Of a DNA stretch of 64,000 nt, positions 1-64,000 are shown one piece after another; the first letter of the stretch is position 1, and each line of letters starts with the position of its first letter. The translations under genes and the position numbers were made by a program. The notes under the pieces were generated by a model that was not told the DNA's origin, did no database searches, and saw nothing but the letters and a program-made list of their open reading frames with translations. The stretch comes from Massilibacillus massiliensis (GTDB lineage: Bacteria > Bacillota > Negativicutes > FLKF01). The stretch is taken from positions 559,166 to 623,165 of the forward strand of contig NZ_LT575483.1 of assembly GCF_900086705.1 (NCBI RefSeq). The letters run 5' to 3'.

Positions 1-317
1 TCTACGGCACCACTATTAATTGCGGTTCTTAGATTTTTATTAGTTTGGTATGGCATACGTCTTTTAATTCCGCCAACCTCTGCTAATGCTCCATCCAATT
101 CTTTTCCAACGGATGCGCCAGTCCATAAATTCACTGTGAACGGCTCTTTCTTCATTCTCTCAGCTAAAGCCAATGGCACAGCTTTTGGATACCCAGCAGG
201 CGTAAAACCACTTGTACCAATATTCATATTAGGTTTGATAAAAGCAGCAGCTTCTTCAGCACTAACGATCTTAGCATGCAATGCTTTATTACGCACGCGA
301 TCACGAATATCAATCAT
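1..317 (-). CDS. Acetyl-CoA hydrolase/transferase family protein, N-terminal part (probable succinyl-CoA:acetate CoA-transferase)
   Basis: The gene is cut by the window edge; only about the first 105 codons are present. Translation starts MIDIRDRVRNKALHAKIVSA and continues with a GTSGFTPAGYPKAVP stretch and NLWTGASVGKELDG, which I recognise from the acetyl-CoA hydrolase/transferase family. Members move CoA between succinyl-CoA and acetate (or propionate) in the cytoplasm during acid fermentation. The ATG follows a GGGAGG ribosome site. It is divergent from nothing and lies downstream of rex on the same strand, so redox control by Rex is possible but unproven. Substrate preference cannot be told from this fragment. 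Confidence 0.8.
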   Translation of the reverse strand, partial: MIDIRDRVRNKALHAKIVSAEEAAAFIKPNMNIGTSGFTPAGYPKAVPLALAERMKKEPFTVNLWTGASVGKELDGALAEVGGIKRRMPYQTNKNLRTAINSGAV

Positions 318-685
318 TAAAAAATCCTCCCTTAGTAGGTCAAGAAAATTTGGCCTCTTACTATTTGTTAAATTTTTCATTGCACACAAAATTAACTGTA
401 AACTTCATGCCTCGCAATTTAATGTACAATTACACCTGTCATAAAACAACTATAATTTTAAATTATTATAACAGTAGTATTAGTTATATCCCTTCACAAG
501 CATACCACTACATAGAAATACCGTCAAGTTAGACATAACGTTTTCTTGACGGCATTTCTCTTTTATCTCTAACTTAGCTTGTGAATTTTTGTTCAAACTA
601 ACTCTACATGAGAAATTCTCTGTATTTTGATAAATTCCTGCTAAATTTTAAATAAAAATAATAATATTATATGAAATTTTTATCG
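318..685. other. Intergenic region between rex and the CoA-transferase gene
   Basis: No gene is supported here. It should hold the promoter of the leftward CoA-transferase gene and contains the stem-loop at 516-557 described separately. A TTGTGA motif at 579 resembles a Rex half site but the partner half is poor. Confidence 0.6.
516..557 (-). terminator. Stem-loop downstream of rex
   Basis: The arms 516-528 and 545-557 form a 13-bp stem with one mismatch around CCGTCAAG/CTTGACGG. Short T-rich stretches flank both sides, so it may work in both directions. It lies 130 bp past the rex stop codon and is the first candidate end for the rex transcript. Confidence 0.5.
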
Positions 686-1315
686 TTATTTTCTGTTTAT
701 ATGATAAGAAAGACTGCTAAGACCTATAGACAAATCTTCATTCACGATATGCATACTTTCAGGAACTTTAAGTTTCGTAGGTGCAAAATTCCAAATACCT
801 TTGACTCCGGCAGCAACCAACTTATCTGCAACCCCTTGAGCAAAAGCTCTTGGAACGCAAATAATTCCAATATGAATATTTTTTTCTTTTACAACAGATT
901 CTATATCTTCAATATCCTCTACTTTAAGACCACTGACAATTTCACCAACCAATTCTGGATTTTTATCAAATAATGAAACTAAATTAAATCCTAAAGAAAT
1001 AAAATTCTGATAATTTGACAGCGCCGATCCTAAATGCCCTATTCCGACAACCGCAATATTCCAATTATTGTCTAACCCTAAAATCTCACCAATATTACAT
1101 TTCAATTCATTGACATAATACCCTACGCCTTTTTTGCCAAATTGGCCGAAAGAGGCTAAATCTTTTCTGATTTGTTCCGGTGTTATACCTAGACGTTTAC
1201 CTAATTCTTCTGAAGATATAATATCTATTCCCTCTTCACCTGCTAAGCGAAGCGTACGAAAATACAAAGGTAGGCGGTCAATTGTAGCTTTAGAAATCAC
1301 AATTTGTCCTTTCAC
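686..1315 (-). CDS. rex: Redox-sensing transcriptional repressor Rex
   Basis: Rex binds NADH or NAD+ and represses fermentation and respiration genes when NAD+ dominates. The 209-residue protein has an N-terminal winged helix (about residues 15-75, with SSEELGKRLGITPEQIRKDL) and a Rossmann domain opening with VVGIGHLGSAL; length fits the family. I chose the GTG at 1315 because GGAAGGGG lies about 8 bases upstream of it, whereas the upstream TTG at 1333 has no ribosome site and would include this Shine-Dalgarno in its coding part. The gene stands alone. Likely targets such as nfnAB or the fumarate reductase are in the window, but I found no convincing Rex palindrome near them. Confidence 0.95.
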   Translation of the reverse strand: MKGQIVISKATIDRLPLYFRTLRLAGEEGIDIISSEELGKRLGITPEQIRKDLASFGQFGKKGVGYYVNELKCNIGEILGLDNNWNIAVVGIGHLGSALSNYQNFISLGFNLVSLFDKNPELVGEIVSGLKVEDIEDIESVVKEKNIHIGIICVPRAFAQGVADKLVAAGVKGIWNFAPTKLKVPESMHIVNEDLSIGLSSLSYHINRK

Positions 1316-1438
1316 TTGTAAATCCCCTTCCAAAAAACTTCTATAATGAAACTACTGTATACTTTGACTTATATTCGAACAAAAGTAAAAAAAACCTTTA
1401 TTCCTATTTTATAGAAAAATCCGATACCCAGCCATCAA

Positions 1439-2668
1439 TTATTTTAAAAGTTTCCTGCAAGCCACAATAATCACTGCATTCATAAACCAAAATAACATAG
1501 ATAACTCGATATTAAATAAAACATAATCTGTAAAACCATTTAAAGCAACGCAAACAATAGATAAACCCGCTCCTAAATTAACTCCACTTATAAAATTCGA
1601 TTCTTTCACATGCGTATTACTGAGTGCCAATTTCAGATGACTGATCATGCAGACGATAAAACTGATTGCTCCCATTATACCGATCTCAGCGGCATAGTTT
1701 AAATACATATTATGCGCATGTACGATCTTAACCGCCTCGTTTTGAATGAAAAAATCATATTCTGGATAAACCATCCAATAAGCACCCCAACCAATGCCAA
1801 ATAAAGGATGTTCCTCAATCATAGCAATCGTACTTTCCCATAATGCCAGTCGCATGCTTGAAGAAGTATCACTTAGATCAATACTAGAAAGCAAACGTTC
1901 TGTAATACTCGTATCAAAAATAAGAACAAAAGTACAACTAAGCAAAAGTCCTACAAATATTTTTCGATTATGAAATAATCCATATGCCGCGATCACCATT
2001 ACAAAACTAATCCAGGCACCGCGAGAATAGGTCATTCCTAAACAAATTGCCATTAAAGCAAAAGAAATAGCTAAAACAAGCTTTATTTTTTTTGTACGAA
2101 TTTTACAAATGACACCAAAAACTAAGCACATCATAACAAGTAAATAACCGGCTAATATATTAGGATTTTGCATTGTAGAAAACACACGCGTCTTTAATTC
2201 TGGAAACTGTTCTCCATCCACCCATAGCATATTGCTTACATCAATACCATGCATATATTGATAAAAACCATAAAAAACAACAAGGAGAGATGAAACAAGC
2301 AGTGTAATACCAACACGCTTTAATTGTTCCTGTGTTGAGATATGATGTATGACCAAATAATAAATAAGAACATACCGTCCCATTAAATTATAAAAATTAT
2401 AAAAACTATAACCAGGATCAGGAGAAACTAAAATAGACAAGGCAGAGAAAAGAACAAAGCATCCAACAATTCGGTCTATTACAGTAAATCGCATGCTTCG
2501 CTTCTCATCTTTGAAAAATTTAATCAACCACGCAAAAACTCCGATCCCCAGAAATACAGTGGTCAAAGTCGGTGATAACGCCAAGAAAAAAACTACACCT
2601 AGAATTGAAGATTCAATTATAAAATTCAAATCAATTCGTAAATTATTCTTTTTATGAACTTTGCCCAC
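1439..2668 (-). CDS. O-antigen ligase/polymerase family membrane protein (Wzy_C domain)
   Basis: This is a 409-residue polytopic membrane protein with about 10-12 hydrophobic segments. The middle to C-terminal part carries the Wzy_C signature: HPLFGIGWGAYW followed by HAHNMYLNYAAEIGIMG. Family members join or polymerise lipid-linked sugar chains on the outer face of the inner membrane, for example O-antigen onto lipid A core. The start is GTG with AGGTGAG upstream. It sits alone, separated from folC by a terminator, with no other polysaccharide genes here, so ligase versus polymerase cannot be decided. Its presence supports a diderm cell envelope. Confidence 0.8.
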   Translation of the reverse strand: MGKVHKKNNLRIDLNFIIESSILGVVFFLALSPTLTTVFLGIGVFAWLIKFFKDEKRSMRFTVIDRIVGCFVLFSALSILVSPDPGYSFYNFYNLMGRYVLIYYLVIHHISTQEQLKRVGITLLVSSLLVVFYGFYQYMHGIDVSNMLWVDGEQFPELKTRVFSTMQNPNILAGYLLVMMCLVFGVICKIRTKKIKLVLAISFALMAICLGMTYSRGAWISFVMVIAAYGLFHNRKIFVGLLLSCTFVLIFDTSITERLLSSIDLSDTSSSMRLALWESTIAMIEEHPLFGIGWGAYWMVYPEYDFFIQNEAVKIVHAHNMYLNYAAEIGIMGAISFIVCMISHLKLALSNTHVKESNFISGVNLGAGLSIVCVALNGFTDYVLFNIELSMLFWFMNAVIIVACRKLLK

Positions 2669-2710
2669 AATCTCACCTAATTCATTCTTTTTATATTTAT
2701 CTTTTATAGA

Positions 2711-2748
2711 AGAAATCAGTAAACTTAAACCACAGTTTACTGATTTCT
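2711..2748 (-). terminator. Intrinsic terminator after folC
   Basis: A perfect 15-bp stem (2711-2725 with 2734-2748) with an 8-base loop begins 5 bases past the folC stop. It is followed on the minus strand by a T-rich run and separates valS-folC from the O-antigen ligase gene. Confidence 0.85.
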
Positions 2749-2752
2749 GACT

Positions 2753-4045
2753 TTATGCCTTGACCAATAAAGATCTCACTGCACCAATCAAATATAACGA
2801 TCCTGCAATACATAAAATTTTGTCAGGTCCTGCTGCCAATTCACTTGCTTTTCTCAAACCATCTTCAATGGAACTTGCAACTTCTACTTGTTTTGCAATA
2901 ATTTTATTTGCAATATAGGCAGGTTCCGCTGCACGCTCAGATAATGGCTCTGTTACAACTACACTATCGTCGGCTTTCACAAGTGCTTTTAAAATTCCAT
3001 CAATATCTTTATCTTTTAAAACCCCTAATAAAAAAACGATTTCTTTATCAGAAAAATAAGTATCCAAATTGATCCGCAAACTCTGCGCGCCCGCAATATT
3101 ATGCGCTCCATCAACAAGAATCAGATGATCCTCTTGTGAAAGTACTTCAAACCGACCGGGCCAGCTAACGGTAAGCAAAGCATTATGAATCGCTTCGCTC
3201 GTAATTCGTTTTTCACTATTTGCTAATACAAGTGCCGTCATAATTGCGACAGCACTATTTTCAACTTGATGCTGACCTAATAAATTTAAAACATAGACCA
3301 TCGCCACACCCATCAAATCAGCCGAAAAAGTGATTTCTTGCTTATGTCCGTCAAACGCTTTAAAAAAACTTTCAAAATCTTCACCGGCAATAAACATATC
3401 AGCACTTTTCTGTTCAGCAACTTTTCGGATGATATCTAAAGCCTCACCTTTCGCTGCCGTAATAACCGGGACGCCTTCCTTAATAATGCCTGCCTTATGT
3501 TCAGCGATTCCGGCTAAGGTTCCTCCACAACGATCCGCATGTTCAAACGTCACATTGGTAATAACAGAAACCTCTGGTTTAATCACATTTGTAGAATCAA
3601 GCAGGCCACCCAAGCCAACCTCAATCACCGCATATTCAACTTCCATCTTCGAAAAATAATAAAACGCTGCGGCAGTAATGACCTCAAACTGTGTCGGGCT
3701 CTCACCACCTTCTGCAAGAATCCTATCTACAAATGTACTGACATATGCAATACTTTCTGCAAAATCCTCTTCTGAAATGTTTTTTCCATTCACTTGCATC
3801 CGTTCGGTATAAGATACCAGATGCGGTGAAATATACATGCCAGTTTTAATTTTTGCATTATTCAAAATGGCCGTTAACATGGCCGTTGTAGAACCTTTAC
3901 CATTCGTTCCAGTCACATGAATTGTTTTATATTTATTTTGTGGATTTCCCATAAGCACGAGTAATTGAGTGATGCGTTTCAATCCTAAATTAATTCCGAA
4001 TTTGTTTAGTCCATCTAAATACGTTAATGATTCTTGATAATTCAT
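2753..4045 (-). CDS. folC: Bifunctional folylpolyglutamate synthase / dihydrofolate synthase
   Basis: FolC adds L-glutamate to dihydropteroate and to folates using ATP in the cytoplasm. The 430-residue protein shows the Mur-ligase fold: P-loop HVTGTNGKGSTTAM near residue 45, the SPHL motif that follows it, EVGLGGLLDSTN, and the C-terminal DGAHN motif. Length is normal. ATG is preceded by AAGGAA. It lies 14 bp downstream of valS, an arrangement common in Firmicutes, and so probably shares the T-box-controlled transcript. It also supports the C1-folate enzymes encoded at 11-15 kb. Confidence 0.95.
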   Translation of the reverse strand: MNYQESLTYLDGLNKFGINLGLKRITQLLVLMGNPQNKYKTIHVTGTNGKGSTTAMLTAILNNAKIKTGMYISPHLVSYTERMQVNGKNISEEDFAESIAYVSTFVDRILAEGGESPTQFEVITAAAFYYFSKMEVEYAVIEVGLGGLLDSTNVIKPEVSVITNVTFEHADRCGGTLAGIAEHKAGIIKEGVPVITAAKGEALDIIRKVAEQKSADMFIAGEDFESFFKAFDGHKQEITFSADLMGVAMVYVLNLLGQHQVENSAVAIMTALVLANSEKRITSEAIHNALLTVSWPGRFEVLSQEDHLILVDGAHNIAGAQSLRINLDTYFSDKEIVFLLGVLKDKDIDGILKALVKADDSVVVTEPLSERAAEPAYIANKIIAKQVEVASSIEDGLRKASELAAGPDKILCIAGSLYLIGAVRSLLVKA

Positions 4046-4059
4046 TTTATCAATTCCTT

Positions 4060-6717
4060 TTATAAACTAGCCAAATATGCTAGTCGTTCATTAATCGCAG
4101 TACGCTTATCTTCAAAACTTTTTTGTTTTTCTTTCTCTTTTTCAATAACCTCTTTTGGTGCTTTCGCAACAAAACCTGCATTCGCTAACTTTCCACTTAC
4201 GCGCGCTAATTCTTTTTCCAGAACTGTTAATTCCTTATTCAACCGTGCTGTTTCTTTTTCTACGTCAATTAAACCTTTTAACGGCAAGTAAATTTCCACA
4301 CCATCTACCACAGCAGCCATCGCATTATCCGGCTTTTCTACTTCTTTTTCAAGGATACGAACTGGCTCCGCTGCTGCCAATACCCTTAAATACTCGGCAT
4401 TGGTTTCTACAATGTCTTGCAGCTCTTTCGATGCAAAATGAAGAACAACTTCACTTTTCTTACCAGGCGCAACATTCACTTCCGCGCGCATATTACGAAC
4501 CGCCTTGATAATTTCCATGATTGTAGACATCTCTTGTTCCACTTCTGCTCTCAATGTAATATCCTGCAGCGCAGTAGGCCAAGCTGCAACCATAATACTT
4601 TTTCCTTCATGTGGAATATGCTGCCAAATTTCCTCTGTAATATAAGGCATAAATGGATGCAATAATTTTAATGTATTTTCCAAGACATAACAAAGAACAT
4701 ACTGCGCTGTTTTCCGCTTAGCGACCGCATCTTTATTATATAGCCGGGCTTTCACCATTTCAATATACCAATCACAAAACTCATTCCAAATAAACTCATA
4801 CAGCGCTCGTCCAGCTTCACCAAGCTCAAATTTCTCTAAATTATTGGTTACTTCCTCCACAGTTTTGCTATAACGACTGAGAATCCATTGATCAGCAAGC
4901 GTATAATCTGCCTGACTTGGTTTAAAAGTTCGATCAAACCCTTCTAAATTCATCAATACAAATCTTGAAGCATTCCATAATTTATTCGCAAAGTTTCTCG
5001 TAGATTCTACACGCTCCCAATAAAAACGCATATCATTCCCTGGTGTATTGCCAGTAATCAGCATGAAGCGCAACGTATCTGCACCATATTTCTCAATAAC
5101 CTCTAATGGATCAATTCCATTTCCCAGAGATTTGCTCATCTTCCGTCCTTGAGAATCGCGAACTAACCCATGAATAAATACATGTTTAAACGGTATATCC
5201 TTGCCAAATTCTAATCCCATCATAATCATTCTAGCGACCCAGAAGAATATAATATCATAGCCCGTTACTAAAACGCTCGTTGGATAAAACTGCTTAAATT
5301 CCTCTGTTTCTTCCGGCCACCCCATTGTCGAAAAAGGCCATAATCCTGAACTAAACCAAGTATCAAGAACATCTTCATCTTGTCGCATGATTTTTCCGCA
5401 TTTTGGACAAGCATGTACATCTTCTCGAGAAACTACAGTTTCTCCACAGTCCTCACAATACCATGCAGGAATACGATGCCCCCACCAAAGTTGTCTAGAG
5501 ATGCACCAATCACGAATACCTTCAAGCCAATTCATATAAATTTTTGTAAAACGCTCTGGAACAAACTGAATTTTTCCAGATTGCACTGCCTCCATAGCAG
5601 GTTTCGCAAGTGATTCCATTTTTACAAACCATTGTTTAGACACCATAGGCTCAATGACCGTATTACAGCGGTGACAATGTCCAACAGCATGCGCATGTGC
5701 TTCAATTTTAACTAAATTTCCAAGATCTTTTAGATCCGCAATAATCTGCTTACGGCATACATAACGATCCATCCCTTTATATTTTCCTGTGTTATCTGCC
5801 ATCGTTGCATCCGTATTTAATACGATAATCTGTTCTAAATTATGCCGCTGTCCCATTTCAAAATCATTGGGATCATGAGCAGGTGTTACTTTTACCGCTC
5901 CTGTACCAAAACTTGGATCGACATATGAATCCGCAAATACCGGTATTTTTCTATTCACAATTGGTAAAATCAAATTCTTACCAACTAAATGCGTATAACG
6001 TACATCATCGGGATGTACAGCAACCCCCGTATCACCGAGCATTGTTTCAGGACGAGTGGTCGCGATTTGGATATACTCCTCTGTACCTTCAATCTGGTAA
6101 CGCAGATGATATAAATGCCCCTCGCCATCTTCATGTTCCACTTCAATATCACTTAATGCTGTATTGCAGCGAGGACACCAATTCGTAATACGATGCCCCT
6201 GATAAATTAAACCTTTTTCATAAAGACTCACAAAAACTTCACGCACCGCTTTTGAACAACCTTCATCTAAGGTAAACCGTTCACGCTCCCAATCACATGA
6301 AGCGCCTAAACTTCTCAACTGTTTCGTAATTCTACTTCCATATTGATGCTTCCATTCCCAAACTTTTTCAATAAATTGCTCACGCCCTAAATCATAACGT
6401 GATATCCCTTTTTCTTTAGCTAACATTTCTTCTACTTTAATTTGTGTAGCGATTCCCGCATGATCAGTACCAGGCATCCATAAAGTATTATATCCTTGCA
6501 TCCTGCGCCAGCGAATCTGAATATCTTGCAATGTATTATCAAGTGCATGCCCCATATGTAATTGTCCTGTCACATTTGGTGGCGGTATAACTATACTAAA
6601 CGGTCTTTTATCATAATCTACTTCTTCATGAAACAGTTTATTTTCTTCCCAAAACGCATACCATTTTTTTTCAAATGACTGTGGGTCATACACAGTCGGA
6701 ATATTTTTGTCTTCCAT
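4060..6717 (-). CDS. valS: Valyl-tRNA synthetase
   Basis: This class I synthetase charges tRNA-Val and edits mischarged threonine. The 885-residue protein has the HIGH motif as HMGH within [15 protein letters not shown] (about residue 50), the KMSKS motif in [11 protein letters not shown] (about 525), a zinc-type CEDCGET...CPKCGK insertion and a C-terminal coiled coil (about residues 820-880) that binds tRNA. The size is standard. The gene follows a valine T-box leader with its own promoter, and reads into folC. Confidence 0.98.
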
Positions 6718-6749
6718 TTTTCAAACAAAACCTCCCAAATTTATTGCAA

Positions 6750-7004
6750 AATAAAAAACTCCCCCGCCCAACAAGGACGAAAGAGCAAACTTTCGTGGTA
6801 CCACCTTAACTTCTTTTGCAAGTTATCCGAACTTACAAAACTCAATTGCCATAACGCAGCACTTGCGACTATGCTTACTGAAAATTCAGCATAATAACTC
6901 CGAGTCTACCTTCCGTTAGATCCACAGAGAAACTTTTCAGCTAATAGTTTCCTCTCTATCCAGTGAAATACCAACATACTCTTCTCTTCATCGTCTTTTA
7001 CTTA
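6750..7004 (-). ncRNA. T-box leader controlling valS (valine)
   Basis: On the minus strand the leader contains the T-box core AAGGTGGTACCACG at 6795-6808. Its UGGU matches an ACCA tRNA end. An upstream specifier domain has the paired GTTGG/CTAAC helix above an internal loop with AGTA on one side and GGAAGGTAGAC on the other. The codon GTA at 6907-6909 (valine) is the best specifier candidate. Uncharged tRNA-Val should stabilise the antiterminator and allow valS-folC transcription. The specifier was assigned by eye. Confidence 0.93.
6759..6785 (-). terminator. T-box attenuator terminator
   Basis: Arms 6759-6769 and 6775-6785 form an 11-bp GC-rich stem (with G-U pairs) and a 5-base loop, followed on the minus strand by TTTTTTATTTT. 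The 5' side lies just past the T-box core, as expected for a terminator that competes with the antiterminator. Confidence 0.9.
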
Positions 7005-7010
7005 TCAAAT

Positions 7011-7040
7011 AATATACAGCTTTTTATACCTACTTGTCAA
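7011..7040 (-). promoter_or_regulatory. Promoter of the valS T-box transcript
   Basis: On the minus strand TTGACA (7035-7040) and TATATT (7011-7016) are separated by 18 bases, placing the transcript start near 7004, directly ahead of the T-box stem I. Confidence 0.7.
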
Positions 7041-7092
7041 TAGTGGTCTTAAAAATTCAAATGATATTGCACTATGCAACCATGTATAACAA

Positions 7093-7245
7093 CTATTTTA
7101 ACAGTCTTTCTAAATCTCGAATCATATGTAAATGCGTTTCAAATTCCAAATCATTATGATCTTTTTCCAATTGTTCTCGTAATAATTTAATCCTCTCTTG
7201 TATTTTTTTTCTGGTTTCTGCATGGATTTCTTTTGATGCATGCAT
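7093..7245 (-). CDS. Small charged protein of unknown function (50 residues)
   Basis: A 50-codon frame starts at an ATG with AAGGGAGAG eight bases upstream and runs to TAG at 7093. The product begins MHASKEIHAETRKKIQERIK and ends in RDLERLLK; it is strongly charged, has heptad-like leucines and is predicted to be helical or a short coiled coil. I do not recognise a family. The good ribosome site, a nearby TATAAT and the codon usage favour a real gene. It lies between the tRNA-Leu terminator and the valS promoter. Confidence 0.55.
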   Translation of the reverse strand: MHASKEIHAETRKKIQERIKLLREQLEKDHNDLEFETHLHMIRDLERLLK

Positions 7246-7274
7246 ACTAAACTCTCCCTTACCTATAAATTATA

Positions 7275-7286
7275 TTTGTATACAAA
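7275..7286. promoter_or_regulatory. Palindrome TTTGTATACAAA ahead of the 50-residue ORF
   Basis: A perfect 12-bp palindrome sits next to a TATAAT on the minus strand, about 30 bases upstream of the small ORF start. The same core occurs at 26098-26111 in the promoter of the APC transporter. TTGTATACAA cores are typical of GntR-type operators, but the binding protein is unknown. Confidence 0.4.
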
Positions 7287-7288
7287 AA

Positions 7289-7311
7289 ACCTCTGTGAAA
7301 AACACAGAGGT
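7289..7311 (-). terminator. Terminator of tRNA-Leu
   Basis: ACCTCTGTG (7289-7297) pairs with CACAGAGGT (7303-7311), followed on the minus strand by TTTTTTG. It begins 14 bases past the tRNA 3' end. Confidence 0.85.
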
Positions 7312-7324
7312 CATCAAATTCAAA

Positions 7325-7407
7325 TGGTGCGGGTGAAGGGACTTGAACCCCCACGGTTACCCGCCAGATCCTAAGTCTGGTGCGTCTGCCAATTCCGCCA
7401 CACCCGC
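7325..7407 (-). tRNA. tRNA-Leu (anticodon UAG)
   Basis: An 83-base class II tRNA with encoded CCA. The acceptor GCGGGTG pairs with CACCCGC, the T arm has GGTTCAAGTCC, and the anticodon loop CTTAGGA gives UAG, reading CUA/CUG leucine codons. The sequence is identical to the copy at 49373-49455. Confidence 0.97.
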
Positions 7408-7473
7408 ATGTGACAGCAATACCGTCAGTTGACTTTTATATATTATCATAGTCGTAATATGGTGTCAAGTTTT

Positions 7474-7953
7474 TTAAGCCTCTTTTAGCAATTGTACCAA
7501 TAATTCTTTCGTAATTTCTTCCTCTGAATACACGCGAAAACCATGCTTCCTAAGTAATGCAGTTGTTACACCCTGTCCGGCTATTTTTCCGCCACGAAAA
7601 GTTCCATCATAGATTTGTTCAACACCGCAGGAAGGACTGCGTTCTTTTAAAATTGCTGTTTTAATTCCATATTGCTCAGCTATTTTTAATACTTTTTCCG
7701 CACCACGAATAAAATTTATTGTAACATCCGTATTTATTTTATTTACAACTCTCGCCTTTTGTAACAGAACATCTTGCCCATTTCCCCCTACAATTTCTGC
7801 TGGTGGATGCGGAATAGGCAGCTTGCCAAGACATTCCGGACAAATTGCGACGAATTTCCCCAAAGCATTATATTGCATCAACAATGCGTGACTGTTTGCT
7901 TCACCATTATATTTTGTGTGATGCCCTAACAGACATGCACTAATCAAAATCAT
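7474..7953 (-). CDS. DUF523 family protein
   Basis: This 159-residue cytoplasmic protein matches the DUF523 family: an N-terminal ISACLLG with a nearby NG turn, the CPECLGKLPIPHPPAEI block, and SPSCG before a GGKIAGQGVTTALL C-terminus. Conserved cysteines (residues 7, about 38 and 41, and in SPSCG) suggest a metal or Fe-S site, but no function is established. ATG follows GAGGTG. It is 13 bp downstream of the exonuclease gene and probably co-transcribed with it. Confidence 0.85.
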   Translation of the reverse strand: MILISACLLGHHTKYNGEANSHALLMQYNALGKFVAICPECLGKLPIPHPPAEIVGGNGQDVLLQKARVVNKINTDVTINFIRGAEKVLKIAEQYGIKTAILKERSPSCGVEQIYDGTFRGGKIAGQGVTTALLRKHGFRVYSEEEITKELLVQLLKEA

Positions 7954-7966
7954 TGCAACACCTCAT

Positions 7967-8524
7967 TTATAATTTAAAGCTTTTCGCTGACAAATTTATT
8001 TTCATCGCTAGCTCTGCAAAATTCGCAGAGTTTAATTTTTCTCCAGCCAACAAAGCAACAGCAGCACAAGTTCTCGCATCATCTAACGCATTATGATGGT
8101 GAAAATCAATATGAAAATATTGTCCTAATGTCCCTAATTTATGATTTTCAAGTTCCGGCCAAACTTTTTTTGCGATATGCACGGTACAAAAATGATGAAA
8201 TTTAGGCGGTTCCAAATGATACTCTTGAATACAGCTTTTTAATACACTCATATCAAAGCTCGCATTATGCGCAACAACGATTTTATTTTGCAGACAAGGC
8301 TTTAAATCTCGCCAAATTTGAGCAAAATTAGGTTTGTCTCTGACATCATTGGGCGTAATACCATGAATTTGAATATTGGTATACTCAAATTCTAAATTAG
8401 GCGGTTTAATCAATGCATAATAAGAATCAAATATTTTTCCGTCCTTTACTTCAACTACAGCCACGCTGCAGGCACTATTTCTCTTATAATTGGCTGTCTC
8501 AAAATCTATTGCTACAAAATTCAT
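7967..8524 (-). CDS. DEDDh 3'-5' exonuclease (DnaQ/PolC epsilon-like)
   Basis: The 185-residue protein is a stand-alone exonuclease domain. Visible catalytic residues are D7 and E9 in VAIDFETANY (ExoI), the aspartate in AHNASFDMSVL (ExoII) and the HxAxxD element HNALDDA (ExoIII). Such proteins trim 3' ends of DNA or RNA in proofreading, repair or RNA turnover. No polymerase or helicase domain is fused. The gene has an AAGG site before ATG and precedes the DUF523 gene by 13 bp; the job is not narrowed by this context. Confidence 0.88.
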   Translation of the reverse strand: MNFVAIDFETANYKRNSACSVAVVEVKDGKIFDSYYALIKPPNLEFEYTNIQIHGITPNDVRDKPNFAQIWRDLKPCLQNKIVVAHNASFDMSVLKSCIQEYHLEPPKFHHFCTVHIAKKVWPELENHKLGTLGQYFHIDFHHHNALDDARTCAAVALLAGEKLNSANFAELAMKINLSAKSFKL

Positions 8525-8656
8525 ATATACAATTACCTTTCTTCATCTATTACAAAAAATCCCTTAAATTATTTTAACGCAAGCCTAGCATCGACGCAAC
8601 AAGAAATTACGAACACACTCTCCCCACGAACAAAAAGTTTTAAAAAAACCAAAAAT

Positions 8657-8683
8657 GGGTGTTGCATCAAAAATGCAACACCC
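8657..8683 (-). terminator. Terminator of the nfnAB operon
   Basis: GGGTGTTGCAT (8657-8667) pairs perfectly with ATGCAACACCC (8673-8683) around a 5-base loop. The minus-strand T-rich tail GGTTTTTTT follows. It lies about 85 bases past the nfnB stop. Confidence 0.85.
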
Positions 8684-8710
8684 TAGACTGTAGACAAATA
8701 CTATAGTTAA

Positions 8711-8768
8711 GCCAATAACTTAGAAAATAATAAAACACCACTTATAAACGAGTACGAAGATAGGTTGT
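8711..8768. repeat. Direct repeat, copy 1 (downstream of nfnB)
   Basis: The core 8738-8764 (starting CCACTTATAAACGAG) is identical over 27 bases to 11171-11197. Similarity continues on the left through TTAGAAAATAA. The copy lies between the nfnB stop codon and its terminator, so it is transcribed as 3' UTR. Confidence 0.85.
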
Positions 8769-10172
8769 CTACACTCGCTTTGCTTTCAAATACTGATCAA
8801 TCGCAACAGCGGCCTTCTTGCCTGCCCCCATAGCCAAAATAACAGTCGCCGCCCCCGTCACAATATCGCCTCCGGCAAAAACACCGGTCTTACTTGTTTC
8901 ACAAGTCTCTTCATCCGCAATTATATTACCTCGCTGCGTTGTTTCAAGACCAGGCGTCGTGGACTGAACCAAAGGATTCGGACCTTGCCCAATCGCCACA
9001 ATAACAGTATCTACAGAAAGTTCAAATTCTGAACCTTCAATTTCGATAGGCCGACGACGCCCAGATGCATCGGGTTCACCAAGTTCCATGCGAACACATT
9101 GTAGCCCCTTCACCCAGCCTTGTTCATCACCTATAACAGCAATCGGATTGTTTAATAATTTAAAATCAATCCCTTCCTCTTTTGCATGATGTACCTCTTC
9201 CAAGCGCGCTGGCAATTCAGCCTCACTGCGACGATATACGATATATACATGCTCCGCGCCAAGACGAAGCGCTGTGCGTGCTGCATCCATCGCTACATTG
9301 CCTCCACCTACAACGGCAACTTGTTTGCCAACATGAATAGGCGTAGCATTTTCAGGAAATTTATAAGCCTTCATTAAATTACAACGCGTTAAAAATTCAT
9401 TCGCAGCATAAACACCATTTAAATTTTCCCCAGGTATTCCAATAAAATGTGGAAGGCCAGCGCCTGTTGCAATAAATACAGCAGAAAACCCTTCTTCCTC
9501 CATCAATTCATCCACGGTAAATAATTTCCCTGCTACTGCATTTACTTCAATTTTCACACCCATTTTGCGCAAATGGTCAATCTCCGTTTTTACAATTTTA
9601 TCTTTAGGTAGCCTAAATTCGGGAATGCCGTAAGATAAAACACCTCCCGCTGTGTGCAGTGCTTCAAAAATAGTGACTTTATACCCCATTTTAGCTAAAT
9701 CCCCAGCTGCTGCAAGCCCTGCTGGACCAGAGCCAATAATCGCTACTTGCTGTGCATCTGCTGCATATACAATTGGTTCAATTTCTTCCCCATTATTCAT
9801 ACAAAAATCCGCAACAAAACGCTCTAATCGCCCAATTGCTACAGATTCACCACGTTTTGTAAGAATACAGTGTTTTTCACACTGTTCTTCCTGTGGACAA
9901 ACTCTTCCACATACTGCCGGTAAGCTATTTACACTTTTTATTTCAGCCAAAGCATCCTCAAACTTACCTTCTTTGATATGGCTGATAAATGCCGGAATAT
10001 CAATTTGTACAGGGCATCCCTGCCGACAAAGCGGTTTTTTACAAGTCAGACAACGTTTCGCTTCTTCAATTGCAGTTTCAGCACTATATCCTAAGGTAAC
10101 TTCGTCAAAATTTTTTGCTCGTATTTTCGGATCTTGTTCCGGCATTGCATGCTTTTTTAATGAGAGTGACAT
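8769..10172 (-). CDS. nfnB: NADH-dependent reduced ferredoxin:NADP+ oxidoreductase, large subunit NfnB (GltD-like)
   Basis: The 467-residue flavoprotein has an N-terminal Fe-S domain (CLTCKKPLCRQGCPVQIDI near 40-60, VCGRVCPQEEQCEKHC near 88-105) followed by two dinucleotide folds: VAIIGSGPAGLAAA for FAD near 143 and VAVVGGGNVAMDAARTALRLGA for NADPH near 285. With NfnA it couples NADP+, NAD+ and ferredoxin by electron bifurcation in the cytoplasm. Length matches NfnB or the GltD-like sulfide dehydrogenase SudA. Adjacency to the NfnA-type subunit favours NfnB over glutamate synthase. It overlaps nfnA by 16 bp, and its AAGGAGGTG site lies inside that gene. Confidence 0.9.
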   Translation of the reverse strand: MSLSLKKHAMPEQDPKIRAKNFDEVTLGYSAETAIEEAKRCLTCKKPLCRQGCPVQIDIPAFISHIKEGKFEDALAEIKSVNSLPAVCGRVCPQEEQCEKHCILTKRGESVAIGRLERFVADFCMNNGEEIEPIVYAADAQQVAIIGSGPAGLAAAGDLAKMGYKVTIFEALHTAGGVLSYGIPEFRLPKDKIVKTEIDHLRKMGVKIEVNAVAGKLFTVDELMEEEGFSAVFIATGAGLPHFIGIPGENLNGVYAANEFLTRCNLMKAYKFPENATPIHVGKQVAVVGGGNVAMDAARTALRLGAEHVYIVYRRSEAELPARLEEVHHAKEEGIDFKLLNNPIAVIGDEQGWVKGLQCVRMELGEPDASGRRRPIEIEGSEFELSVDTVIVAIGQGPNPLVQSTTPGLETTQRGNIIADEETCETSKTGVFAGGDIVTGAATVILAMGAGKKAAVAIDQYLKAKRV

Positions 10173-11020
10173 TGACAGTCACCTCCTTGTTCTTTTCCTT
10201 GGCTTTCACAATGGCAGATATGTTCTGCTTCCTGTCTTTTATACATACGTTGGCGCGCCATAAGTCCAGCAAAATCTACTTTATGTGCATCAAACTCCGG
10301 CCCGTCAACACAAGCAAATTTACTCTCATCACCAACTTGAACCCGACATCCACCACACATGCCTGTACCATCGACCATAATCGGATTTAGACTCACAACG
10401 GTCTTAATTCCGTAAGAGCGCGTTGTTTCAGCAACACTACGCATCATCACAACCGGGCCAATTGCAATAACCGTACTTATCTCCATTCCAGAATCAATGA
10501 GCATTTTTAATTGATCGGTTACAAACCCTTTATGTCCTCTCGATCCATCATCTGTCGTAATATATACTTCATCACTTACTGCATTCATTTCCTCTTCAAG
10601 AATCAGCAGTTCTTCATTTCTCGCTCCCATAATTGAAATCACATGATTTCCAGCTTGTTTCATACCGCGGGCAATCGGATAAATCGGTGCCACACCAATG
10701 CCCCCGCCAATACAAACTATATTTCCCATTTTCTCTATATGCGTTTTCTTTCCTAATGGTCCAACTAAATCTAAAATACAATCCCCTTCGGCAAAACTTC
10801 CAAGTTGTTTTGTGGAAGCACCAACCTCTTGAAATATAATGGTAATCGTACCTTTTTCACGATCAAAGTCTGCAATCGTTAGAGGTACCCTTTCCCCTTC
10901 TTCATCCGTGCGCACAATAACAAATTGACCTGGCTCAGCTTTTTTCGCAATGCGTGCTGCTTCTAATTCAAAAAGTAATACACCCTGCGACAATTCTTTT
11001 TTCTTAAGAATTTTATACAT
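10157..11020 (-). CDS. nfnA: Nfn small subunit NfnA (FAD and [2Fe-2S] protein, sulfide dehydrogenase beta-like)
   Basis: The 287-residue protein has a ferredoxin reductase-type FAD domain (PGQFVIVRT, then VPLTIADFD), an NAD domain (CIGGGIGVAPIYPIARG) and the C-terminal [2Fe-2S] motif GTGMCGGCRVQVGD followed by FACVDGPEFDAH. It is the partner that handles NAD(H) in Nfn. An odd feature is the last 20 residues, rich in Cys and His (HICHCES, then CQCHSH), beyond the usual end of the family; this tail overlaps the nfnB start. ATG follows AGGAGCGTGAAC. SudB of sulfide dehydrogenase is a close alternative name. Confidence 0.9.
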   Translation of the reverse strand: MYKILKKKELSQGVLLFELEAARIAKKAEPGQFVIVRTDEEGERVPLTIADFDREKGTITIIFQEVGASTKQLGSFAEGDCILDLVGPLGKKTHIEKMGNIVCIGGGIGVAPIYPIARGMKQAGNHVISIMGARNEELLILEEEMNAVSDEVYITTDDGSRGHKGFVTDQLKMLIDSGMEISTVIAIGPVVMMRSVAETTRSYGIKTVVSLNPIMVDGTGMCGGCRVQVGDESKFACVDGPEFDAHKVDFAGLMARQRMYKRQEAEHICHCESQGKEQGGDCQCHSH

Positions 11021-11137
11021 TTGTTCACGCTCCTAAAGAAATATAAACTTTACATAGATTGAAATTAAGCTCTCTGTACTTTCAGTAAATTATCCGTGGA
11101 AAATCTTTTCCCCACTCTGTTAGCAAAATAAACTATT

Positions 11138-11205
11138 TATGCCGAACATTTAGAAAATAACAAAATCATTCCACTTATAAACGAGTACGAAGATAGGCTG
11201 CCGAT
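11138..11205. repeat. Direct repeat, copy 2 (upstream of nfnA)
   Basis: The 27-base core 11171-11197 is identical to 8738-8764, and similarity extends leftwards over TTAGAAAATAA. It falls in the nfnA 5' UTR, about 150 bases before the start codon. Confidence 0.85.
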
Positions 11206-11250
11206 TTGTTTGAACTTGAATAACATTCAAGTTTAAACAAATAAATTATA
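11204..11250 (-). promoter_or_regulatory. nfnAB promoter with an 18-bp dyad at the start site
   Basis: On the minus strand a TATAAT (11245-11250) has a TTGTGA about 19 bases upstream. Directly downstream lies a dyad whose arms 11204-11221 and 11225-11242 match over 18 bases with one mismatch and a 3-base spacer. Its position over the predicted start site suits a repressor operator; an RNA hairpin in the leader is the alternative. Confidence 0.5.
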
Positions 11251-11330
11251 TCATAGAATGTACTAAGTTTCACAATAGGATAAATAAATTTTATTTCATT
11301 GACTTAAAATATAAAGTACTTTGTATAAAT

Positions 11331-11366
11331 AAAACGCAAATGGACTGCATCATCCAATTGCGTTTT
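11331..11366 (-). terminator. Terminator after the metF-like gene
   Basis: Arms 11331-11344 and 11353-11366 form a 14-bp stem with one mismatch (AACGCAA/TTGCGTT core). On the minus strand it ends in TTTTATTTAT. It starts 10 bases past the metF stop and closes a long leftward operon. Confidence 0.85.
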
Positions 11367-11376
11367 ATTTTTGATA

Positions 11377-12123
11377 TTATTTACTAAATGCACCCTTTAA
11401 ATACGGCAATAGATTCGTTTTTATTGGCATAAAATAAATATTTGTTTGATTCTTCTTAACAAACTGCATCGCACTTTGCGCGAACGCAATATTCCATTCC
11501 AAAGTCGGTTTAAAATCTTTTGGGAAAATTACATTATTCTTTGTTTCCCAATAATTCACTGACCGCTCAGACATCACTGGTGATACACCCCAATATACTT
11601 CTTTTCCTTCAAGCATTTCCGCATAAATTTCCATATAGCGCAGATCAAAAAAAGGTTGCGTAAAAAATCCCGAAGCGCCGGCCTGCACTTTTCGTTTTAT
11701 ATTGTATTCTTCTTGGCGTAAACTGCTTCGATATTGATCAATCCCAGCATAAATCTTGATATGCGGCAATTCATCACGAAATTTGCGAATTACGTCCGTA
11801 CTTACTGTGGGATATATTTTGCGTCCCATATCCTGCGGTGGATCACCTGTAACAACAAGAACTTCCTGCATATTATTTTCGAGCAAAAAATCTGCCATTG
11901 GCAAAGGTTTATCCAAATCAATATCAATCGCTCTGATATGAGGCATCGCACTATGATAGAATTTTTTTGCAATTTTTGCACCTTCCCAGCTTCGAATATC
12001 ATATCGTAGCAGTTCTGGTACATTAATGACATCAATGCAGTCAAAATTATCTTTCAACAACATTAATTCCTCATGTATCGCTTGTTCATCCCGTGGCACT
12101 AATTCAACAGAAACTCTAGCCAT
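11377..12123 (-). CDS. Methylenetetrahydrofolate reductase family protein (MetF-like)
   Basis: MTHFR reduces 5,10-methylene-THF to 5-methyl-THF with FAD, feeding methionine synthesis or the methyl branch of C1 metabolism. The 248-residue protein has VELVPRDEQAI at the start, the LVVTGDPPQ motif near residue 90 and GASGFFTQPFFD near 150, all typical of the FAD barrel. It is shorter than the roughly 290 residues of E. coli MetF. I use the ATG at 12123 because the GGGGG just upstream can act as ribosome site; the ATG at 12138 has none. The gene is 27 bp from fhs. Electron donor is unknown. Confidence 0.85.
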   Translation of the reverse strand: MARVSVELVPRDEQAIHEELMLLKDNFDCIDVINVPELLRYDIRSWEGAKIAKKFYHSAMPHIRAIDIDLDKPLPMADFLLENNMQEVLVVTGDPPQDMGRKIYPTVSTDVIRKFRDELPHIKIYAGIDQYRSSLRQEEYNIKRKVQAGASGFFTQPFFDLRYMEIYAEMLEGKEVYWGVSPVMSERSVNYWETKNNVIFPKDFKPTLEWNIAFAQSAMQFVKKNQTNIYFMPIKTNLLPYLKGAFSK

Positions 12124-12149
12124 TTTTAACCCCCACATCTAAACAAGAA

Positions 12150-13817
12150 TTAAAACAATCCTGTAATTTTCCCATCATTGGTAATGTCCATTCGCTCAGC
12201 AGCTGGTACTTTAGGCAGCCCCGGCATGGTCAATATATTACCGGTCATTGCAATGATAAACCCGGCTCCAGCAGCTATTTTAATTTCACGCACCGTGATT
12301 TTAAAGTTCGTTGGACGACCAATCTTTGTCTGATCATCCGTAAACGAATATTGCGTTTTTGCCATACAAACCGGCATATCGGTTAAACCAAATTCGGTTA
12401 ATTCTTTGATCATTTTCTTTGCTGTCGGCGTATAGTTAACACCATCCGCTCCATATATTTCCCGGGCTATCGCAGCAATTTTTTCTTCAATGGTTGCCTG
12501 TATATCATATAAAAATTTAAAATTATTTTCTTTTTCAGCAGCGGCAATTGCTTTCTTCGCCAAATCAATACCGCCATTCCCGCCTTTTGCCCATACTTCT
12601 GAAATTGCAACTTCAACGCCCATCGCATTGCAACTCTTTTCAACAAAAGTCAGTTCTTCTTCCGTATCCGTTGGAAATGCATTAATTGCTACCACCGTTG
12701 GCAAACCAAATTTTTGCATATTCTCAATATGTTTTGTTAAATTTGTAAGTCCATCTTCTAAGGCTTGCATATTCACATTTGCAAGATCATTCTTTGCCAT
12801 ACCACCGTGCATTTTTAAAGCACGAACAGTTGCTACGAGCACTACGGCATCTGGTTTTATACCAGCAAATCTACATTTTATATCCAAAAATTTTTCAGCA
12901 CCGAGATCAGCGCCAAAGCCAGCTTCTGTAACTACTACATCCGCTAATTTCAACGCAAATTTTGTAGCCATAATACTGTTGCATCCATGTGCAATATTCG
13001 CAAAAGGTCCGCCATGTACAAATGCTGGAGTTCCCTCTAAAGTCTGCACTAGATTTGGCTTAATTGCATCTTTAAATAATAAGGTCAATGCACCAGTTAC
13101 ATTTAATGCTTGTGCTCGAACAGGCTTTCCATCATATGTATAAGCAACAATAATTTTGCCAATTCGTTCCTTCATATCATCCAAATCTTTTGCCAAGCAA
13201 AGAATTGCCATCATTTCTGATGCTACCGTAATATCAAATCCTGTCTCGCGAGGAATTCCATGTGCCTTTCCGCCCATACCGCATACAATATTACGCAATG
13301 CACGATCATTTAAATCAACAACACGGCGCCAAGTGATGCGGCGACTGTCAATCTGCAATGCATTTCCCTGCTGAAGATGATTGTCTATGACAGCTGCGAG
13401 TAAATTATGTGCAGACGTAATTGCATGGAAATCCCCGGTAAAATGAAGATTGATATCTTCCATTGGAACAACCTGCGCATAACCGCCGCCCGCTGCACCA
13501 CCTTTCATTCCAAAACAAGGTCCAAGCGAAGGTTCTCGTAATGTAACAATAGATTTTTTACCAATTTTACGAAGTGCATCCCCTAACCCGACACTTGTCG
13601 TAGTTTTTCCTTCTCCAGCAGAAGTGGGATTAATCGCACTTACTAAAATCAATTTACCATTTTTATTATTTTTAATTCTCTCCCAAGTATGCAAAGAAAC
13701 TTTGGTTTTATAACGACCATACAATTCCAACTCTTCCTCTGGAATGTCAAGTTGTTCTGCAATTTCTACGATTGGTTGAATAACTGCTTCTTGTGCAATT
13801 TCTACATCACTTTTCAT
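12150..13817 (-). CDS. fhs: Formate-tetrahydrofolate ligase
   Basis: Fhs makes 10-formyl-THF from formate, THF and ATP in the cytoplasm. The 555-residue product has the P-loop-like [15 protein letters not shown] near residue 65, [18 protein letters not shown], and [11 protein letters not shown] near the C-terminus; length is normal. GAGGAGG lies about 12 bases before ATG. It is followed by the metF-like gene and preceded by folD (21-bp gap), so the three enzymes cover formate to methyl-THF. No CO dehydrogenase/acetyl-CoA synthase genes are in the window, so an acetogenic role cannot be claimed. Confidence 0.97.
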
Positions 13818-13838
13818 CGCGAATCTGAACCTCCTCTA

Positions 13839-14714
13839 TCAAATAATGCATCGTTTGGTGATTTGAATACGTGCAGCCTTTACAGTATTATGCATAAGCA
13901 TCGCAATGGTAAGCAATCCAACGCCACCAGGAACCGGTGTAAGATAACCGGCAACTTCTTTTACAGTTTCAAAGTCAACATCCCCGGTCAATTTTTTCGG
14001 AGCAATTCGATTAATTCCTACGTCAATTACAACTGCATTGGGCTTTACCATATCAGCCGTTACAAAATTAGGCTTACCAATTGCCACAATCAAAACATCT
14101 GCCTGTTTCGTAATAGTAGACAAATTTTTAGTGCGAGAATGGCACACTGTAACTGTAGCATTACGTGCTAACAATAGATGAAGCATCGGCTTCCCAACAA
14201 TATTGCTCCGACCAATAATTACAGCATGTTTTCCTTCCAGATCAATACCAGCCAACTCCAACATCTTAATACAGCCAAAAGGAGTACAAGGTACAAGATG
14301 CTCTTGCCCAGTTGCTAACTTCCCAACATTAACAGGATGAAAACCATCTACATCCTTATCAGGATCAATTGCGTTTAGAATTTCTGCTTCGTCAGCATGC
14401 ATATGTTCAGGAAGCGGCAATTGCACTAAAATCCCATGAATTTTATCACTTTTATTCAGTTGATCTATTTTCTCCAACAACTGTGTTTTGGTGCTATTCA
14501 CCGGCATTTCAATCACTTCCGAATAAATTCCCACTTCACCACAAGAACGATGCTTATTCGAAACATAGACTTTAGATGCTGGATTTTCTCCAACAATAAC
14601 TACCGCTAACCCCGGTATTAGACCGAATTCATTTTGCAGTTTTGCAACATCTTTCTTTACAGTTTCTTTTATTTCTGCAGCAAACACTTTGCCCTCTAAT
14701 ATCTTCGCTGTCAT
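13839..14714 (-). CDS. folD: Bifunctional methylene-THF dehydrogenase / methenyl-THF cyclohydrolase
   Basis: FolD interconverts 10-formyl-, methenyl- and methylene-THF with NADP(H). The 291-residue protein has the substrate lysine motif YVSNKHRSCGEVGI (K near residue 54), QLPLPEHM, the Rossmann signature IIGRSNIVGKPM and the C-terminal PVPGGVGLLTIAMLM. ATG follows GCGAGG. It lies directly upstream of fhs and 47 bp from the ubiA-like gene, probably in one transcript. Confidence 0.97.
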   Translation of the reverse strand: MTAKILEGKVFAAEIKETVKKDVAKLQNEFGLIPGLAVVIVGENPASKVYVSNKHRSCGEVGIYSEVIEMPVNSTKTQLLEKIDQLNKSDKIHGILVQLPLPEHMHADEAEILNAIDPDKDVDGFHPVNVGKLATGQEHLVPCTPFGCIKMLELAGIDLEGKHAVIIGRSNIVGKPMLHLLLARNATVTVCHSRTKNLSTITKQADVLIVAIGKPNFVTADMVKPNAVVIDVGINRIAPKKLTGDVDFETVKEVAGYLTPVPGGVGLLTIAMLMHNTVKAARIQITKRCII

Positions 14715-14761
14715 AGTTTACCTCGCTTTTATATAAATGATATCACTACATGATTGTAGTA

Positions 14762-15610
14762 TTATAGAACGAGACTTACAAAGGTAAATAAAAAAATGGC
14801 AATTCCCACAATTCCATTACGCATGAAATAAACTTGTGTTACTCTTGACAAGTCTTTTGCACTTACAATTGAATGCTGATAAAAAAGCGTTAACATTGCA
14901 ATCATAACGCCAATATAATAAACAAATTTCAACTGCAAAAGAACACCGACCATCACAAAGCAAATAATACTAATTAGATGCATCCCCTTTGCAATTCGCA
15001 GTGCTCCCTCTACCGTAAATTTCGTCGCCATAGAATTTAATCCATGCTGCTTGTCAAACTCTACATCCTGACAACCATAAATTACATCAAAGCCAGCAAT
15101 CCAGATGCCAACTGCAATACCTAAAAACAAGATAGGTAAAGACACTTCACCCTTGACTGCAACCCAGCCCCCTAAAGGCGCCATTGACAATGCTAATCCA
15201 AGCACCAAATGGCAGCAATACGTAAACCGTTTTGTATATGGATAAATAACAAACGGCAAAACCGCAATAGGTGCGACTTTAACACAAATCGGTGCTAAAT
15301 GTAATGTTGCGACCAAAAATACAATAAAGCTAACTACAATCAAAGCAATTGCTTCCCATGGTTTTACTTCTCCAGTTACCATAGGACGCTTTGTAAATCT
15401 AGGATGAAGTTTGTCATACTTTAAATCTATAAAATTATTTAATGCCATAGCAGCACTGCGTGCCCCAATCATAGCAATTGTAATCCATACAAAATCATGC
15501 CAGCTTGGAATTCCATCCGTTGCTAAAAATGCTCCCATATAAGCAAAAGGTAAAGCAAAAATGGAATGATGCAATGCCATATTATGAACATGTGCTGTTA
15601 ACTTACTCAA
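14762..15610 (-). CDS. UbiA family prenyltransferase (menaquinone pathway, MqnP-like)
   Basis: The 282-residue protein has about 8-9 membrane segments and both UbiA aspartate motifs: NNFIDLKYDKLHPRF near residue 60 and YGCQDVEFDKQHG near 180. It attaches a polyprenyl chain to an aromatic acid at the membrane. Pairing with a UbiD-type decarboxylase and a polyprenyl diphosphate synthase, in an anaerobe, points to menaquinone by the futalosine route rather than ubiquinone. The TTG at 15610 lies 9 bases past GGAAGG; TTG at 15616 is an alternative. It overlaps the upstream gene slightly. Confidence 0.85.
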   Translation of the reverse strand: MSKLTAHVHNMALHHSIFALPFAYMGAFLATDGIPSWHDFVWITIAMIGARSAAMALNNFIDLKYDKLHPRFTKRPMVTGEVKPWEAIALIVVSFIVFLVATLHLAPICVKVAPIAVLPFVIYPYTKRFTYCCHLVLGLALSMAPLGGWVAVKGEVSLPILFLGIAVGIWIAGFDVIYGCQDVEFDKQHGLNSMATKFTVEGALRIAKGMHLISIICFVMVGVLLQLKFVYYIGVMIAMLTLFYQHSIVSAKDLSRVTQVYFMRNGIVGIAIFLFTFVSLVL

Positions 15611-17063
15611 GACCAAGTTCCTTCCATTTGAGATCTACCTGTTTCTTCATATCATCTGACATTACAATTTCGTCCGGCCATTCACGGTGATTCCCTTCTG
15701 ACGGCCAAGTCTTCGTTGCATCAATGCCAACCTTAGTTCCCCAATTCGGCATTGGTGATGAATGATCAAGTACATCAAGCGGTCCATCCACCATTACAAT
15801 ATCACGCCTTGCATCAATATTATTGAATACACGCCACCAAACTTCTTTTGTATCTTGCACGTCCACATGTTCATCCACAATGATGATCATCTTTGTAAAC
15901 ATCATTTGTCCCATGCCCCATACAGCATGCATAACTTTCTTCGCATGTTGTGGGAAAGATTTTTTTATAGAAATCATTGCACAATTATGAAATACGCCCT
16001 CAAGCGGCAAATTCATATCTACAATTTCAGGCATCTGCATTTGTAAAAACGGCAAGAAAATTCGTTCCGTAGCCTTTGCAATATAACAATCTTCCATTGG
16101 CGGCTTACCTACAATCGTCGATGGATAAATCGGATCTTTGCGATGCGTGATACACGTGATATGGAACACAGGATAATCATCCGCTAAAGAATAATAGCCT
16201 GTATGATCGCCAAAAGGGCCTTCCCTTCTTAATTCATCCAACAATACGTAGCCTTCCAATACAATTTCACTGTGTGCCGGTACTTCAACATCTACAGTTT
16301 CACAAGAGATCATTTCAACTGATTTTTTGCGAAGCATTCCAGCAAAAACCATTTCATCTATATCTCGTGGCAATGGTGCCGTTGCAGCATAAGTTAATAC
16401 CGGATCTGTACCTATAGCGACAGCAACTTCGATGCGGTCTTTCCCCATCTCTTTATGCTCACGGAAATTTTCCGCGCCATTTTTATGGATATGCCAATGC
16501 ATCCCTGTTGTCTGTCCATCATATTTTTGCAGACGATACATTCCTACGTTCCGTTTGCCAGTCTTCGGATTTTTAGTAAAGACCAATGGCAATGTAATAA
16601 ATTTTCCACCATCATCCGGCCAACATTTTAAAATAGGAAAATTATCTAAAGAAGGCTTATCTTTAATAATGACTTCTTTACAAGGACCATTTTTCACATA
16701 CTTAGGAAAATTAATTGCGCGTTTTGCCGTAGGAATGATACTGATCAAATCTAATTTATTTTGCAAAGAAATATACGGCAACTTCAAAATCTCTCTTATT
16801 TCATCCGCAATATCATCCACTTTTTCCACGCCAAATGCAATCGCCATGCGTTCCATACTGCCGAAAGCATTCATCAACACAGGCATATCATATCCCTTTA
16901 CATTTTCAAACAACAATGCAACATTTTTATCGCCTGTCATTTTAGACACACGATCTGTTATCTCTGTAATTTCTAATTCACAATCAACAGGAGTCGAAAT
17001 ACGCTTCAACAAACCACGATGATCCAACTCTTCAATAAATTCTCTTAGATCCTTAAAAGCCAC
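15603..17063 (-). CDS. UbiD family decarboxylase (menaquinone pathway, MqnL-like)
   Basis: UbiD enzymes use prenylated FMN to remove the ring carboxyl after prenylation. The 486-residue protein has the family core: LRREGPFGDHTGYYS near residue 285, YPSTIVGKPPMEDC, and GPLDVLDHSSP. Size is typical. GTG start with GAGAGGAG upstream. It is coupled to the ubiA-like gene by a short overlap; no UbiX (prenyl-FMN synthase) gene lies in the window, so that partner must be elsewhere. Confidence 0.88.
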   Translation of the reverse strand: MAFKDLREFIEELDHRGLLKRISTPVDCELEITEITDRVSKMTGDKNVALLFENVKGYDMPVLMNAFGSMERMAIAFGVEKVDDIADEIREILKLPYISLQNKLDLISIIPTAKRAINFPKYVKNGPCKEVIIKDKPSLDNFPILKCWPDDGGKFITLPLVFTKNPKTGKRNVGMYRLQKYDGQTTGMHWHIHKNGAENFREHKEMGKDRIEVAVAIGTDPVLTYAATAPLPRDIDEMVFAGMLRKKSVEMISCETVDVEVPAHSEIVLEGYVLLDELRREGPFGDHTGYYSLADDYPVFHITCITHRKDPIYPSTIVGKPPMEDCYIAKATERIFLPFLQMQMPEIVDMNLPLEGVFHNCAMISIKKSFPQHAKKVMHAVWGMGQMMFTKMIIIVDEHVDVQDTKEVWWRVFNNIDARRDIVMVDGPLDVLDHSSPMPNWGTKVGIDATKTWPSEGNHREWPDEIVMSDDMKKQVDLKWKELGLE

Positions 17064-17083
17064 GCCTAAAGAGCTCCTCTCAA

Positions 17084-17845
17084 CTACTTTTTCAATATAA
17101 ATCTAACAATAATAATACTAATTTCATATAACAAAACAATCGGTACAGCTATCATTGTCTGGGAAAACATGTCCGGTGTCGGCGATATGATAGCACCAAT
17201 TACAAAAGATAGAAAAATAAGCATTCTTCTCTGCTTTCGTAAAAAAACCGAATTTATAATTCCAATTTTCGCTAAAACCATAATGATTAATGGCAATTCG
17301 AAAATAAAACCAAATGGCAATAAAAATGCTACGACAAAATCCAAGTATTTACCTACAGAAAGCAAAGGCTGCAGATCATTGCTTGCAAATCCCAGAAAGA
17401 ATTTAATTCCCGCCGGTAAAACCAAGTAATAAGAAAATAAAATTCCTGCGAAAAACAATACAACTGATACAGGAACAATCGTTCCGACTACGGCTTTTTC
17501 TTTTGGTGTAAGCGCCGGCAGAAAAAATGCCCATACATGATATAAAACAACCGGTAAACTCATTAAAAAACCAGCAAATATCGACACTTTTAAAAAAGTA
17601 AAAAATGCTTCTGCTGGCTGCATATAATATAACTTACCTGCTGGCGCAGTAATAAAATGTACAATCTCTTCTACGAAGAAATAACACAGCAAACTACAAA
17701 TGCCAATCGCAATTAAACAACGAATAATTCTCGTCCTTAATTCATCTAAATGTTTAAGCAAGGACATGTTGCCTTGCGTTTCCTCTTCAATCTGCTTGGG
17801 AGTACGCTCCCCTACATACTCCTCATAGCTTGTCTCTTCTGACAT
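17084..17845 (-). CDS. tatC: Sec-independent protein translocase TatC
   Basis: TatC recognises twin-arginine signal peptides in the inner membrane. The 253-residue protein has six membrane segments, the N-terminal LLKHLDELRTRIIR motif that binds the signal, and FELPLIIMVLAKIG. The ATG at 17845 has GAGG eight bases upstream. It sits with two tatA genes and near two Tat substrates (mfrA at 23282 and the flavoprotein at 59859), which explains its clustering with respiratory genes. Confidence 0.96.
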   Translation of the reverse strand: MSEETSYEEYVGERTPKQIEEETQGNMSLLKHLDELRTRIIRCLIAIGICSLLCYFFVEEIVHFITAPAGKLYYMQPAEAFFTFLKVSIFAGFLMSLPVVLYHVWAFFLPALTPKEKAVVGTIVPVSVVLFFAGILFSYYLVLPAGIKFFLGFASNDLQPLLSVGKYLDFVVAFLLPFGFIFELPLIIMVLAKIGIINSVFLRKQRRMLIFLSFVIGAIISPTPDMFSQTMIAVPIVLLYEISIIIVRFILKK

Positions 17846-17855
17846 CAATCAAACC

Positions 17856-18089
17856 TCACTTTACCTCAGGTTTCGTAGGTTCGCTCTTCACTGCTTCCTC
17901 TTTCGTTTCTGCTTTTGTAACATTTACTGGTGGTGCCTCGCTGCCACTCGTAATCCCTGAAGTAGCTTTTTTAAATTCATTTAAACTCTTTCCTATTGCC
18001 TTTCCTACTTCAGGCAATTTTCCAGGTCCAAATACAACCAACCCTATAATTAAAATTAATACTAACTCAGGCATTCCAATACCAAACAT
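17856..18089 (-). CDS. tatA: Sec-independent protein translocase TatA (copy 1)
   Basis: A 77-residue protein with one N-terminal membrane helix, the [20 protein letters not shown] amphipathic helix and a charged tail; typical TatA, which forms the transport pore with TatC. GGAGGAG precedes ATG. It is 10 bp from tatC. No TatB-type protein is seen, consistent with the minimal TatAC systems of Firmicutes. Confidence 0.95.
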   Translation of the reverse strand: MFGIGMPELVLILIIGLVVFGPGKLPEVGKAIGKSLNEFKKATSGITSGSEAPPVNVTKAETKEEAVKSEPTKPEVK

Positions 18090-18219
18090 ATGAACTCCTC
18101 CATTTTTCTACATTTATTTTTATTATACTATACAAAACTAAAAATACAAAAACATAAATGCATATAATAAGAAATTGCCCTTGTAATAAACAACGACAAT
18201 CTCTCAATTTGCAAATACG

Positions 18220-18423
18220 TTATTTCGATTCTGATTGATTTGCATCACTTTTTGTTATATCTTGCCTTGTCTCTTGATTGCTCTTAGAACTAGAAAATGC
18301 TTTTTTAAACTCATTTACACTATTACCAAGTGCTTTTCCCACTTCCGGCAGTTTTCCTGGTCCAAATACGATCAATCCGATGATTAATATAATAATTAAT
18401 TCTGGTACACCAATTCCAAACAT
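18220..18423 (-). CDS. tatA: Sec-independent protein translocase TatA (copy 2)
   Basis: A 67-residue second TatA with the same layout: one membrane helix, [20 protein letters not shown] and a short polar tail. It is a recent-looking paralogue of the next gene, closely similar over the first 45 residues. One of the two may have taken a TatB-like or substrate-specific role, but nothing in the sequence decides this. GGAGGAG precedes ATG. Confidence 0.93.
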
Positions 18424-18471
18424 AATCTAAACTCCTCCAATTCTGATTGAAATTTTTTTGATATAGAATCA

Positions 18472-19443
18472 TCAAAACTGCCGCATGGCAATAAAATCCG
18501 CAACAGTTTCATAAGTTTCTCGAATTTCAGCGGGAATCGAATCTGGCAATACACTACGTGCATAATCCAAATATTCATTGACTTTTTCATAAGAGTATTC
18601 TATTGCATCCGTAGCATGTACAATCTCCAAGCCTCGCTTAAGCATCTGTTGATCTATTGTACGCGTCGTAACAATCCTTTTTAATTCTTCAGCATCAGAA
18701 CTTACATTAAGGGCATGAATTACAGGCAATGTAACAATGCCTTGCATAATATCATTTCCTGCTGGCTTACCAATTTGCTCAGATGTTGCGGTAAGATCCA
18801 AAATATCATCCGTAATTTGAAATGCCATACCAATTGCATATCCATATTTACGTAATGACTCAATTTCATCCTCGCACATTCCTGCTACAATTCCACCAAG
18901 CTGACAACTAGCGGCAATAAAATTTGCTGTCTTCTTGGCTATACGATCGTAATATTCGTCCTTATCTTCTGAAGCTTTATAAATCTCTTTATTTTGAATT
19001 ATTTCCCCTTCACTTAAATCACAAATAATATCAGATAAGATAACCATAACTCTGTCATCATAGTCATTTTTAGCCACCAAAGAAAAAGCCTTAGCAAACA
19101 GATAATCTCCACTGAGTATAGATAACTGATTTCCCCATTTGGCATTTGCTGTTGATATGCCTCTTCTTGTTGCAGCACTATCAATTACATCATCATGAAC
19201 TAACGTAGCCATATGAATCATCTCAATCGCGACCGCTAATGGCATTGCATTTTTTTCATTTATTTCTTCGCAGCGAACAGCTAAAAAATAAAGAGCTGGA
19301 CGTAATCTTTTCCCGCCCGCCTCTACTAAATGGGTTCCAATCTCTGTAATGATTTCTACTGGCGAATATATAACTGAAAGCATTTCTTCTTCCAAAGTTT
19401 CTAAATCTTTTTTTACAATATCAAACATAGAGTTTTTCGACAA
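18472..19443 (-). CDS. Polyprenyl diphosphate synthase (heptaprenyl/octaprenyl type)
   Basis: This trans-isoprenyl synthase extends farnesyl diphosphate to make the quinone side chain. The 323-residue protein has both aspartate motifs: LVHDDVIDSAATRRG near residue 75 and FQITDDILDL near 205. I favour the TTG at 19443, 6-7 bases past AGGTG, over the GTG at 19452, which has no ribosome site. It is followed by tatA, tatC and the ubiA/ubiD pair, so it probably supplies menaquinone synthesis. Chain length cannot be stated from sequence alone. Confidence 0.9.
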   Translation of the reverse strand: MSKNSMFDIVKKDLETLEEEMLSVIYSPVEIITEIGTHLVEAGGKRLRPALYFLAVRCEEINEKNAMPLAVAIEMIHMATLVHDDVIDSAATRRGISTANAKWGNQLSILSGDYLFAKAFSLVAKNDYDDRVMVILSDIICDLSEGEIIQNKEIYKASEDKDEYYDRIAKKTANFIAASCQLGGIVAGMCEDEIESLRKYGYAIGMAFQITDDILDLTATSEQIGKPAGNDIMQGIVTLPVIHALNVSSDAEELKRIVTTRTIDQQMLKRGLEIVHATDAIEYSYEKVNEYLDYARSVLPDSIPAEIRETYETVADFIAMRQF

Positions 19444-19602
19444 ATTTATCACCTACAAGCTAAATCTCTTAAATATTCTACACCATAATAAGTAATTTAG
19501 CAAATTAAAGTGCACCATTTCTTCTATGTCTATTATGTCTAAAACACGATTTGTATATCCGAGGATGACAAGAGCGATTCGCACCTATTCTCTTCACAAA
19601 AA

Positions 19603-19629
19603 TGGACAGATAGATATTCTATCTGTCCA
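19603..19629 (-). terminator. Terminator of the fumarate reductase operon
   Basis: A perfect 12-bp stem TGGACAGATAGA/TCTATCTGTCCA with a 3-base loop lies 11 bases past the mfrE stop, followed on the minus strand by TTTTTG. It separates the reductase genes from the polyprenyl synthase gene. Confidence 0.9.
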
Positions 19630-19639
19630 CATACTTCGA

Positions 19640-20500
19640 TTAACCTAACTTAACTTTTTCTACCGCTGAAATATGACGACTTATTCCTAAATCTTCTTTA
19701 CTCATTCCCATTGCAAGTCCGATCAACTGAGGCAGATGAAGAACTGGAATTTCAGCATTCGATTTCACGGCATCTCTGCCTTCAGGCTGGTACATATCAA
19801 GCTGCATCTGACAAAGTGGACATGGCGTCACCATAAGATCAGCACCTGCTTGTGCGGCAGTATCCACAGCCTCACCCGTCACAATCATTACATCTCTCTC
19901 TGCTGTAAAGAAGGAGTGAAACCCACAACATTTTAATTTAAAATCAAAATCTACTGGCTCTGCGCCTAAAATCCGAATCACTTTTTCCAAAGACTCTGGA
20001 TTTTTTCCATCTTCATAATTCATTACTTTATATGGACGAAGTAAATGGCAGCCATAATAACCCGCAACTTTTAAACCTTTTAAAGGCTTCGTAATTTTGC
20101 CTTCAAGCAGATTTGGATGTGAAGCAAGTACCCATAATAAGTGTGTTACTTCTGATGTTCCTTTATATTCATAACCAGACTTGGCTAAAATTTGGTTTAC
20201 TTTTTCTTTTAACTTTGCATCACTGTCTAATTTCATCTTAGCCTGAAGCAATTGCAAGGTACAAGTATTGCAAACTGTCATAATTGGCAATCCCATACTT
20301 TCTGCAATTGCCATGTTACGTGCATTAATTGCAAGTAGCGCCAATTCATCTACTCCCTGCGCATGTGATGCGCCGCAGCATGTCCAATTCGGAATCTCTA
20401 CCAATTCAAGATCAAGGGCAGGTGCTACTTTTTTTAATGCCATATAAGACTCTTTGGCAGCACCTTCTAATACACAGCCTGGAAATAATGCATATTTCAT
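19640..20500 (-). CDS. Fumarate reductase/succinate dehydrogenase subunit E (CCG-domain, HdrB-like; MfrE)
   Basis: The 286-residue protein has two CCG domains of the heterodisulfide reductase B type: FPGCVLEG...WTCCGASHAQ in the N-terminal half and GCHLL...LKCCGFHSFF in the C-terminal half. They bind an unusual [4Fe-4S] cluster. In methylmenaquinol:fumarate reductases of the SdhE/MfrE type this subunit replaces the haem membrane anchor and passes electrons between quinone and the iron-sulfur subunit. It overlaps mfrB by the stop/start codons. No membrane helix is visible, so attachment must be through an amphipathic region or partner. Confidence 0.88.
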   Translation of the reverse strand: MKYALFPGCVLEGAAKESYMALKKVAPALDLELVEIPNWTCCGASHAQGVDELALLAINARNMAIAESMGLPIMTVCNTCTLQLLQAKMKLDSDAKLKEKVNQILAKSGYEYKGTSEVTHLLWVLASHPNLLEGKITKPLKGLKVAGYYGCHLLRPYKVMNYEDGKNPESLEKVIRILGAEPVDFDFKLKCCGFHSFFTAERDVMIVTGEAVDTAAQAGADLMVTPCPLCQMQLDMYQPEGRDAVKSNAEIPVLHLPQLIGLAMGMSKEDLGISRHISAVEKVKLG

Positions 20501-21444
20501 TATTTTTCCTCCTTCGCATTCTTCAGAATGTCACGTATTTTATTGATTTCTGGATTCACTGGAATTTTTTCAAATGGATCTAATTTTCCAGTTTTCATCA
20601 ATCGAATTGCAAAAGGAGCACGGAGTGAAGCGGAAATCAGACCTTCTGACTGAATAGAAAGTTTAGATTCATCCAATCGTCCAGTATTATAAATATCATC
20701 ATAAAGAGCTTTTGCATGATTTGGCCCAACGCCACTTGAAAGCCCCAGTCTAAACGTTGCTTCACGCAATTTTTCAATTGCTTCAGCAGGTTTTAAACCC
20801 TTTGGACATTTGGCAGTACATTCTTGGCAATTCATGCATTTCCACAAACCATGATCTATTACAGCCTGCAAATGTTCTTTAGGATCCTGACTTCGAGAAT
20901 CCTCTACCAATTTTGCAGCTTTTACAAAGGTAAAAGGATCTAAGAAATCTTTTTCATTTACTGCACTTTTATTGCATTCGGACACACAAGCACCACATAA
21001 TATACAGCTTGCATATTCATCATATTTTTTAAAATCTGAAATGGATTGCTTACATCCCTTTTCTGGACTAAATTCTTTTTTTGGATGCAAAGCTGGCTTT
21101 ATTTGCTTCATTCTATCAAATTTAGGATCCCAATCCACAATTAAATCTCGAATTACTTTGAAATTTCCCAATGGTTCTATTGTAAGTGTTTCTGTTTTAT
21201 AACGTTTTACCAAACTATCTAATAGTGTCTCACAAGCAAGCTCGGCATTCCCATTAACTCTGACAGCACATGCGCCGCAGATACTAGAGCGACATGAAGC
21301 AGTAAAGGAAAGGGTAGGATCTTGTTTCGCCTTTATTTCATTTAATGCTTCTAGAACTGTCATTCCCGTTTTCAATTCAACTTGATAATCTTGTACCCAT
21401 TTTTTATCATCCAACATACGATGAATTTTTAATGTAATCGCCAT
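20500..21444 (-). CDS. Fumarate reductase/succinate dehydrogenase iron-sulfur subunit (MfrB/SdhB)
   Basis: The 314-residue protein has an N-terminal [2Fe-2S] domain (CRSSICGACAVRVNGNAELAC near 50-70) and two C-terminal cluster motifs, CILCGACVSECNK and CMNCQECTAKCPKG. It wires the flavoprotein to subunit E. The tail beyond the ferredoxin domain (about 60 residues) is longer than in the haem-anchored enzymes, as in other E-type complexes. There is no signal peptide of its own, so it would be exported with the Tat-targeted flavoprotein. AAGGAAG precedes ATG. Confidence 0.93.
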   Translation of the reverse strand: MAITLKIHRMLDDKKWVQDYQVELKTGMTVLEALNEIKAKQDPTLSFTASCRSSICGACAVRVNGNAELACETLLDSLVKRYKTETLTIEPLGNFKVIRDLIVDWDPKFDRMKQIKPALHPKKEFSPEKGCKQSISDFKKYDEYASCILCGACVSECNKSAVNEKDFLDPFTFVKAAKLVEDSRSQDPKEHLQAVIDHGLWKCMNCQECTAKCPKGLKPAEAIEKLREATFRLGLSSGVGPNHAKALYDDIYNTGRLDESKLSIQSEGLISASLRAPFAIRLMKTGKLDPFEKIPVNPEINKIRDILKNAKEEK

Positions 21445-21446
21445 GC

Positions 21447-23282
21447 TTAATACTTCCTTTCTGCCGGTTTAAATTTCGTAATAACAACGTCACGATATTC
21501 CGTTTTGAATGTATCGCCAACTTTGCTAATAATTGTATGCTTTAAGAAGTTTTTGTCATCGCGCTTAGGGAAATCTTTACGGGAATGCCCACCACGGCTT
21601 TCTTTACGTGCAATCGCACCCATAACAATCGCTTTAGAAACCAATAATAAATTCCCTAATTCAACATAATTCATGAATGCAGTATTATAAGAACGGCTAG
21701 CGTCTCCAACATAACAATTTTGATATTCTTTTATTAATAGATCAATCTCTTTTAAGCCTTCTTGCAGCTGATTTTCCTCACGATAAACACCGGCTTTAAA
21801 CCACATCGTAGAGGCCATTTTATCACGAAGCTCTACAACTTTTGCTCCCGAAGTTCTTGCCGTAACTTCTTCAAAAGTTTTGTTCCATTTTGTCAACGCA
21901 GCATCCAAAGTTTCTTTGTCGCCAATATAACCAGTTTTTTTCGCATGTTCTGAAGCACCGTTGCCTGCAGTTTTTCCAAACAAGAGAACTTCACTCAATG
22001 AGTTTGCACCCAAACGATTTGCTCCATGTACAGATACACAAGAACATTCACCAGCTGCAAAAACACCTGGCACTTTAGTCGCACAGGTTTTATAATCAAT
22101 TACATCTATACCACCCATCGAATAATGACAAGAACAGCGAATCGGTACTGGTTTTTCCGTAATGTCGACACCTTCAAAACGTAAAGCCAAATCATAAACT
22201 TGTCCTAAACGTTCTTTAATAATGTCCTTTGATATATGTCTAAAGTCCATGTATACAGCAGCATTTAAGCCTTCACCAATCCCACGGCCTTCACTGATTT
22301 CACTTTCAATTGCCCGCGCAACGATATCACGTGTTGCAAGCTCCATTTTTGCCGGTGCATATTTTTTCATAAAGCGTTCACCGTCTTTATTGACTAAATA
22401 AGCGCCTTCGGCACGGCTTGATTCAGATAATAAAACCCCATTAATCGCAAGACCCGTTGGATGGAATTGTACCATTTCTGGGTCTTTAAAAGGAATACCG
22501 ATGTTTAGGCATGCAGCAATTCCATCACCAGTTGAACTATATGGATTGGTCGTACGAATCCAATAAGCACGTCCATAACCGCCAGTTGCTATGATAACAG
22601 TTTTAGCTGGTACAGAAATCATATTACCGCTTCGCATATCTACGGCAATCACACCGCTCAATTTTTCATCCTTTACCACAACTTCAAGCATCTGACACTC
22701 AGAAATAAATTCAATATTTTGCGCTAAACATTGTTCGAATAATGTATGTACTGTAGCTAATCCGGATTTATCTGCATAGTAAGAAGCGCGTGCATGTGAA
22801 CTCCCCCCCATTTTACGTTGGTGGAAAGAGCCATCTTCTTGACGATGAAATGGATAACCATAGTAATCCATTTCATAAATTATTTTTCCAGCATTTTCAG
22901 CAAAATACTCAATCGCATCTTGATCGCATAGATAATCTCCGCCTTTTACTGTATCAAAAGCATGTGCTTCAGGCGTGTCTTCCGAATCCGTAACCCCAGT
23001 GCAGCCATTCATGCCCCCCTGCGCCATTGTCGTTGCGGAACGAGTTGGAACTAATTTTGTCATAACTGCAATTTTAAGTTTCTTGTCCTTGGCAGCTTCT
23101 AATGCTGCTCTCATACCAGCACCACCGCTACCAATAATAAGTACATCATATAATGCAGTACCACTTTGCACGGACACAGGTATATTATTACCCTTCCATT
23201 CAAAATACGTGCCGGCTGCCACTGCTGCTCCTACAGCTACACCAGCTTTGATAAAGGTACGTCGTGATATCTCTTTCGCCAT
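21447..23282 (-). CDS. Tat-exported fumarate reductase flavoprotein subunit (MfrA/SdhA-like)
   Basis: The 611-residue protein starts with a twin-arginine signal, EISRRTFIKAGVAVGAAVAAG. It has the FAD fold VLIIGSGGAGMRAALEA, the substrate motifs MVQFHPTGL and ELATRDIVARAI, CSCHYSMGGI, and HGANRLGANSLSE. These mark an SdhA/FrdA enzyme acting outside the cytoplasmic membrane, as in methylmenaquinol:fumarate reductase. Where FrdA/SdhA have RSH for covalent FAD, this protein reads RSATTMAQGG, so the histidine is absent. I place the start at 23282 because GGGGGTG lies 7 bases upstream; the longer frame to 23321 would bury the Tat signal. Direction (fumarate reduction or succinate oxidation) is inferred. 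Confidence 0.9.
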   Translation of the reverse strand: MAKEISRRTFIKAGVAVGAAVAAGTYFEWKGNNIPVSVQSGTALYDVLIIGSGGAGMRAALEAAKDKKLKIAVMTKLVPTRSATTMAQGGMNGCTGVTDSEDTPEAHAFDTVKGGDYLCDQDAIEYFAENAGKIIYEMDYYGYPFHRQEDGSFHQRKMGGSSHARASYYADKSGLATVHTLFEQCLAQNIEFISECQMLEVVVKDEKLSGVIAVDMRSGNMISVPAKTVIIATGGYGRAYWIRTTNPYSSTGDGIAACLNIGIPFKDPEMVQFHPTGLAINGVLLSESSRAEGAYLVNKDGERFMKKYAPAKMELATRDIVARAIESEISEGRGIGEGLNAAVYMDFRHISKDIIKERLGQVYDLALRFEGVDITEKPVPIRCSCHYSMGGIDVIDYKTCATKVPGVFAAGECSCVSVHGANRLGANSLSEVLLFGKTAGNGASEHAKKTGYIGDKETLDAALTKWNKTFEEVTARTSGAKVVELRDKMASTMWFKAGVYREENQLQEGLKEIDLLIKEYQNCYVGDASRSYNTAFMNYVELGNLLLVSKAIVMGAIARKESRGGHSRKDFPKRDDKNFLKHTIISKVGDTFKTEYRDVVITKFKPAERKY

Positions 23283-23651
23283 AAATAGCACCCCCAAAAT
23301 ATTAAATAAAAACACTGACAAAACACATAAATTTAAGATGAACCGATAATGTTTTCACTCTTTCGAATATTCAAATTTTATTTTTCATTTACCCTTGTAA
23401 ATATTAGTAAAAATTAATTTCTGCATATTCATTCTTTATATATTTCAAATAGTACATAAAAACACGATCTTTCTACTAAAATTTATGCGATTAGACAATC
23501 TACATACTATCATTATTCATTCAGTCATACAAGGCAACCTCTTATATTTAAAATTTATACATACTATAATAAAATACTATAATAAATATCATTTATACTT
23601 GATTGGCAACAAGCTCTCATTATTGTAAAAACACTCCATTATCTGCATAAA
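23283..23651. other. Intergenic region upstream of the fumarate reductase operon
   Basis: No gene is supported. It must hold the mfr promoter. A dyad ATTTAC/GTAAAT (23387-23402) and an AT-rich near-tandem ACTATAATAAA (about 23562-23586) are visible; I could not fix a promoter. Confidence 0.5.
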
Positions 23652-23696
23652 AAAAATAAGGATCACGAAATCCACTGAAATCGTCTCCTTATTTTT
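23652..23696 (-). terminator. Terminator of the LysR gene
   Basis: AAAAATAAGGA (23652-23662) pairs with TCCTTATTTTT (23686-23696), with further ACGA/TCGT pairing inside the loop. The stem includes the LysR stop codon and ends in T residues on the minus strand. Confidence 0.8.
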
Positions 23697-24630
23697 CTGG
23701 CACTGCAGGCCTAGTTTGAATAATTTCTTTCGTTAAATCAATAAATGCAACTGCGGCTTTTGATAACTGCGCTTCTTTTTTATATGCAGTTATCAAAACT
23801 CTCGGAGGTACAGACTCTGCCAAAGAAAAATAATATGGATTATGCTCCAATTTATTATATAAAGCCAAAGTATCCGTAACTAAAGTTGCACCAACACCTC
23901 CAGCAACCAATGCTTGTGCAGAAATTAAACTATGTGACTCCAATATGATTTTGGGTTCAAAATCTGCACGTTTACAAAGCTCAAAAAATATTTCACGCAT
24001 TTTTCTACGATTTTTCATTACGACAAAAGGTTCATTTTTTAATTTTGAAAACTCAATAGGCGGGAACGGTAATGTTTGCGGCAAATTTACCGAGGCTATG
24101 CTAATTGGATGTTTTGATGGTAATGCAACCAAAATTTCTTCATCAACAATTTTAACATATTCCAGCCCTTCATATAATAAAGGCAAATATACAAAAGAAA
24201 AATCGGTAGCACCACTTAATGCATACTCTTGTAATTCGACAGTATTCCCTTCTACCAGCGAAATATCAATTCCGGGGAATCGTTCACAAAAAACAGGCAA
24301 GACACGTGACAATAAATACGATGTCCGAGAATGTGAACTTCCTATCACCAAATGACCTCTTCTTAATTCAGACATATCTTCAATCTGCTGCACAAATTCC
24401 TTTTTAATGTCTTGAATTCGTTTAGCTTCATTAATATATAATGCGCCTGCATACGTCAACGTCAATGGATTCGTTCGTCGATCAAATAATTCGATGCCCA
24501 ATTCTGCTTCAATTTTTTTTATGCACTGACTTAAAGAAGGCTGCGTTACATAGAGCTTTTTCGCAGCCTGAGAAAAACTTCTTTCCTCGGCAACTTTTAA
24601 AATATAATTAATATCACGTTCATCAAGCAT
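23689..24630 (-). CDS. LysR family transcriptional regulator
   Basis: The 313-residue protein has an N-terminal winged helix-turn-helix (FSQAAKKLYVTQPSLSQCIKKI, residues about 18-40) and a periplasmic-binding-type effector domain from about residue 90. It is upstream of and on the same strand as the fumarate reductase operon, but a terminator separates them, so control of that operon is only a possibility. AGGAGATG precedes ATG. The effector is unknown. Confidence 0.92.
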   Translation of the reverse strand: MLDERDINYILKVAEERSFSQAAKKLYVTQPSLSQCIKKIEAELGIELFDRRTNPLTLTYAGALYINEAKRIQDIKKEFVQQIEDMSELRRGHLVIGSSHSRTSYLLSRVLPVFCERFPGIDISLVEGNTVELQEYALSGATDFSFVYLPLLYEGLEYVKIVDEEILVALPSKHPISIASVNLPQTLPFPPIEFSKLKNEPFVVMKNRRKMREIFFELCKRADFEPKIILESHSLISAQALVAGGVGATLVTDTLALYNKLEHNPYYFSLAESVPPRVLITAYKKEAQLSKAAVAFIDLTKEIIQTRPAVPEK

Positions 24631-24742
24631 TGTAGAGCATCTCCTAAAAAAAACAATTACGTACTATTATATACAAGACTTACCAAAAATACAAGAGAAC
24701 AACTCCACTACAACTGCTAGACAAGCGCCGACCTTCTTATCC

Positions 24743-26005
24743 TTATATTCGCAACACATATTTCTGGTGCATGAAATATTGTATTGCACAAAACAATAAT
24801 GGTACACCAATTACATACACGCTCTTCCAACCCAATGATACGAAAATCACACTACAAAAAATTGTAGAGATTACAGCCAAATAACGCTTACCTCCACTGA
24901 GCAATACAATTCCGGCGATAGAAGCAAGCAAATAAATCGCAATAAAAACACTATTGGCATAAAAAATCAACTGTTCTAAATTAATATCTAAAATGTATTT
25001 CATTACAATGGTTAAAATAGATAGACCATAACAAGCAAGTAATGCATGTACAGGCATACCATTTTTATTCTTAGTACGAAAAGTTTTACTTAGATCTCCA
25101 GTGATACTCATAGCATAAATCATCTTTGCAAAACTAACCAAATAAAGATTCGCTGCTGCAAGTGCAGTAAAAAATGCCATAATCGCAACAAAGATCTTTC
25201 CAGATTCACCGATCAAGATACTAAATAAAGCAACAATATAATTTGCATTTAATGCTTCACTTCCATAAGTATGGAATTTCAAAACGATCAGACTTAATAA
25301 AATACAAATACTTCCTACAATACATAAACTTATTAATATTGTAATTGGGAAATCACGCTCAACGGATTTAAAATCACTCGCGATATGAACAACGGCCTCA
25401 ATTCCAACAAAGCACCAAAAAATAAGTGAGATCGTTGTTTTTAATACAGAAATATCACTAAAGTTCAAATGCACTGCTACACCTGCTATAAGATTTACTT
25501 TTGCAGCCGCCAAGAAAATTAAAGTCATTAGAATTCCTACAACAAGAACAGAGATAAAAGTCTGCATTTTACTTGCAAATTCTAACCCGTATAAATTTAT
25601 ACAAAACAAACCAATTAGCATCACGATACAAATGAAAAAAACTTGCCACTGATCTGCCCCCCAGATTGCCCCTATATAATTTGCCCCTGTAATAACAATA
25701 ATGGGCGGGCAGATCGGTAATGCAGATAAATAAAGCCAAGAGGTAAACTTGCCAAATTTTTCACCAAATGACTTCTTTATAAAGTAAGCAGTGCCACCTT
25801 CATTTGGATACTTTACGCCCAAACTACTGAAGGTAAACGCAACTGGTATCACACATAAAATCGTAAGCAACCACGCTATAACAGATTTTTCTCCAGCAAG
25901 ATCAGCAGCCATTGCCGGAATGACAAAAATACTAGATCCAAGTAAAGTAGATACTAAAACTCCAACCCCCTGATATACATTTAAGCTTTTAATTCTTTTT
26001 TGCAT
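24743..26005 (-). CDS. APC superfamily amino acid transporter (YjeH-like)
   Basis: The 420-residue protein has about 12 membrane segments. The start VYQGVGVLVSTLLGSSIFVIPA and the PNEGGTAYFIKKSFG motif after segment 2 match the APC branch that includes the amino acid exporter YjeH. Direction and substrate are uncertain. I start at the ATG at 26005, seven bases past GAGGT; the upstream start at 26035 would contain that site. A promoter with a palindrome in its spacer lies about 85 bases upstream. Confidence 0.82.
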   Translation of the reverse strand: MQKRIKSLNVYQGVGVLVSTLLGSSIFVIPAMAADLAGEKSVIAWLLTILCVIPVAFTFSSLGVKYPNEGGTAYFIKKSFGEKFGKFTSWLYLSALPICPPIIVITGANYIGAIWGADQWQVFFICIVMLIGLFCINLYGLEFASKMQTFISVLVVGILMTLIFLAAAKVNLIAGVAVHLNFSDISVLKTTISLIFWCFVGIEAVVHIASDFKSVERDFPITILISLCIVGSICILLSLIVLKFHTYGSEALNANYIVALFSILIGESGKIFVAIMAFFTALAAANLYLVSFAKMIYAMSITGDLSKTFRTKNKNGMPVHALLACYGLSILTIVMKYILDINLEQLIFYANSVFIAIYLLASIAGIVLLSGGKRYLAVISTIFCSVIFVSLGWKSVYVIGVPLLFCAIQYFMHQKYVLRI

Positions 26006-26087
26006 AAAAATAACCTCATTCCAAAACCTTATCACATTAATTTATTTTGAATTTAATTTAATTACCCTTAATTATTATGGTATGGTT

Positions 26088-26116
26088 ATTATATGCTTTT
26101 TGTATACAAAATTCAA
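26088..26116 (-). promoter_or_regulatory. Transporter promoter with palindromic operator
   Basis: On the minus strand TTGAAT (26111-26116) and TATAAT (26088-26093) are 17 bases apart. The spacer is filled by the perfect palindrome TTTTGTATACAAAA (26098-26111), a likely repressor site; the core recurs at 7275-7286. Confidence 0.6.
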
Positions 26117-26159
26117 TACACATTTATAATTATATTCATTATTTTATCGAAAAATAGAA

Positions 26160-26190
26160 AAATACAGAGCTAATTACAGACTCTGTATTT
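26160..26190 (-). terminator. Terminator of the ahb genes
   Basis: AAATACAGAG (26160-26169) pairs with CTCTGTATTT (26181-26190), loop 11 bases, with a T-rich minus-strand tail. Confidence 0.75.
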
Positions 26191-26236
26191 CAAATCATAA
26201 GTATTATATTGTTTTACCTTTAATATATAAATAATT

Positions 26237-26704
26237 TCATTCACAAAAATACCGCATGCTTGTTTTTTTCCATTCTTTCACACTATACAGCATAACTTTT
26301 TCAGTTATATTGGTTTGCTGCGTAATCTCACCGGCAATTTTTTCACATTCTTCGCGACTATGTCCATGGATCATTGTATATACATTGTACGGCCATTCTG
26401 GAGCGGTATTACGATCATAACAATGCGACACCGCTGAATTCTCTGCCATTAAAGTTGCGATTTCTTCTAAACGTTCTTCAGGCACGCTCCATGCACATAA
26501 AGCATTTGCGGCATAACCGACTTCACGATGCCGAAGTACTGCTCCCATTTTACGAATTTGACCTGCTTGTTTATATTTTTTTAAACGTTCTATCAACTCA
26601 TCTTGGGTAATACCGATTTGATCAGCTAATACTTTATAAGGTTCCGACACCAACGGAAACTCATCTTGCATTACTCTAATTATTTTTTTATCTAATGCAT
26701 CCAC
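26237..26704 (-). CDS. ahbB: Siroheme decarboxylase subunit AhbB (Lrp/AsnC-type fold)
   Basis: AhbA and AhbB together decarboxylate sirohaem to didecarboxysirohaem in the alternative haem pathway. The 155-residue protein has an Lrp-like winged helix and the diagnostic RHREVGYAANALCAW, SHCYDRNTAPEWPYN and KEWKKTSMRYF blocks. The histidines in the first two blocks lie in the substrate pocket. I prefer GTG at 26704, six bases past AGGTG, over GTG at 26713. It directly follows ahbA. Databases often call such proteins Lrp regulators; the pairing argues against that. Confidence 0.9.
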   Translation of the reverse strand: MDALDKKIIRVMQDEFPLVSEPYKVLADQIGITQDELIERLKKYKQAGQIRKMGAVLRHREVGYAANALCAWSVPEERLEEIATLMAENSAVSHCYDRNTAPEWPYNVYTMIHGHSREECEKIAGEITQQTNITEKVMLYSVKEWKKTSMRYFCE

Positions 26705-26713
26705 TACTCTCAC

Positions 26714-27166
26714 CTACTTCAAAGTAAACTGAACGCTAACTTTATACTTATGATTAGCCTTCAAATTCAATAAATTTTCAACACCAGGTAACGCACGAAC
26801 CTCAGCTAAAATTTTATCCTGTGTTTCTAAATCGGGCGTGAGCAATGTAAACCATAGATTGAAATCGCCCTCACGTTCATAATTATGTGTCACGCCAGGA
26901 TATTGATTAATCGCAAGTGCAACACTTTCCATATACCCCTCGGTTATTTTCGTTGCAATCAAGGTTCCAGCATACCCTAGTTTAATTGAATCAAAAAATG
27001 GACCGATCTTTCTCAAATAGCCTTGTTCTTTTAGCATCTTTAAACGATTTATAACAGTTGTCTCATCCGTTCCTAAAATTTCTGCTAAATCTGCAAAGGG
27101 TCGTTGACTAATTGGAAGTTTTGTTTGTAGAATATTTAACAAGTCTTTATCAAAATCTGTTAACAT
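26714..27166 (-). CDS. ahbA: Siroheme decarboxylase subunit AhbA (Lrp/AsnC-type fold)
   Basis: The 150-residue partner of AhbB has the same winged helix plus RAM-type domain: LRKIGPFFDSIKLGYAGTLIA, VTHNYEREGDFNLWFTL and a C-terminal KYKVSVQF. The start at 27166 follows AAAAGGAG, while the frame upstream to 27187 includes that site. No other haem genes (ahbC, ahbD, hemB-type) lie here, so the rest of the pathway must be elsewhere. Confidence 0.9.
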   Translation of the reverse strand: MLTDFDKDLLNILQTKLPISQRPFADLAEILGTDETTVINRLKMLKEQGYLRKIGPFFDSIKLGYAGTLIATKITEGYMESVALAINQYPGVTHNYEREGDFNLWFTLLTPDLETQDKILAEVRALPGVENLLNLKANHKYKVSVQFTLK

Positions 27167-27220
27167 TATGTCGCTCCTTTTCTTCATTTACGACAACCTA
27201 TCATAAGAATTCTTTACATA

Positions 27221-27250
27221 AATAAGAGACAGTCATAACTGTCTCTTATT
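27221..27250 (-). terminator. Terminator after engB
   Basis: A perfect 13-bp stem (AATAAGAGACAGT with its complement at 27238-27250) with a 4-base loop ends the lon-engB transcript; T-rich on the minus strand. Confidence 0.88.
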
Positions 27251-27259
27251 TCCCTATGT

Positions 27260-27883
27260 CTATTCTACCAAAACACCGCCAATAACGTCAAGTAAAAATG
27301 AACGCCCTTCACTTTTTAATGATGAATAAGGTAATACATCTAACTCCGGCACACCCAGGCACTTCTTAATTTGTGCAATATTTTTTTGCACTTGATTTTT
27401 ACTTAATTTATCCGATTTAGTTGCAATAATCAATACCGGCAGTTGATGCTTTACCAGCCAGCGGAACATATCAATATCGCTTTCCATCGGCGCATGCCGG
27501 ATATCGATTAACTGGCAAACAAACTGTAACTGCTCTGATTTTATTAAGTACTCATCGATAAATTTAGCCCAACGGATTCGATTCTCTTTTCCGGTTTTCG
27601 CATATCCATACCCGGGCAAATCAACTAAATAAAAATCTCTACGTTCTTCTTCCTTTGATAATTTTGCACTCAATTCATAATAGTTAATCGTTTGCGTTTT
27701 ACCCGGAGTCCCACTGACTCTGGCTAAACCACCAACACGACTCAAAGAATTAATCAACGAAGATTTTCCAACATTAGATCTTCCAATAAATACAATCTCT
27801 TTTAATTTTCGTTCAGGATATTGATCCGCTCGTACGGCAGATGCAATATATTTTGCCTGTGTAATGATAACTTCTTCATTCAT
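27260..27883 (-). CDS. engB: Ribosome biogenesis GTPase EngB (YsxC/YihA)
   Basis: This GTPase helps assemble the 50S subunit. The 207-residue protein has G1 [11 protein letters not shown]2 [10 protein letters not shown]3 DLPGYG and G4 TKSDK in the usual order. The start overlaps the end of lon by 8 bp and GAAGGAAG precedes ATG; the lon-engB pair is common in Firmicutes. Confidence 0.97.
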
Positions 27884-30197
27884 CTTCCTTCACCAATGCG
27901 CATTCCAAAACTTCATCCATATGATCCACTAATATAAATTCCAAATTACGTTTCACATTTGCCGGTATCTCATCCATATCACGTTTGTTTTCTTTTGGCA
28001 AAATAATTGTTTTGATTCCCATACGATGTGCAGCTAACACTTTTTCTTTCAACCCACCAATTGGCAATACTCTGCCGCGTAAAGTAATTTCTCCTGTCAT
28101 CGCAACATCACTGCGCACTTTCCTACCAGTCAATGCTGATACGACAGCTGTCGCCATTGTAATCCCCGCTGATGGGCCATCTTTAGGAATCGCACCTTCT
28201 GGCAAATGAATGTGAATATCCTGATTTTCATAAAAATCACTTTCAATGTTTAGTTCCTCTGCCCGGCTTCTAATATAACTCATGCCGGCTTGCGCAGACT
28301 CACGCATGACGTCACCCAATTGACCAGTTAAAATCAATTTCCCTTTACCTTTTAAAACTGTAACTTCGGTCGGCAATACATCCCCGCCAACTTCCGTCCA
28401 GGCAAGCCCCGTACTTACACCTACCTGATGCTCTTCCTCAGCTTTACGATGCGTAAACTTTGCAGCACCAAGAAAAGTATGCAAATTCTGCGCCGTAACT
28501 TTTACAGTCTTTTTATCTTTTTGAACAATTTGGCGTGCTACTTTGCGGCATACAGTGGCAATTGTACGTTCTAAACTACGAACCCCCGCTTCACGCGTAT
28601 ATTCAGAAATTAATTTTTGAATTGTAGAATCACTAAGCGTTAATTGTTTCTCATTTAAACCATGCTCTTTGCGTTGCTTATCCACTAAATAACGTTTCGC
28701 AATTTCGATTTTTTCCTCTTCCGTATAACCAGGAATTTGGATAATCTCCATACGATCACGCAATGGTCTAGGGATATTATGCATACCATTGGCAGTTACA
28801 ATCCATAAAACTTTAGATAAATCGTAAGGAAGTTCAAGATAATGATCACTAAAACTATTATTTTGCTCCGGATCTAGTACCTCCAGCAAAGCAGCAGAAG
28901 GATCTCCTTTAAAATCAGCATTCATTTTATCAATTTCGTCTAATAAGAAAACTGGATTTTTACTCCCCGCTGTTTTCATTCCTTGAACAATCCGCCCAGG
29001 CAATGCGCCAACATAGGTTCTGCGATGACCGCGTATTTCCGCCTCATCACGTACTCCCCCCAGAGAAATACGCACAAAATTCCTTTCCATAGCTCTTGCT
29101 ACCGAACGCGCCAAGGATGTCTTTCCTACGCCGGGAGGTCCCACTAAACAAAGAATAGGTCCTTTTAAATGATTCGCAAGCTTTCTGATCGATAAATATT
29201 CTAAAATACGCTCTTTTACCTTTTCCAGACCATAATGGTCAGCATCCAAAATCTCTTCTGCAATACCAATATCAAGTCGATCCTCACTTATTTTTTCCCA
29301 AGGTAAAGATAATACCCAATCAATGTACGTACGAATTACGCCCGTTTCAGCCGACATGCTTGACATCTTTTCCAAACGGCTAATTTCTTTCTGCACTTTT
29401 TCCTTTACATTTTCCGGATAATGTTCTTCTTCCAAACGCTTTTTATATTCTTCTATTTCACTGGTTTTATCATCTTTCTCCCCAAGCTCTTTTTGAATCG
29501 CCTTCAATTGTTCGCGCAAATAGTATTCTTTTTGTGTTTTTTCCATTTGCGTTCTTACTCGGCCACTAATTTTACGTTCAATTTCCAAGATTTCCATCTC
29601 ACGACTAAGAATTTCACAGACTTTTTCAAGACGATCCTTTACATCAATCGCATCAAGCAAAGCTTGTTTATCTTCTATTTTCAAGGATAAGTGACTGGCG
29701 ATTAGATCGCATAAACGTCCCGCTTCTTCAATTACCACCACTGAAACCAATGTTTCCGGCGGAATTTTTTTACTTAATTTAACCCATTGCTCAAATTGAT
29801 TTACCACAGCACGCATCAAAGCTTCGACTTCTAATGAATGATCCGTTTCATCTTCAAATACATCAACGTCAACTTCATAATAGTTGTCATGCTGCTCTAT
29901 ATAGCTTTTAATTTTAGCACGGTTTAATCCTTCTACTAAAACACGAATCGTACCCCCAGGTAACTTCAATAATTGTTTTACCTCAGCTACTGTACCGATT
30001 CGAAATATTTCATCTTGCGTTGGATTATCAATTTCTGCATTTTTTTGTGCCGAAAGCATAATCATTCTATCTTGCACCATAGCCTCTTCGAGAGCAGCTA
30101 CAGATTTTTCACGACCTACATCCAAATGTATAATCATATATGGGAAAACCATAATTCCCCTTAATGGCAATAATGGTATTTTTCGATTTTTAATCAT
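27876..30197 (-). CDS. lon: ATP-dependent protease Lon (LonA)
   Basis: The 773-residue cytoplasmic protease has an N-terminal LON substrate domain, a coiled-coil region, an AAA+ module with Walker [12 protein letters not shown] and Walker [10 protein letters not shown], and the protease domain with the catalytic serine in PKDGPSAGI and lysine in [13 protein letters not shown] at 30197 follows GGAGGCG; the upstream start at 30227 would include this site. It follows lonB, with a strong terminator between them. Confidence 0.97.
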
Positions 30198-30306
30198 TAA
30201 AACGCCTCCTTCTTTTTCTAGTTTCAACTTTAGTCATACTAAATATTCTTATATTCTAAAAGAACGACTAAAATCCTTTTTAATTCACAGTAATAACAAA
30301 AAAATA

Positions 30307-30359
30307 GCTAAATATCGCCAGAAAAATTTCCAAATTAGAATTTTTCTACCATATTTAGC
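30307..30359 (-). terminator. Terminator after lonB
   Basis: Two collinear stems, GCTAAATAT/ATATTTAGC and AGAAAAATT/AATTTTTCT, share one axis with a small internal loop, followed on the minus strand by TATTTTTTTG. Confidence 0.85.
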
Positions 30360-30382
30360 CATAATTTTTCTATCATCAGCGT

Positions 30383-32074
30383 CTACATATGTACCGTAGC
30401 ACTTGCTGCTGTTAGTAAATCATTCTGCGGTACTTTTGATTTGACGCCTTCTTGCATTGTACTCGAAATAGATGCCAATTGAATCGCCTCATCCAAAGTT
30501 TCGATTCCGATCACTTCGATGCCATAGTTTTCATATAACATTTGCATATTTGCTTTAGGAATCAACACCTTTTGCGCACCAGCCTGCTTAGCAGCGCTAA
30601 TTTTAGCACATACACCGCCAACAGGATGAATAAGCCCGCGAATAGAGATTTCACCTGTCATTGCAATTGTATTATTAATTGGGATTTTATGAATCGCCGA
30701 ATAAATTGCTATGGCTATGCTCACACCAGCGGATGGTCCATCTACAGGTCCAGCACTTGGGAAATTAACATGAATATTATAGTTTTTAAATTGAATCCCA
30801 TATTGATTTGCCAAAACCGTTATTACATTTTCAACCGACTCTTTTGCCATACTTTTTCGATGGATCGTGTGCCCCGGTGAAGCAATCTCTTCTTCTTCAA
30901 CAACCCCTGTAACGACCAAGGTTCCATTACCAAATTGATTTTCCACAGCGCACGCTTCTACTTCCATCACTGCACCTAAATTTGCACCATATACGGCAAG
31001 TCCATTGACAAAACCGATCTGTGGTTTAGAGGCAATTTTTTTATCACATCTTGGATTATACTGTCCAAAATTTACAACCCATTCTACATCAGCTGCTCTG
31101 ACAACTTTAGAGCTTTCATTGATCGCTGCGCCTGTTGCAATCTGAACAATATTCACAGCGTCACGCCCATTCATGGCATACTTTTCAATGACTTCAATCG
31201 CACTCTCCTCAAAATCCGAAGCAATTTTCTGGAAAGCATTGCGAGCAATTACCCCGACTTCGTCTGGCAGTAGTTGCCTGAAAAAGATTTCTACGCATCT
31301 AGATCGAATTGCTGCTGGAATCTCTTGCGGAAGCCTGGTCGTTGCCGCAACAAGACGAAAATCTGCGGGTAATCCATTTTGAAAGATATCATGGATATAA
31401 TTTGGGATATTGGTATCTTCACTGTTATAGTAGGAACTTTCTAAAAATACTTTACGATCTTCTAATACTTTTAGCAGCTTATTCATCTGAATCGAATGCA
31501 ATTCACCAATCTCATCGATAAATAAAATTCCACCATGTGCCTTTGTAACTGCGCCTGCTTTCGGTTGTGGTACACCAGCTATACCTAATGCACCAGCTCC
31601 CTGATAAATTGGATCATGCACTGTACCAATCAGTGGATCTGCAATGCCTCGCTCATCAAATCTAGCTGTTGTAGCATCCAACTCAATGAACTTAGCATCT
31701 CTGGCAAACGGAGATGTGGTATAACATTTAGCTTCTTCTAACACCAGTCTAGCCGCCGCCGTTTTTCCAACACCTGGTGGTCCGTAAATAATCACATGCT
31801 GTGGATTTGCTCCGCAAAGCGCTGCACGCAGTGCTTTAATTCCCTCATCTTGTCCGATAATTTCGTAAAAATGACTGGGTCTAGTTTTTTCTGATAATGG
31901 TTCAGTTAGAGAAATATCACGCAATTTCTGTAATTTATCCATTTCTTTTTTTGCTTCACGGTGAATAGCAGTCTTATTTCCTTGCTGTGATTTAAGTAAT
32001 GAAAAGAAATATAGCCCTATTACAATTACAAAAAATAATTGAATAAAAGTAATTGCATTCATTGCATAATCCAA
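30383..32074 (-). CDS. lonB: Lon-like protease LonB (sporulation type)
   Basis: The 563-residue protein has an N-terminal membrane helix (about residues 5-25), an AAA+ module with [13 protein letters not shown] and GGILFIDEIGELH, and a Lon protease domain with PVDGPSAGVSIA (Ser) and CAKISAAKQAGA (Lys). In Bacillus LonB acts in the forespore; its presence suggests a spore former. The TTG at 32074 lies 9 bases after AGGAGG; the frame from TTG 32095 would contain that site, and an ATG at 32062 is possible. It sits between clpX and lon. Confidence 0.92.
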   Translation of the reverse strand: MDYAMNAITFIQLFFVIVIGLYFFSLLKSQQGNKTAIHREAKKEMDKLQKLRDISLTEPLSEKTRPSHFYEIIGQDEGIKALRAALCGANPQHVIIYGPPGVGKTAAARLVLEEAKCYTTSPFARDAKFIELDATTARFDERGIADPLIGTVHDPIYQGAGALGIAGVPQPKAGAVTKAHGGILFIDEIGELHSIQMNKLLKVLEDRKVFLESSYYNSEDTNIPNYIHDIFQNGLPADFRLVAATTRLPQEIPAAIRSRCVEIFFRQLLPDEVGVIARNAFQKIASDFEESAIEVIEKYAMNGRDAVNIVQIATGAAINESSKVVRAADVEWVVNFGQYNPRCDKKIASKPQIGFVNGLAVYGANLGAVMEVEACAVENQFGNGTLVVTGVVEEEEIASPGHTIHRKSMAKESVENVITVLANQYGIQFKNYNIHVNFPSAGPVDGPSAGVSIAIAIYSAIHKIPINNTIAMTGEISIRGLIHPVGGVCAKISAAKQAGAQKVLIPKANMQMLYENYGIEVIGIETLDEAIQLASISSTMQEGVKSKVPQNDLLTAASATVHM

Positions 32075-32167
32075 CGAAAAAAACCTCCTTTTCAATCAAT
32101 TTACTATTGTTACATTTTTTATTATTGACGAAGAAGTTTTTTTTATCCTGAGAAAAATTTACTAAAA

Positions 32168-32195
32168 AAACTGGAAGGCTTACGCCTTCCAGTTT
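32168..32195 (-). terminator. Terminator after clpX
   Basis: AAACTGGAAGGC (32168-32179) pairs perfectly with 32184-32195 around a 4-base loop. The stem includes part of the clpX stop codon and is followed by a T run on the minus strand. Confidence 0.9.
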
Positions 32196-33453
32196 ATGCA
32201 GATGCTTCTTTTTTATTTTTTGATTTTGTCGTTGTTAAACGAGGCTCTTCGCTATTTAAAATAACTTCTTTTGTGACTGTACATTTTGTTACATCAGTTC
32301 TCGATGGAACCTCGTACATAACATTACACATCACAGACTCGATAATAGATCGAAGCCCACGTGCACCGGTATTACGCTTTAACGCTTCCTTAGCAATTGC
32401 TTTCAGCGCATCTTCCTCAAAATCAAGTTTTACATTATCCATTTCAAGGAATTTTTGATACTGTTTCACAAGTGCATTCTTTGGTTTCAGCAAAATGCTA
32501 ACAAGTGCATCTTCATCTAATGCATCTAAAGTAACGACGACTGGCAAACGCCCAACGAATTCAGGGATCAGTCCTATTTTAAGCAGATCGCCCGGAAGCA
32601 CTGCTTTTAGAACTTCGCCAATCTTCTTTTCTTCTTTACTTTTTATTTCTGCACCAAATCCTAATGTCTTCTTGCCGGTACGCGCACTAATAATCTTTTC
32701 AATGCCATCAAACGCACCACCACAAATAAATAGTATATTGGTGGTATCAATTTGAATAAACTCTTGATGCGGGTGTTTGCGTCCTCCCTGCGGCGGAACA
32801 CTTGCAACCGTTCCTTCTAATATCTTAAGCAGGGCTTGCTGAACACCTTCACCAGAAACATCTCTGGTAATAGAAGGATTTTCTGATTTACGTGCAATTT
32901 TATCGATCTCATCAATATAGATAATCCCTTTTTCAGCACGTTCTACATCATAATCAGCCGCTTGAATTAGCTTAAGCAAAATATTTTCAACGTCTTCTCC
33001 AACATACCCGGCTTCAGTTAACGAAGTCGCATCAGCAATTGCAAAAGGTACGTTTAAAATCTTTGCTAAAGTTTGTGCAAGTAATGTTTTACCACTGCCC
33101 GTAGGTCCAAGCATCAAAATATTAGATTTCTGTAAATCTACATCATCCATTTTAGTGCCTAGATTAATACGTTTATAATGATTGTAAACAGCTACTGCCA
33201 AACTCTTTTTCGCGGCATCTTGGCCAATGACATATTGATCTAATATATCCTTTATTTCCTTCGGTTTGGGAACTTCCTTTAGTTCGACTTCGACATCACC
33301 ACTAAATTCTTCCTCAATAATTTCGTTGCAAAGCTCTATGCATTCATCACAAATATAAACCCCAGGACCTGCAACTAGTTTTTTTACCTGTTCTTGTAAC
33401 TTACCACAAAACGAACATTTTAGTTGACCTTTTTCATCCCCAAACTTTAACAT
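32194..33453 (-). CDS. clpX: ATP-dependent Clp protease ATP-binding subunit ClpX
   Basis: ClpX unfolds substrates and feeds them to ClpP. The 419-residue protein has the N-terminal zinc domain (CSFCGK...CDECIELC), Walker [16 protein letters not shown], Walker [10 protein letters not shown], and the [19 protein letters not shown] pore/sensor region. It lies 12 bp after clpP with AGAGGTG before ATG. Confidence 0.98.
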
Positions 33454-33465
33454 GCTATCACCTCT

Positions 33466-34071
33466 CTATTTAGGGCTATCAGTCTTAAGAATCGGACGAG
33501 TAATAACCTCGTCAATAAGACCATACTCTTTAGCTTGCTCACTGGACATGAAGTAATCGCGTTCCGTATCGGCCTGCACCTTTTCACGAGGCTGACCCGT
33601 ATGTTTCATCAAAATATCATTTCCAATTTCACGCAAACGAAGTATTTCTTTTGCTTGAATTTGAATATCCGTAGATTGTCCCTGTGCTCCGCCTAATGGC
33701 TGGTGAATCATAATTCTTGCATACGGAAGCGCATAACGTTTTCCTTTTGCACCAGCTGTTAAAAGAAGCGATCCCATGCTTGCCGCCTGCCCCAGGCAAA
33801 TAGTGGAAACATCTGGTTTTATATACTGCATCGTATCATAAATAGCGAGACCAGCTGTTACTACACCGCCAGGACTATTGACATATAAATGTATATCCTT
33901 ATCCGGGTCCTCTGATTCCAAAAATAATAATTGTGCAATTACAACATTTGCGACATTATCATCAATCGGACCACCAATAAATACAATACGATCTTTTAAT
34001 AAACGAGAGTAGATATCATAAGCACGTTCTCCGCGATTCGATTGTTCTACTACCATAGGTACATAATTCAT
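33466..34071 (-). CDS. clpP: ATP-dependent Clp protease proteolytic subunit ClpP
   Basis: The 201-residue serine protease has the nucleophile in [14 protein letters not shown], histidine in [14 protein letters not shown] and aspartate in TERDYFMS. It forms the chamber used by ClpX. GGGGTGAG precedes ATG. It sits between tig and clpX, a classic order. Confidence 0.98.
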
Positions 34072-34105
34072 AAACTCACCCCGGTTATAAAATTAACCAC
34101 AATGA

Positions 34106-35392
34106 CTATTCAGCAATACTATCAACGATAAGTTTAGCAGCTTTTTTACGTTGAATTGTTGCTACTAAATCGCCAATGCGACCTTGTTCTTGAATAATTT
34201 TTTGTACTTGCAATGCTGTAGCACCATAAGATTTTGCCATTAGCTCAATCTCAGCTTGAATATCAACAGCTTCTACTTTGATTTCTTCCGCTTTTGCAAC
34301 TGCTTCAAGCATTAAATCTGTTTTTACATTCACTGCAGCTGCTTCACGATAATTTTCACGAAGTTTAGCCATATCAAGTTTAGCGTATTCCAAATATTGT
34401 TCCAATTTAAGCCCTTGATTTTGCAAACTGATGCTTAATTCCTCAATCATATGACCAATACGATTTTCAATCATAATTTCCGGAATATCTACAGTTGCAT
34501 TATCACTTGCTAATTTAATTGCTGCACCGCGCATATCATTTTCAGCTTTTTGTTTTGCACTTGTTTCTAATTTATTCTTGATATCAGCTTTTAATTCATC
34601 AACTGTATTAAATGAACTTGTGTCTTTTACAAATTGATCATTTAATTCTGGAAGTTCCTTACGTTTTACATCATTTACTTTCACTTTGAACAATGCGACT
34701 TTACCTGCAAGATTTGGCGCATGATATTCTTCTGGGAAAGTTACATTTACATCGCGTTCTTCACCAGCTTTTGCACCAATCAATTGCTCTTCAAATCCTG
34801 GAATAAAGCTTCCAGAACCGATTTGTAACGGATAACCTTTACCCTCGCCGCCTTCAAATGCTTCGCCATCAACGAAACCTTCAAAATCAATTACTGCAAA
34901 ATCACCATTTTGGATTTCAGCACCTTCAGCTACTACCATTTTAGCTGCATTTTCTAACATTCTATTTACTTGCGCTTCAATTTGTTCTTCTGTAACTTCT
35001 GCAACATTTTCTTCTACTTTTAACCCTTTATATTCACCAAGCGTAATTTCTGGCTTTGCTGTAATGGTCGCCTTAAATACTAAATCTTTGTCTTCGGCTA
35101 AAACGACAACATCAATTTTAGGATTGCCTACTGGTTCAACCTTTTGTTCAGTAAGTGCTTCACTATAGGCTTTCGGAGCGACAATATCAAATGCTTCATC
35201 TAAAATTGCCTGTATACCAACACGCCCCTCTATAATTTTACGCGGCGCTTTCCCTTTACGGAAACCAGGAATATTTATCTTATTAGCAAGTTTAGTGTAA
35301 GCCCTGTCGATTGCCTTACTAACCTCAGCTTGTGGTACTTCAATCTCTAAAATAACTTGATGATTGTCTATTCTTTCCGCAGTAACTTTCAT
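34106..35392 (-). CDS. tig: Trigger factor
   Basis: This ribosome-bound chaperone has prolyl isomerase activity. The 428-residue protein has the ribosome-binding GFRKGKAP loop near residue 45, the FKBP domain (about 160-245, IQNGDFAVIDFEGFVDG) and a helical C-terminal domain. GGGAGGT lies about 10 bases before ATG. It begins the tig-clpP-clpX-lonB-lon-engB protein quality block. Confidence 0.97.
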   Translation of the reverse strand: MKVTAERIDNHQVILEIEVPQAEVSKAIDRAYTKLANKINIPGFRKGKAPRKIIEGRVGIQAILDEAFDIVAPKAYSEALTEQKVEPVGNPKIDVVVLAEDKDLVFKATITAKPEITLGEYKGLKVEENVAEVTEEQIEAQVNRMLENAAKMVVAEGAEIQNGDFAVIDFEGFVDGEAFEGGEGKGYPLQIGSGSFIPGFEEQLIGAKAGEERDVNVTFPEEYHAPNLAGKVALFKVKVNDVKRKELPELNDQFVKDTSSFNTVDELKADIKNKLETSAKQKAENDMRGAAIKLASDNATVDIPEIMIENRIGHMIEELSISLQNQGLKLEQYLEYAKLDMAKLRENYREAAAVNVKTDLMLEAVAKAEEIKVEAVDIQAEIELMAKSYGATALQVQKIIQEQGRIGDLVATIQRKKAAKLIVDSIAE

Positions 35393-35576
35393 TTATACTG
35401 TGACCTCCCGTTTTTTCATACAATTAATTTAATTTTGTGGCTTACCAGTAAACTTCTTTTAAAATGCCTAAATATAACAAAAAGCCTAATACGCCATACA
35501 ATGCATAATACCATAATTATCATTTAAAAACAAGTATTCCACGTAGCGTATATCAATATAAAAGTATACAAAAAAA

Positions 35577-35597
35577 ACCTAGCAAAACCTGCTAGGT
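35577..35597 (-). terminator. Terminator of tRNA-Gly
   Basis: ACCTAGCA (35577-35584) pairs with TGCTAGGT (35590-35597); on the minus strand a run of T follows. It begins 11 bases past the tRNA. Confidence 0.85.
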
Positions 35598-35607
35598 AAA
35601 ATTATCA

Positions 35608-35682
35608 TGGAGCGGAAAACGAGATTCGAACTCGCGACCCCCGCCTTGGCAAGGCGATGCTCTACCACTGAGCTATTTCCGC
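35608..35682 (-). tRNA. tRNA-Gly (anticodon GCC)
   Basis: A 75-base tRNA with encoded CCA: acceptor GCGGAAA, D-arm GCTCAGTGGTAGAGC, anticodon loop TTGCCAA (GCC) and T-arm GGTTCGAATCTC-type loop (GAGTTCGAATCTC). It stands alone with its own terminator. Confidence 0.97.
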
Positions 35683-35870
35683 ATTTATAAACAACACAAT
35701 TATTATACCCTACATCAGCACAATTCGTCAATAATTTTATTAGAACACTACGCAAAAATATAAACAATTCTATCTCCCTTTTCATACAATGCACTTTTTC
35801 GCAAGAAATTGCATAGAATAATTACTATTATACCATCTATTTCTATTTGGTATACAAGGAGGTTGTCTTT

Positions 35871-37097
35871 TTGTATTACAAACTTCACGATCACTGCAAA
35901 ATAGTGAATGGTGCCAAACGCAGTGCAATCTATAATTTAAGAGATGGAAAAGTATATTCGATCAACCAAAGTGCGAAAAATCTATTGACAGACTTAGATA
36001 CCGCAGAACTTTTAACAAATGATACAGTAAATCTGGAGTTAAAAAAATTCTATGATGAACTTACGCAAAAAAATTTAGGCAGTCTTTATTTTTCACCACT
36101 ACCCAAAACCAGAACAAGTGAATTTCCTACTCCTCCAATCACCTTGGATTTCGCCTGGCTTGAAATTAACTCTCGCTGTAACAATCGCTGCCTGCATTGC
36201 TACACCAGCAGCACTAGCGAACCAACTAGCGATGCAGTACTTCCCTTGTCACGATGGCTTACAGTCGTTCATGAACTTCATGATGCAGGCTGTAGCGCAT
36301 TGCAACTTATTGGCGGTGAACCGCTTCTTTATCCATATTGGCGTGATATTATCTTAAAAGCAGAAGAAGAAAAGTTTGACCTTATCGAAATATTTACCAA
36401 TGCAACTTGTATTGATGATGAAATGATTGATTTTTTTCTAGAACATCATTTACACATAGCAACAACGATTTATGCTGACAATTCTGAAGTCCATGATACC
36501 ATCACCCAAAATAAAGGTAGTTTCGATAAAACAATGGCGGCAATACAAAAAATTCTCGCAAAAAAAATTCCGCTCCGCATCGCTTCTATTATTATGAAAC
36601 CAAATGAAGATGAAGCAGAAAATATTATGGAACTATGCAAAACACTAGGCGTAGAAGTAACTCCACCGGACGTGATCCGTCCAACCGGACGCGGAGATAA
36701 CGAAGAACTCCTTCCACTCCATTATCAAAAACCTAAAATCAAACCACCATTTTTCACAAATGAAATCGAATTTCACAACGCTAGTATCTTTCACCCTTGT
36801 CTCGCTGGTAAAATCGCCATTACCGAAACAGGCGATGTATTACCGTGTATTTTCGCACGTCAAATTCATTACGGTAATATTGCCAATGTTTCATTGCAAG
36901 AAATTTTACAAAATAAACAACTACTGACATGCTGGCATACGACGAAAGATCAGATTCATAAATGTAAAGATTGCGAATATCGTTATGCGTGTGCTGACTG
37001 TAGGCCATTAGCACAAAGCAATGATGAGCAGAATGATTGGTACGCAGAACCAAAGAATTGCAGTTACAATCCATATACAGGAATATGGCAATCCTAG
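35871..37097 (+). CDS. Orphan radical SAM/SPASM protein (peptide-maturase type)
   Basis: The 408-residue protein has a PqqD-like N-terminal segment (VNGAKRSAIYNLRDGKVYSI), the radical SAM motif CNNRCLHCYTS near residue 105, a GGEPLLYP loop, and a C-terminal SPASM domain with cysteines in FHPCLAGK, VLPCIFA and CKDCEYRYACADC. The end reads YNPYTGIW. This layout is seen in enzymes that modify ribosomal peptides, for example the grasp-with-SPASM type. No precursor peptide, protease or exporter is adjacent. TTG at 35871 lies 8 bases after AGGAGG; the frame from 35847 would include it. Substrate unknown. Confidence 0.85.
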   Translation: MYYKLHDHCKIVNGAKRSAIYNLRDGKVYSINQSAKNLLTDLDTAELLTNDTVNLELKKFYDELTQKNLGSLYFSPLPKTRTSEFPTPPITLDFAWLEINSRCNNRCLHCYTSSTSEPTSDAVLPLSRWLTVVHELHDAGCSALQLIGGEPLLYPYWRDIILKAEEEKFDLIEIFTNATCIDDEMIDFFLEHHLHIATTIYADNSEVHDTITQNKGSFDKTMAAIQKILAKKIPLRIASIIMKPNEDEAENIMELCKTLGVEVTPPDVIRPTGRGDNEELLPLHYQKPKIKPPFFTNEIEFHNASIFHPCLAGKIAITETGDVLPCIFARQIHYGNIANVSLQEILQNKQLLTCWHTTKDQIHKCKDCEYRYACADCRPLAQSNDEQNDWYAEPKNCSYNPYTGIWQS

Positions 37098-37294
37098 CGA
37101 CAAACTTCCCTACCCCTCGTACCTTACGCTCGCGATACGCTACATCCAGTACATCTATGTATTTCTCGAAAATACGACGTATTTGCCCATTTTCCCGTAA
37201 AATTAGCCTTTTTAATATCATGAAAAAATGTGATATAATGTAAAAAGAATCTTTGTAAAATTTACTAAATCAAAAAAGGAGTGTGGGGCTTACA

Positions 37295-38620
37295 TTGGAC
37301 ACCCCGTCAGTGAGTCTAGAGATCACGATCATAGCTATACTAATTATCATAAATGGACTTTTGGTAATGACTGAAATGTCCGTTATTGAATCTCGCAAAA
37401 ATAAATTAGAAAAATTAGCGGATACCGGTAACACTGGAGCGAAATTCGCTTTGAACATCATCGAAGAACCGACGCGTGTATTATCTTCTACACAAATTGG
37501 AATCACGCTGATCGGCATACTAATCGGAACATTGGCTGGAGAAAAACTAGCACCTGCTTTAGGTAGTTATTTTGAAAAAATCCCTTACGCCGCACCTTAT
37601 GCAGACATAACTGCGTTGCTGCTCATTGTTGCAGTCATTACCTATATCACGCTAGTTATTGGAGAATTAATTCCTAAAAAAATTGCGACTTATAACCCAG
37701 AACCAATTCTGAGTAAACTTGCCAAGCCACTGCGTTACTTAGAAAAGATAACACAGCCGCTGGTTTCTTTCCTGTCGTTTTCTACGAATTTTACTTTATC
37801 ACTCATCGGTATCAACTCGAAAAAAGAAACTACCATCACCGAGGATGAAATTCGCACCCTGATCGAACAAGGTACGGAAGAAGGTACATTTGAAAAAACT
37901 GAACAAGATATGGTAGATAAAATCTTTCGGCTAAGTGATCAGAAAGCGAGTGCTTTAATGACACCGCGAACTCAAATGATTTGGCTTGATTTAGAAGAAT
38001 CATTAGAACAAAATTTAACAATCATTAATGAAAATCCTGATACAACATTCCCTGTCGCTAAAGACAGTTTAGATGAGTTTGTCGGCATTCTTCATACCAA
38101 AGACTTATTAAAACGATCTCTCGCAGGTGAGTCTATCAACCTGGAAAAATGCATTCATACTCCAATGTTTATCCCTAAATCCATGCCATCATTTAAAGTT
38201 CTTGAAAACTTTCAAGAAACTGGTACACATGAAGCCATTGTGCTTGATGAATTCGGTGGTGTGGTTGGTTTTATCACCATGAAAGATATTGTTTCTGAAG
38301 TCTTAGGTGATATTTCGGCAAATCAAGATCCCGAACCAATACAAATTATTAAACGAGATGAAACGTCTTGGTTAATTGATGGTCTTTTACCAATTGACGA
38401 ATTTAAAGATCATTTTGATTTGGATGAACTACCCGATGAAGATCGCGATCAATACCAAACAATGGGTGGATTTATCACCTCTTATTTAGACTACATTCCA
38501 GTTGCCAGTGAACATTTCATATGGAATGGGTTTAAATTTGAAGTTGTTGACATGGATCGTGTTCGTGTTGATAAAATATTGGTAACAAAGTTACCATCCG
38601 AAGAAAATATTGCGTCCTAA
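37295..38620 (+). CDS. CNNM/HlyC-CorC family membrane protein (DUF21, CBS pair, transporter-associated domain)
   Basis: The 441-residue protein has an N-terminal DUF21 domain with 3-4 membrane segments, two CBS domains (TPRTQMIWLDLEESL; TPMFIPKSMPSFKVL, about residues 205-335) and a C-terminal CorC_HlyC domain (SWLIDGLLPIDEF). Family members are linked to magnesium or cobalt efflux; the name haemolysin is historical. Start is uncertain: TTG at 37295 with GGGG 6 bases upstream, or GTG at 37283. A TATAAT at 37234-37239 is a promoter candidate. It ends at a strong two-way terminator. Confidence 0.85.
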   Translation: MDTPSVSLEITIIAILIIINGLLVMTEMSVIESRKNKLEKLADTGNTGAKFALNIIEEPTRVLSSTQIGITLIGILIGTLAGEKLAPALGSYFEKIPYAAPYADITALLLIVAVITYITLVIGELIPKKIATYNPEPILSKLAKPLRYLEKITQPLVSFLSFSTNFTLSLIGINSKKETTITEDEIRTLIEQGTEEGTFEKTEQDMVDKIFRLSDQKASALMTPRTQMIWLDLEESLEQNLTIINENPDTTFPVAKDSLDEFVGILHTKDLLKRSLAGESINLEKCIHTPMFIPKSMPSFKVLENFQETGTHEAIVLDEFGGVVGFITMKDIVSEVLGDISANQDPEPIQIIKRDETSWLIDGLLPIDEFKDHFDLDELPDEDRDQYQTMGGFITSYLDYIPVASEHFIWNGFKFEVVDMDRVRVDKILVTKLPSEENIAS

Positions 38621-38627
38621 AATATTA

Positions 38628-38663
38628 AAATAGGCTGCTTGCAAACGTGCAAGCAGCCTATTT
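38628..38663. terminator. Bidirectional terminator between the CNNM gene and lrgB
   Basis: A perfect 16-bp stem (38628-38643 with 38648-38663; core TAGGCTGCTTGCA) has A-rich left and T-rich right flanks and separates two convergent genes. Confidence 0.92.
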
Positions 38664-38682
38664 ATTTATGTTGCATACCTAT

Positions 38683-39369
38683 TTAAATAAACATCACCAA
38701 AACAACCGAAACCATACCAGCTACCCCGACAGCAATTCCTGCTAAAGCAGCTTCTGTTTCACCAAGTTCTACCGCCTTCGCGCTACCTAATGCATGACTT
38801 GCCGTACCAATCGCAATTCCTGCGGCTACGCTATTATTAATACGAAAAATTTTAATTAACGATGGAATCAAGATACTTCCTAAGATTCCTGTCATAATCA
38901 CCGCAGCTACCGTCAATGCCGGAATACCGCCAAGTGTATTCGATATCTCTATTGCAATCGGTGTCGTAGTTGATTTTGGCAGCATCGACATCGCGATTTG
39001 ATCGCTGATCCCTGCTAACTTACAAAGAATATAAATACTTGACATGCTAACAATAGAACCTACTACTGTACCAATCGCAATTGGTACGATATTTTTTTTA
39101 ATCGTCTTTCTTTGATTGTACATCGGAATCGCCAGCATAATAGTTGCCGGGCATAATAACATATTAATAATCGAACCGCCTTTATTAAAGGTCTCTAAAG
39201 AAATATGAAATGTTTGTAAAACTGCAATAATCAGTACAATTGCAATAAATAGCGGATTCAGGACTTGGATTTTAGTTTTCCGATGAATATATAAGCCAAT
39301 CTGATAAGCTGTAATACATAAAGCAATCATCGTAATCGGATTATCAAATATTTCTATCATTTTTATCAT
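38683..39369 (-). CDS. lrgB: LrgB family membrane protein (CidB/LrgB, antiholin-associated)
   Basis: The 228-residue protein has about 7 membrane segments and the LrgB pattern LLCPATIMLAIPMYNQR, SMLPKSTTTPIAIEIS and GIAIGTASHALGSAKAVELGE. LrgAB/CidAB proteins affect autolysis and transport of small organic acids such as pyruvate. It overlaps lrgA by 26 bp, so the two are translationally coupled. Confidence 0.93.
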   Translation of the reverse strand: MIKMIEIFDNPITMIALCITAYQIGLYIHRKTKIQVLNPLFIAIVLIIAVLQTFHISLETFNKGGSIINMLLCPATIMLAIPMYNQRKTIKKNIVPIAIGTVVGSIVSMSSIYILCKLAGISDQIAMSMLPKSTTTPIAIEISNTLGGIPALTVAAVIMTGILGSILIPSLIKIFRINNSVAAGIAIGTASHALGSAKAVELGETEAALAGIAVGVAGMVSVVLVMFI

Positions 39370-39727
39370 TCTTTCTCATTTTGTTTTGTAAAACAATTGC
39401 ATATTTGACAGACAAACCCGTAATCGCAAATGTTATCAAGGTTGTAACGAATACAATCAATGCAAATTGAATCAAAATATTTTCAATCAACTGATACTTA
39501 CCTAAAATAGATACCCCCGCAGCAATAAAGAAAAATCCCATATTTTTTAAGAAGAAATTTGATATTTCTTCAATATGTTTTATTTTGATAATCTTCGTTA
39601 AAAGTAAAATAAGTAAAATGACGATGCCTATAATACTTACCGGCACTGGAAATGCAATATTTCTAGCCAATACATCAGAAGCAGTTACAAGTAAAAATAC
39701 AATTCCTATTTGAAGTAATATATTCAT
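39344..39727 (-). CDS. lrgA: CidA/LrgA family holin-like protein
   Basis: The 127-residue protein has four membrane helices and the family motif FPVPVSIIGIVILLILL followed by FFFIAAGVSIL. It partners LrgB in the membrane. AAAGGGGGTG precedes ATG, and a good promoter lies about 40-65 bases upstream. No LytTR or LysR regulator of the lrg/cid type is adjacent. Confidence 0.93.
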   Translation of the reverse strand: MNILLQIGIVFLLVTASDVLARNIAFPVPVSIIGIVILLILLLTKIIKIKHIEEISNFFLKNMGFFFIAAGVSILGKYQLIENILIQFALIVFVTTLITFAITGLSVKYAIVLQNKMRKNDKNDRNI

Positions 39728-39765
39728 ATAAATGCACCCCCTTTTAAATTACTGTAATGATGTAA

Positions 39766-39794
39766 ATGATAGTCCTGAAATAATGTAATGTCAA
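39766..39794 (-). promoter_or_regulatory. lrgAB promoter
   Basis: On the minus strand TTGACA (39789-39794) and TATCAT (39766-39771) are separated by 17 bases, 39 bases upstream of the lrgA start codon. Confidence 0.75.
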
Positions 39795-39879
39795 TACACA
39801 ATTGATCATTATAGACATATTTCATCAATATTCCACACCACTATAATGAAAAAGAGAGATTCTTGTAATTTCCACATTC

Positions 39880-40665
39880 TTACATGTATGTAGGATTTAA
39901 AACTGCCCATTTTTCTAAACTGATAAAGATGAGCAGTACCATAATTTCGCAAATTTCATTGCCTGCTCCTAAAGTATCACCCGTCATCCCACCAATTTGT
40001 GCAAGAATCATTTTTTTATAACTAAAAATAAGCGCCAAATTACATCCCATTACCATAAAAAAAATACGTAAACTTTTATCTCCAGCACCGAAATATAAAA
40101 TAAGCCAAACCATAAAACTACAAACTAAAAATGTAAGAAAAATATTTTTTATTGTTACACGATTAATAAAAAGACTGCCTAACCCCTTATTCGATCTTGC
40201 GTAGGGCGAATGCATTAAAATCGTTATCATTGTACGTGAAATCAACGGTGCCAAGACAAGAGCCAGCATCACGTAGCCGCCACTCATCTGCGCTAAGCAA
40301 ACTGCCCGTATCATAAAATCAAAAACAATCGCACACGCACCATTGGTGCCTATGCGACTATCCTTCATGATCTCCAAAACCCGCTCCTTATTTCGTCCAG
40401 AAAAAATGCCATCACAAGTATCCGCAAGCCCATCTACATGAAAAGCACCTGTTAGACAAGTATTGCATAAAATAACCATAATCGCGGCAACTTGACTGGG
40501 AAGTAGCCATAGGAAGAAACTATAACAAACTACATTTATACAACCAATTATGACTCCAACAACCGGTAAATATAAAATCGCCTCACCAAAAACTGTTTCA
40601 TCTATATCCATCCGCTTATCAATTGGTATTCGAGTAAAAAACTGTAACATCAATAATAATTTCAT
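39880..40665 (-). CDS. cobS: Adenosylcobinamide-GDP ribazoletransferase (cobalamin synthase)
   Basis: CobS joins adenosylcobinamide-GDP with alpha-ribazole to make adenosylcobalamin in the membrane. The 261-residue protein has about 6-7 membrane segments and the conserved TGAFHVDGLADTCDGIFSGR motif. AGGTGAAGG precedes ATG. It is the last gene of the ethanolamine cluster, fitting the need of EutBC for adenosylcobalamin. Confidence 0.95.
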   Translation of the reverse strand: MKLLLMLQFFTRIPIDKRMDIDETVFGEAILYLPVVGVIIGCINVVCYSFFLWLLPSQVAAIMVILCNTCLTGAFHVDGLADTCDGIFSGRNKERVLEIMKDSRIGTNGACAIVFDFMIRAVCLAQMSGGYVMLALVLAPLISRTMITILMHSPYARSNKGLGSLFINRVTIKNIFLTFLVCSFMVWLILYFGAGDKSLRIFFMVMGCNLALIFSYKKMILAQIGGMTGDTLGAGNEICEIMVLLIFISLEKWAVLNPTYM

Positions 40666-40683
40666 CGACCTTCACCTGTAATT

Positions 40684-41712
40684 TTATAATGCTTCTAATT
40701 TATTTCCAATGATTTTATGATCAAACTCCGACAGCTTACTTACATGCCAAACTGCATGCAGCATCGTCCTCAACATCACAACCATGAAAACTGCACCTGT
40801 CCCTTCTCCCAACGCCATATCCGCACGAATCGGTACATCCTTGTATTCTATATTTCCTAGAGATAAGGCATATTCCATGCCTGGCTCTCTCGATATATGC
40901 GAAGGAATGGCATAGGCTTGCACACTCTTATCCATATTTACAGCACAAGCATAGGCCACTGCCGTGATAAATCCATCGATCACAAACGGAACTTTTTGCT
41001 TTGCACATGCTAACATCCCAGCATAAATTGCTACAAGATCAAATCCACCTACACAGCGTAAAATATCTTCTACCGTTTGCATTTTAAAACGATGCAGTTC
41101 TACGCCAACGCGAACTACCTCGCGTTTACGTTTTATCACCTCAGGATTTTGTTGATTTGCTCCATAACCGACAATAAATTCCGGCTGAATATCCGTCAAA
41201 GCGTGTAAAACCGCAGAAGAAGTCGTTGTATTACCAATTCCCATTTCTCCAAAAGAAATTAGATTATATCCTTCCTCGGCGGCCTGTTTTACCATATCTT
41301 CTCCGGCCTGAAAAGCCTTTAGAAATTCTTGACGATCCATTGCTTCTGTCTTCAAAAAATTTTTAGTGCCCATTCGCGCTTTATAATTGACGCCTACAGC
41401 TTCTAATTGATTCACGCCTACATCAATGACCTTATATGGAATCTGATTGCTTTTGCAAAAGCAACTAATCGTTGCGCAGCCATCTATCATATTTTTTGCC
41501 TGTAAATACGTAATTTCGGGCGATTGTTTCACCACAGCTTCCTCCGTTACGCCATTATCTGCCGCAAAAATAAGATGAAAAGGCCTTACTTCCTGATAAA
41601 AAACGCCCCACCCCAAAAAGACTTTTTTCATATATTTTTCTAATAGCCCTAAACTATTATGTGGTTTTGCCATATGATCAATTACAGCATTGACCTGCTG
41701 TGAAAAATCCAT
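40684..41712 (-). CDS. cobT: Nicotinate-nucleotide-dimethylbenzimidazole phosphoribosyltransferase (CobT)
   Basis: CobT activates the lower ligand base of B12 to its alpha-ribazole phosphate. The 342-residue protein has FAADNGVTEEAVVKQSPEIT, the GEMGIGNTTTSSAVL motif near residue 165 and the catalytic glutamate region DMALGEGTGA near 305. AAGGGGG precedes ATG. It lies between eutC and cobS in one transcript. Confidence 0.96.
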   Translation of the reverse strand: MDFSQQVNAVIDHMAKPHNSLGLLEKYMKKVFLGWGVFYQEVRPFHLIFAADNGVTEEAVVKQSPEITYLQAKNMIDGCATISCFCKSNQIPYKVIDVGVNQLEAVGVNYKARMGTKNFLKTEAMDRQEFLKAFQAGEDMVKQAAEEGYNLISFGEMGIGNTTTSSAVLHALTDIQPEFIVGYGANQQNPEVIKRKREVVRVGVELHRFKMQTVEDILRCVGGFDLVAIYAGMLACAKQKVPFVIDGFITAVAYACAVNMDKSVQAYAIPSHISREPGMEYALSLGNIEYKDVPIRADMALGEGTGAVFMVVMLRTMLHAVWHVSKLSEFDHKIIGNKLEAL

Positions 41713-41743
41713 CTCAGTGCCCCCTTACATTAAAATGAAACGT

Positions 41744-42511
41744 TTATAGTTTCAATTCAACACCACTTTTTTTCTCTCTCATCAAAATTTCGACTAAATT
41801 TACAATCTGCGCACCAGCCTCCACTGCCGGTATTCCGTTTTTATGGATATTAGACACAATCGTTCTTTGAGATTCCGGCTTTGTTGTACTAGATTCATAA
41901 GCCATATAGGCACTCATACTCTCGCCCGTTGCTAGTCCCGGTCTTTCTCCAACCAATAGAATCGTTACCTTGACATTTAAAGCTTCACTGATTTTATCCA
42001 TAGTGGCAACCCTGCTGTATTTTACAAAAATCGGTGTTCCTACACGATATCCTTTAGCGCGCAAGCCATCTACAAGCATAGGATACATATCAATTAAATT
42101 AGCATTAATTGCACAAGAACTCAGTCCATCCGCTGCAATAATTTGCACATCCGGATCATGCAGACAATTTTCTCTAATCCGATTTATTGTTGCTTTAGAA
42201 AACACTCTTCCCAAATCGGGTCTTCTGATATATTCTTCTTTATCCTTCACCAAAGTTTGTACCTTTAAAAATTGAAAGTGATCTATCAATTTTTCATCCA
42301 CGTTGGACCAAACCGCATCCATAGCAATTGCATGGTCTGCTCTAAATCTTAATAAAGTTTCTGTTTTAAAACGACTTCCAGCCCTGCCTACACAGATTCT
42401 TGCATTGGTTGTCTTTTTTAAACGAATACAGCTTTCTTTATCCTTGGGATTCTCGATGGTAACCCTGCCCGTATAGTCAATTTCTGAAATATCTTTTAAC
42501 ATTTCATTCAT
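41744..42511 (-). CDS. eutC: Ethanolamine ammonia-lyase small subunit
   Basis: EutC with EutB converts ethanolamine to acetaldehyde and ammonia with adenosylcobalamin. The 255-residue protein has ARICVGRAGSRFKTETLLRFRADHA, IIAADGLSSCAIN and LLVGERPGLATGESMSAYM. A frame runs upstream to 42661, but ATG at 42511 has TAGGAGTG directly ahead and is 13 bp past the eutB stop, so I use it. It is shorter than many EutC proteins at the N-terminus, which is variable. Confidence 0.95.
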   Translation of the reverse strand: MNEMLKDISEIDYTGRVTIENPKDKESCIRLKKTTNARICVGRAGSRFKTETLLRFRADHAIAMDAVWSNVDEKLIDHFQFLKVQTLVKDKEEYIRRPDLGRVFSKATINRIRENCLHDPDVQIIAADGLSSCAINANLIDMYPMLVDGLRAKGYRVGTPIFVKYSRVATMDKISEALNVKVTILLVGERPGLATGESMSAYMAYESSTTKPESQRTIVSNIHKNGIPAVEAGAQIVNLVEILMREKKSGVELKL

Positions 42512-42524
42512 TCGATTTTCACTC

Positions 42525-43883
42525 CTAAACTGTAAAAATGGAAGGATCTCCAGCTCTTTCTGTAAGTTTTCCATTCTGCAAGATCCCCAATTCTTCCATT
42601 CTCTGATTAAATTTCTTGATTGGTTTTTTGCCGCTGATTTCTCGCAACGCAGCAACATCATGATAGCTGGTCGTCTGGTACATCAGCATAACATCATCAC
42701 CACCGGGAATTCCCATGATATAGCTGCAATCCGCAGCGTTAAGCATCAAAGCTAGATTCTCCAAATCATTTTGATCAGCTTTCATATGATTGGTATAACA
42801 CACATCCACTCCCATAGGCAGTCCAGTTAATTTTCCCATGAAATGATCCTCTAACCCCGCACGAATCATTTGACGACCATCATATAAATATTCCGGGCCA
42901 ATAAAACCTACTACCGTATTCACTAAAAAAGGTTGATAACGCCTTGCCAATCCATAACACCTTGCCTCCATTGTCAATTGATCCGCTCCATGATGTCCAT
43001 CAGAAGATAATGCAGACCCCTGACCTGTTTCAAAATACATAAAATTAGGTCCTCTAGAACTTTTCTTCTCCTGCATGAGTGCGTAAGCCTCATCCATAAG
43101 CTCTACTGTAATCCCAAAAGCGATATTTGCCACTTGTGAACCAGCTAAACTCTGAAACATCAAATCCATAGGAACACCTTTTCGTAAAACTTCCATTTGC
43201 GTCGTAACATGCGCTAATACACAGTTCTGTGTTGGAATATCCCATTTCACCATAAACTCTTTAAAACTATTTAAAACAGCAGAAATACTTTCTATACTGT
43301 CAATTGCAGGGTTTAGTCCTATAACAGCATCACCAATCCCATAGCTGATTCCCTCCATCGTCGATGCCATAATACCCGCTAAATCATCCGTTGCATGATT
43401 AGGCTGTAACCGCGCGGACAAAGTATCTTTTTCACCAATGGTCGTATTACAAGTAGCCAAATTATGCATCTTTTTTGCCGCATACACCAAATCCATATTG
43501 CTCATTAATTTCGTAACACCAGCTACCATTTCAGCGGTCAAGCCCTCTTGTACTGCAGTTATCTCATTTTCACTTGCTTTTAATATAAATTCTCTAAACT
43601 CACCTACCGTCATTGCTTTAACCTGTTGAAAAGCAGCCTGATTTATCCCATCTTGATTCGCTCTGGTAACTTCATCCATCTCATAGGGGACAACCGGATG
43701 ATTTCGTAAATCTTCCAGCGTCAATTCCGATAATACAGCTTTCGCTGCTATTCTTTCTACGGTATCCTTTGCTGCAACCCCCGCTAAGACATCTCCCGAT
43801 TTTTCTTCATTTGCCTTTGCCAAAACTTCCTTTATATCTTTGAATGTATAAGTTTTACCAAATAATCTAGTTTTTAAAATCAC
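42525..43883 (-). CDS. eutB: Ethanolamine ammonia-lyase large subunit
   Basis: EutB carries the active site of the B12-dependent lyase. The 452-residue protein has the expected N-terminus LKTRLFGKTYTFKDIKEVLA, IGDAVIGLNPAIDSIES, GPNFMYFETGQGSALSSDGHHGADQ and GIPGGDDVMLMYQTTSYHD. I prefer GTG at 43883, seven bases after TAGGTG; the GTG at 43892 overlaps that site. Length matches the family. Confidence 0.97.
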   Translation of the reverse strand: MILKTRLFGKTYTFKDIKEVLAKANEEKSGDVLAGVAAKDTVERIAAKAVLSELTLEDLRNHPVVPYEMDEVTRANQDGINQAAFQQVKAMTVGEFREFILKASENEITAVQEGLTAEMVAGVTKLMSNMDLVYAAKKMHNLATCNTTIGEKDTLSARLQPNHATDDLAGIMASTMEGISYGIGDAVIGLNPAIDSIESISAVLNSFKEFMVKWDIPTQNCVLAHVTTQMEVLRKGVPMDLMFQSLAGSQVANIAFGITVELMDEAYALMQEKKSSRGPNFMYFETGQGSALSSDGHHGADQLTMEARCYGLARRYQPFLVNTVVGFIGPEYLYDGRQMIRAGLEDHFMGKLTGLPMGVDVCYTNHMKADQNDLENLALMLNAADCSYIMGIPGGDDVMLMYQTTSYHDVAALREISGKKPIKKFNQRMEELGILQNGKLTERAGDPSIFTV

Positions 43884-43909
43884 GCGATTCACCTACTCTT
43901 TTCTAAGCC

Positions 43910-45301
43910 TTAACTTTTAAATAGCAATGTTTTTATAACAACAGGAACAATGCCTGTAATAGATTGACCGATATCAACATAATCACCATTATCAACTTTA
44001 ATTCGATCTATACAAATAATCCGCTTTTTTTCAAAAACTGCCTGACCAATCATCATGCCCAGCGCCTTTGCAAAATCGTATTCCACAATCACAATAATCG
44101 GGTGATGATTTTCTCGCAATCCCTGTACAATTGCCTGCGCCATCGCCTTAACTTCCAAATACGTTGGGGACTTGGGTCCGGAAAATGCGATTGCAACGGG
44201 AATATCTTCATACAACCTTACTTTCTTTTCAATCCTACTCTGCATATTTTCCATAGTTGTAAGTTTGATGATCGGAATATTTTTAAGCGGCAAAAGCGCT
44301 TGATCAAATACGATCGTACTGCCGCTGATTTTGACAGAATAACTTCCAGCACCGATCACTGTAGCTCTTATTTTTTCTTTAGGCTCTAATAACTTATTTG
44401 GCTGCCTAGAAAAAACTTTTCGAATCGAATATCCCAGTAAAGGGCCAATATCACCAAAGCGAATGACTTCTTCCATACTGCAAATTTCAATATCATGATA
44501 TATAAATTCTGCTACACCGCCCGAAAACATGATAAATTTTGCTGGAATTCCTTTATGCCGATGAAAAATAAAAAATTGTTCCAACGCTTTAGACAATTTT
44601 TTATTTTCATTGGTTTGCAGAAACATTTCTGCAAAAACATCGGTTAATTTCTTTAGCTCTACGAGTTCCGCTTTTCTTCCAACTGCTAAATTCAAATCTA
44701 ATTGACGCACCAAATGACTTATCTTATCTGAAATATATTGAATTACACCTTGCGCATCAATTCGGATCAACCTGCCGCCAATATCCAACGCAAATGCATC
44801 CACCACTTCGCCATCCCAAAACACCGCGGCGTTCGTCGTTCCGCCTCCAATATCAAAATTAATAACATATTCCGTGACTTTTTTTGATGCGTCACCAGCA
44901 CCTGCTCCATATCCTGCTAAAATAGCTTCTAAATCAGGGCCAGCGGTCGCTACAACAAAGTCACCAGCAAAATCAGATAAAGCGTTTAGCACTTCTCGTG
45001 CATTATCTTTACGTGCAGTTTCACCTGTAATGATAATGGCGCCTATCGATATTTTCTGTTTTTCTATCTGCGCCCGTTCATATTCACATCGAATAATATC
45101 TTGTAAATCTTTTAAATTGATCTTACAACTTGATAATAACGGCGTGAAATAAATCTTACTTTTATAAACTATATTTTTATCCACAATTTTTACTTCTGGA
45201 ATCGTTGAAGTAACTGCACTTTCTATCACAATTTCACTAAAAATCACCTGAGTCGTCGTAGTTCCAATATCGATTCCAACACTCAACATTTGATTTTTCA
45301 T
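43910..45301 (-). CDS. eutA: Ethanolamine ammonia-lyase reactivating factor EutA
   Basis: EutA is an ATP-dependent chaperone that replaces damaged cobalamin in EutBC. The 463-residue protein has actin-like ATPase motifs: VGIDIGTTTTQVIFSEI at the start and NFDIGGGTTNAAVFWDG near 150. GGAAGGAAT precedes ATG. It is 17-26 bp upstream of eutB. Confidence 0.95.
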   Translation of the reverse strand: MKNQMLSVGIDIGTTTTQVIFSEIVIESAVTSTIPEVKIVDKNIVYKSKIYFTPLLSSCKINLKDLQDIIRCEYERAQIEKQKISIGAIIITGETARKDNAREVLNALSDFAGDFVVATAGPDLEAILAGYGAGAGDASKKVTEYVINFDIGGGTTNAAVFWDGEVVDAFALDIGGRLIRIDAQGVIQYISDKISHLVRQLDLNLAVGRKAELVELKKLTDVFAEMFLQTNENKKLSKALEQFFIFHRHKGIPAKFIMFSGGVAEFIYHDIEICSMEEVIRFGDIGPLLGYSIRKVFSRQPNKLLEPKEKIRATVIGAGSYSVKISGSTIVFDQALLPLKNIPIIKLTTMENMQSRIEKKVRLYEDIPVAIAFSGPKSPTYLEVKAMAQAIVQGLRENHHPIIVIVEYDFAKALGMMIGQAVFEKKRIICIDRIKVDNGDYVDIGQSITGIVPVVIKTLLFKS

Positions 45302-45318
45302 TTCTTATTCCTTCCACT

Positions 45319-45337
45319 TGCAGCCTTTTTGGCTGCA
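45319..45337. other. Small hairpin in the eat-eutA gap
   Basis: TGCAGCC/GGCTGCA with a 5-base loop. The CAGCC arm can pair alternatively with GGCTG about 20 bases away in the same transcript, so two structures compete just ahead of the eutA ribosome site. No T run follows, so a simple terminator is unlikely. Confidence 0.4.
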
Positions 45338-45399
45338 GCTATGTTGCCAGCCAAAGCCATACAACATAGCCACTGCCCAAAGATAAGTACGTATATGCT

Positions 45400-46794
45400 T
45401 TATTCTTTATCCAGTTCTTCAAGAACACCGAATTCTTCTTTAAATGGACGAATATTTTTATTGCCCCAAATGAAGTAGTACACAATTGATATAGCATAAA
45501 CCCCCAATACATATGGCAGAATACTGCTGGATGCGTAGATCAAGCTACCTAAACAGAAGATTGCAATCAACAAACTAATGGTCGGTACGATTGGATAAGA
45601 AACTTTAAATGGACGTTTTAACTCTGGTTCCTTTACACGCAATACAAACAAGCTTATCAAGCTAATAATATACATCGTAACCGAACCAAAAACTGAAATC
45701 GTGATCACGACATCTGTCAAGCCAGTTAAAGCAGCACCTAAGCCGATAATGCCCGGTAAAATAAGTGCCCATACAGGTGTGTGATGTTTCGGATCAATAT
45801 AAGCTAAAAACTTAGGCAAATACCCTGTCCGTGCCATTGCGTATGCTTGACGAGAATACCCAACGATAATTCCATGCAAAGAAGCAACAAGACCAAACAA
45901 GCCGATACAGCTCATTAACGTAACCGGGAAAGATCCTTCCCCAAAAATAGAACTCAGCGCCATCGGCAACGGAAAATCAACAGCTTCAATTGTCTTGACA
46001 TCCGTAATTCCTGCTGTTAAAAATAAGGTTAAAAAGGCCATGACCATTAAAGTGCCCATACCACTTAAAAAACCAACTGAAATATCCTTTTGCGGATTCA
46101 CCATTTCTTCAGCACTCATAGCACCACCTTCAATTGCTAAATAGAACCAAATTGCAAACGGAATCGCTGCCATAACACCATCAAACCCATTCGGAAGGAG
46201 CGGTGTCGTTAAAACGCGCGACATTTCAAAGTGTGGTAATGCCATAGCCCAATAAAGGACTAAACCAGCCAACGCTACGATTGTTACAACCAATTCAAAC
46301 GTAGCAGATACCTTCATCCCCCAATAATTGATAAAAATAAATAATAAAAATGCAATCACAGTTGCCGGCATAACATCTATCGCTGGAAAAATAGCATGAA
46401 TATACCCGCCAACCGCTAAGGCAATCGCCGGCGGAGCAAAAATAAATTCAATAAGGCAACTGATACCATTCATATAACCGCCAAATTTCCCCAAAGCACG
46501 ACGTGCATAAGCAGATGGACCTCCGGCATGTGGAATTGCCGTTGCCAATTCCGAATAAGACAAAATGAACGTAACATAGAAAATAGTCACTGGTACTAAT
46601 GCGATAGCTAATCCCATAACTCCGCCGGCCGAAAAACCATAACTCCAACCAAAATAATTACCGGATATAACAAGCCCAACAGCCAATGCCCATAAATGAA
46701 TGGGTTTCAAAACACGAGAAAGATTTGCCTCTTTATCTGTTTGTTTAGAATTGTTTTGCATATCAATTTTTGTTTCAACTTTACCAATTTCCAT
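45400..46794 (-). CDS. eat: Ethanolamine permease (APC family, Eat)
   Basis: The 464-residue protein has about 12 membrane segments and is typical of the Eat branch of APC transporters: VLKPIHLWALAVGLVISGNYFGWSYGF start, PHAGGPSAYARRALGKFGGY after segment 2 and AIEGGAMSAEEMVNPQKD. It brings ethanolamine into the cell for EutBC. AAGGGGG lies about 11 bases before ATG. Two tandem terminator structures precede it, so its expression likely needs EutV antitermination. Confidence 0.93.
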   Translation of the reverse strand: MEIGKVETKIDMQNNSKQTDKEANLSRVLKPIHLWALAVGLVISGNYFGWSYGFSAGGVMGLAIALVPVTIFYVTFILSYSELATAIPHAGGPSAYARRALGKFGGYMNGISCLIEFIFAPPAIALAVGGYIHAIFPAIDVMPATVIAFLLFIFINYWGMKVSATFELVVTIVALAGLVLYWAMALPHFEMSRVLTTPLLPNGFDGVMAAIPFAIWFYLAIEGGAMSAEEMVNPQKDISVGFLSGMGTLMVMAFLTLFLTAGITDVKTIEAVDFPLPMALSSIFGEGSFPVTLMSCIGLFGLVASLHGIIVGYSRQAYAMARTGYLPKFLAYIDPKHHTPVWALILPGIIGLGAALTGLTDVVITISVFGSVTMYIISLISLFVLRVKEPELKRPFKVSYPIVPTISLLIAIFCLGSLIYASSSILPYVLGVYAISIVYYFIWGNKNIRPFKEEFGVLEELDKE

Positions 46795-46838
46795 GCTTTT
46801 ATTTCCCCCTTACAAAATTATCTTTAGACAAAAATAAA

Positions 46839-46888
46839 CGCCTATCATACTCCTTTTCTTTAAAAAGTATAATAGGCGACAGTGCCCA
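46839..46888 (-). promoter_or_regulatory. ANTAR-type antitermination element and terminator ahead of eat
   Basis: On the minus strand a short hairpin TGGGC-ACTGTC-GCCTA (46873-46888) has a six-base loop with A at 1 and G at 4, the signature bound by ANTAR proteins. Its 3' arm overlaps the 5' arm of a 13-bp terminator (46866-46878 with 46839-46851) that ends in TTTATTTTT. The two folds exclude each other. EutV is encoded just upstream. The expected companion hairpin P1 was not identified. Confidence 0.75.
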
Positions 46889-46952
46889 ATGAGATATGAG
46901 ATTTTAACTTCGTGTATCCGCTTAATTTTTTATCCTCACCTCCTAAAAAATA

Positions 46953-47008
46953 AACGCCTAATAAAAATGTTTTAACATAAGTAAACATCTTTATTAGGCG
47001 TTAATGCC
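46953..47008 (-). promoter_or_regulatory. Second terminator/antitermination element downstream of eutV
   Basis: A 20-bp stem with one G-U pair (46983-47002 with 46953-46972), followed by TTATTTTTT, lies upstream of the first element and shares its AACGCCTA arm. A GGC-ATTAAC-GCC hairpin (46997-47008) overlaps the stem in the same way but its loop lacks G at position 4. It may be a plain terminator for eutWV or a diverged ANTAR site. Confidence 0.65.
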
Positions 47009-47039
47009 ATTCTATTCCTTTTTCGTGTACTACAGATCA

Positions 47040-47072
47040 TTATCATAACAATTATTTCTATTGCCATGATAA
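47040..47072 (-). other. Stem-loop downstream of eutV
   Basis: Arms 47040-47052 and 47060-47072 pair over 13 bp with two G-U pairs around a 7-base loop. No T tract follows, so it is not a typical terminator; it could be the P1 partner of the antitermination element at 46997-47008 or stabilise the 3' end. Confidence 0.45.
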
Positions 47073-47120
47073 GTACATTCGCCTTATCTTTAAAAATTCC
47101 TGCTGTGCAGACATACTTTT

Positions 47121-47690
47121 TCATCTGATTTTTTGAACCACTTGCTTCGCAATCGCAGCAAGCGTTGTTTGATGCTGCATTGCCTCTTTCAACAGCCTTT
47201 TATGTGCCTGTTGTGCAGATATCCCTAGGCGATCTTGCACGATAGATCTTGCTTTTGCAATGAGTTTTTGATTTTCTAAATCTTTTTTAATTTTGTCCAA
47301 TTCTTTATGCATCGTACACATATCTTTCCATCGTGCATAGGCAATCTGAATCGTTGCAATGAGATTTTGTTCTGATACAGGCTTGATCACATAACCATAC
47401 ACATGCACATGCTCAGCCCGTTGAATCATTTTTGGCTGGCTACTAGCAGTAACCATGACAACCGGAATATTCAGTCCATGCATGATTTGCGCTGTATCCA
47501 AACCATTTAAGCCCGGCATTGTTATATCCATGATTACCATTTCCGGCTGCATCTGTTTCGCTAAATTTACAGCTTGTGTCCCACTTCCACATTCTCCACA
47601 TACAATATGCCCAGCCTGCTCTACTATTTCTCTAATATCAACGCGTATTAATATCTCATCTTCTACAATTAAAATAGATAATGGTTTCAT
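47121..47690 (-). CDS. eutV: Response regulator with ANTAR RNA-binding domain (EutV)
   Basis: The 189-residue protein has a receiver domain with phospho-acceptor in MVIMDITMPGLNG (near residue 55) and a C-terminal ANTAR domain (QKLIAKARSIVQDRLGISAQQAHKRL, about 137-185). When phosphorylated by EutW it dimerises and binds dual hairpins in mRNA, preventing termination in ethanolamine genes. GGAGGTAGG precedes ATG. Hairpin targets are visible ahead of eutW and eat. Confidence 0.94.
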   Translation of the reverse strand: MKPLSILIVEDEILIRVDIREIVEQAGHIVCGECGSGTQAVNLAKQMQPEMVIMDITMPGLNGLDTAQIMHGLNIPVVMVTASSQPKMIQRAEHVHVYGYVIKPVSEQNLIATIQIAYARWKDMCTMHKELDKIKKDLENQKLIAKARSIVQDRLGISAQQAHKRLLKEAMQHQTTLAAIAKQVVQKIR

Positions 47691-47716
47691 CGTTCCTACC
47701 TCCTACAACTGCTTAT

Positions 47717-49165
47717 TTACGGTTTACTAACCACCCCATATAAAGGAAAAGAAAGATCGGCAATAACGAATTTCCCATAAGGTTCTAATTTAAATGTACC
47801 ACCTAATTGCTCACAAATTAATAACCTTACAATATACAGACCTAGTTTACTCTCTTTTTCTCCAAATTTCTCAAGCAATGTCTCTCCTGCTTTTCCGCTA
47901 TCTAATATTTTCAAATTGATCCGTTCTCCCAATTGTTGTATTGTGATATGAATTTCACCTGAAGGTGCATCCTTGATCCCATGTTTCAAGCAATTAAAAA
48001 TTAATTCATTTAATACCAATGCTACAGGGACTGCTTGACTTGCATGAATAAAAATATCCTGTCCCTCCACTACAGTTTTCACATTTTGTTCCGGCAATAC
48101 CGAACTTCGAACTATATTTTCTAAGATATAGTCTGCCAATTCATATAGATTGACCAAATCTCGAGATTGATAGGTAAAGACCTCATAAACTTTAGCAATT
48201 GCTAAAACACGATGAATACAAGCGGTAAATTCATTTTTTACACTTTTCCATCTTGATCGCCGCATTTGCAAGCGCAACAAAGAAATCACATTTTGCAACG
48301 TATTTTTTACGCGGTGATTGATTTCTTCGATTATAATACTTTGCATATCCAATTGTTTTTCCTTTTGCCGTAGCTCCGTTACATCCTGTACTGATACCAC
48401 ACAGCCGCTTAGCTCTCCTCCGGTTACCAGAGAATGCGCTTGCAGCAAATAACTAGCATCGCCAAACTGAAAATTCTTAGGCTGTGTCAAATCCTCAATC
48501 AAGGTTTCAAGAGAATTAAAACGTAAGATCATCATCAAATTTGATTCTATCATGTTTCCTTCGTATAATTTTGCTATAATCGCAGTCGCATGTTTATTGG
48601 CATAGGTAATTTTTCCTTGCGCATTCAATACAAAAATTCCATTGCCTACCCATTCTTCCCAACCACATCCAGTTGTTGTTAAAGACATTAGAGTTTGGCT
48701 CAAACGGTCTGCCGTCTGCGTCAAAAATTTGACTTGTTCTTCTTGACGAATTTCTTCTGAAATGTCTTTTTCCATAATTAATACACCAATCACGTTACCA
48801 TTGCGGCTCGGTAACGGCACGACTGTCTGCGCGATCGGAATTCCTTCTTGACTAACGCCTCGAATATTGTAGAAATTTTTTCCTGTTGACATAGCCTGTG
48901 CTACAGCCGGTTCCTGTGTTGCATATGCCATCTCTCCCACAACACTTTTACGATATAACGATGGTACACAAACAGAATGCGCCCATGCTAAAACAATACT
49001 ATCCACTTTGTTACGACTCAGCGCATCAATAAAGACATCTGTATTGGTCAAGGATGCGATCACTTGAAGCTGCTCTGCCATATTTTCTAAAATAATAATA
49101 TCTTCTATTGACAATGTCGTATGCTTCAAGCATAAAGATCGAATCAATTGCCGCTGTATTTCCAT
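47717..49165 (-). CDS. eutW: Ethanolamine sensor histidine kinase (EutW)
   Basis: The 482-residue soluble kinase has an N-terminal sensor domain of the H_kinase_N type (about 10-150), a PAS-like domain (about 175-265), the HisKA_2 phosphorylation box EEINHRVKNTLQNVISLLRLQ and a C-terminal ATPase domain (ELIFNCLKHGI, then KLGLYIVRLL). It should sense ethanolamine and phosphorylate EutV. ATG at 49165 follows GGGGAGG; the frame to 49186 includes that site. It is 26 bp upstream of eutV. Confidence 0.93.
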   Translation of the reverse strand: MEIQRQLIRSLCLKHTTLSIEDIIILENMAEQLQVIASLTNTDVFIDALSRNKVDSIVLAWAHSVCVPSLYRKSVVGEMAYATQEPAVAQAMSTGKNFYNIRGVSQEGIPIAQTVVPLPSRNGNVIGVLIMEKDISEEIRQEEQVKFLTQTADRLSQTLMSLTTTGCGWEEWVGNGIFVLNAQGKITYANKHATAIIAKLYEGNMIESNLMMILRFNSLETLIEDLTQPKNFQFGDASYLLQAHSLVTGGELSGCVVSVQDVTELRQKEKQLDMQSIIIEEINHRVKNTLQNVISLLRLQMRRSRWKSVKNEFTACIHRVLAIAKVYEVFTYQSRDLVNLYELADYILENIVRSSVLPEQNVKTVVEGQDIFIHASQAVPVALVLNELIFNCLKHGIKDAPSGEIHITIQQLGERINLKILDSGKAGETLLEKFGEKESKLGLYIVRLLICEQLGGTFKLEPYGKFVIADLSFPLYGVVSKP

Positions 49166-49203
49166 ATAACAACCTCCCCGCCTCAAATAGGAAAAAGAAA
49201 AGA

Positions 49204-49246
49204 CCTGTCATAATGATTTTTCATCATCATAACAGGCCACATTGCC
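49204..49246 (-). promoter_or_regulatory. ANTAR-type antitermination element ahead of eutW
   Basis: On the minus strand a GGC-AATGTG-GCC hairpin (49235-49246; loop A1 and G4) overlaps a 14-bp terminator stem (49223-49236 with 49204-49217, two G-U pairs) followed by TCTTTTCTTTTT, 40 bases before the eutW start. It suggests that EutV autoregulates the eutWV genes. Confidence 0.72.
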
Positions 49247-49336
49247 AACACATTCAACTTCAATGATATTTTATTTTCTACAACAAATTCGCCAACTAGA
49301 TAAATTATCCTGCAAAATATTTTAATTATAAAAAAA

Positions 49337-49359
49337 CTCCTATGATTTCATCATAGGAG
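49337..49359 (-). terminator. Terminator of the second tRNA-Leu
   Basis: CTCCTATGAT (49337-49346) pairs with ATCATAGGAG (49350-49359), loop 3 bases, followed on the minus strand by TTTTTT. Confidence 0.85.
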
Positions 49360-49372
49360 CAAATATTCTAAG

Positions 49373-49455
49373 TGGTGCGGGTGAAGGGACTTGAACCCCC
49401 ACGGTTACCCGCCAGATCCTAAGTCTGGTGCGTCTGCCAATTCCGCCACACCCGC
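49373..49455 (-). tRNA. tRNA-Leu (anticodon UAG), second identical copy
   Basis: All 83 bases, including CCA, equal the gene at 7325-7407. The flanks and the terminators differ, so it is an old or gene-converted duplicate rather than a recent block duplication. Confidence 0.97.
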
Positions 49456-49522
49456 ATAAATCAACGTTACCGTTAACTCACTAATATAGTCTATCATACG
49501 AAAAGGATATTGTCAATTTTTT

Positions 49523-49771
49523 TTAATTTTGATATAAAATTTGTTTTAACAATTCTTCTATTGTATTTAACTTGTCTTCCAACGCATCCATCCGCTCATG
49601 CATTATCTTATTTTCAGCTTGAAGGGCTTGTTTTTCTTGAATGACCGCTTCATTATCCAGAAAATTAAAACCTTTCCTTTCATAGAAAATGATAAACGTC
49701 AATACAGAACTCAATAAGTCCATATATATCAATACTTCCGCTAAAGTTTCTAAATCCTCTCGCTCTAGCAA
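49523..49771 (-). CDS. Small coiled-coil protein of unknown function
   Basis: The 82-residue product has a short hydrophobic centre (VLTFIIFYE) and a C-terminal coiled coil rich in E, K and L (QALQAENKIMHERMDALEDK and on). I do not recognise a family. TTG at 49771 lies six bases after GAGGTG; GTG at 49795 is the alternative, without a ribosome site. It lies between the tRNA-Leu gene and znuB, on the same strand as both. Confidence 0.6.
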   Translation of the reverse strand: MLEREDLETLAEVLIYMDLLSSVLTFIIFYERKGFNFLDNEAVIQEKQALQAENKIMHERMDALEDKLNTIEELLKQILYQN

Positions 49772-49831
49772 TATACTCACCTCATCATACATCACAAGCC
49801 TAAAAAACTATCAATGTTTTATTATATGCTT

Positions 49832-50680
49832 TTATGAATGAATTGTATGATGCTTTAAACATAAAGTAATAAAAAATAAACTTGCTGCAACTAGAACCAC
49901 AGTTGCACCTGTTGCCGTATTGCAGTAATATGATGCAATCAAACCAACAATTCCTGACCCTAATGAAAACATAACCGAAAGAATATGATATTGTTTTACA
50001 TTATTGGCGATATTGCGCGCTGCAGCCGCTGGCAAAACCAACATCGAATTAATAATCAAAAGACCTACCCACTGAATGCTGATTGCAACCACTACAGCCA
50101 ATAATGAGGCAAATACCATTTCAACTAAGGATGTATGAATACCACGACTCGCAGCAAGCGATGTATTAATACTAATGATTAATAATTTATTAAACAACAT
50201 CATCCAAACGACAATAATCACCAAAAATACGATGAGCAAACCGGCCAATTCATCCGACGATATACTCAATAAATCACCAATTAAGTAAGAAGAAAATTTA
50301 CCGAAGCCACCCCCATGAGACATCATCATCAAGCCTATGGCAATTGCGGTAGATGAAAAAACGCCAATAATTGTATCCGTAGAAGCGCTGCTCTTATTCT
50401 TAATATACGTAATAAAAATCGCAAATACAATTGAAAAAGCTACAATCGAAATTAGGGGCTGGACGCCGCCAAGCAAAACCCCAATCGCTATTCCCGTAAA
50501 CGCTCCATGTCCCAAAGAATCTGAGAAAAATGCCATCTTATTACTTACAACCATCGTCCCAAGTAGACCAAAAAGTGGCGTTACCAATAAAATCGCTAAA
50601 AAAGCATTCTTCATAAACGTATGATCCATCCATTGATAAGGGAATAAAAAATTCAATAGTCCATAAATATTTTCCAGCAT
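49832..50680 (-). CDS. Zinc/manganese ABC transporter permease (ZnuB-like)
   Basis: The 282-residue protein has about 8 membrane segments and the ABC-3 family pattern DSLGHGAFTGIAIGVLLG, SVEALL-side helices and INSMLVLPAAAARNIA. It forms the inner-membrane channel of a metal importer. Its start coincides with the end of the ATPase gene. No solute-binding protein (ZnuA) gene is adjacent. Confidence 0.9.
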   Translation of the reverse strand: MLENIYGLLNFLFPYQWMDHTFMKNAFLAILLVTPLFGLLGTMVVSNKMAFFSDSLGHGAFTGIAIGVLLGGVQPLISIVAFSIVFAIFITYIKNKSSASTDTIIGVFSSTAIAIGLMMMSHGGGFGKFSSYLIGDLLSISSDELAGLLIVFLVIIVVWMMLFNKLLIISINTSLAASRGIHTSLVEMVFASLLAVVVAISIQWVGLLIINSMLVLPAAAARNIANNVKQYHILSVMFSLGSGIVGLIASYYCNTATGATVVLVAASLFFITLCLKHHTIHS

Positions 50681-51471
50681 TATTTGCCCCCCTTACCTGT
50701 TGGATCAATCAGCATTCCAAAAATTTCCCGCGTTCGCTGATCAGTAAATACATATTCTGGTGTTCCATTACATACTACCGTTTTATTCAAAAGCACGACG
50801 CGATCAGCATGCTTTGCTACTAAATTCAAATCATGCGAAATTAAAATAATTGCTAAATCATGGCTTTGACGAAGCTCCGACACAATTTCATAAAAAAGTT
50901 CTAATCCATTTTGATCCACGCCAGAAACAGGTTCATCCAATAATAATAGATCCGGCAATGGATCCAATGCCAACGCAAGTAAAACTCGTTGAAGTTCACC
51001 GCCTGATAAAGCCCCTAACCTGCGATCAATTAAATGCTGTGCTTTCACACGCTGTAAATTTTCCACTACCCGTGCTTTTAATTTTTTCGCACTGCAAAGC
51101 CATGCCGGACGATTCGTCAAACACGTCATAAACAAATCCATTACACTTGTCGGCGTGTCCAGATCAAAATTTAAATACTGCGGCACATAACCAATCACCG
51201 GATTACCTGAATGCATCCCTTTTGCATCAAGATACTTCAAACTGCCTTTATGAGGAATTTCACCTAAAATCGCTTTCAAAAGGGTACTTTTTCCGGCACC
51301 ATTCGGCCCAATTAAAGCTGTTAGATCTCCACAATGAATATGAATATTTACATCTTTAAAAATTTCCGTTTTGCCAAAACTAACACTAAAATCCTCAATT
51401 TTCGTACAACATAATTTACAACATGCATCCGTTTGTTTTGCATTGTTATGATGTAAAAATTTTCTTAACAC
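50680..51471 (-). CDS. Zinc/manganese ABC transporter ATP-binding protein (ZnuC-like)
   Basis: The 263-residue ATPase has Walker A GPNGAGKSTLLKAI, signature LSGGELQRVLLAL, Walker B LLLLDEPVSGVD and the H-loop LISHD. An unusual N-terminal extension carries HHNN and CCKLCC before the ABC core (residues about 7-23), which could bind metal. GTG start with AAGGAGAGG upstream. It is 15 bp past zur, so zinc control is likely. Confidence 0.92.
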   Translation of the reverse strand: MLRKFLHHNNAKQTDACCKLCCTKIEDFSVSFGKTEIFKDVNIHIHCGDLTALIGPNGAGKSTLLKAILGEIPHKGSLKYLDAKGMHSGNPVIGYVPQYLNFDLDTPTSVMDLFMTCLTNRPAWLCSAKKLKARVVENLQRVKAQHLIDRRLGALSGGELQRVLLALALDPLPDLLLLDEPVSGVDQNGLELFYEIVSELRQSHDLAIILISHDLNLVAKHADRVVLLNKTVVCNGTPEYVFTDQRTREIFGMLIDPTGKGGK

Positions 51472-51486
51472 CTAAACGTCCTCTCC

Positions 51487-51921
51487 TTACGCATCACTTA
51501 AATTTCTACATGCATGACATTTTCCATAAAATTCAAATGTATGTCCTGTAATCTCAAAACCACGTTTTTCAGCCTCCGCGATATACGCTTCATTTACCGG
51601 ACAAAGATCTATGCATTCTGTCTTTCCACAAACCAAACACACGACATGATGATGGTGCTGATGCTGCAATTTTGCAATTTCATAAACATTCCCTGCACTG
51701 TTTTGCGTATTAATTTCATACACAACTTTCAACTCTACCAAAAGCGCCAAATTTCTATAAACAGTATCCAAACTCATATCTGGATTCGTCTTTTTTACAA
51801 TCTCCAATATCTGCTGCGCTGTAGGAAATTTTTCACTTTCCATTAATGCAGCAATCACAGCTCTCCTCTGTGGTGTTATCTTATATCCTTTTTCCCTAAG
51901 AAGTGCAACTAAAGCCTCCAC
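51487..51921 (-). CDS. Fur family metalloregulator (Zur-like)
   Basis: The 144-residue protein has a winged helix (ITPQRRAVIAAL, then SLDTVYRNLALL) and a dimerisation domain with HQHHHHVVCLVCGKTECIDLC and a C-terminal CHAC, giving two CxxC pairs for structural zinc. Location in front of znuCB argues for Zur rather than Fur or PerR. GTG at 51921 lies 9 bases after AGGAGG; the frame from 51930 starts inside that spacing. No clear operator was recognised. Confidence 0.88.
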   Translation of the reverse strand: MEALVALLREKGYKITPQRRAVIAALMESEKFPTAQQILEIVKKTNPDMSLDTVYRNLALLVELKVVYEINTQNSAGNVYEIAKLQHQHHHHVVCLVCGKTECIDLCPVNEAYIAEAEKRGFEITGHTFEFYGKCHACRNLSDA

Positions 51922-51975
51922 TACCAACAACCTCCTAGATAGTAATATTTGTATTTAGTATTGTAACATATTCAA

Positions 51976-52025
51976 AATCATATAGAAAGTCATTCCGCTT
52001 ATAAATCAAATAAAAAGATCTGCCA
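51976..52025. repeat. Degenerate third copy of the nfn-flanking repeat
   Basis: CATTCCGCTTATAAA here differs by one base from CATTCCACTTATAAA of copy 2 at 11167-11181, and AAGAT plus CTGCC follow in the same order. It lies upstream of zur and just past the chemoreceptor terminator. Confidence 0.5.
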
Positions 52026-52036
52026 AAATTTAAAAT

Positions 52037-52062
52037 GGATGTCGCATTTTCATGCGACATCC
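52037..52062 (-). terminator. Terminator after the chemoreceptor gene
   Basis: GGATGTCGCAT (52037-52047) pairs with ATGCGACATCC (52052-52062), loop 4 bases, with a T-rich minus-strand tail. Confidence 0.85.
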
Positions 52063-52096
52063 TCGTATCCATGTAATATTTCAACACATTTAAAAA

Positions 52097-53815
52097 CTAC
52101 ACTTTAAAAAATGCAACTGCATCATGCAACGCTTTTGCTGTATTTGCCAATGACTGACTCGCAGCCAAAATTTCTTCAACAGAAGCTGAATGCTCTTCTG
52201 TGGCAGCAGAAACTGTTTGCGTTTTTCCAACCGCCATTTTTCCTACTTGATCAATATTTTTAACTGCAATTGCAATCTGCTCACTACTTGCTGACATTTC
52301 TTCAATTGAAGATGAAATTTCCATACTCTGTGAAGCAACATCATTTACTAATGATGTAATCTCCCTAAAATTCTCGCCAGCACTTTCTACCACTTGCGCA
52401 CCTAATTTCACTTCTTGGCTGCCTCGATTCATCGCAGTTACAGCTTTATCAGTTTCGGATTGTACATCGCTAATCATCATCCCGATTTGCGCAGCGGCTT
52501 CCTTCGACTGCTCTGCTAATTTTCTAACTTCTTCCGCCACAACAGCAAAGCCTTTGCCATTTTCACCAGCGCGTGCTGCTTCAATTGCCGCATTTAGCGC
52601 TAACAGATTCGTTTGACTAGCAATTCCAGAAATTGTGTCAATAATTTTTCCTATTTCTTGAGAACGATCCCCTAGTTTTTTAACCGCTTGGGCTGATGAT
52701 TCTACTGTTTCTTCAATACTGTTCATTTGCATTGCTACAGATTCCGCAGATTTTGCACCCGCCACTGCAGCATTGACCGTTTTTGAAACAGCTTCTGCCA
52801 CCGTATTAGAGTTTTCGGAAATATGCGCAATCGCTGCTGCCATATGTTCTACACTTGTTGCAGTCTCATCGATCATGCCCGATTGACTTTGCGCACCTTT
52901 TGCTACATCCTCAATTGCCACAGTCACCTGTTCAGTAACCTTTGCAGCCTCCTCGGCTCCATCATGTAAATCTTTCGAAGATAAAGCCAGTTGATTCGAA
53001 GCCTCTGAAATATTTTTCACCAATCCATGTAGTTGATTTGCCATATGATCAAAATCTTTCGTTAATTGCCCTATTTCATCCTGATAATAAACCTCGTGAA
53101 CTTTTCTATTTCTCAATTCGCCAGCCGCCAAAAGATGAACTTCTGTTAGTAAATCTTTTAATGGTCTTATGATAAGTCTTGCAATGCTCCACCCTAAAAT
53201 ACTTGATAAAATAATCGCAATCACTGTTATCCCCATACTAATTTGATCATTATATACCGCAATCTCTTCGCTCTTACGTTTTTCTTCTTCAGCAATCTTA
53301 TTATGATATTCGGCTAAATCATCCAATAATTTATTAATGGTAGTTAAATGGCTCGCTGCATTCTGACTAAAATATGTATATCCTTCCTCTTGTTTTCCAC
53401 TCATCGCCAAATCTAATGCCTTATTCCATTCAATACGATATAATTTCGTTTCTTCCATAATATTGTTCATGGTTTTCTGCTCAAATGCATCCAGATTCGT
53501 CTTCTGATATTTTTCAAGATGACCAATATATATTTTTTTATGCTCCTCAATCGTCTGAAATATAGTTTGTCGCTGCGACGGATCTTTGCTAAGGAAAAGC
53601 GCCAAAGTCAACGCTTCATTCCCTCTACTTTCAGCACGGCTGGCATTTAACCATTGAATTGGCTGCAGACGATTTTTATACATGTCATCCATTTTATCGG
53701 CTAAAGTTTCAGCAGCATAATGCCCTACATAGCCAACTAATGCTAGAAAAAAGGCCATAAAAAGAATAAGAATTGTAATTTTCCAAGATGTTTTTATATT
53801 GCGTAATTGTATCAT
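52097..53815 (-). CDS. Methyl-accepting chemotaxis protein
   Basis: The 572-residue receptor has a membrane helix at about 12-32, a helical extracytoplasmic sensor of the 4HB type (to about 185), a second membrane helix (about 188-210), HAMP and the signalling domain with the conserved tip [22 protein letters not shown]. It reports a ligand to CheA. ATG at 53815 follows GGAGAG; the longer frame to 53830 includes that site. It lies 25 bp after a TetR gene, so the two are likely one operon. Ligand unknown. Confidence 0.94.
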
Positions 53816-53840
53816 ATGTAATCTCTCCATACTAAAATTT

Positions 53841-54437
53841 TTATTTTGCAGAAAGAGCCTTAAGAATAAATTCCAACATACATTCAGACTCCTCGTAAAT
53901 ATGTATAAATTCTTTTTCTAAAATTAAGGAAGGTAATAAATACACCGTAAATGCATTTAGTACTAATTTAGCAGTACGTGAAATATGAGCGACCCGGAAA
54001 ACGCGTTCCTCCACGCCTGAATTTAAAATATCTTCAATAATGATTAATAGTTTACTTTGTACAAATTGATTGAAATCCATAGTTTTCAAACCAATATATC
54101 GAAAATAGCACGCTTCTTTTACAAGTTCAGCAAAAGCAACATCCTCTCGTATTCTCTGATTAAATGCCTTGATATAGCCAAGTATAAAGCGGCGCAGACG
54201 CATCTCTCCTGATGCCTGGCATGTATCAGACAAATCACGCAAACATGTTTCTATCTCTAATTTTTTCTGATCAAATAATCCATCAATTAATGCTTCTTTA
54301 TTAACAAATTCATTATAAATAGTTCCGATGCTATAGCCTGTTTGCTCGGCTACATCACGCATTGTAGTCTTGTTGATACCATGTTTTGCAACAATAGTTG
54401 CAAAAGCCTCTAGAATTCTTAATTTTCTACCTCTCAT
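53841..54437 (-). CDS. TetR/AcrR family transcriptional regulator
   Basis: The 198-residue protein has the TetR helix-turn-helix at the N-terminus ([25 protein letters not shown], about 20-45) and a helical ligand domain. GGGAGGAG lies about 12 bases before ATG. It reads into the chemoreceptor gene, an unusual partner for TetR. A 28-bp AT-rich inverted repeat lies 100 bp upstream and may include its promoter or operator. Confidence 0.9.
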
Positions 54438-54534
54438 ATCCCATTTTAACTCCTCCCGTCCAACGTTGTCATCCCTATCTTTTTGCTAATTTGAGCAATT
54501 GAACTTTTTTTTCATTTGTTCATATTATAATACC

Positions 54535-54603
54535 TTTTATTTAATAACATAATATATTTATTAAAAATAATTATCAATAAATATATTGTGTTATTAAATA
54601 AAA
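54535..54603. repeat. AT-only 28-bp inverted repeat
   Basis: Arms 54535-54562 and 54576-54603 are complementary over 28 bases with a single mismatch, around a 13-base spacer. The stem is made almost only of A and T. It lies upstream of the TetR gene and after the GH4 terminator. Confidence 0.8.
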
Positions 54604-54640
54604 TTAACCTATAAAATTCGTAAATACAAACAATACAAAT

Positions 54641-54694
54641 AAAGGACAATGGGATCGCTGTCATTTTTCTAATCCAGCAGCCCCATTGTCCTTT
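54641..54694 (-). terminator. Terminator after the GH4 gene
   Basis: AAAGGACAATGGG (54641-54653) pairs perfectly with 54682-54694; inner GCTG/CAGC pairing extends it. The minus-strand tail is T-poor but the stem ends in TTT. Confidence 0.75.
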
Positions 54695-54731
54695 ATTCTT
54701 TTAGCCAAAATAATTTAAAAATTAAAATAGC

Positions 54732-56114
54732 TTATACTGAAATTTTTTCCTTAAATTGAGGTAAATATCTCTTATGCGCTGCCAACATTTCATCCAACAG
54801 CGCTTGTGCTGCTCTTCCGCTTGGAACAAGCGGATTGATTGTGAAAGCCTGTAATGCAGTACCATAATCTCCAGATACCGCCGCTTGAATAGTCGTAAGC
54901 TCCATTGCTTTCATTTGTTGTAACAGCCCTCTGCTTGCCGCATCAAATGTGCCCCACGAAAGCGGGACTGGGCCATTCGAGGTAATGATAGAACTCACTT
55001 CGACAACTACATCATCCGGCAAATCTGAAATAGCACCATTATTTTTTGTACTTACTACCATTTGGCTGCGTTTATCATTATATATAGATACGATTAATTC
55101 ACAGGCTGCGTCGGAATAATATGCGCCACCTCGTTGCGCCAATTGTGGTGGTTTTATACTTAAACTAGGATCTTTGTAAAGTTCAAATAACTCCGCTTCT
55201 GTACGTTTTACCACTTCTGCTCTAGTTTCACCTTTGTTAAACGCTTCTAATTCTTCTTTTAGCATATCATCTGTAATATAGTAATATCGATGATACATGC
55301 AAGGAATGATACCTAAATTGCGAATTTGCTCCGGTAAGAATCCTATATTGGGAATATTTTGAACACCAGAATTTTGACCCGAATCTCCAACAGAATTCTT
55401 TATTTTTTCTATTGCCTTTGCCAACCCGTCTGGAGAGGTATATGCAGTCTCAAGCACTTCTTTGGTCTTTTCTTTCCCTGCTTTATCCCATACACGATGC
55501 CAATGAAAATGGTTTAACCCACCAAACCGGAAAAATAAATTTTCTTCTTTTTCTCCTAATGCTCCAGCCGCAATTTTACTGCACAGAATAGGTACATTGC
55601 ATAGCCCTACTACTTTCTGCCAATGTCCGTAACGCATCACTGCTTCTGTAATCATCCCAGATGGATTTGTGAAATTAACCAACCATGCATTTGGACATAA
55701 CTTCTTCATATCTTCTACAATATCTAATATGACAGGAATTGTCCGAAAAGCCTTAAATATGCCTCCTGCACCATTCGTTTCTTGTCCAATCATACCATGT
55801 GACAGGGGAATTCGCTCATCTTTAATACGTGCATCCAATAAACCTACCCGAAATTGCGTAGAAACAAAATCTGCATCTTTTAACGCCTCACAGCGATCTA
55901 AGGTTAAATAAATTTTCCAATCTAAACCGGCTGCCCTAACCATCCGTCTCGCCAGAGCACCTACAATAGCTAATTTTTCTTTTCCCTCTTCAATATCAAC
56001 TAACCATAACTCTGCAATCGGCAGCTCATCTTTTCTTTTTATAAAACCTTCTATCAATTCAGGAGTATAGCTTGATCCACCGCCAATCGTCACAATCTTC
56101 AAACTTTTCTTCAT
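54732..56114 (-). CDS. Glycoside hydrolase family 4, 6-phospho-beta-glucosidase type
   Basis: GH4 enzymes cleave phosphorylated disaccharides by an NAD+ and Mn2+ dependent redox-elimination route. The 460-residue protein has KIVTIGGGSSYTPELIEGF (NAD fold), NFTNPSGM, the metal-binding cysteine in VGLCNVP and histidine in GLNHFHW. These match 6-phospho-beta-glucosidases such as LicH or CelF. ATG at 56114 lies six bases after GAGGG. The RpiR gene is directly upstream; no PTS gene that would supply the substrate is adjacent. Confidence 0.93.
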   Translation of the reverse strand: MKKSLKIVTIGGGSSYTPELIEGFIKRKDELPIAELWLVDIEEGKEKLAIVGALARRMVRAAGLDWKIYLTLDRCEALKDADFVSTQFRVGLLDARIKDERIPLSHGMIGQETNGAGGIFKAFRTIPVILDIVEDMKKLCPNAWLVNFTNPSGMITEAVMRYGHWQKVVGLCNVPILCSKIAAGALGEKEENLFFRFGGLNHFHWHRVWDKAGKEKTKEVLETAYTSPDGLAKAIEKIKNSVGDSGQNSGVQNIPNIGFLPEQIRNLGIIPCMYHRYYYITDDMLKEELEAFNKGETRAEVVKRTEAELFELYKDPSLSIKPPQLAQRGGAYYSDAACELIVSIYNDKRSQMVVSTKNNGAISDLPDDVVVEVSSIITSNGPVPLSWGTFDAASRGLLQQMKAMELTTIQAAVSGDYGTALQAFTINPLVPSGRAAQALLDEMLAAHKRYLPQFKEKISV

Positions 56115-56140
56115 ATCCATCCCTCTCTTTCTATGACCAT

Positions 56141-56179
56141 ATTATATTTCAAACGATAAGTGATTGAAATATTTATCAC
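56141..56179 (-). promoter_or_regulatory. GH4 promoter with overlapping dyad (RpiR operator candidate)
   Basis: On the minus strand TTTCAA (56164-56169) and TATAAT (56141-56146) are 17 bases apart. A 20-base imperfect dyad GTGAT...ATCAC (56160-56179) covers the -35 element, where a repressor such as the adjacent RpiR protein could block transcription. Confidence 0.5.
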
Positions 56180-56239
56180 ATGTATAGTCACAAAAAGGAT
56201 TGTTTAGGTACATGTTTCACTTGGAAAACAACGTGTTTT

Positions 56240-57010
56240 TTAATCTACTGATGGAACTTTTATATTTTTCTTTTTCAATATAGACAATTTCGCTAAAGAT
56301 TCAATGATATAAATTGCAGGAATCTGTGAAGTTATATCTACCTTTGCCCATGAACTCTTATGTGCTAGCTCTCTTTGTATATAATATGAGATATTATAAT
56401 CTGACATTTTTGCCAAAGTACTATCTTTACTATTTGTAACCGCCACTACAACAGCTTTACTTTTTTTTAATATCTCATAATTTTTAATTAACGTATCAAC
56501 TTCGCCCTCAACAGATAATGTGATAATAACTGTTTCATTCGGAACTTCTAGATTGATCGGGAAAAATGGATTATTAACACCTGTAGAAAAAATTCCAATA
56601 TTACAAAAATAACGTGCAGCATATTCAGCAATAATACCGGAATTCCCCAAACCAAGAAAAATCACATGTTTTTTCGACGCTATAATATCTGCTATTTGGT
56701 CAAGCTGTTTTTGAAATAATTCCGCACTGGCACGTTGCAAAAAATCTAAAACAATTGAAGAATCATAGTGATCTTGCTGCTCTCCTATCCTCTCTGTTTC
56801 TAACTTATACCGCACTTTAAACTCAGAGAATCCATCACAATTTACTTTCTTACAGAACCTAGTAATCGTAGTAGTTGAAACATGTGCTTCATTTGCAACT
56901 TCTCTAATTGTCATATAAGGTATTTTATCGCTATTTTTTAAGATAAAATGATAAACCTCATAATCTAATTCACTAAATTGACCTAAAACAATTTTTGAAA
57001 ACAAACGCAT
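56240..57010 (-). CDS. RpiR/MurR family transcriptional regulator (HTH and SIS domains)
   Basis: The 256-residue protein has an N-terminal helix-turn-helix (MTIREVANEAHVSTTTITRFCKK, about 36-58) and a SIS sugar-phosphate domain (HVIFLGLGNSGIIAEYAARYF, about 130-150). Proteins of this type sense sugar phosphates and control nearby sugar genes, here probably the GH4 gene. ATG at 57010 follows AGGAGAG; the frame to 57019 is less likely. Confidence 0.92.
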   Translation of the reverse strand: MRLFSKIVLGQFSELDYEVYHFILKNSDKIPYMTIREVANEAHVSTTTITRFCKKVNCDGFSEFKVRYKLETERIGEQQDHYDSSIVLDFLQRASAELFQKQLDQIADIIASKKHVIFLGLGNSGIIAEYAARYFCNIGIFSTGVNNPFFPINLEVPNETVIITLSVEGEVDTLIKNYEILKKSKAVVVAVTNSKDSTLAKMSDYNISYYIQRELAHKSSWAKVDITSQIPAIYIIESLAKLSILKKKNIKVPSVD

Positions 57011-57267
57011 GGTGGGCACTCTCCTAATTCATAAGAATACATAACAAACTGTAGCAGATCTCAGTCTATCATTAAATTATTATAGTAAGATTTTTAAGTT
57101 ATCTTTCAATATTATCTAGACACACTTAGATATTTACTGCAAACAACAATAGGCATTTTCTTGCTTAACTTTTTCACCTAGTATAAGTTAAAATTCCGTT
57201 GATTTTCTTATCGTCTATATGTTAGTATTATAAAAATATTGCCATTAATCACACTAGGGGGTACACG

Positions 57268-57903
57268 ATGGATAATCTAATTTTTTATTGTTTGGTAACT
57301 ATGGCGTTTATTATAATGCACGGCGTTGACTGTGCGCTGATTATGAAAACAACATTAGCAAATGGACGTAAAGCAGGACAAATAACTGCATGTGGGATAG
57401 CCATTGGATGCATTTTTCATACAACGGCAGCAATATTAGGCTTATCAGCCATCATTGCAAAATCTGCTTTTTTATTTGACATGGTTAAATATATTGGAGC
57501 AGCCTACTTATTCTACCTTGGAATTATGTCATTTAGAACATCGGCTATTCAAGCTACGTCTGATAAGGATGTTATTATAAATACGCAACCAGCTGAAAAT
57601 AAAAATTTACGTGGATTTCTATTGCAAGGTATTTTATGTAATGTCCTTAATCCCAAAACAATTCTTTTCTATCTTACATTTCTGCCACAATTTGTAATTC
57701 AATCAGAACCAGTTATGCCACAACTCTTTACACTTGGAGTAATTTTAATGATACTAGCACTTGCCTGGTTCATCTTCCTAGCTTATGCACTTGGATATAT
57801 TCGAAAATACTTTGACAATCCGATTTTCAAAAGCAGAATGCAAAAAACCACAGGTATATTGCTCATTTCTTTTGGTCTAAAACTCGCTTTAGATAAAAAA
57901 TAA
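57268..57903 (+). CDS. LysE/RhtB family exporter
   Basis: The 211-residue protein has six membrane segments and the LysE fold: LANGRKAGQITACGIAIG after segment 1 and FLLQGILCNVLNPKTILFYLTFLPQFV in the middle. The usual PGP near the first loop is replaced by HGVDCALIM. Family members export amino acids or related compounds. AGGGGG precedes ATG. It is divergent from the RpiR gene and ends at a strong terminator. Confidence 0.9.
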   Translation: MDNLIFYCLVTMAFIIMHGVDCALIMKTTLANGRKAGQITACGIAIGCIFHTTAAILGLSAIIAKSAFLFDMVKYIGAAYLFYLGIMSFRTSAIQATSDKDVIINTQPAENKNLRGFLLQGILCNVLNPKTILFYLTFLPQFVIQSEPVMPQLFTLGVILMILALAWFIFLAYALGYIRKYFDNPIFKSRMQKTTGILLISFGLKLALDKK

Positions 57904-57913
57904 CGATGAATTA

Positions 57914-57954
57914 AAATGGTAGACTTACACTGACATTCTGTAAGTCTACCATTT
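57914..57954 (+). terminator. Terminator after the LysE gene
   Basis: A perfect 16-bp stem (57914-57929 with 57939-57954; core GGTAGACTTACA) with a 9-base loop is followed by TTTTT. Confidence 0.93.
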
Positions 57955-58098
57955 TTTTTCGTATATACCCTACTTAGCTAGAAAAATTCCCAACTTCATT
58001 AGTTTTGAAAACGTGAAGCGCATTCTTGTAATTTCATTCTTGTAAACTTTTATGGCTGATCAAATTTGATGCAAACTCATATCTTTATAAATAAACGA

Positions 58099-58479
58099 TC
58101 ATTCTATTTCATCAATTTTACTATACATCCGCACCGCTTGATTTCCATTTTTGCATTTCAATTCTTTTACTTGATCCAGAAAAGATTTCATACACGTTTT
58201 ACATAAACGCCCTTTGTTGATAATTTTTTTACACTGTTCACAAGGATAATATATATTTCCGCATTCCTGAATACGTCCATTTTCAATCATTCGGTAAATA
58301 ACAGCTATTTTTATTCCTGTAACCTCATGTATTTCTTCTACAGTGCACCGCCGATGTGTTCTTACATATTCAGCAATAAGTCGTTCATATTCTTCTTCTT
58401 TTTTCATACACTCTGGACAAATTCTACCAGAATCTTTTATAAACACCTTACCACACTCAGGACAACTGCCGATTTCCAT
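58099..58479 (-). CDS. YvyF-like flagellar operon zinc-ribbon protein
   Basis: The 126-residue protein has two zinc ribbons: CPECGKVF...CPECMKKEEEYERL at the N-terminus and CEQCKKIINKGRLCKTC near residue 75. Between them a helix-turn-helix-like stretch (RRCTVEEIHEVTGIKIAVIYRMI) is visible. This matches the YvyF/TIGR03826 family usually found beside flgM in flagellar operons. No flagellar gene is adjacent here; the next unit is under c-di-GMP control, which regulates motility. Function is not established. Confidence 0.75.
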   Translation of the reverse strand: MEIGSCPECGKVFIKDSGRICPECMKKEEEYERLIAEYVRTHRRCTVEEIHEVTGIKIAVIYRMIENGRIQECGNIYYPCEQCKKIINKGRLCKTCMKSFLDQVKELKCKNGNQAVRMYSKIDEIE

Positions 58480-59056
58480 GCCTTCTCTACCATCCTTTAA
58501 TCACAATGTAATACCATTTATCTTTGCTTTACTGAAATTTAAAATTATCTATATAATTATCTTACATTTCCCCATAAAGAGTAAAGTTCCTGCCAAGTTT
58601 ATATAAGGAATAGACAAAAACTATCAGAAAATTAAATATTTATATTATACTACACTATTATGCTTGTAATTTACTCTTCATTTGTAATCAATACTATATT
58701 TATTCGACCACAACAATGTTACATTTATCAATCGCTTTAATTCCTGCAATAATTTAACGACACATCTGTATCATACATGCTTTAACATTTGTATCTATAA
58801 AATTCACAAAACAAATTACCTATATACTTTTTAAAATTGATTTTATGGAAATATATCACAAAGTTTAAATTTATTTAAACTTTATAAAATATATAAATAC
58901 TATACTATTTTTCATATTTTATAATAGTATTTCATGTGCATTTTTACATTAGGACAATAGTCCTGATTCTCTTGACATTTTAATCTTTTAAATATAAACT
59001 TAAACAAGTTGGTATAATTTTCTATAAAAACGGACAATAATTGACAAAATGATAAT
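58480..59056. other. Long AT-rich region between the YvyF gene and the c-di-GMP riboswitch
   Basis: I see no supported gene in these 577 bases. It holds an 11-bp perfect palindrome with 2-base spacer (58860-58883, AAAGTTTAAAT/ATTTAAACTTT), a dyad AGGACaataGTCCT (58951-58964) directly before a TTGACA (58972-58977), and a TATAAT at 59013-59018. Confidence 0.6.
58951..59018 (+). promoter_or_regulatory. Candidate promoter region of the riboswitch transcript
   Basis: TTGACA (58972-58977) with TAAACT (58995-59000) at 17-base spacing, or a TATAAT at 59013-59018 with a weak -35, would start transcripts 20-50 bases before the aptamer. The dyad AGGACaataGTCCT ends 7 bases before TTGACA and could bind an activator. 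Confidence 0.45.
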
Positions 59057-59132
59057 TTCGCAAACTTATTGAAAGATAAGGACGCAAAGCTATGGGTCTA
59101 AGGATAAATATCTAGGACTGCCAAGTTGCCGA
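59057..59132 (+). ncRNA. Cyclic di-GMP-I (GEMM) riboswitch aptamer
   Basis: The segment has the class I layout: CGCAA opening, a helix closed by a GAAA tetraloop (TTATTGAAAGATAA), the invariant GGACGCAAAGC, the GGGTCTAAGG receptor side and the closing GTTGCCG that pairs with CGCAA. It senses the second messenger c-di-GMP. The terminator at 59150-59185 and the ORF at 59221 follow. On or off behaviour cannot be decided by eye. Confidence 0.93.
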
Positions 59133-59149
59133 TTTTATTTGTAAATCGT

Positions 59150-59185
59150 AAATAACGCCAGTCCCCCATTAGATTGGCGTTATTT
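59150..59185 (+). terminator. Riboswitch expression platform terminator
   Basis: AAATAACGCCA (59150-59160) pairs with TGGCGTTATTT (59175-59185). A short T-rich stretch lies in and after the 3' arm. A second hairpin CGATTT/AAATCG between aptamer and terminator touches the aptamer closing strand and may transmit the switch. Confidence 0.7.
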
Positions 59186-59220
59186 AGTTTGCTAAAAAGT
59201 AATGAAAAGGAGTACATTAC

Positions 59221-59400
59221 ATGTCAGAAGAATTCATGGAATTTCTAATCGTTTCTATTTTCGGAGTAATCGCTCTTTACTGGACGATTCGCAGACTTTA
59301 CGCATTGACACACCCACCAAAAAGCTTTTTTCAAAAAAGTATAAATCATAGTGAAATTAAATCTTTCCATAGCAAATATGGATTTATAGAAAGAAAATAA
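59221..59400 (+). CDS. c-di-GMP riboswitch-controlled membrane microprotein (59 residues)
   Basis: A 59-codon frame starts with ATG eight bases after AAAAGGAG and ends at TAA before a strong terminator. The product begins MSEEFMEFLIVSIFGVIALY, a single membrane helix (about residues 8-22), followed by a basic linker (WTIRRLYALTHPPKSFFQK) and a polar tail. I do not recognise a family. It is the only gene between the riboswitch and the terminator, so it is the regulated target. A role in motility, adhesion or signalling is inferred only from c-di-GMP. Confidence 0.8.
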   Translation: MSEEFMEFLIVSIFGVIALYWTIRRLYALTHPPKSFFQKSINHSEIKSFHSKYGFIERK

Positions 59401-59451
59401 AACAAGGGAAGTTGATTTAAATTATGTATTTAAATCAACTTCCCTTGTTTT
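59399..59451 (+). terminator. Terminator of the microprotein gene
   Basis: A perfect 24-bp stem (59399-59422 with 59428-59451) with a 5-base loop includes the stop codon and ends in TTTT. Confidence 0.92.
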
Positions 59452-59858
59452 ACTTTCTAAAGTTAAGACCCAAACGACAGCGTTCTTATTCCAATCTTAC
59501 TGATCTCTTTATCACGCTAACTTCTCCACAGCTAATGTATTTTTAAATAATTATTTTACAATAATTAAAATTTATTCATCACTAGAAAAACCTCCAATGA
59601 ATTATATCTGTTTTTGTGCTGTTTAAATTACAATAGGTAAGCTTTTATTTCTCATATTACAAGTTATTAGGAGTTATACCCCACAGTGCTTTTACAAAAA
59701 GCAGTATTGTATTGGTATTCTATACAACAAATTGTTTGATTATTCCGTAGGAACATAAGATGACTGAAAAACATCAGAATGCTATGATATTTCATATCAA
59801 ACGACAAATTTATAAACAGCAGGTTAAACTTAACAACATATTTCAGGAGGTCTTCAAA
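59452..59858. other. Upstream region of the Tat flavoprotein gene
   Basis: No gene is supported. A TGCTTTT/AAAAGCA hairpin lies near 59690-59706. The frame open from 59760 to 59858 lacks a ribosome site and I treat it as leader. Confidence 0.55.
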
Positions 59859-61583
59859 ATGTCTACAACAAATGATGAAACAGAGAAAAAAGGAACAGGA
59901 TTGTCTCGCCGCAATTTCTTAAAAAGCAGTGCACTAGCCGTTGCGGGTGTGGTCGGATCAGGCTTTATTATAACGGGCTGCGGCAAGGGTCGAAAAAAAG
60001 ATAGCCAAGCGGCAAACGTGGGGAAGAATTCTGTAGATCTAAATGCCCCAAGCTTTATGAAAGCACCTGCATTGATTAAGGATAATGAAATAGCCTCCGT
60101 ACTTGAAGCAGATGTTATTATTGTTGGCGCTGGAATGGCAGGCCTCTGCGCAGCTAATTCAGCAGCAGAAGATGGCGCAAAAGTAATCGTCTTAGAAAAA
60201 ACGGCAAATGTCAATTTCCGCGGTTACGACTATGGTGCCGTCAATTCAAAAGTGCAAAAAGAATCTGGTTGTACCATAGACCCCGTAATGATAACACGTG
60301 AAATGATGCGTTACGCTGGTTATAAAAATAATCAGCGTGTTGTCATGAAGTGGGTCAATGAAAGCGGAAAAGTCAATGATTGGTTATTGAACATGGCACT
60401 GCAATCAGGGTGTAAAATACAACATATTTGGCAACGTGATGAAATGGTAGCCGAAGGTGCAACTTTGCCTACCATGCCATCTATGACATTTGTTCTTGAG
60501 CCAACAGAAGAAGCCATACAAAAAGCGCCAAAAGGTATGATTGGTGGTAAGCCGGTAATTGCAATGGCTTGGACACTGCAATCTTCCGCGGAAAAAAAAG
60601 GCGTTGAAATTCACTTTAATACACCAGCAGTACAACTCGTTAGAGAAAATAACAATACAGGAAAAGTAACCGCCGTAATTGCTAAAAACAAAGATGGCAA
60701 ATACATACAATATCGAGGAAAAAAGGGAATTATATTATGTGCCGGTGATTACGGAAATGATACTGAAATGCTACAATATTATATTCCAAGCAGTGAAAGT
60801 GTCAAAATTAATTTATATCCTAGCAAAGCCAATACTGGTGATGGACAAAAAATGGGGATGTGGATAGGTGCTGCTATGGATGAAGCTCCACACGCACCTA
60901 TGTATTTTGACTTTGGGATGGTAGATGCACCAGGCTTAGCAGATTCTGTTATGCGTCAACCCTGGTTAGGTTTAAATATCGAAGGTGATCGTTACGGCAA
61001 CGAGGATTTGCCCTATGCTTATATTAGCAATTCAGTTCGGCAGGAACCTGAATACACCAAGTGGAATGTTTGGGATTCAAAATGGCCAAAAGAAGCTCCT
61101 ACCTTCCATCAAACCGCTTGCAAATCATTAAAAAGTGTATATCATGATCCAAAACGCCTTGAACAACTTATTAAAGATGAAGTTGTAAAGTCAGCCAATA
61201 CACTTGAGGAATTGGCACAAAAAATGAACATCCCGGCTGACAAATTAAAAGCATCCATAACCCGATATAATGCGCTTGCAAAAAAAGGATTTGATGAAGA
61301 TTTTTATAAACGACAAGACTGTATGACAACGATTGAACAACCTCCATTTTATGCAGCACACATTTCTATTGCACTACTTGTTACATTAGGCGGTCTCAAA
61401 ATTAATGAATCCATGCAAGTACTCGATAAAAATAAAAAAATTATCCCCGGTCTTTATGCCGCTGGCAATACTTCTGGCAGTTTTTATGCGAACGACTATT
61501 GCGTAACTGTAATGGGAAATAGCCATGGTCGTGCATACACTTTTGGTTATTTAGCAGGGAAAAACGTTTTAAAAGAGAATTAA
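59859..61583 (+). CDS. Tat-exported lipoprotein FAD-dependent reductase (fumarate reductase/flavocytochrome c-like)
   Basis: The 574-residue protein has a twin-arginine signal (LSRRNFLKSSALAVAGVVG) ending in the lipobox-like IITGC, so it is probably exported folded and lipid anchored. An FAD_binding_2 domain follows: EADVIIVGAGMAGLCAANSAA near residue 78 and a C-terminal AAGNTSGSFYANDY...GRAYTFGYLAGKNV. No haem or FMN-binding domain is fused. Such enzymes reduce unsaturated or other organic acceptors in anaerobic respiration; the substrate is unknown. ATG at 59859 follows AGGAGG. Two PucR-type regulators lie downstream. Confidence 0.85.
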   Translation: MSTTNDETEKKGTGLSRRNFLKSSALAVAGVVGSGFIITGCGKGRKKDSQAANVGKNSVDLNAPSFMKAPALIKDNEIASVLEADVIIVGAGMAGLCAANSAAEDGAKVIVLEKTANVNFRGYDYGAVNSKVQKESGCTIDPVMITREMMRYAGYKNNQRVVMKWVNESGKVNDWLLNMALQSGCKIQHIWQRDEMVAEGATLPTMPSMTFVLEPTEEAIQKAPKGMIGGKPVIAMAWTLQSSAEKKGVEIHFNTPAVQLVRENNNTGKVTAVIAKNKDGKYIQYRGKKGIILCAGDYGNDTEMLQYYIPSSESVKINLYPSKANTGDGQKMGMWIGAAMDEAPHAPMYFDFGMVDAPGLADSVMRQPWLGLNIEGDRYGNEDLPYAYISNSVRQEPEYTKWNVWDSKWPKEAPTFHQTACKSLKSVYHDPKRLEQLIKDEVVKSANTLEELAQKMNIPADKLKASITRYNALAKKGFDEDFYKRQDCMTTIEQPPFYAAHISIALLVTLGGLKINESMQVLDKNKKIIPGLYAAGNTSGSFYANDYCVTVMGNSHGRAYTFGYLAGKNVLKEN

Positions 61584-61614
61584 TTCTAGATCTGAACATT
61601 TCAATATAACATAT

Positions 61615-61648
61615 AAAATACCTCTATTAAAATTCATAGAGGTATTTT
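61615..61648 (+). terminator. Terminator after the flavoprotein gene
   Basis: AAAATACCTCTAT (61615-61627) pairs with ATAGAGGTATTTT (61636-61648), ending in T residues. Confidence 0.88.
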
Positions 61649-61668
61649 TGTGTAAAGGATGAATTTCT

Positions 61669-62907
61669 ATGAAAAACATGTCTCAAAGTCTATTTCTTCT
61701 TGAAAAAACGACTGAACAAGGATTGACCGCCATCACGATTTATCTAAAAAAACATCTAAAGAAACAATTTTTTATAATTGATCACTGGGGTAAATACCAC
61801 TATAGGCCAAATGCATTTGCTGAAGATACGATATCTCTTTCCTGCCCAACAAATGAAAATTTGACTAAAAATACATTTTACCAATCAGATAATAAAAGGT
61901 TAATATACAAAGTTGGTAAACACGATTTTTATTTATTTATTGTGATCAATTCAGTTACAAAAGAAGAAATTAATGCTATACAAGATTTATTGAAAAATAC
62001 AAAACTGTCCTTATTATTTTGTTTAAATACAATGTCCGAGAGTCAGGCAAATTTCTCAAAAATTGAGAACGATCTAATGGAAATTCTCTTTGTCAAAAAG
62101 ATTCAAAACTTTAATGACTTTCTCCCCTTTGGTCATTTCAATTTAAATAGCGATAAGCCTTACGTTATTCAATTAATCCATTTAGATAAAATGAATAGTT
62201 TCTTAAGAATACATGATGTAATTGACCATCTTGCAGAATATACAGAAAAAAATAAATTGCCATCCATGCGCGCAATTTATTGGCAAAATAATTTAGTGCA
62301 TATCATCCCCGCTTTATACACCAGTGATACGTTTGAAATCTTAGAAGAATGGCCTGAAGTGAGAGTTTCAGAAACTTTCCGTAAATCAGCCGAGCAAAAA
62401 TTTAATATAAAAATATCTATTGGTATTGGGCAAGTATATCCCTTGTGTGAGCTTTATAAAAGCTATAAAGAAGCACAAATTGCACTTCTTTTTAATTATC
62501 ACTCGAATCAGTCGGGCTATGTGCAACGCTTTTGTGATTTAGGTATTTTTCGCCATATCTTCTCTCAGGACATAAATATAACCAAAAACTATGTATTACA
62601 CAAATTAGGGCCTATTCTTGACTATGATAATCAAAAGCAATCTAATCTTTTAAGTACATTACAAATCTTAACTTCGAATGGTTTTAATTGGAAAGAAACT
62701 GCCGCAAATTGCAAAGTTCATGTCAATACAATCTATTATCGAGTGGAACGCATTGAAAAAATATTGCAGACAAAACTCAATACTGCAGAATCAAAATTTG
62801 ATCTATTTGTGACTTTAAAATTATGGGATGTATTAAACTTATTAGAAATAATAGATGATGACTATGTTGGTTCCATTGGTAATCTGGAAGATACTCTTTT
62901 AAATTAA
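61669..62907 (+). CDS. PucR/CdaR family transcriptional regulator (copy 1)
   Basis: The 412-residue protein has a GGDEF-like middle region typical of CdaR (KISIGIGQVYPLCELYKSYKEA, near 255) and a C-terminal PucR helix-turn-helix (FNWKETAANCKVHVNTIYYRVERIE, near 345-370). The N-terminal 130 residues are not recognised and may sense an effector. AAAGGATG precedes ATG. It lies right after the flavoprotein terminator and 27 bp before a paralogue, so both may control the flavoprotein. Confidence 0.85.
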   Translation: MKNMSQSLFLLEKTTEQGLTAITIYLKKHLKKQFFIIDHWGKYHYRPNAFAEDTISLSCPTNENLTKNTFYQSDNKRLIYKVGKHDFYLFIVINSVTKEEINAIQDLLKNTKLSLLFCLNTMSESQANFSKIENDLMEILFVKKIQNFNDFLPFGHFNLNSDKPYVIQLIHLDKMNSFLRIHDVIDHLAEYTEKNKLPSMRAIYWQNNLVHIIPALYTSDTFEILEEWPEVRVSETFRKSAEQKFNIKISIGIGQVYPLCELYKSYKEAQIALLFNYHSNQSGYVQRFCDLGIFRHIFSQDINITKNYVLHKLGPILDYDNQKQSNLLSTLQILTSNGFNWKETAANCKVHVNTIYYRVERIEKILQTKLNTAESKFDLFVTLKLWDVLNLLEIIDDDYVGSIGNLEDTLLN

Positions 62908-62934
62908 ACAACATGCGACGTTGAGGTGAATACA

Positions 62935-64000
62935 ATGAAAAATAACTCGATTGATGAAATTGGAATATTAGATAAATTACTAAATGAAGGGATCTCTAGT
63001 GTTGGATATGATTTCGAGAAAATAACTAAAAAAGAGATTGTTATGGGCAATCATTATGGGGAAATTTTTTATGCTTCACCAAACATCGATTGCAATCGCT
63101 TTAAAATTTTACTTTCAAAATTGCCTCCAATAAGCGAAACAGAATACTATTATCGTAAAAGAGATCATTTGCTTTTTTATCAATTGAGCAAACAAAAACA
63201 AAAATTTATTATTGCCTTAAACAATGTTAACCAAGAAGATATTTTATTATTTGTTGAAAAAATTCAGCTATTGAAATTGGCATTGAAAACATTTATGGAT
63301 ATACAATATCGTGCCCAGCAACATACGAAACAATTTGAAAAAAATTTTGTAGAAACATTGATAAAAAGCAGCGCAACAATTCATGATATCATCGGACTTA
63401 ATAATATAGATTTAAAAACAGATCAACAGTATAGCATATTTTTAATTGTAGCAGATAGTCTTACAATTAATTTAGGGGAATTTACAAAATCTCTTTTTGA
63501 AACTTGTACTAGAATTGATTCGATAAAAATTTTTCCACCGATACTTTGGAATGATGCAATTGTCGTAATTATCCCAGCTGAACAGATGATTTCTGTAAAA
63601 AGTCAACAATCCGCATGTATGTGCATAGAAAAGGCACTTGATGACTGGAGAACAAAGTCGGAGGAAAAATTAAAACTACAAATCTCTTGTGGATTAGGAC
63701 AATTCTATTTACTAACAGATCTTCATAAATCTTATATTGAAGCAAAAATAGCATTGGCATTCCCCCAACTCATGAAGAAAACAAGTACACTGCAAGCCTT
63801 TCATAATCTTGGAGTTTTTAGCATGATCTTTTCACAAGACATTCTCACCTTGAAAGACTACGCCTTAAAAACCTTAAATCCAATTATTGAGTATGATCGA
63901 ACAACAAAAATGCAACTAGTTGATACACTTCGTATTTTATTAAATAATGACTTGAATTGGACACAGACGTCTAAACTCATGTTCGTTCATGTGAATACAA
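62935..64000 (+). CDS. PucR/CdaR family transcriptional regulator (copy 2, cut by window end)
   Basis: An open frame of at least 355 codons starts at ATG with GAGGTG upstream and runs off the window. It repeats the layout of copy 1: LQISCGLGQFYLLTDLHKSY near residue 250 and the start of the same helix-turn-helix (LNWTQTSKLMFVHVNT) at the edge. It is clearly a paralogue but diverged. The final part is missing. Confidence 0.82.
   Translation, partial: MKNNSIDEIGILDKLLNEGISSVGYDFEKITKKEIVMGNHYGEIFYASPNIDCNRFKILLSKLPPISETEYYYRKRDHLLFYQLSKQKQKFIIALNNVNQEDILLFVEKIQLLKLALKTFMDIQYRAQQHTKQFEKNFVETLIKSSATIHDIIGLNNIDLKTDQQYSIFLIVADSLTINLGEFTKSLFETCTRIDSIKIFPPILWNDAIVVIIPAEQMISVKSQQSACMCIEKALDDWRTKSEEKLKLQISCGLGQFYLLTDLHKSYIEAKIALAFPQLMKKTSTLQAFHNLGVFSMIFSQDILTLKDYALKTLNPIIEYDRTTKMQLVDTLRILLNNDLNWTQTSKLMFVHVNT

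Follow-up and report, generated by a model that had tools for sequence, protein, structure and literature searches.

The window analysed here, a 64,000-nucleotide stretch of the Massilibacillus massiliensis genome, carries a predicted c-di-GMP-I (GEMM-I) riboswitch placed directly ahead of a gene for a 59-residue, single-pass membrane protein, and sequence comparisons show this pairing of riboswitch and microprotein to be conserved across several Negativicutes families. The genomic neighbourhood of the family points to c-di-GMP turnover. Our preferred reading, to which we give a probability of roughly 40%, is that the microprotein serves c-di-GMP phosphodiesterases as an anchor or adaptor at the membrane, as part of a feedback loop, and that it is made when c-di-GMP is low.

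The riboswitch locus

The features of the locus are as follows.

58972-59000, + strand: promoter-like site TTGACA-17-TAAACT (consensus match only)
59010-59018, + strand: extended -10 TGGTATAAT, read from the sequence (consensus match only)
59049-59133, + strand: c-di-GMP-I (GEMM-I) riboswitch aptamer (RF01051, 76.5 bits)
59115-59120, + strand: putative antiterminator strand A, GGACUG, within the aptamer and able to pair with the terminator 5' arm
59150-59190, + strand: platform terminator hairpin outside the aptamer, stem 59150-59163/59172-59185, followed by a U-rich tract
59159-59164, + strand: CAGUCC, partner of strand A in the terminator 5' arm
59205-59212, + strand: Shine-Dalgarno sequence AAAAGGAG, 8 nt ahead of the ATG at 59221
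59221-59400, + strand: microprotein ORF of 59 codons, with one membrane helix
59401-59449, both strands: bidirectional intrinsic terminator

An initial annotation had proposed a GEMM-I aptamer at this site, and an Rfam search bore this out: the match to RF01051 is full length (model positions 1-87 of 87) and scores 76.5 bits (gathering score 35 bits; E 3e-13 across the entire window), with the start corrected from 59057 to 59049. The ligand-specifying position before CAAAC is a G in the window aptamer (UUUC-G-CAAAC), which we take to be the equivalent of Vc2 G20, and GCAAA is found in every aptamer read. The presence of G or A at this position was used to separate c-di-GMP from cGAMP-type aptamers, a GEMM-I aptamer with G20A being known to bind cGAMP (PMC6274999). 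By both its score and its G, the window element has the sequence characteristics of a c-di-GMP-I riboswitch and is thus a predicted c-di-GMP sensor.

The remaining parts of the annotated locus were also recovered, namely a terminator-type platform (a hairpin at 59150-59185 with a U-rich tract), a good ribosome-binding site, a 59-codon ORF encoding a single hydrophobic helix and a final terminator given as 24 bp, which has 22 bp in the minimum free energy fold and reaches 24 bp with flanking A/T pairs. Transcription could start ahead of the aptamer from the promoter-like site and the extended -10. Between the aptamer and the final terminator there is no further likely gene besides that for the microprotein, and the locus reads as a monocistronic unit in which the riboswitch would serve this one gene and the terminator would close the unit. 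A hairpin directly 5' of the start codon, with a perfect 6-bp stem (GTAATG/CATTAC, 59199-59204/59215-59220), has the Shine-Dalgarno sequence within its 10-nt loop. MicroRNA matches at 59380-59466 were rejected as a mere reflection of the long terminator hairpin.

A conserved microprotein family

Searching with the window protein by itself gave two distant matches that have a tail motif in common, one of which (G015, from another family) has its own GEMM-I upstream. A profile of three rows, whose seeds included one member without a riboswitch, identified 11 further loci at E <= 2e-4, all 11 of them behind a GEMM-I aptamer. With an 18-row profile run on 380 Negativicutes genomes, 20 loci had E <= 1.4e-14; they come from 19 genomes in seven families, the window's own genome included, although these E-values are not independent for four of the rows (G090, G106, G037 and G027), weak matches admitted partly for their upstream GEMM-I. 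Below these 20 loci the scores drop sharply (next best E 4e-4). GEMM-I lies upstream on the same strand in 19 of the 20, and two members (G045 and G009) were picked up later without GEMM-I-based selection. One homologue, in G044 (L100/L002), has no GEMM-I nearby and is flanked by apparently unrelated genes. A scan with a closer alignment named Sporomusa sp. KB1, S. silvacetica, S. ovata and S. acidovorans as carriers. Among 299 genomes sampled from the wider phylum, no relatives were found except in the window's own genome, and a degenerate-pattern scan of genome contigs, derived from the three-row alignment, gave no match. One Sporomusa-like GEMM-I and microprotein locus (L133) lies on a contig labelled as a Neobacillus metagenome-assembled genome (MAG) and is probably misbinned.

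Codon comparisons show purifying selection in two clades, with dN/dS of 0.10-0.30 in family f26 and 0.06-0.21 in family f10; three Sporomusa pairs gave 0.4-0.76, on 8-12 changes only. In several relatives a short ORF separates the riboswitch from the genes that follow, which might suggest a leader ORF, a translational relay or a chance ORF. We consider this highly improbable: the ORF has its own ribosome-binding site, has homologues in seven families, two of which show dN/dS far below 1, and in the window stands alone ahead of a terminator. On this comparative evidence the 59-codon ORF is taken to be a real, conserved gene, and the earlier idea of a new single-pass microprotein under c-di-GMP control, for which homologues and selection were to be sought, is supported.

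Features of the microprotein

The 59-residue product begins MSEEFMEF and contains PKSFFQKSINHSEIKSF. A single hydrophobic helix (residues 3-30) is predicted with high confidence, and the prediction for the tail is of low confidence (pLDDT about 55). Because all 18 sequences have a neutral or acidic flank on the N-side and a net basic C-side, the expected topology is N-out/C-in, with a short N-terminus outside and the basic conserved tail inside. The tail (conserved over residues 27-50) is more conserved than the helix, and all members have the motif [KR]-S-x-F-x-[KR]-x(5)-[VI]-[EQD]-[IV]-[RK]-x-[WLF]; the conserved positions are Y27, [KR]34, S35, F37 (invariant), [KRN]39, [EQD]45, [IVM]46 and position 49, which is aromatic or Leu. 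Family members would be recognised by a match to the profile, a single helix with N-out/C-in charge bias, the tail motif and an upstream GEMM-I, all of which are seen in the window protein.

No match to the family was found above the curated cut-offs of Pfam and NCBIfam, nor any significant match in PHROGs or the PDB, and among open-licence papers we found no description of the riboswitch-microprotein pair; by these searches the family appears to be previously undescribed. Weak matches to TraL, CcmD and DUF4083 were rejected, being below cut-offs and not common to members.

CydX and CcmD are small single-pass proteins of similar size and one-helix architecture, a resemblance that raises the question of whether the microprotein, switched by c-di-GMP, might assist a membrane enzyme as an accessory subunit or stabiliser. 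One member has a sub-threshold match to CcmD (E 0.002), but this is one of 16 members and not the window protein, there is no sequence relation to CydX or CcmD above threshold, and the tail motif matches no described families. As the neighbourhood has no conserved respiratory or cytochrome genes, and it is the soluble tail rather than the helix that is most conserved, we regard such a role as unlikely. Less likely still is a small hydrophobic toxin-like peptide, in the style of type I toxins, under riboswitch control. The protein is short, with a single hydrophobic helix and a basic tail, as would suit a toxin, but its gene keeps a conserved place, first or second, in operons that include housekeeping c-di-GMP genes, almost all carrier genomes have a single strong copy, no relatives were found in plasmid and viral collections, and no antisense antitoxin was seen.

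Expression platform and switch polarity

The platform hairpin has a perfect 14-bp stem and lies ~17 nt 3' of the aptamer; its U-rich tract is imperfect, and it was absent from a simple terminator scan because its T-run is broken. Automatic terminator calls were at times the antiterminator helix, and terminators were therefore re-picked 3' of the aptamer. When the window and 18 GEMM-I-linked relatives were folded, a terminator separate from the aptamer was seen, with the hairpin roughly 12-25 nt 3' of it and its 5' arm complementary to the aptamer strand GACUGCC. Compared with shuffled sequences, this complementarity has a combined p of 3e-4 over nine representatives that are partly related to one another. 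In single sequences the antiterminator pairing is weak (p 0.01-0.4), and a test in which aptamer and terminator strands were swapped between clades did not reach significance (p 0.27).

Two characterised switches provide a guide to polarity. In Cd1 from Clostridioides difficile, an OFF-switch of the T+H terminator type, the terminator strands lie outside the aptamer and the antiterminator uses an aptamer strand, whereas in the ON-switch pilM an aptamer strand is part of the terminator (PMC9262584). The window switch is like Cd1 in aptamer sequence and fold, in a terminator apart from the aptamer, in a possible competing antiterminator and in its transcriptional control; it differs in that Cd1 controls flagellar genes and the window switch an undescribed single-pass microprotein. 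Given a terminator outside the aptamer with a 5' arm that could pair with an aptamer strand, an OFF polarity is likely, and we think it probable that the microprotein is made at low c-di-GMP and off at high. This prediction from the layout is a refinement absent from the initial annotation. The three other GEMM-I elements of the genome (L139, L140 and L141) have the ON layout, in which the aptamer strand forms part of a terminator that a U run follows; the genes behind them are a response-regulator GGDEF gene, that of a chemoreceptor and the Tad pilus operon. Repression of the microprotein at high c-di-GMP, which probably follows from the OFF layout, would thus be the opposite of Tad pilus control.

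Genomic neighbours in relatives

The riboswitch had been described as devoted to one protein. This holds for the window and about four other loci, and in most relatives a phosphodiesterase or phosphodiesterase-related gene follows. An HD-GYP gene (Pfam HD_5) lies 3' of the microprotein gene at L130, L131/L084, L132, L135 and L099, the carriers being three Sporomusa, a soil MAG (L135) and G015; by eye, the HD and GYP motifs of the G015 protein are intact. In family f10 the next gene encodes an EAL-HDOD protein. In family f26 it is a 56-residue ORF consisting of the HD-GYP N-terminal domain alone, identified by profile-profile comparison (hhalign probability 98.3%); BLASTP of this ORF against HD-GYP proteins gave no match. 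The GEMM-I-controlled HD-GYP and EAL-HDOD operons of Sporomusa and relatives (L130-L132, L135, L097 and L099) have the same riboswitch-microprotein pair as the window, but there a phosphodiesterase-type gene follows, whereas in the window the microprotein gene stands alone with its own terminator. No phosphodiesterase-type gene was seen 3' of the microprotein gene in the window, in S. acidovorans or at L136, L133 and L096, nor a phosphodiesterase gene at L134, and a phosphodiesterase partnership in the window and at L134, L136, L133 and L096 would be by analogy. The window genome encodes several unlinked HD-GYP proteins, the best of which is 33% identical over nearly the full length.

At four loci a second conserved microprotein of ~58 residues, soluble and probably helical, is encoded between GEMM-I and the membrane microprotein (L135 5764-5937, L136 5739-5918, L133 370-579 and L099 597-776); it belongs to no Pfam or NCBIfam family.

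We also read, by eye, a sample of 60 other Negativicutes GEMM-I elements. These are mostly found before genes for chemoreceptors, HD-GYP proteins, surface proteins and chemotaxis, with small ORFs directly behind GEMM-I forming a recurring minority in the class that includes stand-alone HD-GYP N-domains. L161 and L199 have ORFs of ~60 residues resembling the HD-GYP N-terminal domain right after GEMM-I, starting at about 231, and further ORFs of 47-64 residues that have no family assigned lie directly 3' of GEMM-I at L153 (251), L165 (214), L172 (195) and L162 (294); that of L165 has no NCBIfam match.

A possible role in c-di-GMP turnover

We favour an anchor or adaptor because the family is associated with c-di-GMP turnover proteins in three ways, in one case with the HD-GYP N-domain only. 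According to the proposed mechanism, the GEMM-I aptamer would sense c-di-GMP and transcription termination would decide whether the microprotein is produced. At low c-di-GMP the terminator 5' arm would pair with the aptamer GACUGCC strand and the microprotein would be made; its tail might then dock a c-di-GMP phosphodiesterase at the membrane, or modulate it. From the neighbouring genes we infer candidate docking partners, HD-GYP proteins through their N-terminal domain and, in another family, EAL-HDOD proteins. In the window genome the microprotein would act in trans on one of the several unlinked HD-GYP proteins. More tentatively, the family as a whole may recruit or regulate phosphodiesterases via the HD-GYP N-terminal domain whilst being itself switched by c-di-GMP through the riboswitch, giving a feedback loop whose sensing RNA and controlled protein would work on one and the same messenger.

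A different possibility, which we rate somewhat lower, is that the microprotein acts directly as a c-di-GMP output effector, for example on the flagellar motor, the Tad pilus or envelope synthesis, rather than on phosphodiesterases, and that co-location reflects shared riboswitch control only. The window genome has flagellins, and among the genes behind its other GEMM-I switches are those of the Tad operon and those for a chemoreceptor and a GGDEF enzyme. Furthermore, the microprotein gene can stand alone behind the switch, and a YvyF-like flagellar-region gene adjoins the locus on the opposite strand:

58099-58479, - strand: YvyF-like gene, divergent from the riboswitch (TIGR03826, E 7e-24, below the curated cut-off)

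Set against this, the conserved neighbours are c-di-GMP turnover proteins in three forms (HD-GYP, N-domain and EAL-HDOD), and no flagellar or pilus gene was seen as a conserved neighbour. The annotation had envisaged a small effector, perhaps acting on the flagellum or envelope; a real and conserved protein has indeed emerged, with neighbours that point to c-di-GMP turnover rather than directly to those structures. A similar-looking YvyF-like gene is present at L165, after GEMM-I and a 53-residue ORF.

GEMM-I riboswitches are mostly known to control enzymes, chemoreceptors and operons for adhesion or motility, and a conserved microprotein served by a switch of its own would represent a new type of output. 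If the microprotein is indeed a phosphodiesterase anchor, it would offer a small handle on the placement or tuning of these enzymes at the membrane. An OFF switch in phosphodiesterase operons would amount to positive feedback, a possible route to bistable c-di-GMP states in Negativicutes.

Elsewhere in the window, two tRNA matches of the same length and score lie 42 kb apart (7328-7407 and 49376-49455, - strand), and there is a T-box leader at 6770-7000.
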